DNA of 64,000 bases from Lytechinus variegatus. Lineage: Eukaryota > Echinodermata > Echinoidea > Temnopleuroida > Toxopneustidae. Positions 1 through 64,000 of the stretch are shown here, piece after piece. The stretch spans positions 31,459,934-31,523,933 of the forward strand of contig NC_054743.1 in NCBI RefSeq assembly GCF_018143015.1. Reading direction: 5' to 3'. Made by a program: the position numbers and the translations under genes. The notes below the pieces were generated by a model, which was not told the DNA's origin, made no database searches, and was given only the letters and a program-made list of their open reading frames with translations. Position 1 is the stretch's first letter; each line of letters starts with the position of its first letter.

Positions 1-397
1 TAATTTTGTGTTTCTGAAAATACCAGCATTTTCATTGGCAAGCAATAATTTTGATCACAAACTGACAGAGCAAAGGTGAAAGATGCATACACACTCTCAC
101 CTCACTCTCTCATAAAACGATTTGTTTTAGAGACATGAAATGAAGTAGAATAACTCTAGTTTTAGTTGCTCAGTTGTGAGTTGACTAATCATTTTTATGG
201 GGAAAAATTTTGTACATTTTCAATGAAATTGGTATATTCACAAAATAGCTTAAATTGCCCAAAAATTCCAGATTCCATGTTATGGGTATATATGCTGAGA
301 AACTAACTGAATTTAAAGTTTAGGTTAAATAGCAAAGCCAAAGAAACTTTGCCTGGAAATTCATTTCATGACATGAAGAAATCAAAAGACAAAACTA
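1..397. other. AT-rich flank, no gene seen
   Basis: No open frame with coding character and no recognised repeat boundary. The stretch ends at the target duplication of the element that starts at 407. Confidence 0.5.
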
Positions 398-406
398 CAT
401 GTAGGC

Positions 407-848
407 TAGACCAAAAGCTTCGGTCTCTGTTATGTTGGTTGTTCAGCTGAACTCCGTTGGCTTCAGTCACCAAATACAGAGACCGAAGTTCTAGCGCGAT
501 CTGTACAGGGGACTCAATGGCCATATGTTTATGTACTTAAGATCGGACAAAACGGGGAAGTGAATTTGCGTGACAGCCGAGGTAAGTCACTGTTTTTGTT
601 CCTTTTAACTTGATTTTTCTCAGTTTTTTGGCAATTAATGCCAAGAGGGAATATTAATTTGCATTTTGGTCGCAATAATTGTCAATTTTTTTATTCATTA
701 AAGACAAAAATTGAAGAGCCCCGACGGGGGATTTTGCATTGCAAGTCCCCTAATGGTGGCTGCACGATAGCGAGCCGTCTGTGTACGAGGAGAATTAAAA
801 AAAAAAATGTTAAAAAATTCCTCGAACCAGACGGCTGCCAGCTGTCTA
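407..848 (+). mobile_element. Non-autonomous DNA transposon with 9-bp target duplication, copy 1
   Basis: The 442-bp element is flanked by identical 9-mers CATGTAGGC (398-406 and 849-857). Its termini are TAGAC and GTCTA, a 5-bp inverted repeat. A second copy lies inverted at 38,357-38,759 with its own, different 9-bp duplication, which fixes both ends independently. Near the left end a stem is formed by CTTCGGTCTCTG (from about 419) and CAGAGACCGAAG (about 477-488), with a loop of roughly 45 bases. A good splice-donor-like GAGGTAAGT occurs near 580. There is no coding capacity. Nine-base duplications are typical of MULE or Merlin-type transposons; that assignment is inference from duplication length alone. 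Confidence 0.8.
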
Positions 849-857
849 CATGTAGGC

Positions 858-1986
858 CTACATGATGTATACAAAAAAAAGTGCAAGCAACTGTTGGATT
901 GGGAAGAAATCAAATAGAGATCAGTTGTGAGATGTAGATTGCAATAATAAACCTGAAAGTAAACTATACTAAAGGTAATAAAGTAATATAATTAATAAGA
1001 AAGGTGTCCTCAGTTCATTGGTACTAGGAGTGCCTCAGTTCAGCACAGACTAGTAGTATCAAAGTTCAAGACGTTAGACCCAACAAGATTACGTATAAGT
1101 GGGTCTGTACAAAAATATGCACACTGACTCAACACGAATATATCACACGGACTGTATCGAAGAATGAAAGTAGTAGTATACTGACTCATTTAGAATTTAA
1201 GATACATCGAAAATAACGAACCTTTTCGCAGGTAGTTTGTTCTAAAGTCCTGGTCAGATGGAGCTGATATTCGTGGAATATCAAAAGTTTCTGCATTCAT
1301 GATTCAGCCGTTGCGTTCCTAGGCTATCTACTTTTGTTAACCTGTGTTTTTGGTGTTGAACTTGACCTTACTGACCCCGTTACTGACCTAGCCTAGCCTT
1401 GGCAAGTTGGGCTAGGCCTAGGTATCTATCTGCTCCTGAAGATAGATCCGTCGATGATAATTTTGATCTTGACCAAATCGTAATCGAGATAACCAGTTTT
1501 GTTGCATGGCCCCAATTTTGTGACCCCATCTCATAGAATGGTACCCTATATACCCCAGCCCAGCCCTTTACCAAAATATCTATGTCAACCCCCCAAAAAA
1601 AAATAATAATAATAATAATGATAATAATAATAATAATAATAATGATAACAGTAATAACAATAATCATAATCAAAAGAAAAAAATTAAGATATCATTGAGT
1701 GATCGAGTTACAGTGTAATGAATAAATTGAACATTAAATTAGCCAATTAAACGCATATTCCTCCCCCCCCCCCCTCAAAATAGGAGGAAAAAATATAGGC
1801 CTAGTTACAAAAAAGATGAAGAAAAATGAATGAACGATCATAGATTTATAAACTAATTTGTATTTATTAAACATAATCAAATGATTAATGAATAAAATAA
1901 ATAGGGGCCTATCGAGCAAAAATAAGAGAAAATAATAAAAAGTACAAAGAAAGGAGAAAAAAGAAACAAGATCAATAAAAGGAGTG
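858..1986. other. Intergenic AT-rich DNA
   Basis: No gene seen. It includes a TAA/ATT microsatellite at about 1604-1665 and a short C run near 1765. Short frames here on the minus strand are translations of the microsatellite. Confidence 0.5.
1604..1665. repeat. (TAA)n microsatellite
   Basis: Interrupted run of AAT/TAA triplets with occasional TGA and TAACAG interruptions. Confidence 0.85.
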
Positions 1987-2852
1987 AGAAAATAAGGGAA
2001 AGGGAACTATTAGTATATTGGGATTTCCATACTGCCTATTTAAAATGTAAATACGTACGGAGCTTGCAACTGCAAGGGGAAGTTCACCCCTGACAAAACG
2101 TTTATTGTAAAAATAGCAGGAAAAATACTATTATTAAAGTTGCCGAAGGTTTGAAAAAAAATCTATCAAATAATTTTTAAAAATTTATCATAATCTTAAT
2201 ATTGATTATCAGGCTGATGTCTATGCGAGCAGCTATCCTACGTATCGTATAGCAAAACAAAAATCAATGAAATGTCTTTTTCAGAAAATTTAAAATGGTC
2301 TTGCACCTTCAGTATATCAATAAACAAAAATATTTCACACCCGTTCCTAAAAAAATTAAGTCATCACGAACCCATCGAACAATTAAAATTCATGCATATT
2401 GTATTAGGGGCCTACAAAAAGAAAATAAGGGAAAGGGAACTATTAGTATATTGGGATTTCCATACTGCCTATTTAAAATGTAAATACGTACGGAGCTTGC
2501 AACTGCAAGGGGAAGTTCACCCCTGACAAAACGTTTATTGTAAAAATAGCAGGAAAAATACTATTATTAAAGTTGCCGAAGGTTTGAAAAAAAATCTATC
2601 AAATAATTTTTAAAAATTTATCATAATCTTAATATTGATTATCAGGCTGATGTCTATGCGAGCAGCTATCCTACGTATCGTATAGCAAAACAAAAATCAA
2701 TGAAATGTCTTTTTCAGAAAATTTAAAATGGTCTTGCACCTTCAGTATATCAATAAACAAAAATATTTCACACCCGTTCCTAAAAAAAATAAGTCATCAC
2801 GAACCCATCGAACAATTAAAATTCATGCATATTGTATTAGGGGCCTACAAAA
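1987..2852. repeat. 433-bp direct tandem duplication
   Basis: 1987-2419 is repeated at 2420-2852 with a constant offset of 433 bases and almost no differences (one visible in an A-rich run near 2350 versus 2783). Each copy contains a half of the TTAA-palindrome family seen whole at 57,124-57,619, beginning with the GGGGAAGTTCACCCC motif. The near identity means the duplication is recent, or that it is an assembly duplicate. Confidence 0.9.
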
Positions 2853-2975
2853 CATGATGGTTTAGCGTACATAAATCCAAAACTTAAATTGTAATAATGG
2901 AAATCTCTCAACACTTCACCAATATATTTTTCTTACTTCTTACAACAAACTTTTCTTCAGAGTGATCATTCTCTT
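2077..2975. mobile_element. Degenerate TTAA-type palindromic element (family A)
   Basis: The left part (GGGGAAGTTCACCCC, then a GTTTATTGTAAAAATAGCAG stretch) matches the start of the family A copy at 57,124. The right part (about 2900-2975: a TTCACCAATAT-like motif, then ACAACAAACTTTTCTTCAGAG and CTCTTTAA) matches the diverged opposite end. The 433-bp tandem duplication lies inside it, which explains why it is longer than the roughly 500 bp of the complete copy. Outer boundaries are approximate. Confidence 0.6.
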
Positions 2976-3683
2976 TAACTGTTACGCGTGGTTGCTACAT
3001 TTTTTTTTTGTGTGGAATGGAACCATATTGGAGTAGAAGGAGCAAAATCGAGCCCCCACTGCCCCTGCCTCTTCTGTCTCTGCCTCTCTCGGCCTCTCCT
3101 CGTCCTTCTCTCTCCCTCTCTCTTCTTCTTCAAACCCAAACAAATTAAGATGTCTTTACAACATATGCCATGATAGCTGTGTATACGCCCACGTATACGT
3201 CGAGTGCTCTTGCATGGTCATAATAATTAAATCAATATTTTTTATTGCCATTTTCCGCAGCATACACAAGTTTGCAAAAACACTCGTGTTCACTCAGCAA
3301 ACTGCTCTGAGGCATAGAGAAATTGACTGCTGTTTGAATCTCCAGGAAAGCAGCAAATTACGGACTACAAAGAAATTGAGTTTCATTTTCAGACAGGCTC
3401 CCAATTCCCTTTTTCAAATTCTCTTATATCTCATATTCTTGTTACAGTATATTGTGCCCGCTATTGTGTATCGAAATAGGCCTCGGGAATGGGTAACCTC
3501 CTTGATTTGGGGGTCATGACGCAAACCAAGTCCATGCTCAAACTAATTTGTTTGTTGGCTGGGGGTTATTCATTTTTTTTTAATTCTTTTTTGGGGGGCT
3601 TTTGGTTTTTACCCATTCGCAAGGCTTATACTTTTACATTGCATGACTGAAATGCGATTTTTAAAAATATGATTAATAGACCT

Positions 3684-3688
<5 letters not shown>

Positions 3689-3745
<57 letters not shown>
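3689..3745. repeat. (AT)n microsatellite
   Basis: Nearly uninterrupted AT dinucleotide run of about 57 bases. Confidence 0.95.
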
Positions 3746-3749
<4 letters not shown>

Positions 3750-4439
3750 TAGAATATTTTTATCAAATTCGTTCAATATGTATTTTGTCTTATCACTCCC
3801 ATGCAGTTCTCTTATAAATATATTATTGTTCTGTTAACCCTTTTATTAGCTTATTTCATTCCTGTATTCATTTTGCTCCATTGATTCATTTATCCATTCA
3901 AAATGATAATTTTCCCTCAGTAATAATGATGAAATCAACCAACCCGCCAATCATTCTAGATTAATATTAATCTATGCCTAACTTGTCCATTCATTTATTT
4001 TAGCATTTTACTTCACCTGTATAATGTGCATTTCTTCCTTTATTCACTACCTTTTTTTATTTTCTTATCCATTAACATATTTGTTCATTAATTCAAGTTC
4101 ATCGAGGGTTCAGGGCCGGGATAGAATAAATTTGTCATGCCCACGACTGCTAGCATTTCGTACGTTGTATCAATGACTAATCATGTAAGGATAATGATTT
4201 CAAATCAAATATGGACTTTAACTTGTTGTGATAAGAAATACAGGCCTACAACCATTGTTTCATGAACCTTCTCACGTGTATATTTTGCATATTGATGAAT
4301 ATAAATAGGCCAACATATTGTGTCTGTCATACTGAAAATAATTTCAATATCGTCCTCTCTCTATACTTCAGAAATCAGTTGAGGAGGAAGGGAGCCTTCT
4401 TTTCTCAAACAACTTTCCATATAGGATGATTCACTTTCA

Positions 4440-4600
4440 AAAAATACACCCCCTGTCCCCATCTTCTTTTTCATTTCTTTCCCTGCCCCTTCCCTCCCTC
4501 TTTCTTTATCTCTTACTTTTTCTTTCATTCTTTCTCTCCCCTCCCCCCATCTCCCCGCGCCCCCTTCTCTCCCCCTCTCTCTCTCTCTCACACACGCTCT
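4440..4600. repeat. Pyrimidine-rich tract
   Basis: CT-rich strand with many CCCT and TTTC blocks ending in a CT/CA dinucleotide run. The Arg/Glu/Gly-rich minus-strand frame across it is a low-complexity artefact. Confidence 0.75.
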
Positions 4601-5500
4601 AATTCCACTGGCATTCAATGTTTAACAGAAAAAAAAGACAGGATCAGTTTACAACCATTTGGTTTAGCTCACAATTTACTTTGACATTATCATATATATA
4701 CTGCACATCAAGATGTAAATATAACTGTACATAATCATTTAAGTTGCAGTGTCAGGGCAAAAAACCTAATTGTAAGGGAACAATGCATAAATAATACGCC
4801 CATAACACCAACAAAAAGTAGCAATTAAAAACAAAAACATGTCATTCGTGTTCACATGCAGACCATTATGAGATAGTTAATAAATTACAAAATGTGATCG
4901 AAGAAAATTGCATTTCTTGAAATCAAAATGTTTTTTTTAAACAATCACAAATTTAAGCAAATAAATTCGCCCATGAAATATCCATTCGGCGAATATGTCC
5001 ACATTTTCGAGTATTATACAAATATTTATGCAAGTGAAGAGCCTTCCAAATTTATCCAATACACACCTTAATTGTTACTGCTTTTGAAACAAACCATGTT
5101 TCTGGCTAGAGATGTATAAAGAGTCTTCGTCAAGTTTTCACACTTGATTTTTATTTGCAATTGTAATCTTTAATAGTATTTTCCTGTATACATTTTACAG
5201 ATAAAGCAACACCAGTAATTAATGTAAGGAGAGCAGCAACATTTCCTTTTAATGTGATCAGCTCTAATCTTTCTCCTCAACAAAGTGTGTGGAACAGGGA
5301 TTAAAGAAATGAGGGTCATTATAAACATGGAATTTCTCATGCAGGGGGGGGGGGGGCTTTATAGGGGCTGTTACACAAAGCAACATATCAAATGGTGTGA
5401 TAAACTACTGAAATGATTCCCTCTGATTGCCCAAGGAAAAATTCCTAACAGATCATTTGTCACTGATATTCTTAAACTGTATTTTTAATACTGGTATACG

Positions 5501-5616
5501 GCCCTGGGTCACATAACACAATTCTTAGCAACTGTCCATATTTGATTAATATGATTTTAGGTCATTACACAGAGTTGTAAAAATCAGTCAATGAAGTCTT
5601 GTGTCACAGGCCCCTG
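5501..5616. mobile_element. Short palindromic element, probable
   Basis: The left end GGCCCTGGGTCACATAA and the reverse complement of the right end (GGGGCCTGTGACACAAG) are similar, as in other GGGCC-ended foldback elements in this window. The arms are short and diverged. Confidence 0.4.
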
Positions 5617-8334
5617 ATCCATACACTACAACTTATTATTTCTGCACATGATATAAGGTTGACATATAACCATTTCAGATGATTGCCATCAATAAGTATA
5701 AAAGTAAAATCTGGAATTCATGCTCCAATTGACAGAGGATAAATGAGATAGAGTGGCAATGTTTTCCTTCTATGGGGGAATTGAACCTTCATCTTCACAA
5801 TGATTAACATATAGGCCTAGTCCATGGTTACATATTAGCAATATTCACATTGTGAAAACTCAGTATTCTGATTAAAAATATCTATATTCAGCTCAAGAGC
5901 AGTGATTTCTATCATGGGGCAAGAGGAAAATGGGGGAAATAATAGGAAGAATTGGATTACCACACAAGTCCTCACAACAATGCACCATTACCTTCAAAAT
6001 ATCACACAAAACTTTTTAACTTTTACATATTAGTAATATTGAACTGCACTTAAAACCACCTATGAGAAATTGGTATCAAATAAAAATACCACTCTATCAT
6101 ATTTTTTTCTGAAATATGATACAATTAGATTAAAATGTGTCATCTGTTTTTAAAAAATATCTTATTTACATCCAGGGAAGTGACAAAAAAATATATCAAA
6201 GGGATCAAACATTAAAAGACTATAAATTGACACATGTCCCATTAACATTAGATCTCCCAAATGCAATCATTCCCCATACACAGAAAATGATGTTTGAGAT
6301 CCCTTACAAGAGTGAAGTTCCAAGTAAATGAAATCAAGAAATTATAAGCAACAAGCAGCAAATCATATTTCCTACCTTTAAATGGAATTGTGAAGAGTAT
6401 TGGACAAATCTTTAATTAAAAAAATGGATGGGGAATCACATACTTACAGTTGCAAATGCATAGTTGCCGATTCAAAATGCCAATCAATATTTAACCAGTT
6501 TAAGCATAAATTCATGCATTATATAATTTCTTGTTATTTCAGAGGAGAGGAAAACAAATAAAACTATGCAATCATAGTTTGCAAATTTATTTTTGTTTCA
6601 GATTGGCAAATATAATGCATAATAAATAAAAGTATGAAAAGTTTATGTCATTTTGCAGTAAGATTTTTGCAATAATTTCTGACATCAACTATTAATCACT
6701 GTCATCTTTGTTTTTTGTTTTGAGGGGGGGTGGTCAACTTAAAAATTTATTCAACCCCTCAACTTCTCTGTGTTCTTGAGTTGTTGGCTTGCAATGGACA
6801 GATGGAGGCAATAAAATCCTATCAATGGGATTGAAATGCTCTTACAAAAAAAATGATAGTTTTAAATGAATAATAGTAACATCTTTCAAAATCTAAGAAA
6901 CAATATGCTTCATAGAGGTACATGTACATCTGGTTTGTCAACATCATCAATGTAGTATTCTAGACAATGTAGTATTTGAACTCAGAAGTAAACACATACT
7001 ATGTTGGTACATGAACATGTAGCTCTAAAACAGGATAGGCAAGAATTATACTCCTTTTCTTTTAGTTTTTATTTATATCTGGTAACTTCTGTTCCTTAAC
7101 AAAAATAGAATTTACGCATATCATGTGCCACAGTGCCAGTAATAAAATCAGTATGATCATCAAATGCAATTCAAATTTCAATAAACTATTGAATTTAAAA
7201 TTAAACATTCTCCACATTATATTTCAGCCTCAGTTTAATGAAACGGGAGCATAACTTTGACCTTCGTTCACAACTTTTATAAGAGCATCATTATAGTAAT
7301 CTACATGTAAAACCAAAAAAAATGAAAATGCATTCTTGTCCTACTTCAATGCAAGTCCTAAATACCTTTTAACAAATAAAATACTGCAGCAGGAAAAATA
7401 AATAATTTGTCAAGAAAGACAATAAAAAGAATAAAGTGAAATGGATCACATCTATAAATATTACATTCAGAGTTTGATGCATGCACTTTTTTTAACAGGT
7501 AACAAGCAGCAGGTGAGGTAGAGAAAATAATAGTTTCAAAATAAAACAAATGCAAAGAATTTGTATCACTACTTTGTACATTTAAGCTGAAAATAAAACT
7601 GACAGCAGGATGAGAAGCTGTTTATGAACTGCATACAGTGCCTGTGACTCCTGAAAACGGGCACAAGACAAACTTTAATGCAAACATTTTATGTTCAGTT
7701 CAGTTTCAATTGACAATGTGCAGTACAGTATAAAAATACTGACTTCTTTTTTAATGGAAATTACAGCCATAGACTTTTCTTTCTTTCTGAGCATTGTAGC
7801 CTGTGTGACTATGAGTGTAGGGGGGGGGGGCAAGGGAAAAACTCATTTAAGTGGTATAAAGTCAATGAGCAACGTGTACTAATAAATCTTTGCCTTAGTT
7901 AGGAAGTGTATCCCCCCCCCCCCCATTTGATGGCATATGTCAATACCATCTACATGTATGTCAATACACAACTCCTTGAATTTACCATGTAGATTCTAAA
8001 TCATTGTTGGTATTAATTTGAATTAAGTATTAAGCAATTAATATTTATACAAAATTGCTCTAAAACAACCTTTACTAGAAATATTACACAAAAAATGAGT
8101 AATCCATCCTCATTTTAATTTCAGGCAAAATGCCAAGACGTGATCACTATGTTTTTTTATTACTACATCTTTGCAAAAGAGTGTAATCGTACATGAACTG
8201 TACATGATATTTTACCTCACATGATTGTCTTCCTACAAGAGCTATATCTCTCTAACATACTGATGTGATTTTTAAAATGAAATCGAAAAATTCTACTTAT
8301 ATCAAGAACTACATAATCAAATTAGAAATTATCA
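5617..8334. other. Intergenic AT-rich DNA
   Basis: No gene, RNA or clear mobile element seen. It includes short G and C homopolymer runs near 7820 and 7912. Several weak palindromes were not followed up. Confidence 0.45.
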
Positions 8335-8920
8335 ATAAAGGAGAATGAAACCATTGGAACAAGATAGCTTGTGTGAGAACAGAAAAATCAAAGAAACAGA
8401 TCAACAAAAGTTTGAGAAAAATCAGACAAATAATGAGAAAGTTATGAGCATTTGAATATTGCGATCACTAATGCTATGGAGATAGCAAATTGGCAATGTG
8501 ACAAAGATGTGTGATGTCACTTGTGAACAACTCTCCCCATTACTTAAGTATATATTTCACTTAATTGCCTCTTTTATCACATCTATTCATAGATCATGTG
8601 TTCTTTCTACATGAGGGCATGTAATACATATTTTTTAAGAATACATCATGGATAGAGAGTTTGTATCATAAGAAAAAGCAAAGAGACATTTTGAGGGTAT
8701 TTTATAGTCCACCAAAGGGAAAGTTGTTCATCAGTGACATCACACATCCTTGTCGCATTGCCGATGTGAGGATCTCCATAGCATTGGTGATTGCAATATT
8801 CAAATGCTCTCAACTTTCTCACTATTTGTCTGATTTTTTTCAAACTTTCTTTGTTCTTATCCTTTGATTTTTCAGTTTCTACACAAGCCTATTTGTTCCA
8901 AAGGTTTCATTCCCCTTTAA
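8335..8920. mobile_element. TTAA-type palindromic element (family with GGGAATGAAACC ends)
   Basis: The left end AAGGAGAATGAAACC is matched by the reverse complement of the right end AAGGGGAATGAAACC. The inverted similarity continues inwards over roughly 250 bases, including TGTGATGTCAC near 8512 and its partner near 8738. The right end is flanked by TTAA (8917-8920); the left flank reads ATAA, one base changed. No coding capacity. Confidence 0.8.
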
Positions 8921-10640
8921 TATTCCTTATCATAGCAACATTTAAAACTACTCTGTACTTTATTCACATTTACAACTGTAATACACATGGGGTTAAGATG
9001 GTTTCACATTTAGTTATACAGTTAGGCATTCCAATGAAATATACATCAAATTTATGAAAGGTTTAGGAAATTCAAAACAATTTCCAAACAGCCCAATTTC
9101 ATTACCAGTTGAAAACAGAATTGCTACAATACTGAGTTTTATCATTCTGCATTTTGGTACATTACTTCAAGTGCAATTAACATTCATGAGTATACTGTTG
9201 TTGTTGCTTTTTTTTAAATCAATGTGAAAATTCCCATACCTTTTGTACAGAGACCATCTGGTTCCAGTCAGGAATGGGTTAACACAGGCAACCTTGCATT
9301 GCTCAGCTACGTGCACTCACACAAGTTTGATTCATCAAAAATATCAAGTGGCAGTTACGTCTTTCCTGCTCTGTACATGTACATGACAAATTTTGAATTT
9401 ATAAATTTTAAAATAAGAACCTACCTACATTTTATACAGTTATGCCCACGTATGTTAACCTAAAAGGCAATAAGGTACATGCAAAGAAGGTAGATATCGA
9501 CGACTAAGGTATAAATACATACTTTTTTAGCACAAATACAGACCAACTATCCTATGGATGGTTCATGTTCAGTTGGAGCCAAAAGTAAAGACCTGGAATA
9601 TTCCATGAAAATGCTCACATTAAATAGGAAAATATGTTATATTTTTAGAAATTATTTATGCCACCAGGGCAACATGAATAATGATCAAACAATCATGGAT
9701 ATCTTGCCAATAGGACCACTGATACATGTTTATTCAGGTGAAAAATGTGCCTCATTAAAAAAAACTTTAAATGCTAAAACATTAAAAGGTAAAACATTCA
9801 AAATTATTATATTTTTGCTCATCATTTCTCACCATAAACACTGAATATGAACTTTTCCATATGAGTAAAGCATTCAGTTTTGAATTTAAACCTAACTCCC
9901 CAAATAACACCGGTAACGGTTGCACATTTGTTTGAATTCTTCAAAATATTACTGTCAAGAGTTCAAAGTTCTTGGCAAGTGATCATTAACAGGGAATATA
10001 CCATTTGTACATTACTCTTTGCTCCAATTGTATGTATTGCACAATTTTCATAAATCATTGTATAATACCAATATCATTTATTTCAATCATATAACAGCAA
10101 ACATTCCCATGGTTAAATCCAAACTGAACACTTTCATCTTTAATTATAAGCATTACACCACTTTAATAACTGACATTAGAATTGACACTACTTGCACATG
10201 TATGTGCAATACAAGATTATGACACAAAATACTAACACACAATATGCATTGTAATAATCATTAATAAGTACACATACATTGCAAAAACCTATGCATCAAA
10301 AATTAAATTAATCTTTTCATCTTTTTACAAGGCTTTTAAAAAATAATCATCAGACCTTTTAAAAGACATGTACCAAGAATATGCCAGGCAAAGTGACATG
10401 ATACACATACATGTACTCCTGGCTTCAATTAAAAAAGGATAAGAATATACATGGAAGAAGCTCAGTCACAGGTATGTGGCATCTGGTCAGGCTAACTCAC
10501 GATGCATACCAAATATGCACACAGTGTATGAATGACGCACACCAAATGTTAAATATAACTGGAGAATGCCTTTCTATTGAAGTTGATAAAAATGGAAATA
10601 ATAAGAATGTACATGTACACCAGGAGAACAAGCGTGATGC
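8921..10640. other. Intergenic AT-rich DNA
   Basis: No supported gene. The open frames here have no splice support and no recognisable domain. ACATGTAC palindromes occur at about 9376 and 10400. Confidence 0.45.
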
Positions 10641-10659
10641 ATTTCAAACTGTAAAATCG

Positions 10660-10975
10660 TCACATGCACCACGAACAGTCCTCTCTGCGCAGATTCAGTG
10701 CGCTATCGCGCCTCGCGATTTCACCACGAACCGTCCTCTCTGTTACGATGCCCACGTGGCGTAAATAATTCACTTCAATAAAATGTTAAGATACGGGATG
10801 AAACTTTGGAACCTGAACTATCGAAAAAAGACATGGGTAAATAATTTGCTCTCCTTGTAGGTGCATTTATTGCTGGTTTTAAAAAACCTTTTTTTAAATG
10901 AGTTCTCTGCAAAACTAACTTTCGCATCGAAGCGCGCAGAGAGGATGGTTTGTGGTGCGTGCGACGAAATGAAAG
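10660..10975. repeat. Short repeat set, two direct and one inverted copy
   Basis: The motif CACCACGAACAGTCCTCTCT near 10,668 recurs as CACCACGAACCGTCCTCTCT near 10,722. A diverged reverse complement (AGAGAGGATGGTTTGTGGTG) lies near 10,937. This looks like the remains of a palindromic element with GC-rich ends. The 117-residue frame running across it is not supported as a gene. Confidence 0.55.
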
Positions 10976-11104
10976 GGTACATGTACATTAGAATAATTCT
11001 GCAAGTTATTGCATGCACTGGATGAATGTACATGTACACACTATACAATACATCTGAAATGTGCCTGGGTATAAATAAGTCAAATTTACTAGACAGAACA
11101 AGTA

Positions 11105-11520
11105 GGCCCGAATTCACAAAGGTGGTTTTGAAAACCCAAGGTTGAGTCTATGGTTTACACTTAATTTAGTGCGTATCAGGCGTGTGTATAAAACATGTCC
11201 AATGCTGATGCGCGCATTTGTCACAGTGCGCAAAATTGACGCCTGTTACCATCATGGTTAGATACGCTACTTTATTCATGAAGTCCACTGTTTTTATTCA
11301 TGAGTCCACTCTTCAAACAGTGGACTCATGAATAAAAAAGCGTATCTAACCATGGTAACAGGCGTCAATTTTGCGCACTGTGACAAATGCGCGCATCAGC
11401 ATTGGACATGTTTTATACACGCGCCCGATACGTGCTTAATTAAGCGTAATTTATACAGGAAATCTGATAAACCATGGACTCATCCTTGGGTTTTCAAAAC
11501 CACCTTTGTGCATTCAGGCC
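11105..11520. mobile_element. Near-perfect 416-bp palindromic transposon (GGCCCGAATTC ends)
   Basis: The ends GGCCCGAATTCACAAAGGTG and CACCTTTGTGCATTCAGGCC are inverted. The arms pair over about 190 bases each side of a centre at about 11,310, where ATTCATGAGTCCACT meets AGTGGACTCATGAAT. GTA is found directly outside both ends, a possible 3-bp target duplication. A second family member lies at 56,234-56,641, and the ends resemble those at 43,995-44,298. No coding capacity. A PIF/Harbinger-type origin is inferred from the 3-bp duplication and end shape. Confidence 0.85.
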
Positions 11521-12730
11521 GTATGGTTTCAGAATGCAAATTGATAGCACTTTTGTCATGTACATTCAAACTGTATTACATGTATGTTTTCTTCCATCTG
11601 TTAATCACCATGAAGCACTACTTTCCTTCAGACCGCTGTACAGACTTAAATGGATGAATCGCTGGTTTTCTTTTTTTTCTAAATACATCACAAATTGGAC
11701 TACGCTTTTGAATGACAAGTACAGTAAGCTAGAAAGTCTGAAATATCCAAAAATCTACACACACATATTACATACTTTTCTTTTGAAGAAACGTGTCAGC
11801 TCGATGGCAAAATTTGCTGAAGAAAATTACGATAGGAGTAACTGAATTAGAAAGCACCTTTAAACCAGAGTATTCATTTCATGGTGTCAGGTGTGTACAT
11901 CTGGGATTTGGTTCTAGATGGATTTAGAAACCAAAATATGTACCAGTAGGCCTTTATTTTTTTTCTTTTTACTTTAAAAAAAAAGAACTTTAGATTATTT
12001 GGAACAGTTTTGAATACAAAATTATTAGAACATCTATGGAATGTTTTAGTTGTCCATATATCTATTGAATTTTGGGGGCCAAACACAATTGCAAGTCTAT
12101 ATGTATAACCCCTGGTACCGGTATTCATTTCCTGTGCTTAAACAAAAATCTTCTTTTATAATTATTTTCTTTTTTTTTTTTTTGCATACAAACATCAAAT
12201 ATATTACAGTATGTAAGTACTCACATTACCTATACAGCAATGAGCAGTGTACCATTTCTCATGTGGTTGTTATTTTCATTAGCAATTATTTATCTAGACG
12301 AAGCTATGACTAGGTAGATAGAAGGACTTACAGTTCCTTTAAGCCACTACATTGATAGTAGACCTACATGTACACACCAAAATAAATGTGTAGAAAAAAA
12401 AACCTAATACAGGTACAGTATGTACAAAACATAGCAAAATTATACTTTAATAGTATGCAGTGTTAACCATTTGTATAACTTGAATTCATGAACTGCCAAA
12501 TTTCTAGATTTTTCTCTTCCGAATCATATAAAAAACATGTCTTCCAGTAGAAATACATACAGGCCTACATGTCATAGGAGATATGCATATAAAGGATTTT
12601 GCATCTTCATCACACACACTGACTCTAAGTTTCTATTAACTATCATTTCATTATATGGAAGTATTCATAGAACATCCTTGACAAAATTACTACAAATTTT
12701 CCAATTAAGAAAAAAATATATATTTTGTTT
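11521..12730. other. Intergenic AT-rich DNA downstream of RAB39
   Basis: No gene seen. Part of this could be a long 3' untranslated region of the minus-strand RAB39 gene if the nearer poly(A) signals are not used. Confidence 0.4.
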
Positions 12731-12733
12731 GAT

Positions 12734-12748
12734 TTTATTTGCTTTATT
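12734..12748 (-). terminator. Candidate poly(A) signals for RAB39
   Basis: Two AATAAA hexamers read on the minus strand (12,734-12,739 and 12,743-12,748), about 270-290 bases downstream of the RAB39 stop codon. These are the first canonical signals after the stop. Use is inferred. Confidence 0.4.
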
Positions 12749-13019
12749 TGGGGGTATGTATGAGGGGGTACACCTGTACATGTACATGTATATTAGTTAA
12801 TGCCAGCATATAAATCATATAGAGCCTTATCAATTCACTCCATTATTCATTAAATATTCAACTATTCTAGCATTACAATAAAGAATGCAATTTGAGGATT
12901 TTGCTACAAATGGTTAACACTGCTTGCTCATGTTGGTACTACAATTAAAATGCACACAAGTATAATTTTAAAACAAATTATTGATTTTCTCGTAAATGAC
13001 ATAAAACATAAACATATTC

Positions 13020-14187
13020 TTAGCAGCATATCCTGGGTTTTTCTGTAGGTTCTTCTAGCCGCAACGTTTCCCGCGGCATTGCGAATCCACCCTTGATGCC
13101 GTCCCATCCCTCCCTGATGCACAGGTCACCTGCTTCCAATTTGGAATAGATCTCTTTTGCCATGACCGAGAAAGCTGCTTCGACGTTAGTGCAAGCCTTG
13201 GCCGAGGTTTCTATAAATTTCATCCCGTTGGCGAAGGCAAAGCGTTCGCCTTCTTCTCTGTGTACTTCTCTCATATCCTCTCCCAAGTCCGTTTTGTGAC
13301 CCACCACCATGTATGTTGTATTGTGGGGGTAGATAACGTTCTCCTGAGCTTCCAGCAGCCACTCCTGCAGATTCTCAAAACTTTGTCTGTTTGAAATGTC
13401 ATAGACAAGCATCACGCCTACCGAGTTCCTGTAATAGGATGTAGTTATTGATCTGCAAAATGGAAACACAGAACAAATTATTTAAAGAAATTAAAATATT
13501 TGAATTGAGACCAGACATTTCAGATTTCACTTTTTTTCAAGAATTCATTAAATATCTGGCAACATTGGCATTAATAAGGCATGGCTTGCCTTAATTAGAG
13601 TTTACTAACAAAAAAGATACTTTCAAATTACAAAACATCTTACTAATTTGTAACTACTAACTGGTCTTGCCTTAATTTACTTAATTGTGATTAGATTTAG
13701 ATCTAGACCTATATTCAACTTCTTTGTGTTTTGTTTTTCTTTCTTTTCAGTCCGCTTAAAAGGCTTAATCAGCATGCTCACAAATTCATTTTTTTCTTCA
13801 TAATTTCACATTATTCTTAATTTATAATTAGCTAAGCCTTAGGCCTAATTCATGCATGTTTAATTAGAAGTTGACATTCCTTTTTCAAATCAAAAAGCAC
13901 TCTCAAGTCTCAACCATCTACTTTTGTTACCTGAATCTTTCTTGTCCAGCTGTATCCCACAGCTGCAGCTTGACTCTGGTCTTCGGGTTTACATTCACCT
14001 CAATCAGCCTCGCGTAGAAGTCCACTCCCACCGTGGGGTCGGAGACCTCAACAAACTTCCCATCGCAGAAACGGCGCAGTAACGAACTCTTTCCCACAGT
14101 GGAATCCCCGACTAAAATCAACCGAAATTGATATTCCCAAATTACTTCTGGAGGTAATCCTGCTATATCTTCTGACGAGGCTGTCAT
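13020..14187 (-). CDS. RAB39: Rab39-type small GTPase, two exons
   Basis: Exon 1 is 14,187-13,931 and exon 2 is 13,452-13,020, with a CAG/GTAAC donor, a TTGCAG acceptor and a 478-bp intron; the spliced product has 229 residues. Rab GTPases switch between GDP and GTP states on membranes; Rab39 works in late endosomal and autophagic traffic in mammals. Seen here: P-loop GDSTVGKS (27-34), switch I DPTVGVDF (50-57), WDTAGQE (77-83), the guanine-specificity motif as GHKTDL (137-142), ETSAK (167-171) and a C-terminal CC for double prenylation. A His before the Lys of the specificity motif, in place of the usual Asn, is also what human Rab39 has (GHKCDL). The CIREGWDG segment (197-204) matches the CIQDGWEG region of mammalian Rab39. 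The N-terminus is about ten residues longer than human Rab39. The gene is head to head with SLC35F. Confidence 0.95.
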
Positions 14188-15192
14188 AGCTGCATTGCTG
14201 TTACAATTTCAACGTGAAAACAGCAGCGAATTATGTCAAAAACTGAAATAACAGCGTTTTCTACCTCACCACACGGCCGGCTTTCGCGTTTAACAAATCG
14301 CCCTTTAAAAATGACGACAATGTTCTTCCGGGTCACTTTTTGTTTTCTTCAATGGAAATACTACACTCGAAACGCTTCGTTAAAGTCTAACTTTCAGCAA
14401 AACGTGGGAGGGGTGGGGGTAAAAGAAAACAAAAGGGGAGGGATTAAAGTTGGAGGATCAGGAAGATGAAAAAATGAAAAGAGGGCACACCGAGAGGGTA
14501 CAGAAGAATAAGGAATAGAAAAGGATAAACAAAACGAAAAAAAATAGCAATGAAGACAGGTAAATCATAGCGCAGTAGGGGGGACAAGGGGCTAGAATAT
14601 TTGACAAGGCCCCCCCCCCTAAAAAAAGGTATCACCCCCAAATTTAAGGTCAATTCGACGGAAATAAATTTGACAGGCAAAAAAAAAGAAAAAAGGTTAT
14701 CATCCCAAAAGTAAGGTCATCTCTCCTAAAATACATGTTTTATTTCGATTTTGAATGATGTATTTCTTACATAGTAGGGGGACATTTGATATTGTGTCAC
14801 CCCCCCGACTGTTTTGAGTAGGGGGGACACGTCCCCCTGGGATTCCCCCCCCCATGTTGGGCTCCCGTGGGGCTGCGGGCCGATCTCTGCACCGTCAGCT
14901 CTAGAGTATGTCACACCCTTCTCGGGGAGTAGCAATCGGATAGCAATAGAGCTAGAGGACAGGAGAATGTAAAATGAAGAAAAAATGGGACAAAAATATG
15001 AGTCTGCTAAAAAGCAACAAAATTGTGGGAATCAACGGTCCTCCCCCCCAAAAAAAAAAAATGAAAAAAAAATATTGGCAGTAAAGAAAATAAGTAAAGG
15101 GAGAAAGGAGATGCAATAAGATAAGACTTAGAAATAAAAGGAGGGAAGGAGAAAGAGATGAAACAGTGATAAAAATTCAAAAGGATATTTAA
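14188..15192. other. Intergenic region between divergent RAB39 and SLC35F, part 1
   Basis: Should hold the RAB39 promoter; no TATA box at a convincing position was identified. From about 14,400 it becomes low-complexity, with A/G-rich tracts and C runs (near 14,610, 14,800 and 15,040). Confidence 0.45.
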
Positions 15193-15792
15193 AGGTCAAG
15201 TCCACCTCAGAAAAATGTTGATTTGAATCAATAGAGAAAAATCAGACAAGCACAATGCTGAAGATTTCATCAAAATCGGATGTAAAATAAGAAAGTTATG
15301 ACATTTCAAAGTTTCGCTTATTTTGAACAAAATAGTTACATGAACGAGCCAGTTACATCCAAATGAGAGAGTCGATGATGTCACTCACTCACTATTTCTT
15401 TTGTTTTTTATTGTTTGAATTGTACATTATTTCAATTTTTACGAATTTGATGATTAGGACCTCCTTGCCTGAAGCACAAAATGTTAAAATAAGTGGAATT
15501 CCACGTGTTCAGGGAGGAATGAAACTTCATTTCACATGACAATGAAGAGAAAATAAAAATATTTCATATTTCAAATAATAAAAAACAAAAGAAATAGTGA
15601 GTGACATCATCGACTCTCTCATTTGGCTGTAACTGGCTCGTTCATATAACTGTTTTGTTAAAAATAAGCGAAAATTTAAAATGTCATAACTTTCTTAGTT
15701 TACATCCGATTTTGATGAAATTTTCAATGTTATAGTTCTTGAATTTTTCTCTTTTTATTCAAATCAAGTTTTTGTTGGGGTGGACTTGTCCT
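15193..15792. mobile_element. TTAA-flanked palindromic element (family B), copy 1
   Basis: TTAA occurs directly outside both ends (15,189-15,192 and 15,793-15,796). The termini AGGTCAAGTCCACC and GGTGGACTTGTCCT are inverted. The arms pair for more than 200 bases, including CATCAAAATCGGATGTAAA with its partner near 15,705 and GTCGATGATGTCACTCACT with its partner near 15,600. A second copy is at 34,829-35,382. No protein encoded. TTAA targets are used by piggyBac and Kolobok transposons; the parent is not identified. Confidence 0.9.
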
Positions 15793-15884
15793 TTAAGCAA
15801 ACAAAAAGGAAAAAAGTGAAGAAAATAAGGAATTTCAGGTGAAGAAACTAAGGAAGGGGAACAACCAAAAAGCGAAACTTTCAG

Positions 15885-16460
15885 GCAGTAGCGGATCCAG
15901 GGAAGGGCGGGGGGCAAAGCCAGCCCGTGCCCCCCCCCCCTGAGGCACAATTGAAATTTATAATGTAAAAATTCCGTTAGCAAGTGCCCTATTTTGCCAT
16001 CTTATAGGTGGTGCCCTTTCTATCAGTGCCCTTTTTACCCAAGAAAAGTGTCCCTCACGAACATGTTCTATGCCCCTTTCACCTGAGAAGGACCCATTTT
16101 ATTTCTGAGCAAGTGCTCCTTTGGCGCCCTGTCTCGACTCAGTTCCCCTGGGCCTTCCATGTGCCCCTTTCACCTGAGAATGATCCGTCTTATAACATTA
16201 GCAAGTGCCTTTTTGCCATGAGGTGCCCTTTCTCGTATCAGTGCCCCTTTTTACCTAAGAAAAGTGCCCACTCACACGAACGTGTTCTGTTCACCTGAGA
16301 AGGCCTTGTTTTATGTGTTAACGAATGACCCTCTGCCTTCCCATATGTGCCTGTAATTCTTCATATCAGATAAGATGTCCGAAAAAAAAACACTCTTTTT
16401 CATGCCGATCATCAGCGCCCGGTTTCTTTCTTTAGGCAGCTCTGCTGATCCCCGGGTCTG
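15885..16460. repeat. Imperfect long tandem repeat with C/G-rich start
   Basis: After a CAGTAGCGGATCCAGGGA motif and C runs (15,887-15,940), a block with GTGCCCTTTC, CAGTGCC, CCCAAGAAAAGTG, CACGAAC and CACCTGAGAAGG motifs (about 16,012-16,115) recurs diverged at about 16,222-16,330, a period near 210 bases. A shorter partial copy lies between. The CAG start resembles hAT-type ends, but no matching right end was found. Confidence 0.55.
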
Positions 16461-17004
16461 CTTCCTTCCTGCAAGTGCAAATTCCGGTACAAATTAAATC
16501 ATAAAGTATTCATATAGGCCTATATCACTTCAACTCGTCCATTTATTAGCATACTTCTATTTCACCGAAAGAAAGATTAAGAAATATAATTACAGGACAT
16601 CCGCCCTCCGCCCTCCCCCCCCCCCCCCCTCATTTGCATTTTACATTGCTGATTCGCGCCTGCATAATTGGTTGGGGTTTTTTTTCATGACAAATAATCC
16701 ATTAAACAAGCGAACATGCAATAATTTAATGGGGTAATTTCCCAGGGGTGCAGGAAAAGAATGGGAGGATATGCCAAAGTTGACTTAATTTTTTCCTCAA
16801 GGCTCTTGTCCCCGTACCCCCCCCCCTGATCTCTCCCTTATCAGTGCCCCCCCCCCCCCGTCGACTTCACAATAAAGTGTATAGACTCATCGCCAGTCAC
16901 TCTTGTCGCGTAAATATGACCTAGGTACGGTGTATGTAGTTTATTAAATTAACTGTGCACAAATTAAATGTGCATGTGGTAATTTCACAGCAGTGTTGTT
17001 CTCT
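16461..17004. other. SLC35F upstream region
   Basis: Carries C-rich runs (near 16,615, 16,818 and 16,850), then about 150 bases of ordinary sequence before the SLC35F start. An in-frame stop TAA lies at 16,945-16,947. Two out-of-frame ATGs (near 16,968 and 16,974) precede the start, so a 5' leader here could carry short upstream frames. Confidence 0.45.
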
Positions 17005-20000
17005 ATGGTTGCGACACCAGCCATGGCTCTCGGAAACGATGTTCCGTACGTTAGTACTACTGAAGAAATTCATTCCAGCTGTTGGACTAAAACAAGAAAA
17101 ATATTTTCACCTTTATTTACGATGTAAGTAAAACCATGAAAATTTTAATTTCAGATTTACCGGACTATCATTGAACCATCATCAAGCGCAAGCCGCGGTG
17201 CACGAGTTCGCATCCTCACTCTTCAGGGCAGCAAGGGCATGCGCTGTGCCTGTGAGTGTTGTGCTACTGCTGTCCATAGTTGCCTGGCCGTGGCTTTAGG
17301 GGCCTTGCGTACGTGCTGAAGAGAATGTGTGTAATTCGGGGTACAGAATCAGGGTACTAATGGATAATTCGTTTTTCATACCCGTTCAGCGTACAGCGAA
17401 AACGGAAAATCAGTACGTGGTTCGGTCTTTGAAAACAAAAAACGAAATCACAGCGTGAAAACCCGTGCTGTGATTTCGTTTTTGTTGATCAAAAACAGAA
17501 TAGGAAATCAGAAATGTTTTGGGCTCTCTCTGATTTCTCATTTTATATTTGTGTTTTTATGTATCAAAAACAAAACCAGAACACGCTCTCCGCTCCGTGA
17601 TTCCGTTTGTAAAAACGAAAGCAGCGAAGACGAGATCAGAGACGTAGACTCCCTTTTCCAGTCCCTGCAACGTGATTTCGTTTTTCGTACAACCTACAGG
17701 CATATTAAAGAGCGCCCTCCAGGAGGTGAGGCAAGTTTCAATGGAGATTTTAATAAACTGTACCACACATATTATGTTGAAGCCAGTTTAAAAGGAGGTG
17801 AGGCAAGTTTCAATGGAGGTTTTTATAACTGTACTCTAAATTATGTTGAAGCCAATTTAAATGGAGGTGAGGCATGCAGGTTTCAATGAAGCTCAGTTAT
17901 TTAAAAAGAATCAACTGTACCACACATTATGGTGAAGCCAGTTTAAAAGGAGGTGAGGCAAGTTTCAATGGAGGTTTTTTTCAAAATAAACTATGTAGGC
18001 CTACTACACATTATAGTGAAGCCAGCTAGTTTAAAAGATGGTGAGCTAGGCAAGTTTCAATGGAGGTTTTTATAACTGTACTCTAAATTATGGTAAAGCC
18101 AATTTAAATGGAGGTGAGGCAGGTTTCAATGGAGGTTTTTTCGAATAAACTGTACTACACATTATGGTGAAGCGGCACCAGTTTAAATGGAGGCGAGGCA
18201 AGTTTCAATGGAGGTTTTTATAACATACTCTAAATTATGGTGAAGCCAATTTGAATGGAGGTGAGGCAAGTTTCAATGGAGGTTTTTTAAAAAGAATAAA
18301 CTGCATGTACCACACATTATGGTGAAGCCAGTTTGAAAGGAGGTGAGGCAAGTTTCAATGGAGGTTTTTTAAAAAGAATAAACTGTACCACACATTATGG
18401 TGAAGCCAGTTTGAAAGGAGGTGAGGCAAGTTTCAATGGAGGTTTTTTAAAAAGAATAAACTGTACCACACATTATGGTGAAGCCAGTTTAAAAGGAGGT
18501 GAGGCAAGTTTCAATGGAGGTTTTTTAAAAAGAATAAACTGCATGTACCACAAATTATGGTGAAGCCAGTTTGAAAGGAGGTGAGGCAAGTTTCAATGGA
18601 GGTTTTTTAAAAAGAATAAACTGCATGTACCACACATTATGGTGAAGCCAGTTTGAAAGGAGGTGAGGCAAGTTTCAATGGAGGTTTTTTAAAAAGAATA
18701 AACTGTACCACACATTATGGTGAAGCCAGTTTGAAAGGAGGTGAGGCAAGTTTCAATGGAGGTTTTTTTAAAAAGAATAAACTGTACCACACATTATGGT
18801 GAAGCCAGTTTAAAAGGAGGTGAGGCAAGTTTCAATGGAGGTTTTTTAAAAAGAATAAACTGTACCACACATTATGGTGAAGCCAGTTTAAAAGGAGATG
18901 AGGCAAGTTTCAATGGAGTTTTTTTAAAAAGAATAAACTGTATCACACATTATGATGAAGCCATAAAAGTAATTGAGGCAATTAGTTTCAATGGAGGTTT
19001 TTTCAAAAGAATAAACTGTACACATTATTGTGAAGCCAGTTTAAATGCAGCTAAGGCAAGTTTCAATGGATCGAGGTTTTTTAAATAGAATAAACTGCAC
19101 ATTATGGTGAAGCCAGTTTGAAAGGAGGTGAGGCAAGTTTCAATGGAGGTTTTTTAAAAAGAATAAACTGTACCACACATATTATGTTGAAGCCAGTTTA
19201 AAAGGAATTGAGGCAAGTTTTAATGGAGGTTTTTATTACTGTACTCTAAATTATGGTGAAGCCAGTTTGAAAGGAGGTGAGGCAAGTTTCAATGGAGGTT
19301 TTTTAAAAAGAATAAACTGCATGTACCACAAATTATGGTGAAGCCAATTTAAATGAAGGTGAGGCAGGTTTCAATGGAGGGTTTTTTTTTAAAGAATAAA
19401 CTATACCACACATTATAGTGAAGCCAGTTTTAAAGGAGGTGAGGCAAGTTTCAATGGAGGTTTTTTTAAAAAGAATAAACTGTACCACACATATTATGTT
19501 TAACCCAGTTTTAAAGGAGGTGAGGCAAGTTTCAATGGAGGTTTTTATAATTGTACTCTAAATTATGGTGAAGCCGATTTAAATGGAGGTGAGGCAGGTT
19601 TCAATGGAGCTCAGTTTTTCAAAAAGAATAAGCTGTACCACACATTATGGTGAAGCCACTTTAAAAGGAGGTGAGGCAAGTTTCAATGGAGTTTTTTTCA
19701 AAAGAATAAACTGTACTACACATTATAGTGAAGCCAGTTTAAAAGGAGGCGAGCTAGGCAAGTTTCAATGGAGGTTAACTGTACTCTAAATTATGGTGAA
19801 GCCAATTTGAATGGAGGTAAGGCAAGTTTCAATGGAGGTTTTCTAAAAAGAATAAAATAAACTGTACCACACATTATGGTAAAGCCAGTTTGAAAAGAGG
19901 TGAGGAAAGTTTCAATGGAGGTTTTTAAAAAGAATAAACTGTACCACACATTGTGGTGAAGCCAGTTTGAATGGAGGTGAGGCAAGTTTCAATGGAGGTT

Positions 20001-23000
20001 TTTTCGAATAAACTGTACTACACATTATGGTGAAGCGGCACCAGTTTAAATGGAGGCGAGGCAAGTTTCAATGGAGGTTTTTATAACATACTCTAAATTA
20101 TGGTGAAGCCAATTTGAATGGAGGTGAGGCAAGTTTCAATGGAGGTTTTTTAAAAAGAATAAACTGCATGTACCACACATTATGGTGAAGCCAGTTTGAA
20201 AGGAGGTGAGGCAAGTTTCAATGGAGGTTTTTTAAAAAGAATAAACTGTACCACACATTATGGTGAAGCCAGTTTGAAAGGAGGTGAGGCAAGTTTCAAT
20301 GGAGGTTTTTTAAAAAGAATAAACTGTACCACACATTATGGTGAAGCCAGTTTAAAAGGAGGTGAGGCAAGTTTCAATGGAGGTTTTTTAAAAAGAATAA
20401 ACTGTACCACACATTATGGTGAAGCCAGTTTAAAAGGAGGTGAGGCAAGTTTCAATGGAGTTTTTTTTTAAAGAATAAACTGTATCACACATTATGATGA
20501 AGCCATAAAAGGAATTGAGGCAATTAGTTTCAATGGAGGTTTTTTCAAAAGAATAAACTGTACACATTATGGTGAAGCCAGTTTAAATGCAGCTAAGGCA
20601 AGTTTCAATGGATCGAGGTTTTTTAAATAGAATAAACTGCACATTATGGTGAAGCCAGTTTGAAAGGAGGTGAGGCAAGTTTCAATGGAGGTTTTTTAAA
20701 AAGAATAAACTGTACCACACATATTATGTTGAAGCCAGTTTAAATGAAGGTGAGGCAGGTTTCAATGGAGGGTTTTTTTTAAAGAATAAACTATACCACA
20801 CATTATAGTGAAGCCAGTTTTAAAGGAGGTGAGGCAAGTTTCAATGGAGGTTTTTTTAAAAAGAATAAACTGTACCACACATATTATGTTTAACCCAGTT
20901 TTAAAGGAGGTGAGGCAAGTTTCAATGGAGGTTTTTATAATTGTACTCTAAATTATGGTGAAGCCGATTTAAATGGAGGTGAGGCAGGTTTCAATGGAGC
21001 TCAGTTTTTCAAAAAGAATAGGCTGTACCACACATTATGGTGAAGCCACTTTAAAAGGAGGTGAGGCAAGTTTCAATGGAGTTTTTTTCAAAAGAATAAA
21101 CTGTACTACACATTATAGTGAAGCCAGTTTAAAAGGAGGCGAGCTAGGCAAGTTTCAATTGAGGTTAACTGTACTCTAAACTATGGTGAAGCCAATTTGA
21201 ATGGAGGTAAGGCAAGTTTCAATGGAGGTTTTCTAAAAAGAATAAAATAAACTGTACCACACATTATGGTAAAGCCAGTTTGAAAAGAGGTGAGGAAAGT
21301 TTCAATGGAGGTTTTTAAAAAGAATAAACTGTACCACACATTATGGTGAAGCCAGTTTGAATGGAGGTGAGGCAAGTTTCAATGGAGGTTTTTTCGAATA
21401 AACTGTACTACACATTATGGTGAAGCGGCACCAGTTTAAATGGAGGCGAGGCAAGTTTCAATGGAGGTTTTTATAACATACTCTAAATTATGGTGAAGCC
21501 AATTCGAATGGAGGTGAGGCAAGTTTTAAAGGAAGTTTTTTATAACCGTACTCCAAATTATGGTGTAGCCAATTTAAAAGGAGGTGAGGCAAGTGCCAAT
21601 GGAGTTTTTTTTATAACTGTACTACACATGAGTGTGAAGCCAATTGAAAAGGAGGTGAGGAAAGTTTCAATGTACGTTTCTTAAAAGGAATAAACTGTAC
21701 CACACATTATGGTGCAGACAGTTTAAAAGGAGGTGAGGCAAGTTTCAATGGAGGTTCCACTTTCTGCACCATGATTTGTTTTTTTTGTATGAGCTACAGG
21801 CAATATTAAAGAGCACCCTTCACGATAATTATACACGTGAACGCAGCGCTTGCATCGAGTCAGTACATACAGTGCAGGCATTTTTTTATACTACCACGTG
21901 CGTGATTGTGAATCAAGAAGTTGACAAGAAGCTACAAGATGGCTTTTTCAAGTGTGTCCATTGAAACTTGCCTCACCTCCTTTTAAATTGGCTTCACCAT
22001 AATTTGGAGTACGGTTATAAAGAACTTCCTTTAAAACTTGCCTCACCTCCTTTAAATAATACCAGTACAGTTTTTTCTTTTTAAAAATCTCCATTGAAAC
22101 TTGCCTCACCTCCTTTCAAACTGGCTTCACCATAAATTATTCTTTTCAAAAACCTACATTGAAACTTGCCTCACCTCCTTTTCAATTGGCTTCACCATCA
22201 TTTGTAGTAAGGTTATAAAAAACTTCCTTTAAAACTTGCCTCACCTCCTTTAAAATTGGTTTCACCATAATACCGGTACAGTTTATTCTTTTTAAAAAAC
22301 CTCCATTAATTGAAACTTGCCTCGCCTTCATTTAAACTGGCTTCACCATAATGTGTAATACATTTAATTCTATTAAAAGAAAACCTCCATTGAAATTGCC
22401 TCACCTCCTTTTAAATTGGCTTCAACATAATTTAGAGTACAGTTATAAAAACCTCCATTGAAACTTGCCTCACCTCCTTTTAAATTGGCTACACCATAAT
22501 TTGTTCTTTTTAAAAAACCTCCATTGAAACCTGCCTCACCTCCATTTAAACTGGCTTCACCATCATGTGTAGTACAATTCATTCTTTTTCAAAACCTCCA
22601 TTGAAACTTGCCTCACTTCCTTTTAAACTGGCTTCAACATAACATGTGTGGTACAGTTTATTCTTTAAAAAAAAAAAACTCCATTGAAACTAGCCTCACC
22701 TCCTTTTAAACTGGCTTCGACCACCATAATGTGTGGTACAGTTTATTCTTTTTAAAAAACCTCCATTGAAACCTGCCTCACCTCCATTTAAACTGGATTC
22801 ACCATCATGTGCAGTACAATATATTCTTTTTAAAAACCTCCATTGAAACTTGCCTCACCTCCTTTTAAATTGGCTTCACCATCATTTGTAGTACAGTTAT
22901 AACAAACTCCATTGGAACTTGCTTCACCTAGCTCCTTTTAACTTGGCTACACCATAATTTGGAGTACGGTTAGAAAGAACTTCCTTTAAAACTTGCCTCA

Positions 23001-26000
23001 CCTTTAAAATTGGTTTCACCATAATTTAGAGTACAGTTATAAAAATCTCCATTGAAACTTGCCTCACCTCCTTTTAAAGTGGCTTCACCATAATGTGTGG
23101 TACAGTTTATTCTTTTTAAAAAACTGAGCTCCATTGAAACCTGCCTCACCTCCATTTAAATTGGCTTCAACATAATTTAGAGTACAGTTATAAAAACCTC
23201 CATTGAAACTTGCCTCACCTCCTTTTAAACTGGCTTCAACATAATATGTGTGGTACAGTTTATTAAAACCTCCATTGAAACTTGCCTCACCTCCTGGAGG
23301 GCGCTCTTTAATATGCCTGTAGGTTGGAGGTTGTACGAAAAACGAAATCACGTTGCAGGGACTGGAAAAGGGAGTCTCTGATCTCGTCTTCGCTGTTTTC
23401 GTTTTTACAAACGGAATCACGGAGCGGAGAGCGTGTTCTGGTTTTGTTTTTGATGCATGAAAACACAAGTCACAGAGCGAAAATCGTGTTCTGGTTTCGT
23501 TTTTGATACATAAAAACACAAATATAAAATGAGAAATCAGAGAGAGCCGAAAACATTTCTGATTTCAATATTCTGTTTTTGAGCAACAAAAACGAAATCA
23601 CAGCACGGGTTTTCACGCTGTGATTTCGTTTTTTGTTTTCAAAGACCGAACCACGTACTGATTTTCCGTTTTCGCTGTACGCTGAACGGGTATGAAAAAC
23701 GAATTATCCATTAGTACCCTGATTGTACAGGCTGTTAATTCACTTGGATGTCGTGTGTGATGTCGGCTGCTTGCAGCACATCACATGCTACAAATGCATT
23801 CCTGTATGACGTGACTGTGAAAAAAGTATTTTTCAGTTTTACTGTTTCAAAAGAAATATTCCCTTTGTATATTTGTGCATATTGTTTAATATTTCCATCA
23901 ATATAAAGACCCGCCAATATAGCCAGGCTACATATTTACCCCACCCCAGTCTCTGTAACTTATGTCCCATCTCTTTTTTCTTTATCGATGTCTTATCATC
24001 ATGCTTATCGAGTCAAATCAAGAACAAGATTTTTCTCATCCCAATGCAGGAGTTGGATCTATATCCTTGTCTTTTTGTACAAACCTCTTGTAGGTCTACG
24101 TCTAATTAGTTTAATAACTACATCTAACTCCCCCTCCTTTTTTTCTTTTGTCTCTTTGGACACTTTCTTTCTTTTTTATTTTTTTACCTATTAAGTATTA
24201 GGCCTATATATTTAATGTTAGTTCTATGCATCCCCATAGTTTACTGTTATTTTTTGTATGTCATTCATTGTTGAGGCCTGAGGGGGCTTATTTTACCACC
24301 TATGCTTTCTTATAGAATATAGTCTCCTCATGTTTCTCATTAATTAAGTTATGTTGTTCTTATAATGTTCATTTACATGCCTTCATTTGTTTTCTTTTCT
24401 TACTTACTCTGCTTTTTTAATTGTTATCAATTTCGAAGTTTTGTATATTCTATTGTGCATGTTAAGAGAAAAAGACAAATAAATTTGAACTTGAACTCGG
24501 ACAACAGAAAGCCAAAAAACTAAAGTAAACTAGTTAGTAGTGTAATTTAATTCACTTTCCCAGGCTTGGAATTGGAAAAGTAGTCTATCCAAAAAGTCCC
24601 AATTAAGGAAGAATTCATGTCATGTTATTCTCTAACTTTGTGAGTTAAGTCTATCTTGTTTAAAAAGCTTGTGGCTTCTAACATATATTGTAGTAGACTA
24701 GGTAATTGAACGATGGACAGAGTGCATCACAGTGAGCAATTTCCCATCTTTTTCTCCTTTTTAGAGACATTTTAATAGTCCTTTCAAAAAACTGCTAAAT
24801 AAAACCCAGCAAACTTTGAACGATGGACAGAGTGCATCACAGTGAGCAATTTCCCATCTTTTTCTCCTTTTTTAGAGACATTTTAATAGTCCTTTCAAAA
24901 AACTGCTAAATAAAACCCAGCAAACTTTGACCAGTTAGTTTTGTCCAGTAGCTTTAAATGAAACTGTTTCAAAACCATGAAACACATATTTTGTCCATTA
25001 TGCACAGCTTTGCTTACTTCACTGAAGTTACTGTGCCAAGGATCTTCTTCCGTTGAGTACAGTCCTCTATGCTTTCTTTGCTCCACCAAGATCTCCGATC
25101 TTAGTGGAGGAAGAACACGAGAGAGAGTAGCCATGATGATTCATAATTTTTAAGGCCACCACTAGAATTCACATAGGTAGTGAATAGGTAGTGTAGCACA
25201 TTTTAGCTGGTTTGCTAAAACAAACTAACTCAGACACAGAAAGTTTATTTTTATCATTTTATTTTCACCTGCTTATTCTATTCTTCTTTATTTAGCACTA
25301 GTTATCTTTATTACCCTGTTACTTAAAGGGCCCAGAAACTGACAAATCATGGGGAAATACGAAACTTGCAAAAGGCCAATTGACTTGCATAATATAATCC
25401 GTCCGTCATGAGCGCCCGTCGGACTAATGCGATAAAAGTTCGGACAGCACGAATTTGACCGAACTTGTGATGGTTATTTACTTCGGATCATCGCTGTTCC
25501 AGTTTCCAACAATCCCAATTCATAGACTCATGGCAGGTCTCTTGATTGCAAAACCAAAATAAATCACCACTGTGAAGTTACATGATTCAAAGTGAAAACA
25601 CGCAGTTTACATCTGGTCGGTTAGTCTATTGCTCTCAAGACCTCCCAGACATGCCGGCGTCTATTACATAACACCCCCAGGCATGCAGCCGAGTGGAATC
25701 CCTTCTCTGTTCTGAGATAAGCCTTGATTTCCCCATGATTTGTCAATGAAAGGTCGCTTTAACACTTACGTTTGTGAATTGCAAGTTACTCACATCTCAT
25801 TTTACTATAAAATCTTTCTGTTTGTTCATGGCAGATCTTTCCTGAAGGTTTTCCTTGGAGGCCAAGCATTGTCCTTGCTCATCTGTGGCACAGGGGTCAC
25901 CAGCCAGCTCCTGAACGACAATCATGGAATCAACGCCCCCACTACCCAGAGCTTTGCAAACTATCTTCTCCTGGCGCTGGTGTACTGCACCCTCTTGTGC

Positions 26001-29000
26001 CTGCGCAAGACCAGGGAGAAGAACTTTTACCACATCTTCACCAAGCGATGGTGGAAGTACATTCTGATAGCACTCGTAGATGTGGAAGCAAACTACTTGG
26101 TGGTGAAGGCGTACCAGTATACAACTCTTACGAGTGTACAGGTAGAAATACACCTTTTCATTGTGATGTCATGAAAATAAAAGAAGTAAAATATATGGAT
26201 TATTAAGAGCAGCAGTGTGCTATATTTGTCTAGCTATTTAGATAATTTTAAGTTTATCTTTTTCTCCATTCATCTCACCATAATTCAGCATTTGATATTG
26301 ATTAGCAAAATTAAAACCAGGCTCTGATTTTATACCTGATGCAGGTTACTGCTTTGGCACCTCCATTGCAAAGATAAAGGGAAGGATGATGCTTTACTTG
26401 CAGACAATTTATATCAATTATTTTTATTACTCTGTTTATATTCCTCTTTTAGCTGTTGGATTGTATCACCATACCTGTGGTAATCTTACTGTCGTTCCTC
26501 ATCCTGCGTACTCGCTATCGCATCATTCACATTGCTGGTGTGGTAACATGCATTGCTGGCCTTGGGGCTCTCATTGGAGCTGATGTACTGTCAGGCAGAG
26601 CTGGTGGTAAGCCAATTTTCATTAACACAACGGCTTGGATAGCCAATCGTGTAAAAATTTGACTTCGCATTTGGTGCTCAATTCATTAATACTGTACTTG
26701 TTTGGGAGTAATAATGAGTAAATATACTTTTCTTTTTGATAAGTGTTTGGATAAAGACCATAGTAAATATAAGAAATATATAATCTTCACAAAATCATGA
26801 CTGTTTGGCTTCTCATAATTTTGGCATTGACTTACCTCGGTCTAAGTTAAACCGGACTTGGTCATTGTGTTTTTCATTTACAATGTCCACTGATTTCATT
26901 ACATTTTAAAGTAAATGATTTTTTGCTTTTCTTTAATAGTCAATTAAGGGTCACACAGGGTAATAAATTCTAAAAATCAATTTGGTTATTCAACATTCTT
27001 TGGCTATGAACCTCTGCTAGTGTCTAAGATGAGTTGATACTTGATCAAATTTTCCAGAAAATTATGTGTAGAAAATGTATTATGATGAGAATTCATCTTT
27101 ATGCTGATAAATCTCTGGAATGGCATCTGGGAGAAATAAAATAGGGTATCTTAGCAGAGAATATCTAGAGGGATTTCATGAAGCAGCTTGTAAGTGACTT
27201 TCACTGACAGCTGTTGTAAACTACTGAAATTCTTGCATCTGATTTGCTGATAGCAAAGTCATGAATGAAAGTACAAGCAAAATGATTTATGAAACTGACT
27301 GCATGTTACAGTTATTCCAGGTTCAAGAATATTTTAATATTTCCAGAGGGAGATATTAAAGATGACAGGACAGACAGGTGGCCATTCGTAGAATTCCTGG
27401 ACAAAGCAATAAAATGGAACACAGTATATGCATTGGTATCCATTTAAATGCTTCAGCTGCACAGGCAACTGTCCTGTTTTTAGGGCCCAAATAAATATAT
27501 GCAATAAATTTTTACCCCACACATTGTGGATTGGTTTCTGGTCATGCCCTAGTTGAAAAAAAAAGATGTGCTTGCAACAGTGATCTTGACATTTGCAACT
27601 ACATGTAGGTCACAGATCTTGTATTTGTTGTTTTCATCAAAGAATAGGAGTTCCTAACCATGGGATGTGATTAGAAGTGTGTAAAGCTGTATTTACGATA
27701 CATTTTTTGACATAAATTTAACCACAATTTATCTTTTTATATAGGGAGGTTGGGAGAGAGAGAGAGGGTGGGGTTAGAAATTGCAAGTGTGTTGACCCCA
27801 TAAGTCACAGATCCCTCTCAACTTTGCTAATATATAATAACAGAATTTTAGGATTTTTCCTGGTGAACTCACTTGAGATAGTGATGAAGTCAAGTGATTT
27901 TGCTTTAGCCATGAAAGAAATCAAGCTCGAAAAATGAAATAGCAAGGGAAATTAGTATGAGTTGATTATAGTACATTTTCTTCGCATATGTTTTTTAAAT
28001 TGTATCTTTTTTAGGTGAATCGTAGGTTTCAATTTTATTAAATCCATCTCTTTTTACTTGATTTTTTTTTAATTTGCAGATGGCACAGCCCAGAACAAGC
28101 TATTGGGTGACATTTTTTGTTTGCTTGGAGCAAGTCTTTATGGTGTCTCCAATGTAGCACAGGAGTATGTGGTCCGTCAGTACACACGGACAGAATTCTT
28201 GGGCATGGTCGGACTCTTTGGGACATTTGTATCTGGAATACAACTGTGAGTAGGATGAATTGTTCATGATTTCAAAATCATTTTTGGCTGTTCAATTTTT
28301 TTTATTTGGGCAGTCGAACATTTTTGATGGTGTTTTGTGTTATTTTCATTGTTATTGATCACTCTGTTTTTATATTTGAATAAACGTAGATGATATTTCC
28401 TCCCCTTCCTTTCCCTGCCTCTCTCGTCCCCTCCTTTTTCACTGATCTGTGACCACTTTCCTTTTGCTCTTTTTCTCTCTTTCCTCATGAGTTTGAGACC
28501 ATCTGTTGACAAAGTCTTCTCACTTTCCATAACTTCTGTTTATGTTTCACTATTCTGTATGGCAATATAGAAGGTAAAGTTGGGATTGGCATTTTAAGTT
28601 GAAGGATTAATTCAGTTTATTTTGAAGTGTAATGTTCTTTACTGAAATTCCACAGCTTGTGATTTTACACAATTTTCCTAAAATGTGTACTTTGTGACTT
28701 TGTCATTTGTGAACTACCATTTACCCAAATCATAAAATCCTTTTTATAATCTTTATTGCTGTATCTTATCATTTAGTCAGCTATAAAATGTTTGAGTTAG
28801 AGAAGGTTCATTGTACTCGATTCTATTACATGTTTTATAACCTTTATTTTAAAGGTAAAGGTTAGATTAGGGGAGCGTTAGAATTCGTAACATAGATCAG
28901 GTTTTGAATGTAAATTTCTGTTATGGTTTCATTGTTGCAGATTGAATAGTCTGTCTCTATAAAAATCTTGTCTTCAATAGTACATGGATTTATAGAAATA

Positions 29001-31643
29001 CATGTATGACAGAAATTGAGAAATTCAATCCTATCCCAATGAAATTCCCCTTATATCACTCACACACAAGACTCATGTCCAGTAAATATATGTTGTAAAG
29101 CATACTAAAATTTTAGGTTATGCTACATGTAGGACTATATGAAGATGATAGTTATGGAACCACGTTATAATGTCCTTTGCACACCAACCTGCCTCCTCCA
29201 TCCTATTCCACATAACACTCTTAACATGGGCATAATAGAGTTTGATAAATGAATGGGACATTGCAGGGAACTTTACACTGTATGATTAGTTCCAACAAAT
29301 AATCTAATCAGTAGTACTTCATTAATATCAGTTCAAGGCATTTTTACAAGGCAGATTCATTGATGCATTTGAACTCAATTTTCTTGCAACAGCCCATCAT
29401 ACTTGATTATTGAACTTGCGCTTGGTTTGCGATTGAACTTAGTTACTGCAACATCTCATCTGCTCCTGCTAACATGTACATGTATGCTATTGTATATGTT
29501 AATGATGTTACAATGTGCATGTATACACTGAATAAGTAGGAGGGAGGGATAGGTGACAATGAGAAAAACAAGGAAATAAGACTTTATAAGAGTTTGCATT
29601 GATGACTAGAGTCTTTTGTGTTGTTTGTATAGGAGGCAATTTGGGTTTCATTGTATGCTTGAGTGACTTCTAATGGAGAACCTTGACAGAAATTCAATTC
29701 TTTTAGGTGACTCAGACTCCCCACTAATTGGTGCTGAATATCACCCTGTATGGCAGTCTCAATTCTCATTGTTATCATTTTGAATGGAATAATATTAGTG
29801 GCTTAATTGGAGTGTAGTGAGAAAACTTGCATTCTTGAAGATAGGAGATTCCCAAGCAATGCGTGTCATTGTGAGGGGATCAATAAACCAAAGAGAATTG
29901 TTCTGCAGTTTATGCTCAGTGATGGTATCATTAACATCCTTTTATGCATGACCCTTCATGGTAATGCCCTCCCACTTGTTTTCTTTTTTTTTCATTCTCA
30001 TTCCCTGTATACTGTAGTGTCAATGCCAGTAAACAATAGAGGGTATTTGGCTTTGCCTAGAAATTATTATTTTTTTTAAGAGCAGAGTGTAAATAACAAT
30101 AATGCCTTAAGCTTACAGTGCTTTAATCTGTAAGCGCTTGAAATAAGTAGTTACAAAGTTATGATAACATATTAACATAAACATATATGAAGAATTAAAG
30201 TAAACAATATGAGCTGTCCAATCAAAGTTCATTTCAGGATGAAGAGATATACTTTTTTAACGATTCAATAGAACAATGCTCAAAGTACTGTACATGTTAT
30301 CATTCATTTTTAGTTGAAAATGTGTTCACTTTCCCCTTTTGAATTAAAGAGAGAGCTACATGTAGATGTTCTTGCAAAAAAATGGTGTGTGCACAAGAAT
30401 GTTTCACATAATAATATAGAGAATGTTTGAGAATTCTAATGATGCTATTGCTGGCCAAGATTAATGGGATCAATTACAAGTCTTTGTAAGACTTTCTTGT
30501 CCAGGAGAGATCGCAAATCAGGTCGAAATCAATGTAGAAGTGCTTGAGCATCTGCTTAAATAAAGATCCAGACGCAAACACTTGTATCCACAATACATGT
30601 TTACGAACATCCAGCCATAAACTTTAAAGCGAATTCCTTTCTATTCTTGTTCATTTTTCTCTGTCATTTCAGGGTGGCCCTGGAGCGTCAAGAACTCGCC
30701 ACCTTCTCCTGGAACATTGAGGCGATCCTGTTGCTCCTAGCCTTTGCAGCGTGTATGTTCTGTCTCTATTCTCTCTTCCCTGTGGTCATCAAGTGGAGTA
30801 GTGCCACAGTGGTCAACCTGTCCATCTTGACAGCTGATATGTACACCTTGTTCATCGGGCTCTTCGTGTTCCATTTTGTGGTAAGATATTTTGGGTAGTC
30901 GCCAAGTGGAGACCCGACCTTAGATGTGATTATGCTCAATTTGCCAAAGCATATTAGGCATTTTTAATCATGTATTAAAAACGTAGTTGCATCCTTTTAT
31001 CTATTTTTCTACAATACGGATATAGATGAACTGAAAATCCTTCCCAAAATGTGTTTCATATAAGCACTTCTTGAATACATGGTTTCTTGAAAGCTTCAAT
31101 TCAACATCTTTAAAAAATATGCATTTGAGAATTAAGAAAAAGCATTATTATCATTATTTTATTCAGTTACCCAAAGAAATGAAAACATACATTTCATGTA
31201 TATACATATAAAAAAGAAATAGATTGCTTATTGTGGCATGCGGATGTGGGTTCACAAAACAGAAAATCTTTCCTCTTGATTAGAGCTATGTTTACCTTCC
31301 TCAACATGTAGTCTTAAAGTCTCTCTTATCTTATATTTTCCTCTTCCAGTTTTCTGGGCTGTATCTCTTTGGCTTTGGCCTCATCTTCACTGGAGTGATC
31401 ATCTACTCTCTCAAACCAACAAAGGATGCTCCTTCGGGACCAAGGTCATACAGTCTGTTCCACAACAATCAGTCATCGGAAAACATCACCCGCATCAGCA
31501 TCCGCGATGATGACGATACCGCCGAAGGGACGACGACGACCTTGACGGATGGTGTTGACATTGAAGGTGCAGCGCCGAGGGATGACGATACCGAGCAATT
31601 ACATAAAGAATTTAGCAAGAGTCTCAATGGTGATTCGAACTGA
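17005..31643 (+). CDS. SLC35F2: Solute carrier family 35 member F1/F2-like transporter, six exons
   Basis: Exons: 17,005-17,123; 25,835-26,141; 26,453-26,606; 28,080-28,245; 30,673-30,880; 31,350-31,643. All junctions are GT-AG and in phase; product 415 residues. SLC35 proteins are multi-pass membrane transporters of the drug/metabolite superfamily; human SLC35F2 is reported to import queuosine-type nucleosides, and the substrate here is unknown. Recognition: [19 protein letters not shown] at the end of exon 2 matches human SLC35F1 almost residue for residue. Other matches are LLDC (start of exon 3), [16 protein letters not shown], and [15 protein letters not shown] in exon 5. About ten hydrophobic segments are visible. 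The last 75 residues are a polar, Asp/Thr-rich cytoplasmic-type tail. Exon 1 ends [11 protein letters not shown] and continues [13 protein letters not shown], aligning with human SLC35F2 around [20 protein letters not shown]. Start: ATG at 17,005 is the first after an in-frame stop; ATG at 17,023 has a better context and would give 409 residues. F1 versus F2 cannot be settled here. Confidence 0.93.
17347..17720 (+). repeat. Left outer inverted domain of the foldback element
   Basis: Built from diverged GTGATTTCGTTTTT and CAAAAACAGAA-like motifs, with an inner hairpin AACGAAATCACAGC / GCTGTGATTTCGTT (about 17,440-17,485). It ends with CCTACAGGCATATTAAAGAG then CGCCCTCC, directly before the array. 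It pairs with 23,294-23,724. Confidence 0.9.
17721..21755 (+). repeat. 78-bp minisatellite array, left arm
   Basis: About 50 head-to-tail units by length. The core is GGAGGTGAGGCAAGTTTCAA then TGGAGGTTTTTT. One unit type continues AAAAAGAATAAACTGTACCA and CACATTATGG; a shorter type continues ATAACTGTACTCTAAATTA. Because 78 is a multiple of three, long open frames run through it with a 26-residue periodic translation. These are not regarded as genes. A 1,390-bp higher-order duplication lies inside (for example 19,583-19,985 repeated at 20,973-21,375). Confidence 0.95.
21756..21955. other. Central spacer of the foldback element
   Basis: About 200 bases of non-array sequence between the opposed arrays. 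Its left part (GAGCTACAGGCAATATTAAA, then GAGCACCCTTC) is a diverged copy of the outer-domain/array junction near 17,690-17,720. The rest (CACGATAATTATACACGTGA and onwards) is unique in this window and carries ACGTG motifs on both strands. Confidence 0.75.
21956..23293 (-). repeat. Minisatellite array, right arm (inverted)
   Basis: About 17 units by length of the same repeat in reverse orientation (CCTCCATTGAAACTTGCCTC then ACCTCC). Divergence among units is greater than in the left arm, and this arm is about a third of its length. Confidence 0.93.
23294..23724 (-). repeat. Right outer inverted domain of the foldback element
   Basis: Reverse complement of the left outer domain. It differs by an extra roughly 53-bp internal unit (two GAACACG-type blocks around 23,430-23,510 where the left has one) and a 7-base duplication near 23,325. 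Confidence 0.9.
23731..24500. other. SLC35F intron 1, right flank of the foldback element; possible LINE 3' end
   Basis: From about 24,060 the sequence is T-rich and ends AGAAAAAGACAAATAAA then TTTGAACTTGAAC near 24,465-24,497. This is the kind of tail found at 3' ends of non-LTR retrotransposons (a short tandem ending after AATAAA). No reverse transcriptase is visible, so this would be a 5'-truncated fragment. Weak assignment. Confidence 0.3.
24706..24926. repeat. 110-bp tandem duplication
   Basis: 24,706-24,815 is repeated at 24,816-24,926 with one extra T. TTGA is present at all three junctions, consistent with slippage or unequal exchange between short matches. Confidence 0.95.
25018..25134 (-). 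CDS. Candidate first coding exon of an unidentified antisense gene
   Basis: On the minus strand an ATG with a good context (A at -3, G at +4) follows an in-frame TGA nine bases upstream. It opens 39 codons beginning [20 protein letters not shown] and rich in ordinary codons. The frame meets a consensus donor (GAA/GTAAGC, intron from 25,017) in phase 0. The start resembles a mitochondrial targeting peptide (Arg, Leu, Ser; few acids early). Reading on without splicing gives a 79-residue frame whose end lies in the 110-bp tandem duplication. I do not recognise the protein and found no downstream exon. It would lie within SLC35F intron 1 on the opposite strand. Chance is a real alternative. Confidence 0.3.
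25327..25758. mobile_element. TTAA-flanked inverted-repeat element in SLC35F intron 1
   Basis: TTAA lies at 25,323-25,326 and 25,759-25,762. The inner ends AGGGCCCAGAAACTGACAAA and the reverse complement of the right end (AGCGACCTTTCATTGACAAA) agree, followed in both by TCATGGGGAAAT. The inverted match is about 35 bases; the interior does not obviously pair. It sits 76 bases upstream of SLC35F exon 2. No protein encoded. Confidence 0.8.
26607..28079. other. SLC35F intron 3
   Basis: No exon-like frame seen. 27,172-27,302 has weakly inverted TTTCATGAAGCAGCTTGTA / CAAGCAAAATGATTTATGAA ends and may be a decayed palindromic element. Confidence 0.4.
28246..30672. other. SLC35F intron 4
   Basis: AT-rich, 2.4 kb, no second gene seen. 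Part of 29,390-29,450 (TTGCAACAGCCCATCA, TTGCGATTGAAC) resembles the end of the palindromes at 48,706-48,923 and 59,394-59,575, but a full element was not delimited. Confidence 0.4.
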
Positions 31644-34244
31644 AGGAGAAGGTAACCTCACTCGCTTAGAGGTTGCCCTTTTTTTTTATTGTATTCTTTT
31701 TGTAAGTTATTATTGAATTTGTAAGAAAATTATTCCGTCTCTGCTTTGGCCGGCGCGGCTGGATTTGGACTATGGAAAGGTGCAAGGTTTCATGGAAATT
31801 TAATTGGAATGAACTCGGCTGTCAAAGCAAGATCTGCAATGAATCCATAAGCTGTGTATACATCATCCACTGAAGGGAAATCTGTGGAAGTGCCGATGTA
31901 ATAAGAAATCAGTTCTTTGCAGGAGAAACATTCTCTCTATGTATCTACATGTGATCATCTACCTGATACAAAATTTCCATTGGTGGGACAAAGACTTAAA
32001 GACAGCAAAATAATATTTCATTTGCTTGCTTCAGTGATTGGAAATGCCGGACTGTTGGGCCAAAAGGCAGCAATGCTATATTAAAAGCATATGGGTCCCT
32101 TTTACCACTTGAGTTCAATTTTATTCACTGTGGTACAACTGTAGTTATAGATTACTTCACAACACTAATCATGTTACCTTATCTATTTGCTTGAATGATA
32201 CATGTATTTGCTCCATACAACTTCTTTCACATCTTTTCTGCCGAAAGGATTCATTTGAAAAGTCATAATCAATAATCAAAGCGTATTGATATCACTTACG
32301 ATGACTGTACAAACCCAGTGCACTATAAAGCAATGTAGGAAGTTCTATTTTCTACTAACTGCTGGGAGAGCTCCTCATTGAAATTGACCTTGAAAACGAC
32401 ATTGAGGGCAATTCTATAAAGTATATACATTCGACCTCCCCCCCCCCTCGTCAGTTGTCAGTTGACCTTCTCATAATGGATTGTCTCTGTTTTCTAGTTC
32501 ATATACATATAAAAGGATGTAATGCTCTCAAACTATCGTGCCTTGAAGAGTTAATGGAGTTATTAGAAGTAAAATGAAAGTAAAATGGTTCATAATTTTA
32601 TGAAATTTCCATTGAGATTTAAATGTACATGTACATGAAAATGTACGACACTGTTTTAAAGAGGTAAATCATGTTGAGAAAAATCTTACTTCGTTTTGGG
32701 AGAAATTACTTTACACATTGATATCATGCTGTAACCATATTGATATACCTCCTATGTTAATTGCACAGTTTGAATAATTAATTGAGAATGGTATCTTGAC
32801 TTCCTGCAGCAGATACGAAGAAGAGTTCTTGCGTCATTTGTTCTCAATGGGAACAATATGTGGTCAAGTACATTCTATGACATAAAAGTCAGGGGGAGGG
32901 GGGCAAAGCAGTGAGCTGATTGATACACTTCCCATGCTTTCAAAGTAATTGCTCAAAATAGATATGGATTTCTCGTAAATTCGCAATCATGTTTTAGTAA
33001 CCTGGGGGTGTTACACAAAGATTTAAGTATGACTTAAGAGTCGCACTTAATGCCGACGCGTACATGATATGCTACATGCAATATCTTATTGATCAATACG
33101 CATTAGTGCGTGTCCTTTTGGCATGTTCTGACCAATGCGGTCTTGCTTTATATACTGCACACAACGAGGCGGACTCTAAGTCGTACTTAAATCTTTGTGA
33201 AACACCCTCCTGGTTACTATAGATAGGAATATGTGTTTTATTTTCTGGATTTTTAAGCATTTTTTTCCTTAGCTACTTGGAGGCACAGAGTGGATCCAGA
33301 TGTAGTCTTGGCAAACCTAAAAGTACCACTGATGTACAAACAGAAGCTTTTTATAGTCATCTGATATACTTGTATGTTAAACATAAATCTTGTGCTTTAC
33401 GTCCACTGTGTTAAAAAGGTGAATAGATATGGTTGCCTGTACAGAGATGCCTTTTTCTACTTTGACATTAAGCTGTCATTTATTGTACATAATTTCATTG
33501 TACATGATTGTTCTTAATCATTTGATTTGATATATGATTGTATATAATTATACTGGAACAGTACAAGTATTATTCACAGCGCAAATATTATTAGCAATGT
33601 ATCATTTATTCATGGTAGTTTGCATATTTCACTTATCTTCTCGTTTACAGCTATCTTTTTCTTATCTCTTTCTTATTATCTTTTCTTGCTTTTTTTTTAA
33701 ATTATATGCAGTATTCTAATTCAAGTTCAATTTACAGAGAATTATAAAAAGAATCAAAGATTCTAACTTAAACAAATCATGCAGCCATCTCGCACAGATA
33801 CCTGTAGGCAATCATTAAAACTAGTACATGAGTTTTGTTAAAATTGGTATACTTATTTTTTACACTGGAATGTTGCTCTGATTGTACAGAAATAGTTCAA
33901 GTATTACATGATTCATGTATTAGCTGTTGGTCATTAATGCAATGTGATTTTGCAAAATATTTCAAAGTGCAAAAACTTGAAACGTGTATTCTCTTTTTTT
34001 TCTCAATTTCTGTATTCAAATTCAAGTTTGATCAGTTAATGCTTTATTATAAAACATCATGCCAGAAGATTTCACACATACCAAAATAAAATTGGCACAT
34101 TCTCATAATTCAAGGCACTGAAATGTTCTGTGAATGTACAAGAGAAGTACAAGTATTTTATGTTGCCACCCTCATATTACCAATTGTTTTAGGTCTTAGT
34201 TTTTATTTGAGTAATATTCATGTTCAGCCAATCACTGATACAAC
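31644..34244. other. SLC35F 3' flank
   Basis: Probably includes the SLC35F 3' untranslated region. An ATTAAA lies near 32,080 and the first AATAAA near 34,085, so the transcript end is uncertain. One palindromic element lies at 33,004-33,210. Confidence 0.4.
33004..33210. mobile_element. Short palindromic transposon (GGGTGTTACACAAAGATTTAAG ends), copy 1
   Basis: The left end GGGTGTTACACAAAGATTTA and the reverse complement of the right end (GGGTGTTTCACAAAGATTTA) match. Inversion continues into AAGTATGACTTAAGAGT and its partner ACTCTAAGTCGTACTT. A related copy split by another element is at 48,674-49,107. Confidence 0.8.
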
Positions 34245-34476
34245 AGGGCCCCGTCTTACAAAAAATTACGATAACTCTATGGAAATCCATCAGTGTCATG
34301 ATTTTTTCTTCAGAAAATTTGAAGAATAGCTTAATGAATCTTCAAGAAAACAATGCATGTATACACATCATTATTAGAAAATGTTTTGAACAAACATGCT
34401 TAATAGATGTTGACCTTGCTGGCCGTCCATAGATGTGATTTATCGTATCAATCACAACTCTGTAAGATTGGGCCCT
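34245..34476. mobile_element. Short palindromic transposon (AGGGCCCCGTCTTACA ends)
   Basis: Inverted ends AGGGCCCCGTCTTACAAA and TGTAAGATTGGGCCCT. Inner pairing includes ACGATAACTCTATGG and a diverged partner CCATAGATGTGATTTATCGT. Confidence 0.7.
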
Positions 34477-34828
34477 GAAATTACATAATGAACATGTGCA
34501 TACTACATACATGTTAAAGGTGGCATTATTAGTAATAATTTATCATCAAACCACTAAGAGTCTGTTTGTCTCATGCTTCATAGTACATTAACTTATTCTT
34601 TTATCTTGCTTCTTTTCAGTGTTATTCAGGTTCAAAGTTTCATGAGAGAATGAAAGAAAAGGTTTGCACAAAGTGGATAATCATCACGGGCCCTGTTCAC
34701 TGACCCAAAGGGCAACATTTAAGTTGAAAATTCTGGAATTTGCTAAATATTCTGGTGGATCTGTCAATTGCTCCCAAGCTGTTTGATAGAAATTTTGCAA
34801 GAAAACAAGAAAATCCCACCAAACTTAA

Positions 34829-35382
34829 AGGACAAGTCCACCCCAACAAAAACTTGATTTGAATAAAAAGAGAAAAATTCAACAAGCATAAAACTGAAAA
34901 TTTCATCAAAATCGGATGTAAAATAAGAAAGTTGTGGCATTTTAAAGTTTCGCTTCATTTCACAAAACAGTTATATGCACATCTCGGTCGGTATGCAAAT
35001 GAGGAACTGATGACATCACTCACTATTTCTTTTGTATTCTATCATATGAGATATGAAATATTTTTATTTTCTTGTCATTGTCATGAGAATTGAAGTTTCA
35101 TTCCTCCCTGAACACATGGAATTCCATTATTCTAACATTTTGTGCTTCAGGAAATTCGTAAAAATTGAAATATTGTATAATTCAAACAATAAAAAACAAA
35201 AGAAGTAGTGAGTGAGTGACATCATTGACTCTCTCATTTGGATGTAACTGGCTCGTTCATATAACTATTTGTTAAAAACAAGCAAAACTTTAAAATGTCA
35301 TAACTTTCTTATTTTACATCCGATTTTGATGAAATTTTCAGCATTGTGCTTGTCTGATTTTTCTCTGAGGTAGACTTGACCT
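34829..35382. mobile_element. TTAA-flanked palindromic element (family B), copy 2
   Basis: TTAA lies at 34,825-34,828 and 35,383-35,386. The ends are AGGACAAGTCCACC and GGTAGACTTGACCT. Long paired arms share motifs with copy 1 (TCAAAATCGGATGTAAAATA, CATCACTCACTATTTC). Confidence 0.9.
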
Positions 35383-37560
35383 TTAAAATATGGTAAATCC
35401 TTAAACAGTTTGTTTTTGTACCAACCTTGTCCACTATACAATTGAACATACTTTAGTAAAGTATGATAACAGTGCTAGCAATTGAAATAAATGTTGTAAA
35501 GTCCTCTTCATTTATCATTTGCATGTCCACAAAAAATGTACATTATTTATGAGAAAAGATTACCGTACTATTTTCTTTATAATATTCAAATGGTAGGATC
35601 CTTATTAAACTTGTTGCATTTATCATCAAATTCCAAGATCCCCCTATTTAAAAAAACACACCTGCATTTATGAAATTTTGGAAAAAAATTATACAGTCCC
35701 CATTGCTTCTGTGAAGTATTACTCTGCATTTTTTGATACATTTAAAGTACTGAACATATAATAAGTCATTGTAATGTCTGCAAGCACTGCCTGATTTATG
35801 AAAGAGAATGTGCCCTTTTCTTGTCTAACAAGAGGCTATTTTACTACACATATTGTTCATGGAGAACCATGGGGCCGATTGCACGAAAGGGTCTTTCCAT
35901 GGACCGTCTTTCGTGTCGCCCATCTTTTTTGATGCGCTTTATGCGGGATATTTCTGAAATGTATGATGACCAAATAAAATTTGTTAGCTAGCATTTAAAC
36001 CAATTTGTATGCAATTTCGTGATATATCACATCATTTTATATACAAAGATTTTGTTTTCTTTAACGGATAAATAAAATATGTTTGCAGGTAATTTGTTTA
36101 AAATGCATTTCACATGGCGCATCATAATAAATGGGCGACACAAAAGACGGAATATTGAATGTACTCTAACCTGAAATACAGGAATTATTCAATATTTATG
36201 TACAGTTAATTTGGTATAGAGTCTCCTTTCAGGAGGCAGTAGATGTCGGGTCAAAATCCAACAGACTTAAAGATTGTTTTCAGTACGCTCCAGGCACCCA
36301 GTGCAAAAAGGAGTTGCAATCAATTACCAGTCTTAAAAAATTAAACAAAACTTGATTTTCAACAAATCAGAAGCTTTCTTTCTACAATGGGCTTCTGATC
36401 ATGTATGCTGTCTTTACTCTGTGCAAGCCATGATTGGGATTACATGTATTAAAAAACGTGCGAAAATATGAATTAACCTCCGAAAACACTGTTTTATCCA
36501 CCATGACAATCAAACCAAAGGTTTTTGTAAATAAGCTTAAAAAAACTATTGCATAGAGTTAGGGTTAAAGAATCAATTTGCAGAAAAGTCCATCCCTCAA
36601 AAAATTGCTTTTTTTACAAGGTTGCCATCCTCAAACTTCTAACATTCGCAATAACAGCAGCGAGAAGTAGTTGGTCGTAAAATGCTTTGCATGTTTGCCT
36701 CGCATTATTCAGTTAATTTGATCATAATATTTGTCATTATTGTACATGGTCATTCGTATGCACATTGTATGCTAAGGAAATAAATGAAATACCTTCGTTA
36801 CTTTCATTTTTACCCACCATGTTCTTATCCAGGTGTGCTTTCAGATTCAATTTAAGTGATATCAAAGCAATCATTGTTATGGTTTGTACTATTTCATCAT
36901 TAAATCAAGTTTTCAAGTCAATTTCCTCAAGCAAGTCAAATTTTCAAGTTTTCTTATGTTCCAGGGTTTGGTTACTTAAACTTTGTTAATTTGCACCTAA
37001 ACATGTAATGTTCTGTTTTGCAGTTTAATTGCATTATCAATGCGTCTGTTCGAGATACAAGGGGAGAAAGATAGAAGGAAGGAGGAGAGAGGGGCAAAGA
37101 TTGAGTTTATATTGGAGGTGGGGATGGACATTGGGACGGAGAGAGAGAGGAGAGATTGGAGTAGAGAAAACTTATGAGGATCAAACACTGTATGAAAGAG
37201 AAAGAATAAGAGAGGAAACAAAGTGTAAAATGAATGTGAGGGAAGAAAATACAGACAGGAATTTGATAACTAGTGTCATTTAGTGAAGGGTTGAAAATAG
37301 AAAGAGAATAGTGAGAATTGAAAACATAGACAGAAATAAAATTATTTAAAAAAAACAGAGGGAGAAAAGGAAATCACCCTTCATGTTTTCCGTGATAAAG
37401 GGGAAGGACCCCCCCCCTAAAAAAATCAAAGGGAGAATAAAATTTTGCGCAATGCATTCGAGTCTTTTTCGGATACCCGCAAATTTACTGTCATACATCG
37501 GATCGGAATATACTTCGGATATACAATATTTGTTAACCGTTAATCAACACTGGAATTAAG
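35383..37560. other. Intergenic region upstream of ECT2L
   Basis: No gene seen. It contains a palindromic element (35,915-36,152), a purine-rich stretch (37,060-37,400) and a C run near 37,410. Confidence 0.45.
35915..36152. mobile_element. Probable palindromic element
   Basis: The left motif GACCGTCTTTCGTGTCGCCCA and the right motif TGGGCGACACAAAAGACGG are inverted, with TGATGCGCTTTATG / GGCGCATCATAAT further in. A GGGGCCGATTGCACGAAAGG motif just before it (35,871) may be the true left end. Confidence 0.55.
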
Positions 37561-37569
37561 TAGCGTCGT

Positions 37570-37583
37570 GTGGCCATGGTGAC
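37570..37583 (+). promoter_or_regulatory. Near-consensus RFX X-box upstream of ECT2L
   Basis: GTGGCCATGGTGAC matches the 14-base X-box consensus RYYNYYATRRNRAC at 13 of 14 positions (third base differs). The reverse complement also has a single mismatch. It lies 118 bp upstream of the ECT2L ATG, a usual X-box distance. RFX factors drive genes of ciliated cells across animals. Function is inferred. Confidence 0.55.
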
Positions 37584-37700
37584 AACAGGATTTTCAAGTT
37601 TTGTTTGCTCTGATTTAGACCTGAAATATCAATTACCACTTTACGCATGACTTAAAGAGTATTTTCACGGAAATATTTAATCTACTGAAACTTTGTGAAA

Positions 37701-40700
37701 ATGTCGAACTCTCCAACAAAATCAATTCCGCGTCCGAGGACAAACAACCCGTTAAGCAGGTCGCTGCCGGCTTCGACCGCCGGAGCTTCGGGGACAGCAC
37801 CTGTTGATAGGGTGCTTCATTACAGGGCGGAACATGCAGGTGATCGTTCATTGAGGAAAACGGCGCAGGTCTCTCCTCTTCAAATGAGTACACCCTCAAT
37901 GCGCACTGGAACAACTTTCAAGACCAACAAATTGCAGACAAAACACAGTACATGGACACCAATATTGCACAAACCATCAAATGAACAGGTACCGTATTAT
38001 TAGTCAGTTGTTTTTAAACTATTTAGTCCAGTTAACTGTTAAGTGATGTCATGAATGTCAACTCGAACTTCAAAGGAATGATCGGAAGCACTAACTTTTG
38101 TTACAGGATCATCTACTTCTTCCGTACAACGTCGATGATGATGACGAGGATAGATCTTTTAAGGCCTAATCTTATTTCATTTCAATTATTTATTTTCCAC
38201 ATTAAAAATCACACCAAAATTGCACAATCATCAGTCAATAATTGAAACGATGAATAGAATAATGCCTACAAAAATTGGACAAACAAAGGCCTGAGGCTTT
38301 ACAATGGCTTGTCCCCAACATATGAAGTTATCATTTAACACTAACTGATCATAAACTAGACAGCTGGCAGCCGTAGTGTTTCGAGGAGTTTTTTTTATAT
38401 TTTTCCTGGTATACATATCGTGCAGCCACGATTAGGGGACTTACAATGCAAAATCCCCCCGTCAGGGCTCTTCAATTTTTGTCTTTAATGAATCAAACTT
38501 TTGAAAATTAACGCAAACTCTTGGCATTAATTGCTAAAAAACGGGGAAGAAATCAATTTTAAAGGAACAAAAAACAATGACTTACCTCGGCTGTCGCACA
38601 ACTTCACCTCCCTGTTTTATCCAAAATTAGTGCATAAACATATGGCCATCGAGTCCCCTGTACAGATTGCGCTAGAACTTCGGTCTCTGTATTTGGTGAG
38701 TGAAGCAAACAGAGTTCAGCTGAACAACCAACATAACAGAGACCGAAGCTTGCGGTCTAATCATAAACAAACACAAAAAAAAGTTGTTCATAAATTACAA
38801 TAGAGTCAGGGACAGGGGGTATACGACTCGATCACATGAGTGATGCGTTTTTAAATCTAGACAGTGTAGGGCAATTTTTTATATCAGAATCTAAACAATT
38901 CCATAGCTTTGGACCAATAAGAATATAACCAGTTAATTGCTAGACAATGTTAGACATTTTGCAGAAGTTTTTTTCAGTCTAACCTTTACTTAGTCTAGAT
39001 CATCTCTCTCAGGCTCAAACTTCATTGATCAGTTCACAGAGTTGAAGCAGTCTCTCATAGTCGTCATACTGTCATAGTCATATCTCTAACATAGTCTAAT
39101 TCTTAATCTTGTTATTCTCTTAAATTGAATTTAAATTATAAAAGTGTTAGATTGCAATTGAAGTTAAACTCAGTAAGGATCAAGAACTACCCGGTACACC
39201 ACACCAGTATGTTCTCCCTTTTTTTACTGATGAATTCTAGTCTTAATTGGCAGAGCTACCAAGTCTCGTGCATTATGCGTGAAAAGACTAATTCAGGTTG
39301 AATTTTACATATTTGAATGATAATTTTATTTCATGTTTGTTTGGATTTCAGCTATATTTAGAAAGGAGAGATTTAACCGCACACTGGGTAAGTTTTGAAA
39401 TTGTAAGACAAATTATTGAACAATGTGAACAGTGAAGTAGTAGCAGATTCTGGGTCACATTCTTTATTTGTTCTCTGTTTCTAATTAATTAAAAATTGGA
39501 ATTCAGAGGAAATGAATGTGACTTTCCCTCTTAAAGCTTGTGTATAGTTTTGGTAAATCCACCAAATAGCACCTATCACTATTCCAATTCATTGCTAGCT
39601 AATATGAATGGATATGCCCTATAACAGTTATGATGTGGAGGATATGAAATGAAAATGTGTTTTACAGGATAAATTTTGCAATTTTACATGGAAATTTAAC
39701 TTGATCGGGTCACCCGATCAAATTAAAATATCTGTGTGTTTTTGTCTTTCAATTAAATCCTATTCCAAATCATGGAATGGGCTGAAACTTTCAAGATATG
39801 TTCTTTGTCTGTAACTTTTGGATATCTAATCACTCAATTTATAAGATAAGTGCTTGAATGCCCATTTTTTTTAATTTAAAACAAGCACCGCCGAGAGAGG
39901 GCGCTATATATCCAAGATTTGAATATTTGAAATTTTCTCAGAGAATTGCAGTTGGAAAAATATCTAACGGTCTCTACGCTTCAGTAAGACTGTCATATTA
40001 GATGATATTCGATTATCAATCACATTATTGACCCTTTACCAAAGCTATACACAGGCTTTAAGTCTATGGATTGAATTGAGATTGAAGATTTAATGGAATC
40101 TTAAAATTTACATCTAGGCCTTCTGCTGCATCTGCATGTAAAAAAATAAACTCAAAATCCTTACCCTGGAAGTAAAATAACCATTGAATACTAGTTATTT
40201 GCAATTGTGCAAGATGGCAATGGATTATGGGAATTATTCATATTGCATTCTTTTTTTGGTAGTATTCATTGGTTATTTTCATCATAATTTTATGAGCGTG
40301 AAGGGGGTTGTTTGTTTGTTTGTTCTTTTTCTTATTCAGAACTTATTTACATTTGCTTTAAATTTGCATCATCCATCATCTCCATCTATATTTTCACCAT
40401 CATCAAAAGTATGGTCATCATCATTTTTTATATATTTACCTCCACCACCAAGACTAACTCCAGTTCATCACTATATTTTCTATATCACCCAATCCATTGA
40501 TCTGCATATATTGTGAACTGATAGAGACTCAAACATATTTTTTCAGTTTGACCTGTGGACGGACTCCCAGCGGAAGCGATTCCTGCAGTTCCTTCTGGTG
40601 CACTGCAAGCGTAGCCAGCTTGTCTTCCTGCAGCAGTTCTTTGACAGTAAGATTCCCCTCACCCATGTGGACTTCACCAAGATCCTACCTCGCTTCCTCT

Positions 40701-43700
40701 GCCTCTATATCTTCTCGTTCCTGGATCCCCGCAGCCTTAGCCGTGCCTCCATGGTCTGCTGGCACTGGAAGTTTGTCACAGAACAGGTAGGTTACTGTTG
40801 CGGGTGGTTAGAAAAGAGAATGGATTATTGTAATCTTACTTTATTTATAAGAAGTAATTAATTTTTTTAGGATGCAACCAGTGGGATGATAATTGCAAGT
40901 CCCTTTTAATGGACTGGGAGTGAAGATTAAAACCATTTTGAATGCAAGTTTTCGAGAGATACAAACTTTTTGATCACGAGCATATCAATACCACAAGACA
41001 AAATCCTAGAAACAGAATTATGTACCTGAAAGTTACTGAAATAGTTCTTCGTGCTGCTTAATTTTTTGTCACGATTTTTCATAAAGGTATTTCCCCTTTT
41101 GTTTTTCTTATTTTGACAACTTAATTATTGCATTTATGATGTGAATGCAAATTTTTTTTCATAAAGCTTCCATTTTGTTCCTTCCTACGTTGATTGCAGG
41201 ATGAGCTGTGGGTTCACAAGTGCCTCCGACATGGCTGGCTGTTGCCTTATGTGCCAAGAGAGAATGAATTTGGAGCTTGGAAGAAACACTACATCAAATG
41301 TTTTAAGTCGCTTGATGTTACTCAACCAAATGAGAAGGTAAAGGAATCGCTTTAGCTACTGAGATACAATATTGGAAAAAAATAATTTGCTTAGTGAATG
41401 TGATTCATTTTCTACCAAGATTGAATGGCACGTAATAGTTGTTCAGTCTTGTGGAAATGGTTGAAAGCACATGCGACTGGTCCTTTATTTCTCCTAAAGT
41501 ATAGACTTACGATGTACCATTGACTGGTGGAGAGCCGTTATGAGTACATTATAGTAACCAGTGAGATGGCGAAAGTTTGTAAAATATCAAGGATCCACAT
41601 CAATATCTTATAAAACATAATGCACATGATGTTGCTCAGGCAATGGAGTGATAAACCACACTCGTTTCCAGATGTGCTATGGGGCCATTCCACTATCACG
41701 ATCTGAAACCCCGATCCATCCCGACCATTAGATCGGCGGAGAGCAGGATAGGAATCGGTTGATATAGTGGGCAGCATAATAACAACGTGAAGACAGGGTA
41801 ACAGTGGGCCTAATATTCAGATTGTCGTGACCGGCTAGAAATTGTGAACATGTTTCAAAATTTCATGTCGATCTCCGATCAGAAAACGTCGATTTTGAAT
41901 TGTGGGGGAAGCAGGAAAAGCGTAGACGACATAGCGTGCAGTCTTGGGATGAGCATAATCGGGTCTTTCCTGACATACTAAAAGTGACACATGGTTGTAA
42001 TTAATCCCTTGTTCCTGTAGATAGTTTGTATAACTGCAAATTATTTTTCACTTCCAGTAAAGTGGTTCATTTTTCCCTGATCTTACCAGATCCAAAGGTT
42101 TGTTAAATCGTAGCAACATTGGCATAGTGGAGCGGGTGCTTTAGAACTGTTTCAAAGGTACCTTGTGCTTATTTTTACTAATGCACCCAATGATATCTTA
42201 TTTATTTTTATACTATTTCCCTCCAGTCTGATAGGTATGGCAAGCTAGGGGATGGATCAACACTAGCAGAGAAAGAATATCTCAGGAAACTGAAGGCAGG
42301 CCGGATCAAGGAACCACCTCTAAATCCACGTGAGTTATTCCGCTTTCCTTAATCACCTGATCATCTGTTGATGATTAGAACTGTGTGTGACACTCAGACT
42401 GACAGGTTTCAACATAGAAAGAAACGTTAGAACAACTGAAGACGTATTGACAGTACAGAAAAAGAAATGAATAGAAAAGGAAGGGCTGTTCTGGAGAGTT
42501 GACTATATTGCATAAAGAATTTTTTACCTTGCCTTAACTCTTGGCATGGGCATACTGAATCTTAAGTATCAAGTTGAAAATAAGAAAATAGGTAGTTTTA
42601 GATCAGACTTTTATTGGAATTTGATTTGTTAACCTTCATTTGGTTAACAATCATTCAAGAAGTGTTCTTTGAATTGGCCACTTATAAATCTCTTTTGCAA
42701 TTTGTTTAAGATGTCATTACACTTCTTAAACATAAGTGCTTGATTGGTTTTGTAAATTCATTCAATATGTCCCAGCCTTTTAAATTGATGATTTCTCTCC
42801 TAGATCCCTATGCTGAGAGGGGGCCATGGCTTGACCCTGATCCTCGCCCCCAGGACACAGAGAAGGCTTTCAAGAGTATGGCCGACACTGCCAACCCGAC
42901 CTTTGGCCAGCCCCTTCCCAAGGTACACCAGAGATCGTGGACGGAACCCGCCCGTAACTTTGAATATGGTCTGGAGTCTGGCAATAGAAAACAACAGCAC
43001 AGAGTGAATCAGGTAGACTGCTTGGTGTTTTCCATGAGATTAAAAGTTTTTTTTTTCATCTGTTTGTATTGCTATTTATCAATTTCTGTTTATTCATCTA
43101 TTCGTTTATCTACATGTATGTATTTGTATATTCTCTGATTGATTGGTTGGTTGGTTGGTTGGTTGGTTGGTTGGTTGGTCGGTTGGTCGGTCATTTATGT
43201 ATATATTTATTTATTTTATATATTTCTACTCTTTGATGAAACTCATTTGGAATGTTATTTGTTATCAACTAGCCTGAATCAAAGTAAATTTCAGTCATCT
43301 GCTTGGTTTAGATTTGAATTAATCTTAAATCCTTTACCTGAACCAAGTTGCTATACCCTTGTTTGATTATTTTCTTTTCTTTCACGATCATATAACTTTG
43401 CTTGACTGAAATATCACATACCTGTATAATGTCCTTTTTAAAAATTGTAATATTGATACTTGTTCTTGCTTTCACACACACACAAATTTGATCTCAAAAC
43501 TTGTAGCATTATTCAAGATTGAAAAATTAGATTTGTTTTCTTATTTGTTTCTTCATCTTCACTGTAGGACGTCGAGGAGACAATAGGCAATGACAGGAGT
43601 CTAGCCACCTCTCTATCTGCCTGTATTGCTGTTGAGCTCAGTGAGAATCCAGATAAGATCAACAGGTCCTGGGCTAAACCCCAAGTTCAGCCTGTTTCTA

Positions 43701-46700
43701 GAAGGTACTATGATAATGACATACATACATTCAGAGTTGCATAAAAAGTAAAGATCTCAGCTCTTCATTATTTCTTGTGTTTGGCCCATGCTCTGCATCA
43801 ATGTTCCTTCCATTTTAATTCAGAGTAAACAAAATATTTAATTCCATTGGTGATTGGAAAGAATACTAAAATGCTAGAAGAAAAATTTATTGACTATTAT
43901 TATTAAAATATTAATTATTAACATATTAAGTGGCAAACAAAGTAGCAAACAGGAACAGCTTTATTTTTCCATGGAACCTCCTAACCAAGTCTTAGGCCCG
44001 CATTCTGAAGTCAGGTTTAACTCAAACCAATTCTATGCTAAAATTATGGGAAGCCAAAAGTGTCAAAATTTTTAATTAAGTTGAATGTCTCTTATGTTTA
44101 CTGTGCTCTTTCCTGATTTATCGATGATGAAGACAATCATCTATTTACTTCCTAGACAGTTATGAATGATTTGAGAGCCAAATGAGCTGAAATATGATAT
44201 CTTTAACTGTTAGTGATTTATGTAACAAATGACTATCCATTCTTAAACCACAACTTTAAACCTGAGTTAAAGTTAAACCTGACTTCAGAATACGGGCCTT
44301 AGTGTTTTGTTGGAAGTTCAGTTAAGTTTGGCAGTTACTTGCATTACATCTTGATGAAATAGATAATGATGCTTTTATATAATTCAGAAAAGAATTGAGT
44401 GCTTCTTGCTATTTGATGCCACCGTGACCCTTTATTTCACAGACCAGATCTTTCAAGAGGGGGAGACTACTCGGCTTTCAAGAAAACATCTAAACATGAT
44501 GTAGGGTCAAAGGTCATCAGAGGGGAGTCCCCTTTTAGGATTCTGCTTATATCTAGTGAAGTACCAGCTTATCAAGTAAGTGTTTAAAAGGTGGAAAAGG
44601 TCTACTGTATGTAGTCTTCACTGAGAAGAACAAAGTAAAACAATATTATAGGTAATATAGAAGGAAAAGGTTATGTGGGGTGACTCTCATTCCACCATCC
44701 ATGTTTCAAGAGGTGCACAAAGAGGTCGATGCTATGAATAGGATTATCCATTTACCCTAGGAAACCATTTGATATTCATGTCTCTTTGTTAAAATTAGAC
44801 ATGAACTATGGGAAGAATGAGATGATATTTCTTTTGCCAATTTGAGGTTTAAAGCTTGATTAATTTCGGTTCAATTAAACCTTTTATTTGTGTGGGTTAA
44901 AACATTAGTATGTAGACCAACATTTTGAAAACATGAATTCAATTTTATAGCACATTATCATTGTTGTTAGAAAGCAATGAACAGTTTGCTCGAATAGATA
45001 GATTTAAGTTGGCCATTCAACTTATAAAATTTAAAGGGGTGGTCCAGGCTGAAAGTATTTATAGGTTAATAAATAGAATAGAATTCACTGAGCAAAATGC
45101 TGAAAATTTCGTCAAAATCGGACAACAAATAGCAAAGTTATAGAATTTTAAAGTTTAGTAATATTTTGTAAAAACAGTTGTCATGAATATTCATTAGGTG
45201 GGCTGATGATGTCATGTCTCCACTTTTTCTTTTGTATTTTATTATATGAAATTAGGTTTATTCAAATTTTTTCCTCCAAGAACTAGAAAAATTGGATTGA
45301 CAACTGATTTAGTGCATTAGATATTTATCGCTGCAACTTATTTCATTATAAGGGAGACATTTTATTCACACAAGTATGAAATAATGAAAAAAATATGATT
45401 TTATGTAATAACATAAGAAAACGGAAAGTGGAGATGTGACATCATCAGCTCGCCTAATGAATATTCATGACAACTGTTTTCACAAAATATTGCTAAACTT
45501 TAATAACTTTAATATTTGTAATCCGATTTTGATGAAATTTTCAGCATTTTGCTCAGTGAGTTCTACTCTGTGTATTAAGCCATAAATATTTTCAGCCTGG
45601 ACCACCCCTTTAAAAAAACATGGTGAGCAATGTAAACAACCAAGTTTTATTACAGTTTGCTGGTGTAAAACTAATCGCAAAATGTCTTTAATTTCATGTT
45701 ATTGTTTTGTAAACATCACTTGTTCCCCCTCCCCTTCTATTTTCTGAGCTAACATTCTTTTGATTATAGTCCCCTTTTCTATTCTATTTTTCATTTAATT
45801 TCTCTTAGCTCCTTGTATCAGCAGCCAAACCTGATGTATTGCCCATTGTATATGAGTATAATGGTAGCACCATAGAATCTCTACTTACCTTGCTCCAAGC
45901 TACAGTAGGATCATATCAAGCCAGGTAAGATATTCAGGTTTTTTCATAAACCTTGTTCACATGCAGGAATGTCACCATTTCCATTATTTAATTTTTTATC
46001 ATCATCATCATCACCATACCATCATCATTATCATCACTATCATCACCGCCATCATCATCATCATCATCATTTTCACCATCATAATCACCATCATCATCAC
46101 CATCATCATCATGGAGTGTTGTGGCCTATTGGATTAGTCTTCGAACTTTGATACAGGGGGTCGTGGGTTCGAATCCCAGCCATGACGTAATTTCCTTCAG
46201 CAAGAAATTTATCCACATTGTGCTGCACTCCACCCAGGTGAGGTGAATGGGTACCCGGTAGGATTTTTCCTTGAACGCTTTAGCGCCTATTAATATGGCG
46301 TCTCAGCTACAGCCTGGGTAATAATATGATACCAAGTATCAAAGCACAGTTGAGGATATGCACATAGTAACTGCGCTATATAAATGGACATATTATTATT
46401 ATTATCATCACCATCATCGTAATCATCACCATCATCATCACCATCATTATCATCAACATCATCATCATTATCAATACCACTGCAATCATCATAGTCATCA
46501 TCACCATCTTCATCATCAACACCAGTGCAATCATCGTGTAGTCACCACCATCATCCTTTTCATCATCATTATTATCACCATCATTTTTTGCATTATCATC
46601 ATTGTCATCATCATGCCACCTTTATCATCATAGATATCATCACCATCATCATTGTCATAAGAACCGCCATCTTCCCTATCAACAGAAAAGTTATCACTAA

Positions 46701-49700
46701 GTTGTATTGTTTATGTAGACTTAGATTGTTATGATATATTTTATTTTGCATTTTTGTGTATATATTATGTGTTTAAAGCCACTGGAAACTAAATTTCTTT
46801 GTATGCTTTGCATTCATGGACCAATAAAACAATCTTGAATCATCACTGTCCTCGTTACTAATTTCCTTCTTGTTTTTTAATTCCCTGTAGGAGTATTGGT
46901 CTATTCACCCTTGGCGAGGACTCAGTTCGGATCATCAGAGAAACGGCCATCACGTCTCGGATGATAGAACACCCGGACATCAAGAACTTCTGGGAGTCTT
47001 TCTCCCAGTGCATCGAGTCGGCCAAAGAGGGAGGATCCCTGGATTTCTTTGCTCCACTCGAGGCAACAGGTAACATCATTTACCACTCCACCTGTATGAC
47101 AAGATGGTCTTATGATAAATTCTCAAATTTTCTCTTTACTGGATAACTTACGGTTTCATGCTATAATAGTCAAGAAATACAAAGTTATAAAAAAAATTCC
47201 CTATCTGACTTTATTCAAATGTTGACAGGACTGTTTGTATACACTTTCTTCTCTAAATTTTCTTCTCTCATTTAAACTAGTTATATCTGGTTAAGTAGAA
47301 GTTCCTTTTGAATATTGTGCTACCCATGTATGAAACACATACAGATTTTCACTTTTGATTTCTATTTGAACATTACTTTCAGCTGGTGGGCATGAGATGA
47401 TGTCACGTCTATCATCTCTGATTGGTCTTCGACTATCCAGCCCTGCCACCCTCTCACCCACAAGGTTTGATTATGGTAAGTTTTCTTATGTGTCTCTCTG
47501 TCTGTCCCATTTCATTCTCACAAACTAAAGAATTGTTTGACAATCCAACTTCAAACATGGCCCAAATATCCATATAGGAGTCATGTATACATATATAATC
47601 AGTGATCTGATTGGTTTGAGGGATGTCAAGGTGAAAAGACATAGAGGTCACTGTATACCTGAAAAATATCTTGTTCTTGTGATGATTGAATCGCTTTAGG
47701 GATCAACTTCAAACTTGGTTCATGTATGTATACTGGAGGGACAATGATCCGTTTAGATTTGGGGTCATGAGGTCAAAGGACGTTATTCGAACACTGTAGA
47801 AGTGATATTTGCAATATATTCTTGATCTTAGAATGACAGAGGCATATATTTTGACTGCATGCAGTTGTGAATCTGTCTAGTATAACAAAACCATCAAATT
47901 CCTTTTAATTCAAGAAATAAAGTTACCAAAATAAAGATCCATGTATGAAAATTAAAATGGAAACATCCAAAAGAACAACTTGTTTCTAAAGCTGTCTGAA
48001 ATAAAAAGGTAAAGACAGTTGTTAGATGGAATTATGTAAGACAAAATAAGACAAATTACAAGAGGAACGTGATTTCTATGACATTTCTTGAAACACATTA
48101 CAGGAGGTATATTTCAACCTACTATTAGATCATAATATATTGCTAACTGAAATTCACAATTATTTCTTTTACCCAACAGTGACGGGTGAATGGCAGGACA
48201 CGGCTCATACACGACCCAACCCTCCACCCCACTCCCTATACTTCCAAGCAGCACCCTTGCAGGCGTGGCAGGCCCTAGCTGGTCGGGTGGCCGAGGCAAC
48301 CACACGATGCAGCGAAGATCTCAGGGGGTTCTTTGTCCAGAGGAGGGAGCAACTCCTGCACAGAGTAACAGGTAATTTTTTCATTTCGGTTCAAGCATTT
48401 ATTTCTCATGTGTCAAATAAACAATTAAAGGTTACAATACAAATTTCTTTATTTTTTTTTTACATAAAAACTGAACTAAATTGGCAATAAATCTTAGACA
48501 CATATACAATATCAATAGCTTGATTACATAAGATGTAGAAAACATGAGAAATGAGACACTAAAAGTAGCCACCGTATTGTTTCATAAGGCTGCTTTTAAG
48601 TTATGCATACCTGTAAATATACCAGGCTTTAACCATTTGGAGAGTGAGTCTGCATGCATGTATATGCGGCCTTGGGGTGTTTCACAAAGATTTAAGTATG
48701 ATTTATGGGGTGTTGCAAGAAACCTGCGATCAATCGGAAGTCTGTTTTTGGTCCCTAAATCAATCATATGTCTTGCAATTAATTGAAAATTAGTGATTGA
48801 TTGCTAAACTGCTCCTTGAAACGAAGCTTAATCTGACTAGCTACAGCTAACATTGATCTATCAGTTGTAAAATTGCTACAGAATATTTGCAATTGATCGC
48901 AAATATTTTCTTGCAACACCCCCTTAGAGTTGCACTTAAATGCCTATTTGCGTGCGGTATAAAATGCATCACTGCATTGGTTAGATCATGCAAAGAGGAT
49001 GCGCACTATTGCATATTGATCAATAAGATTGCGCTTTGCATATCTTGTACGCATCGATATTTAAGTGTGACTTAAGTCATACTTAAATCTTTGTCAAAGA
49101 CCTCCCTGGAATCTATGGACAACCTGTGTCATAGCAAAATCATTCAAGTCTCCAACGGGTCAAATTTTGATGTTTATAGGGCAAGGCCACTCTTAATGGG
49201 GGCACATATCTATATCATCAGATACGGTTCGATAGAAATCTTTATTGTGATCTGATTAGACAAAAATTGTGTGTAACTTATAAAAAAGCTGCTCGAATAT
49301 TTTATTTGATTTGTTTCATTCTGAATATCTAGAGAAATTGATAAACTTGAGTATTGTGCTGCACTCAACCCCCAGCCCCCATCCCCCCTCGGTGTAATTT
49401 AGGGTATGCCTATGCTCGTTCCCTCCTATTTAAAGCACCCCCTATCGAAGGTCTGCCAAAATTTCCGAACCCCCCCTTTCGAGGGCTTTTTCTGCCTTGG
49501 AGACCCCTCTAAATCCGGAACACTGCTCAATGTACCCCCTATCTCAGGACAGACAACCCCCCCCCCCTTCATCTCAGGTGCAATAGAGTTCCCTGATGTC
49601 ATGATGGAGGACAAACAATAGCAAAACCATGAAAACAATGACTTTCCATAGTCTGATGCACAGGTTTATTGTTTGTCTTCTACTATGGCTCCTTATGTGA

Positions 49701-52700
49701 ACCATCTAGATCTTTACCTTAGGAAAGATTTTTTTGATGTTCTAAATAAGATCTAAGAACTCAATGCAGTCATAAGAAACAACAACGAAAAAATTAAAAT
49801 CTCATGACATAAATGTTTGCTAATGATAAGTCCTGTCAATAGCAGCTTCAACTTTTGTTACTTTCTGTGATCACTTGTAAACAGAATCACAATAGGATAA
49901 CATTAATAACAGGATAAAATCTAAGTTGTCTATGGCACTTGCACATGAGGTTAGAACTGAATCGATTACGTACAAGATGTTCCCAAAAGAAATCAATGAT
50001 CACAATTTTTCTATGCTATTCAAGATATTTTATAACCCCCTTTTAAAATTTCTCAGAAGTCCAAAGAGAGAGATAAAAAAAACACCCCCTTTTTAAAGAA
50101 ATCTCCGGGTAAAAATGCAGATAGACCCCCCTTTTTTTACAATTCACGGGCCGGACTTGTCCCGTGAAAATGTACCCCTTTACCTGACATTTTGGGAACA
50201 TTCATGCGGTCCTTCTGACCCCGGCCTGGGGGGGGGGCTGGGACTCGACCCAGGTGAGGTGAATGGGTATTCGACAGGATGAATTCCTTAATTCACAGCA
50301 CTGGTAATGGCAGATTGAGATCTAGCTAATTAATAGTGCATCTTGGAATAGATAATTTCTACATGTATGTGAATATGAATAATCATCATACAATATCATC
50401 TTTAATCTGTTCCCCTCTTTCTCAATCTCTCTGTGATCCGTAGGTGATGTGGTTCTAGAGGAGCTAGGAGAAGATGGTCTTGGTGTTTGTGATCAGGTCA
50501 TGGTAGCATTGAGGGAAGCTTTGGAGGAACTAGCTAGACACCCTGATCAGGTAAGTCACCCCAAAGCTTTCTAAAAATGTCACAATGAAAATATTTGTTT
50601 GGATGTTTCTTCGCTTTTAGTTCTGTGTTTAAAACTTCATCTAATACAGTTGTTGCAGCTGATAGTTTATTTGATACTGGCTAGCATCATGAAATGTGAC
50701 AAAATACTATGAGCAGCTTTTATAGAGAAAACCAGCCTGTTACACTAACCAAGTACATTGTACATCTTGATCAACACAAGAATTCAAAGCTATTATGAAA
50801 TGGTTGTAGATTATCTTGGCTTGTATTTAGAAAAGTATAATACTTTGGTCTCGTCTTCATTATTTTAATTTTCATTTAAAAATTTTAAGGTGTACTTTTG
50901 ATTGCGTGAGGTGCACAGATTTTCACTAAGGGACCAGAGCCCAAGTCAAGAGCCAATGGTCATTTCAATTCACATGTGATGGCTAAAATTAGATATAATA
51001 ATTTCCTGATTACTGGTCCAGATGGGTGTTTCAGAAAGCTATTTGTAAGTTAAGAACAACCTAAAGAATAAGTTGTGATCCTTTCTTGTGGTAAATGATA
51101 TACACCAAAAATGCTCATTGGTGATGGTTTAGCGCGCAAGAAAGGATCACCAGTCGTTCTTTACGGAAAGCCTTATGAAACGGCCCCCTGGACTTCAAAA
51201 AGCTCTTATTGAACAATCTAGATACTCGATACGAAACTCAACCTTATATCAGGGGGATGATTCATAAAGCCATTTGTTTGTTAAAGTGACTTTACGAACG
51301 ACTGTCGACCCTTTCTTGTGGTAAACGACATACACCAAATTGTCAATGATGTTGATTAAGCGCCCAAGAAGGGATAACCAGTCGTTCATATAGTTGCTTG
51401 TAATCTAGAAGAGCTTTATAAAACACCCACCTTGGCTCCGTAATGCAAAGATTAGCAATCGATTGCTAAATAAAGTAACCAATCAATATCAATGCTACAT
51501 GCGCATGAATTTAAAATACTGACCAGAGACCAATTAGTGCGGTTCTTATTTGTAATTCATTGCAAACCTTTGTGTTACAGACCCCTGGACATATTTATTT
51601 GTAATGATAATTTTTCTATTCTCTCTTAGGAAAATCCAGCAGCATTCCTTGGGGAGACTCTTTTGAAGATTTCTGGACAAGGTGCACCTCATCATCAAGG
51701 GATGAACAATGGCATATCAGGGGCACCAAGGCAATCTAATAAGATGTCTGGCTTGAAACTTGTAAGTGAATTCCTGTTTATGCCTCCTCCCCCAATGTGA
51801 GCATGCCACAAGCATTGTACTTTCAAGTTATCTTTCGATTCGTACTATCTTGCAAATGCAATATATGAAGAACTGGAAATGTATTGTAGTCATGAAACTT
51901 CATCCCCAGGTCCAACACGGGCAGCCTATGATCGAGTTGTGTGAGGTCAGAGATTCAAGGTCAAAGGTCTTTTAAATCGATTTCAAACAGTTTCTATGGA
52001 ATTGAAAATGTTAATGGAAAATGCCATACTTTGATGTAGTGTGGAAGGTCGATGTTCTGTTCAGACTTGGGGTCATGAGGTCATAGGTCAAATGTCACAG
52101 GTCAAGATATACATTAAAATAACTCTTTCATATTTAGCATCATTATAGTTATACCTTCTTTTTTTTCACTTCAAATTTGTGAAAAGGGTCTTTTCCTTTT
52201 GATGTTATATATATTCCATATATGTGTTGATATTTATTACATTTGTCAGAAAGTTCATCTTACTATATGGGTTTATCCTTCTATTGCAATATAAATTGAA
52301 TATTGATTATTGACCTTTTCTGGACCATGATTCACAAAACTGTCATAAATCAACATCCAAATGGGTGTTGATAGTAAACATGTTTCTATGGGATTTCAAA
52401 GAAGTTCTACTTGTGTGACCGTTTCATGAGACCTACCCCTGTATTATTTTCTGTCAGGCCAGTGAAAGCCAAGATGATATGTCGATTGGTGAAGAGATCG
52501 AGGAGGAGATTGAAGAGGAGTACGAAGAGGAGAGCGAGCAGGAGCTGATCAGACCGGCCAAGTCCCGTCCTGAACCCATCAACTCAAAGACATTCTTACG
52601 CACACATTCCAAACCCAGCACTGTGCAACAGACATTCCAATCTATGCAGGTGAGTTGAGTTTCAGTGATTGTTGTAATGTAGTTAAATTAGTAATGATGT

Positions 52701-55700
52701 ATGAATAGGATATTAGTGGTGTTATATTAGTAGTTATTGGTACAAAACTGTTAAAATTAGCAATAAAGACAGACTTCATGATTTGGGCCAAATTTTGCCC
52801 ATAATGCAGGCGAGATTGCCAGAGGCGCTCCACTTGTTTATTCAAATTTGACCCCCCCCCCCCCCCCCCCCCCCCCCCCGGGAATGGCATGGTAGAACAT
52901 CATCCATGACATGGCAAAGGAAAAAAAAACGACAGACCCATTAAATTTACTACAGTTACAGCAAACAACATTTTTTTGTTAGGCCTCAGCCCAAAATAGC
53001 AATGAAGACAGACTTCACAAAATGCATTTGATAAGATGTCAAGGTGATAAGAAGCATTGAACTCTAGTAAGTACACACATCTAAGTGTAAATGTTAGAGT
53101 ATTCTGTGCAACTATAAGAATAGTACCATTATGCATCTCATGCTCATACAAATTAAAATTGATGCCAATATTGTTTTGATTTTAGTTAATATTAATGTGA
53201 TTAATGTTTCTGTATTGATGAATTCGATTGCTGTATTGATTATGCTGAAATTTGCCTAAGTATTATTCATGAATGACTTTATCTTGATTTTCAGTTGACC
53301 ACACCCCCTGGCAAGACCCACTCTGAGCGGAGGAGAGCCGTAGCCAATGAGATTCTTGATGCGGAGAAGGTGTATCTCCGAAGACTCAACATCATTCACA
53401 ATGTTTACTTTGAGAGGCTGGCGGCAGCGTTGCGATCGAATCATGCCATCATTGGGCAGACAAACATCAGTCTCATCTTCACGGATACTAATAATATTCT
53501 CAACGTCACTAGGTATGTTATTTCTTGTGCTTTAGGTCGCCCTCTTCCTTCTGTGTTTAGGTGAGCAACCTCTGTCCAAACATTACACAGTGACATTGGA
53601 TAATTGCATTCCACTTCAGTATCGTTGAATTTATGAGCTATTTCCATTCATTGCTGTGTTTTTAACTAGTTTTCATGAATGGATAAAGGAATCACACTTT
53701 GAGCTATGATTATCCGGAAACGATAAACAGAGTTTGTATAGTCATTTATTTAGTGTATATTTCTTGGAAATCAGACCGTAGCCCGTTTCATGCTGCTGCT
53801 GTTGTTTGAACATATCTACCCAAATTTTGCAACTCGAGCTTAGAAACTGCTATTTTTATTTTTAATTTTCATGCTTTTGTCTCCGAGCAGGAAATTCTTG
53901 AAAAAGAATGGACCAAAAAATCTATGTTTTTACAGCGTTATGAATATGCTTTCTTGAAAATTAAAAATGATTACCATTATTAACTCTGATGATAGATAAT
54001 GTTTCATATCTTTTAATAGGGGCCATCATTATTAAAAATTTCAGTCTCATAATTTCTGCTATTTCTTCCTCTTAAATATTATTCTGATGAAGTATTAGAA
54101 ATGTTATGGCATTTTTAAACATCTGTATAAAGTGCTTTATAAATTTTGTATATTATTATGTTATTATAGTAAGAAATTTTCCCACTTTCATGCATTTGAA
54201 TAATTGTGATTGCATTTCTTTTGTTTAGGGGTCTGTATGAAGAATTGAAAGGTCGATTAGAGAGTTGGAGTGCCCAGCAATGCTTGGGAGACTGCTTTGT
54301 TAAGTTCCAATCAAAGCTCAAGGCCTATACCAACTTCCATAACAACTACGCAATCATCCTCTCAACAATTGATAAGGTAATTATGATGCCATTAACATTA
54401 CAGCAATAATCTGAAATTGATAATTATTTTCACTATTGTTCTGTGAAAGATATTGCCACATTTAGAACCCTTTTTTGCATTCTTAATGTGAATGATGCCA
54501 TAACACAGTATAAATGTTATGGAAGACAAAAATGCATACACATTGCAATGTCTTTATAACAACTTAGCACCAACGAAAACAGCAAAATGCACATAATAGA
54601 TACAAATAGCTTTGCCTAAGGGGGATCCAGCAGAATTGTAAATTCTCATTTTTGTACTAGCTTGTAACCAGCGATATAGCTATCAATTAGAGATATTACT
54701 TCACCTGATCTTAGCCATTGTTGGCACAATTGGTTTTTTTTTTCTTTTTTTTTAATCCAGCTTGATATTGAATCTCGCTTCAGCAGCCTATTTTGTAATC
54801 TCAACACCAAAACTGTACTTGAATTCACCTGATGACTTTCTTTCTTGTCTCTAATTTCAAAAGCAAGAGCTTGCATTCTGTGCCTTATTCTAACAGTTTG
54901 ATATACCCAATGACTTTCTTTCTCATCTCCAGTGTCGAGAGCAAGAGCCATCATTCCGCGCCTTCCTCAAGCAGCACGACAGCTCCGCTTCGTCTGAGAT
55001 GATGACCTTGGATGAGCTGATGCTAGGCGTGGCCCACCACATCCACCACTACAATCGCCTCCTCTTGGCCTTTCATCATGCCACACCCGACGATCACCCG
55101 GACAAAGAGGACCTGATGACGGCCATTCAGACATTTAGGCAGCTCCAAGATCTCATTGACCAGGTAATGATTAGTTGCTTTAAATTGTCCTGTATCCACT
55201 CGCGCTGTATGTCAAATTAGTGACACACAAAGAATGTATACAGCATTTGAAATATGAAATAGCCACTCTTAGATGGGTCTGGCAGATAGGTATGCATTGC
55301 AGAAACCATAGTGGATGGGTTTGCAGTTCTTTGATGATTAACATGAACTAAAGATGAATCTTAAATATCGAAATGCTACTGCTCTGAATTTTTTTAATCC
55401 ATCATTTTAGAATTTATTTCAGATGTGAGTGAATAAACCACCTCCCCTTTTGGTGACATATTCACTCTTGCGACAATTTCTCAGGAACCTCTCAAAGGGC
55501 ATAGGGTTAGAGCTAGGATTGTAATAGAGTTTGTGGTTCAAAATAATGTAAAGATGAGGATTGGGGTTTATTTAGTTTTGGAGGTTAGGTTTTAGGTTTG
55601 TCTGAACGTGCAGAATGTCCAATTGTCGCTGGAGCAAATTTCAAGGACCCCGCCTTTAAGCCCCTTTTTACAAAAGAAATAATTATACACAAGCACCAGT

Positions 55701-58700
55701 GGTAACCTCCCACAGGTTAAACATTGCTTAACAGTGATTTCAATTTTCATATCATATTAATATGATTCTGTCTTCTGTATTTTTACATTTTTATCCTAAA
55801 CCTGTTGTGTAGAACAAGCAGCGAGGTGAAAGAGAGCGTGTCTTGAAAGGTCTTCAGAAGCGCATCGTAGGTTGTCCCAGTCTCCTAGAGGCTAACAGGT
55901 TCCTCGTCCGTCAAGAGACGGTCGCTCTGATGGAGTCAGTCACCAACTCAAGCAAGACCAACAATATGAAAGGGTGAGTTGGAAATGATTTTAATACCCG
56001 TAATTATAATATGCAACATCGATATACTGCTTAATACAATGTTTCGAAGCACAGCATGCTATTACGCTATCTTTAGCATGGCCGCCCTGATGTGCTAGAG
56101 CATTCAAGGAATTATTTTCAACCTGGTACCCATGTACTTTGCCTGGGGGAAGATTGGCAAATATATACAGAGAGTGACTGGTGTCACCCACCCAATATAG
56201 AATTGAAGTACATCTCCAGAAATGAGTTTCATTGGCCCGAATTCACATAAGTCGTTTTTAAAAAAATAAACGGTTGAACCCATGGTTTATCCAGATTTCT
56301 TGTATAAATTACGCTTATTTATAGCATATTAAAAAATTACAATGCTGATGCGCGCTTTTGTCACAGTTACGCCAAATTACACCAATGTTTAAATGCACTA
56401 TTTTATTCTTTAAGTCCACTGTTTGACCAGTGGGCTTATTAATTCAAAACAGTGGACTCATGAATGAAATAGCATGGATAACCATGGTAACATGCGTCAG
56501 TTTGGCACACTGACAAAAGCATGCATCAGCATTGGACACTTTTTAATATATGTAGTAAATAAGCGTAATTTATACAGGATATCTGCATAAACCATGGGTT
56601 CAACCGATGGTTTTAAAAACCCACCTTTGTGAATTCGGGCCATGATGTCTTGATGTTCATTCAATTCCTTTGCAGGCCCATGAAGCATGTGAATGACCTT
56701 TGCTTGTTTCTATTCAACGATGCTCTTGTCGTCACCCACGAGGGCTCCCGTCACGTGCCTTACACCCGCCGTTCAGAGACTTTCTACAAGTTCATTGTGG
56801 CTCTGAGTCTGACTAGATTGCAGGTTCAGGACGTACCAGATTCTAAATGTGAGTATATTGTAGCAGCCTCTTATTCCTCTTTTGAATTTCTTACATGATT
56901 TCAGCATTGAATAAAGCGATTATTATATCTATGAAGGTGGACATGATCCTAAATGTGAGTATGATTAGAACCCTCACATTCCTCTCTTAGCTCTTACATT
57001 ATTTTAGAATTGGATACATGTTTATATAGTTTGTGCATGTTCATATTTTGGGTGCCGGGTTTGAGTGGTTTTACAGATATGTATCAATTAGATTGGATTA
57101 TCTTCATCTGGAACTGACCTTAAAGGGGAAGTTCACCCTGACAAAAAGTTTATTGTAAAAATAGCAGAAAAATTAATAAAAAATATTGCCGAAGGTTTGA
57201 GAAAAATTCATCAAATAATTAAAAAGTAATTAGAATTACAATTATTTGAGTTGTGACGTCATATGCGAGCAGCATTCCTACATAGCGAATGGTAAAAAAT
57301 CAAAGAAATGTCATTTTCTCAGAATATAGGAAATGTTTTTCACTGTACCTTTTGTATATCTATAGACAAATCATTTCACACCCGATCATGAAAAGAAAAC
57401 AAAATTAAGAAATCAGGAACCATAAAAAATTTGAAATTCATGCATTTTATATTAAATAACACATGGGGCAGCTGCTCGTTTATGACGTCACAGATCCAAA
57501 AATTTGAACTCTAATAACTTTCTTACTTTTTAACGGATTTTCCTCAAACCTTCACCAATATTTTTTACTAATTTTCTGCTATTTTTACAACAAAGTTTTT
57601 TTCAGGGTGAACTTCCCCTTTAAAGGATACACACAAAGAAAATTCACGAAAGTGATGATTATAGACAAATTATATATGAATGGAAAGGTCTTGTCTTTTT
57701 ATACACAAATATGTCACTAAAAAGTCTTACAGATGTTGTGGAAATGCAAGAAATGAAATTAATAGAGACCCTTCTCAGCCCCCCAGCCGCCCCCAGGCAG
57801 ACATTCACGCGATCGAAAACAGTCGAGAATAATGACGTCACATGATCGACTACACACTATCTCTCTGTGCATAATACACTGATACACCTTCCTGGTCATT
57901 TTTCTTCGAATTTACCGTTTTCTTCATGTGTTGTGATATCCGATTTCGACATCTTCAGACTATAAGAGAACCAGAACTGTGTTACTTTGTCCATTTTTAT
58001 TGAATTATGAACTGGAAAGACCGATTTTGTCCACTCGACAGTCTTCGTTGTGTTGCTCTGATTCCAAGCTGTACGGTCCCATTCACTTGCTGCCGATGCA
58101 GGTTACGCTGTTTGATCCAGTCAAAAGTCAAGGTAAGCATGTTTGGAAACTGTAGTCTGTACTTGTTCTGACGATGCATTCAGGTCAGATGACAGATACA
58201 GATCTGATATAATTTTAGAATCATGCATTTTGGCATGACTACTATTAAAATTAAAAAGTCTTTATTTTAGAAATAATGTTTTTGCACAATTCCAGCAGAT
58301 TTTTCTTCACAAAGACTTCAGTCAGATTTCTAAATAAACTGGTCAGGACTCAGGCGATTAAATTATTTAGGAGCACTGGCATGGACCATGGCTGAAAATA
58401 TGCTGTTTCAGAGGAATGTTTGGCATTATCGTAGTTTTTGTCACCAGTCCATTCACTGCCGTTTATTTCGTCAACGGCGGTGATCGACTCCCATTGACTT
58501 TGTACACAACGAGCGCACAAACACCAAATTTCACGATAAGGCCGAATGTTTTCACGATAAGGCCAAATGTTTAAGTTTTTATTATACACAGGTCTAGTAC
58601 CCAATGCGTTTATGCTCAGGAGGGCCCTGTATCGTATACATCCAGATACACAGAATTATATCACCATAATGCCGATGTCATGAAGCAAGACAAATTTTCA

Positions 58701-61700
58701 GCAGTGGTTACCCTGATCATGCTGATTCCTGGCCAAAACTAGAGTCTGGTGTTTCTTTCTGATTAGAGTGCTTCTACATATGAATGCGTAGTGCCTTCAA
58801 CATAAAACAATGAAGATAAATGCACTCTTTGTAATGACACAGAGTACCGTACCTCAAGTGATTCACTACCGCTAAGCGGTAAGTAGAGTGGGGCCTACAC
58901 AAACATCACTTGAGCGTTGAGGTAGAGCACCAGTGTTCTGAGTGGAATTTTTCAGGTGTCTAAACCTACTATTATTTGTTGTTGACCGGGAATTACATGC
59001 CACCGCACGTCGTCAATCATCAAGATAATGAAATTCATACTTTGATTTGATTATTTAAATTATTTCTTTATTTTTTCTCTCTTCTACACACAGATCTGCA
59101 CACTTGCTGACTCTGGTGACTTCTGGTCTCTGCTCGCTACTTCAATCTGGGAGATTCCATCGTGTCCTCTTACTGATTTGGATATAGCCATTTTTTTCTT
59201 CACTCTTTCCAGGAGCTACGATGCAAGTTTTGGACTGATAATGATGCAACAGAAAATTTATCTTTATCGATCTTGGAAACGATTTTGAGCACAGTTTTGG
59301 AGAGAACTAAAAAAATTGACTTGGACAGGAATACAGCTTGTCGAAAATAAGAACACACAACTTAAAACGAAAAAAACAATTTTAATGTTATTAGGGCATT
59401 TTGCAAGAAATTTTCTAATCAATCACACATCCCAAATCAAGGGTAAGTCCTTTGATTAAAGACAAACATGTACATGTAGTTGAACTGCTATTGCAACTCG
59501 ACCTTATTACGCTTGAATTTGAATTTAAGACTTACGCTTGATTTGCAATGGAACATAAGTTTCTTGCAGTGCCCCATATTTGTGTTAAGATATCTAACGT
59601 GCTGATTTTTCTCGAAAGGTATAATATATTTGTCCTTTTAAACGGTATTTGAATATGGGTACGCCTTTTATTTGTTTTCCACAATATTTATTGCATGTAC
59701 ATGTATGAACAGAAGTGAAATATTTATTGTGAAGCACTGTATGTTGTGTGCTGTTGTGTGATGGTTCATCATTTTTTTTTTGTTCTAAGACTGTAAGCCT
59801 GGTGGGTGTGAGGAAGTGGCCTGGATGAAAGAAAAGTGAACATGTGCCCAATTACAGATTTGCATATTTTAAGACAATTTTGTTTCTGGATAAATATTGC
59901 TATGCATTCCCTACATTAAGAGTAAAGGAGAAGTCCACACAATCAAAAATTCATTTGAATTTAAAGAAAAATAAGATATTGCAGGAAATTTCATAAAAAC
60001 TTTGATTCAAATTTATATAATTACTACTCTAAAATTGAGAAATTTTGCCTAATTTATAAAACGATGATATGCTCATCTGTGTCGATGTGCAAATTACACT
60101 AACCGTTATGTCACACGCACTAAGTTCTTTTGTATTTTGTTGTTTGATATATTTACATGACATGTAGATTTGATATTTAATTTTCTATTTATTTTCTGAA
60201 AAATTTTCAGAGGGATTTTAATTCCTCCAAATAACATTTAGAGTTACAGTTCCGTAAATGTAACCTATTGTGTTCGGATGAAGAAATTCCTATACTCAAA
60301 TCTGCAAAGAATTAAAAAACAAAATGCCACAAAAAAATTAGAAACGAATGTGATGTGAGTGACAACACTAATTTGCATATTGTTTTGTGACTGTTTTGAG
60401 TAAAAAAAGCAAGGGAAATTACTCTATTCAAATAATTTTTAGTTGATGTGGACTTGACTTTTAACTCATCCTGTACCCCTCCCATCCCAAATAAGAGTAG
60501 AATCTAATTAATCAAAAACTTGAAAATCAAAAGCAGCAATTAAATAAGATTTGATAAATACAGGTCTGAATGGGATTTCACAAGAAAAAAAAGCTGGGTA
60601 GGGACGAGAAGGAATAAAAAAAAACCAAGGTAATCCGAGTTTTGAACCAGGGTCCTTGCACACGACAAAACGATGGCCAACACGTTTGGCCACAGACCAT
60701 TCGCTACATTATGGTGTGCTTTTAAGATATATGAAACAAAGTCCGCTCGCCGCTGTGGGCTAATCATGTTTCGGCAATTCAACTGCAATTTCAATCATTT
60801 CGCGATGGATATTGCCATGTTATTTTGTGGTTCCTGACTTTGTTACGTAATGAAATTTCATAATTTTTTTTCAGTCGTGACGAAGAATGTCTATGCTTTA
60901 TATTGATTATAATATCAATTTGTCGCAAGTGTGATTTCTAAGTGAAAATATGCTTTGTTTATTCAAATATATTTCTTGAAAAAAAAATCATTTTTTCTAA
61001 GCTAAATATCGGTTACCAAAATACGTTAAATGTGCACTTTATTTCACTGTTCAGTAAATTCAAACTTTTATCTATATAACAAGACCAATCTTGTGAGGAA
61101 TAAACAATTCTAAGAGCAAAAAACGCTGATTGGAAAGATCGTCTTCAATGGGCTGCTGTCAGCTCAGCTGCTCACGCTCATTGTGTGACGTCACTCAGCT
61201 GGAGCTCGCAAGAGGACCGATGGAAGGCAGAAATATGGCATGAAAATAAATCATTTTTGAGAGCTGATTTCTGCAAACTCTAATGACTATTTTGAAAAGT
61301 GAAGTTATATATCTGATTAGTAATACTTCCCCTTTACAATGATGACCACAAAAAGGCATTATAAAATACTTTGGATTCTTCGGGTGTCTCCTTTAAACCT
61401 CACAGATGAAACATGGAAGAGCGATGTATAACAAAGCCTGTCTTTCATGTCTAGTCAGGATACTAGGATGAAAATATTCAGTTCTTGATGGAAGAGTTGG
61501 CCTCAGATGCTGTAATGTGATTAAACTAACTGAACCACCTCCCCTCCCCCTTTCTCTCTTATTGAGTAATTCCTTAATAATCTTAAGATGGAAAATGAAG
61601 TGGAAAGGCACTTCCCTAGTGAAAGTTATGTTTGTATTGTAATGACTTCTCTCCCTTGTAAACATATATGCAGTATCTCATAAAAAAATGAAAATTCATA

Positions 61701-62124
61701 TGTACTATATGTTACTTCTTAATTAAGTTGTTACGATTCAAAGATTATTAATAATTGAATTATGTTTCCTTGGCCCTGTTGCATAAAAGTTACTTTTATG
61801 GTAGCTGCACCATGGCAACATGGCTCAACAGCTAATCAGAATAGAGGATTTCATAAAAGATACCGTTACCATTAGATGGCAAAGTTACCATTATGTCAAC
61901 TTTCATGCAACGGGTCCCTGAAAAGTTGTTTCTATTCTTGAAATTATGTGGTAATCAATGTGTTGACTGTTTTTGTGTTTTTTTTTTCTTCAGATGTTCA
62001 GCATGGTATTCTGTTGGTGTCACCCAAGAAGAGACTGCTATGTTCAGCTGAAGACTATTCCTCTAAGGTGGCACTACTCAGCATACTGGAGGAAACAATC
62101 CGAGCTGCTTTAGATGTGGACTGA
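37701..62124 (+). CDS. ECT2L: ECT2L-type F-box/RhoGEF protein, 21 exons
   Basis: Exons: 37,701-37,988; 39,352-39,387; 40,547-40,786; 41,200-41,337; 42,227-42,329; 42,804-43,012; 43,568-43,704; 44,443-44,575; 45,809-45,924; 46,891-47,069; 47,383-47,475; 48,180-48,371; 50,444-50,550; 51,630-51,761; 52,458-52,649; 53,295-53,512; 54,229-54,376; 54,933-55,163; 55,813-55,973; 56,676-56,848; 61,994-62,124. All are GT-AG and the sum, 3,357 nt, gives 1,118 residues; human ECT2L has about 900. Domains: basic, Ser/Pro-rich N-terminus (1-96); F-box about 155-197 (LPRFLCLYIFSFLDPRSL, then WHWKF); a middle region about 400-557 (RILLISSEVPAYQ) that resembles the DUF4347 fold as I recall it; an acidic linker (702-731, Glu-rich); a RhoGEF (DH) domain from about 776 (ANEILDAEKVYLRRL); a PH-like C-terminus from 1018 (CLFLFNDALVVT). 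Expected role: exchange factor for Rho-family GTPases, with a possible SCF link through the F-box. Start: ATG has A at -3 and an in-frame TGA 15 bases upstream. Exon 2 is only 36 nt. Confidence 0.93.
38357..38759 (-). mobile_element. Non-autonomous DNA transposon with 9-bp target duplication, copy 2
   Basis: Reverse-orientation copy of the element at 407-848, in ECT2L intron 1. It is flanked by identical ATCATAAAC (38,348-38,356 and 38,760-38,768). The termini are TAGAC and GTCTA, as in copy 1. Similarity to copy 1 is high through both outer parts; the interior has small indels, giving 403 rather than 442 bp. Confidence 0.85.
39388..40546. other. ECT2L intron 2
   Basis: AT-rich intron, no extra exon or repeat boundary identified. 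ATC/CAT-rich sequence lies at about 40,368-40,480. Confidence 0.45.
43138..43192. repeat. (TTGG)n microsatellite in ECT2L intron 6
   Basis: About 13 tetranucleotide units of GATT/GGTT type with GGTC variants at the right end. Confidence 0.95.
43995..44298. mobile_element. Palindromic transposon with TTA duplication (GGCCCGCATTC ends)
   Basis: The ends GGCCCGCATTCTGAAGTCAG and CTGACTTCAGAATACGGGCC are inverted. TTA flanks both sides (43,992-43,994 and 44,299-44,301). Inner pairing includes AGGTTTAACTCAAACC and its partner near 44,265. TWA targets are characteristic of PIF/Harbinger elements. Confidence 0.85.
45035..45609. mobile_element. TTAA-flanked palindromic element (family C) in ECT2L intron 8
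   Basis: TTAA at 45,031-45,034 and 45,610-45,613. The ends AGGGGTGGTCCAGGCTGAAA and TTTCAGCCTGGACCACCCCT are perfectly inverted. The arms are long (ATGAATATTCATTAGG with its partner near 45,455). No protein encoded. Confidence 0.92.
46000..46111. repeat. (ATC)n microsatellite, left of the SINE
   Basis: Imperfect CAT/ATC triplet run. His-rich frames through it are not genes. Confidence 0.9.
46112..46388 (+). mobile_element. tRNA-derived SINE in ECT2L intron 9
   Basis: A tRNA-like head carries an A-box-like region from about 46,121 and a perfect B box GGGTTCGAATCCC (46,164-46,176). A tRNA-unrelated body follows with CCAGGTGAGGTGAATGGGTA and CCCGGTAGGAT, and an ending CTGCGCTATATAAATGGACA before an ATT run. 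The body motifs recur at 50,250 and 62,290. The layout resembles the tRNA-derived SINE families known from sea urchins. Confidence 0.85.
46389..46660. repeat. (ATC)n microsatellite, right of the SINE
   Basis: Continuation of CAT/ATC triplets after the ATT tail of the SINE, with point interruptions. Confidence 0.9.
48674..49107. mobile_element. Palindromic element of the 33,004 family, split by a second element
   Basis: The left end GGGGTGTTTCACAAAGATTT and the right end AAATCTTTGTCAAAGACCTC are inverted. The body matches 33,004-33,210 before and after an insertion at 48,706-48,923. Removing the insertion and one TTA restores the AAGTATGA..TTAGAGT..GCACTTAA order of the uninterrupted copy. 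Confidence 0.85.
48706..48923. mobile_element. Palindromic element nested inside the previous one
   Basis: The ends GGGGTGTTGCAAGAAA and TTTCTTGCAACACCCC are inverted. TTA is present on both sides (48,703-48,705 and 48,924-48,926). The interior carries GATCAATCGG/TTGATCGC-type pairing. A relative lies at 59,394-59,575. Confidence 0.85.
49370..49605. repeat. C-rich repeat block
   Basis: A series of CCCCCTATCGAAGG, CCCCCCTTTCGAGGG and CCCCCTATCTCAGG-like units. A similar block lies at about 50,030-50,240 (CCCCCTTTTTAAAG, ACCCCGGCCTGGGG). Origin not identified. Confidence 0.5.
50248..50310 (+). mobile_element. SINE body fragment
   Basis: The ACCCAGGTGAGGTGAATGGG segment, followed by TATTCGACAGGATGAATTCC, matches the body of the SINE at 46,112-46,388. 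The tRNA-like head is missing. Confidence 0.6.
51023..51189. mobile_element. Short palindromic element, intron 13 cluster, 1 of 3
   Basis: Inverted ends TGGGTGTTTCAGAAAG and AAGCCTTATGAAACGGCCCC. Inner GATCCTTTCTTGTGGT pairs with a GCAAGAAAGGATC partner. Confidence 0.7.
51252..51432. mobile_element. Short palindromic element, intron 13 cluster, 2 of 3
   Basis: Same family as the previous element: inner CCCTTTCTTGTGGTAAACGA pairs with AAGAAGGGATAACCAGTCGT. The ends are GGGGGATGATTCATAAAGC and GCTTTATAAAACACCCACC. Confidence 0.7.
51433..51587. mobile_element. Short palindromic element, intron 13 cluster, 3 of 3
   Basis: The left end GGCTCCGTAATGCAAAGATT and the reverse complement of the right end (GGGGTCTGTAACACAAAGGT) match. 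It directly abuts the previous element and belongs to another family, with an AGCAATCGATTGCTAA inner palindrome near the left end. Confidence 0.65.
52852..52879. repeat. Poly(C) run of 28
   Basis: Uninterrupted C run followed by GGG, in ECT2L intron 15. The length in the assembly is likely unreliable. Confidence 0.95.
56234..56641. mobile_element. Palindromic transposon (GGCCCGAATTC family), copy 2
   Basis: The ends GGCCCGAATTCACATAAGTC and ACCTTTGTGAATTCGGGCC are inverted. The centre pairs AAGTCCACTGTTTGACC with a GTGGACTCATGAAT partner. The body shares ATGCTGATGCGCGC and TTGTCACAGT with the copy at 11,105. It ends about 35 bases before ECT2L exon 20. Confidence 0.85.
57124..57619. mobile_element. 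TTAA-flanked palindromic element (family A), complete copy
   Basis: TTAA at 57,120-57,123 and 57,620-57,623. The ends AGGGGAAGTTCACCCTGA and TCAGGGTGAACTTCCCCT are inverted. The arms run about 200 bases. Related sequence lies at 2077-2975 and from 63,917 to the window end. Confidence 0.93.
58007..59288 (+). CDS. Candidate two-exon small gene or alternative exons within ECT2L intron 20
   Basis: Exon 58,007-58,132 (42 codons from ATG) ends at a consensus donor AAG/GTAAGC. Exon 59,094-59,288 begins after TTCTACACACAG and continues open for 64 codons to TGA, giving 106 residues. The joined frame is open in phase 0. The first part is Cys-rich (CTVPFTCCRCRLRC); the second has one hydrophobic stretch (LDIAIFFFTL). 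I do not recognise it. The donor and acceptor are good, but codon use is not clearly coding. It could equally be a non-coding transcript or chance. It does not join ECT2L exon 20 in frame by itself. Confidence 0.22.
59394..59575. mobile_element. Palindromic element related to 48,706-48,923
   Basis: The left end GGGCATTTTGCAAGAAA and the reverse complement of the right end (GGGGCACTGCAAGAAACTTA) are alike. The interior ACTCGACCTTATTACG region does not pair obviously, so the copy is diverged. Confidence 0.6.
59926..60460. mobile_element. TTAA-type palindromic element (family D) in ECT2L intron 20
   Basis: The right end is flanked by TTAA (60,461-60,464); the left flank reads GTAA. The ends AGGAGAAGTCCACA and the partner of GTGGACTTGACTT are inverted. 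The arms are diverged but visible (AAATTTTGCCTAATTT, GTGTGAGTGAC). Resembles family B in end sequence. Confidence 0.7.
61772..61919. mobile_element. Short palindromic element (GGCCCTGTTGCATAAAAGTTAC ends)
   Basis: The left GGCCCTGTTGCATAAAAGTT and the reverse complement of the right end (GGACCCGTTGCATGAAAGTT) match well. It lies 75 bases upstream of the last ECT2L exon. Confidence 0.75.
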
Positions 62125-62175
62125 AATAACAACAAGGGACAACCTCAGCAACCGCCAAAGCAACAAGAAAATGTG

Positions 62176-62487
62176 GAAGCCTCCTGGTGTAGTGGTTCTG
62201 ACTCTCACCTTGTAATCAGAGGGTCATGTGTTCTAATCCCACCATGGCCTAGAGTCCTTTGGCAATATATCAATCCACAATATGCCACTCTCCATCCAGG
62301 TGTTAAATGGGTACCTGGTAGGATGCAAAAGCCTATGTAGTATTCCTAGCAATGGAGTCTTGGAAGTCATTGGAATGCTCCCCAGGGAATGGAGAAAAAG
62401 CATGTTGTGTATGGGCATGCCAGGATCCGATGACCGGGGTAGTAATATATCTATAAAGCGCTTAGAGATGCTGTTCCAATGTATTAA
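62176..62487 (+). mobile_element. tRNA-derived SINE in the ECT2L 3' flank, interrupted at its tail
   Basis: A box TGGTGTAGTGG (62,185-62,195) and B-box region GGTCATGTGTTCTAATCCC (to 62,240). The body includes CCAGGTGTTAAATGGGTACC and TGGTAGGATG; the tail AAGCGCTTAGAGATGCTGTT is followed by CCAATGTATTAA. The tail resumes as GCGCTGTATGAAAACTG after the element inserted at 62,488-63,082. It starts about 50 bases after the ECT2L stop codon, so it may be part of the 3' untranslated region. Confidence 0.85.
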
Positions 62488-63082
62488 AGGGGAATCCAGC
62501 CTTGGCCATAAAATGAAGCGTTGGGAAGGAGAAAAATAAATTAAACAGAATGGTGAAAGTTTAAAAGAAATCGGACAAGCAATAAGAAAGTTATTGCTGT
62601 TTTAAAATTGAGATCACTAATACTTTGTAGATTTCAAATTGGCAACTGGGTAAGTAAATTATGACAAGGGGCAAGGACAACTTTCCCATAGGCCATGTAC
62701 TTTATTATCAGGGATATGTGGTTTTCTCCTAAGTACCCATTCTCCTGGGGCAGTAATCTAAATATAACCCAGGTAGTATATTGTTTTATGTCCTCATGAA
62801 AGAAAAATATAATTTGAAATAAAACTTTTGGGAAAAATGACAATTTAGCCATAATATGTATTGGAGTACATGGAAGAGTAGTCCTTGCCTTACATCACTA
62901 TGACATCCCATATGTGGCCAATTTGAAGTCTCCATGGGTATAGTGATTACCAATATTTACAACTTTTAAAAATTCTTAACTTTCTTGTTGTTTGTCCAAT
63001 ATTGTTCAAACTTTCAGCTATCAACTTGTCTGATTTTTCTTTTCCTTATAAAAACAAGTTTTTATTTGGGTTGGATTCCCCT
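62488..63082. mobile_element. TTAA-flanked palindromic element (family E) nested in the SINE
   Basis: TTAA at 62,484-62,487 and 63,083-63,086. The ends AGGGGAATCCAGCCTTGG and the partner of GGTTGGATTCCCCT are inverted. The arms include TCGGACAAGCAATAAGAAAG and a diverged partner near 62,985. No protein encoded. Confidence 0.9.
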
Positions 63083-63086
63083 TTAA

Positions 63087-63912
63087 GCGCTGTATGAAAA
63101 CTGTTAATCATTTAGAAAAGCAAGATCTAACATGTACAAAGTAGCAGTGGTAGCAGCAACATCACTACCAATGGCGACACCGTCATCAGCAACACTGTTC
63201 TGCCTATCACAAATGGAGAGAAGAGCTGTGGATCTGTGGTACTGTACATGCTCATTATGAAGAAGTTTAGTGTGCCTTTTTTTAACTCACGGGTGGTGGA
63301 GAGAAGCGATGTACAGAGCTGCCAAGTAGTACAGATTTTCTGTATTTAGTACTGAAAAATGAGAAGAATACTGATGGTTTCATGCAAAATACTGATTTCT
63401 TATGTTTCAGTTTCATGTGTTGTCCTATGGTATTTCTTTGAAAATACTGATTTCCTCGACAAAATGCTTATTTTCAGCTTTAAAAAATACTGAAATGTTC
63501 TTGTTCAGGTTGGCAGCTCTGGATGTAGATCAAATGCCTGTGTGTTACCCGAGAATATGAATTTGCATCGTGTAAATTCATATTGATTCTAGCAGTACTG
63601 AACAAATGTTTTTTTCCATGCAATACCTCTATTTCATTACTGTTGCAAGTGGAAGAACAGCAGACTGTCATGTTACACATTTATTTATAGTATTACTCTG
63701 TTGCCTGTGTTTCCGAAGTCCAGATTAATTTTAGGCCATGGTCTAATACTGAACTTATCGGAAACTGAAAATGTAAACATTTTGTTTAAATTGTATATTC
63801 AGCTCATTTCTCATGCTCTAATGATGAAGAAAACTAAGATAGGTTTTATTCCCAGGTAGTTATGAGTGATGTTGAATGTTGCTGAACGATCTGGTACGTT
63901 GAATATGTACTA
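63087..63912. other. Region downstream of ECT2L
   Basis: The first bases are the displaced SINE tail. The rest is AT-rich, with a locally repeated ACTGATTT / TACTGA pattern around 63,330-63,490 (several GTACTGAAAAATG-like phrases). No gene seen. Confidence 0.45.
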
Positions 63913-63916
63913 TTAA

Positions 63917-64000
63917 AGGGGAAGTTCACCCTGACAAAAATTTTATGGTAAAAATAGCAGAAAAAATAATTCAAAATATTGCCGAAGGTTTGAGGAAAAT
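63917..64000 (+). mobile_element. TTAA-flanked palindromic element (family A), cut by the window end
   Basis: TTAA at 63,913-63,916, then AGGGGAAGTTCACCCTGACA and the ATTGCCGAAGGTTTGAG motif, as in the left arm of 57,124-57,619. The right part lies outside the window. Confidence 0.88.

Follow-up and report, generated by a model that had tools for sequence, protein, structure and literature searches.

A sea urchin foldback-type DNA transposon whose 78-bp-unit array is common to a second paired-arm family

Structure of the element

The sequence at 17347-23724 of the window, by which we mean the whole stretch of 64,000 nucleotides of Lytechinus variegatus DNA that was analysed, is very probably an echinoderm DNA transposon of the foldback type, one that is non-autonomous and moves by cut and paste. 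The array of 78-bp units in its arms is common to two paired-arm families whose known outer sequences are unrelated, namely, the family of the window element (family A) and a second one (family B). Family A is a real foldback family and its movement is probably recent. The parts of the element are the following.

17341-17346, no strand: left target-site duplication, GTACAG; an exact 6-bp duplication is present in 16 of 18 copies
17347-17720, plus strand: left outer domain, 374 bp, which starts AATCAGGGTACTAATGG
17721-21752, plus strand: left minisatellite array, about 50 units of ~78 bp, from TRF and core motifs
21753-21956, plus strand: spacer, 204 bp, a landmark common to 19 of 20 copies or part-copies
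21957-23295, minus strand: right minisatellite array, about 18 units of ~78 bp, inverted
23296-23724, minus strand: right outer domain, 429 bp, which terminates in CCATTAGTACCCTGATT and has a 53-bp tandem duplication
23725-23730, no strand: right target-site duplication, GTACAG, an exact match to the left copy

The first-pass annotation had described a 6,378-bp element with exact GTACAG duplications, perfectly inverted termini, outer inverted domains of about 400 bp and two opposed arrays of a 78-bp unit around a 200-bp spacer, and this description was borne out in its main points. The two GTACAG copies lie directly outside the ends, and the domains and the spacer have the lengths given above. 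Inversion of the ends is perfect through the outermost 141 bp, and over 156 bp they are still 99% complementary. In TRF, 17721-21753 has a period of 78 bp (52.4 copies) and reverse-strand arrays lie at about 21957-23295; the ~78-bp unit contains two 21-bp sub-repeats. When up to two substitutions were allowed, the core motif of the unit was found 50 times in the left arm and 18 times in the right, and no unit was in the wrong orientation. The arms are unequal, the array being ~4.0 kb on the left and ~1.3 kb on the right, and the left array contains large internal duplications, for example, one at an offset of 1,390 bp that is 99% alike (300-bp reference). The right outer domain is the longer of the two and its tandem duplication lies at 23417-23521. 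Long inverted arms that carry tandem repeats around a middle segment are the structure of a foldback element.

A 12-bp word, AAACGAAATCAC, that was picked after inspection of the sequence has five matches in mixed orientation in the left outer domain, six in the right outer domain and none in the spacer, all with up to two mismatches allowed. In 1,000 shuffles of the 374-bp left domain the mean was 0.13 matches and the highest count was 3. By analogy with the repeats of Galileo, these subterminal words are perhaps transposase binding sites; PMC3688188 states that internal repeats of Galileo bind the transposase and that extra binding sites were shown. An Rfam search at the gathering cutoff gave no match in 16000-25000 of the window.

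Copies of family A in the genome

The genome searched was an assembly of 869.6 Mb in 33 contigs, in which the window element occupies C4:31477280-31483657. The exact 21-bp end of the element occurs at 119 places, of which the two strands have 63 and 56, and the reversed control occurs nowhere. Among 100 of these 119 places, 64 form 32 head-to-head pairs with a spacing of 2.6-20.1 kb (median 6.0 kb). Counting against this arrangement, the end neighbours within 25 kb also included one in minus-then-plus order and seven on the same strand. Copies of family A were taken as the strongest matches to the outer domain of the window element. In 16 of the 18 copies that were read at both ends the 6-bp duplication is exact, whereas left flanks combined with right flanks of other copies, 306 combinations that served as control, never gave one. 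The two exceptions are L009, in which five of six bases are alike, and L011, which has no duplication. The 16 include L014, which was counted after a shift of one base at its right end (terminal T read as C) and would otherwise be a miss; the count omits L016, L017, L019 and L026, with one end each, and the host copy around L010. Target duplications of fixed length together with inverted ends in many copies are what is seen in cut-and-paste transposons with terminal inverted repeats (TIRs).

The copies are very similar to each other. With gaps ignored, the left arms of 17 copies have a mean identity of 99.3%, and arms from different copies, that of the window on the left included, are often identical over ~370 bp. 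The arms of some other copies are the same as the left arm of the window except for gaps, and this left arm itself has a small insertion. A search with the spacer gave 56 candidates, of which the 40 that were scored match at 86-100%. In 17 of the 20 copies or part-copies the spacer length falls within 178-208 bp, the exceptions being L009, which has an insert, L020, in which it is longer, and L012, in which the landmark is missing. None of the 19 copies that bear the landmark has an array unit in the wrong orientation. Arm length ranges from ~1.1 to 7.7 kb when the outer domain and insertions are counted, and the stretches outside the array that are present in L009, L014, L015, L017, L027 and L028 were taken for nested insertions.

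One contig of the assembly, C33, is mitochondrial. By the standard code its COX1 has 12 in-frame TGA codons; it is one open frame in table 9, and table 5 leaves it open over an equal length. We take table 9 to be favoured by conserved residues, for example, Asn encoded by AAA in SSNIAHAGG. An ND4L-like frame lies 3' of COX1, and the order COX1 then ND4L is typical of sea urchins. The mitochondrial code fits an echinoderm, and the host is probably a sea urchin.

Evidence of movement

Two copies of family A were found inserted in other copies of the same family. L010 lies in the outer domain of another copy with TCAGAG doubled around it, and L025 lies in the end of another copy with AGTACC doubled. 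The empty site of L010, with a single TCAGAG, is found twice in each of the eight other loci that were checked (8/8); the window has the uninterrupted sequence a single time, its left arm being different at that place. The self-insertions come with built-in empty sites, two in number and both paralogous. Together with the same ends in other copies, the duplications in 16 of 18 copies and the lack of a Pfam family in the open frames tested, these empty sites support the earlier reading of the element as a foldback transposon; an absence of other copies, which would have spoken against that reading, is contradicted by the 119 exact ends. From the frequent identity between arms of separate copies (~370 bp, gaps ignored) we infer that the movement of family A is recent. 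A further locus, L037, had been considered as an integrase-bearing copy and was rejected, because it is a Ty3-type element that encloses 31 bp of the transposon end; a few target bases are missing there, and this single case would fit imprecise excision.

Coding content and search for a transposase

The longest open frames in the element, of up to 282 aa, start in the outer domain and extend into the array, and four of the longest matched no Pfam family at E 1, which agrees with the first-pass annotation that no protein gene is present. That annotation had also raised the question whether any copy encloses a transposase. Neither the element nor the copies that were read contained a recognisable core transposase; the exception to be weighed is one copy, L017, that has inside an arm an insert of 4.6 kb with a 452-aa frame bearing an Integrase_H2C2 domain. 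The core integrase domain is absent from this frame by Pfam, and we read the insert as nested sequence, though it may belong to the element. Because a core transposase was not found in the copies read, we infer that family A is moved by a transposase acting in trans.

An autonomous partner was sought in several ways. None was found at the 20 loci whose ends lack a nearby exact opposite end, and searches with divergent ends gave no recognised transposase. An old copy of 6.7 kb (L056) has 10 open frames with no Pfam match, and the open frames listed for another of 3.8 kb (L050+L058) include no recognised transposase. Interiors that are common to several loci were rejected as content of the element because they are unrelated high-copy repeats. 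The 20-kb copy at C3:24232362-24252497 was rejected as an autonomous copy because its left arm holds a nested element of ~14.7 kb; this reading leaves out the stretch C3:24240262-24246599.

Older relatives with the same ends

Of the 20 loci without a nearby exact opposite end, 18 have no array unit in the at least 1.5 kb read at each, and the unit is present in the other two, L042 and L049. These 18 include the L037 remnant; the others retain at least the first 20 bases of the end and mostly also a diverged outer domain. At C4:16629759-16633560 lies a relative with ~960-bp inverted arms, 90% alike, and with a tandem array of its own that has a unit of ~192 bp. Since there are relatives that have the ends and not the 78-bp array, the transposon ends look older than this array. 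In the four older relatives that have both ends the 6-bp duplications are poorer than in the copies of family A: the flanks of L039 are alike in five of six bases, those of L056 and L050+L058 do not match by eye, and in L057 the right end lacks a clear boundary.

Family B carries the same array

An exact 27-bp core of the array unit occurs at 1,872 places in the genome and its control at none. Of these cores, 463 fall in the 17 stretches with family A copies that were counted, one of which includes the host copy around L010. At C1:20022300-20041300 the inverted outer domain on either side of the array units is another one, that of family B, and comparison of the outer domains of the two families showed no similarity beyond chance (best E 2.5). 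A search with the B outer domain gave 64 candidates, and 36 of the 40 that were scored form 18 head-to-head pairs, whose spacing is 2.2-18.9 kb with a median of 10.3 kb when taken from match to match instead of from end to end; no neighbours among the 40 were in the wrong order. Array units at B loci were listed within C1, where exact units are present at all three (3/3) of the B loci that C1 has among the 40 scored, and the array of family B is thus confirmed at those three loci. One B locus, C1:33503067-33505261, has exact units on one strand only. The units of B match the arrays of A at about 88-92%, and both unit types of A are visible by eye in L060. In the B copy on C1, the last exact unit of the left arm is separated from a nested element by ~4.1 kb, and in the 552 bp of this stretch that were read no array unit was visible by eye. 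Five short frames from a B locus matched no Pfam family.

It is possible, though doubtful, that the minisatellite is a module passing between the two transposon families and residing in the mirrored arms of both. Such an array may be exchanged between families by recombination or by template switching through folded arms, and it may benefit each family, for example, by adding sites through which the two arms are held to each other.

Proposed mechanism and alternative explanations

In the mechanism that we propose for family A, a transposase encoded elsewhere would recognise AATCAGGGTACTAATGG at the termini, might also recognise the subterminal words that are repeated, would cut the element out and would insert it with a 6-bp stagger. 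Unequal exchange or slippage would make the arms longer or shorter, as is suggested by arm lengths that vary between copies and by the large internal duplications in the left arm of the window. The array, or its ancestor, would be shared with family B, the known outer sequence of which is unrelated. That family B is itself the autonomous or ancestral partner of family A is very unlikely. Its outer matches are more widely spaced, and one copy, on C1, has an interior that is not array, but the outer domains of A and B are dissimilar and its five short frames have no Pfam family. As the outer domains are without similarity, one transposase that binds both is not expected. Chimeric reads can yield long inverted repeats; yet it is next to impossible that the element is a segmental duplication or a palindrome produced in assembly, because the copies have different flanks, exact 6-bp duplications and a common spacer that is not inverted, and because two self-insertions have empty sites.

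The element could instead belong to the TU family of Strongylocentrotus, the modular plan of which is similar, but this is unlikely; TU has 8-bp duplications and 15-bp outer tandem units. According to PMC4079207, sea urchin foldback elements are on record and most foldback elements are apparently Mutator. A gene-less derivative of a superfamily that makes 6-bp duplications, namely, Polinton/Maverick, IS3EU/GingerRoot or the hAT6 type of hAT, is quite unlikely. Duplications of 6 bp are given for Polinton and IS3EU/GingerRoot (PMC10045372) and for hAT6 (PMC12730594), and these groups fit the element in duplication length only. IS3EU ends are TA..TA, and GingerRoot ends are mostly the same but occasionally TG..CA (PMC10045372), whereas our element has AATCAGGG..CCCTGATT. 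No gene of the three groups was recognised in the copies read, and the 20-kb copy, apart from its unread middle, is accounted for by the nested insertion. The element end has CAGGG at bases 4-8, which resembles hAT ends; Polinton ends begin AG. The 6 bp seen in 16 of 18 copies fit poorly with Mutator (8-11 bp) and Rehavkus (9 bp), as given in PMC6446971, and with the 7 bp of Galileo, a member of the P superfamily; for IS256 and MuDR taken together, however, 4-10 bp are stated in PMC10045372. Dada makes 6-7 bp duplications in small-RNA genes and its described members have no terminal inverted repeats (PMC3706591), whereas the ends of our element are perfectly inverted. The non-autonomous foldback-type transposon moved in trans is the reading we retain.

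Comparison with known systems

The foldback plan is already known, and what is new here is that the 78-bp-unit array is common to a second paired-arm family. TU shares with the element an echinoderm host and a modular plan of inverted arms; its tandem units are short and belong to the outer domain, and its duplications are 8 bp, whereas our element has a ~78-bp tandem unit in the inner domain and 6-bp duplications. Among the titles and abstracts listed by searches of an open-access library on foldbacks, sea urchin or TU, none describes the present family. Tetris of Drosophila virilis (PMC4079207) has, like our element, a flanking domain followed by a tandem array of long units, and it too is without conserved reading frames and without a transposase that could be found, but its duplications are 8-10 bp and its unit is ~220 bp. 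Galileo (PMC3573991, PMC3688188) has similarly long inverted ends, internal tandem repeats in some groups and arms that vary in length from copy to copy; it differs in its 7-bp duplications and in having relatives that carry a P-type transposase. The Mutator/foldback element Tm1 of Meloidogyne (PMC3169594) shares inverted ends of composite structure in which the number of tandem units varies, but these units are of ~14 bp, the duplications are 9 bp and one group has a putative transposase. Rehavkus (PMC6446971) likewise has a minisatellite within a TIR element, but the minisatellite lies before the 3' TIR, the duplications are 9 bp and a transposase is carried. The foldback-like elements compared here have duplications of 7-10 bp as against 6 bp in family A, and the very similar copies of family A with their 6-bp duplications suggest that the foldback plan also arose with another transposase. 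With one minisatellite in two families, the formation and exchange of foldback arms can be tested in a single genome.

Inserts in foldback arms

The 20-kb copy of the foldback transposon on contig C3 and the copy L017 carry inserts within an arm:

C3:24233017-24247684 (L029:756 to L030:1085), nested element of ~14.7 kb
L017:2874-4229, open frame of 452 aa with an Integrase_H2C2 domain

The nested element on C3 has the inverted ends CCCTTATAAA with CACCATT-rich repeats close to them, as read in both end parts, and is accompanied by a TA duplication. Its left 344 bp are matched at 99% identity at ~C1:20028552, within a copy of family B, the paired-arm family with the same array unit. In L017 the 452-aa frame lies in a 4.6-kb insert within the arm; its tail is rich in Arg, Ser, and His, and Pfam found no core integrase domain in the frame.

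Surroundings and other repeats

The foldback element of the window is flanked by a Pfam-matched frame on either side, and the window also holds two near-perfect tandem duplications:

13020-13469, minus strand, open frame, Ras-family GTPase (PF00071)
25740-26174, plus strand, open frame, SLC35F transporter (PF06027)
1987-2852, ~433-bp unit, 99% match
24706-24930, ~111-bp unit, 99% match

Elsewhere in the genome there are:

L032:201-3821, three transposon ends in the same direction
C6:13416569-13417446, ~870-bp repeat
L037:201-231, 31-bp transposon-end piece within a Ty3-type integrase region

The L032 ends are spaced 1.13 and 1.15 kb apart within nearly identical repeats, and a similar one is present in L048. 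The C6 repeat gave 2,453 first-look candidates genome-wide, and the 40 scored, including the query locus, matched at 97-100%. A few target bases are absent where the 31-bp foldback end sits in L037, and this piece may be an excision scar.
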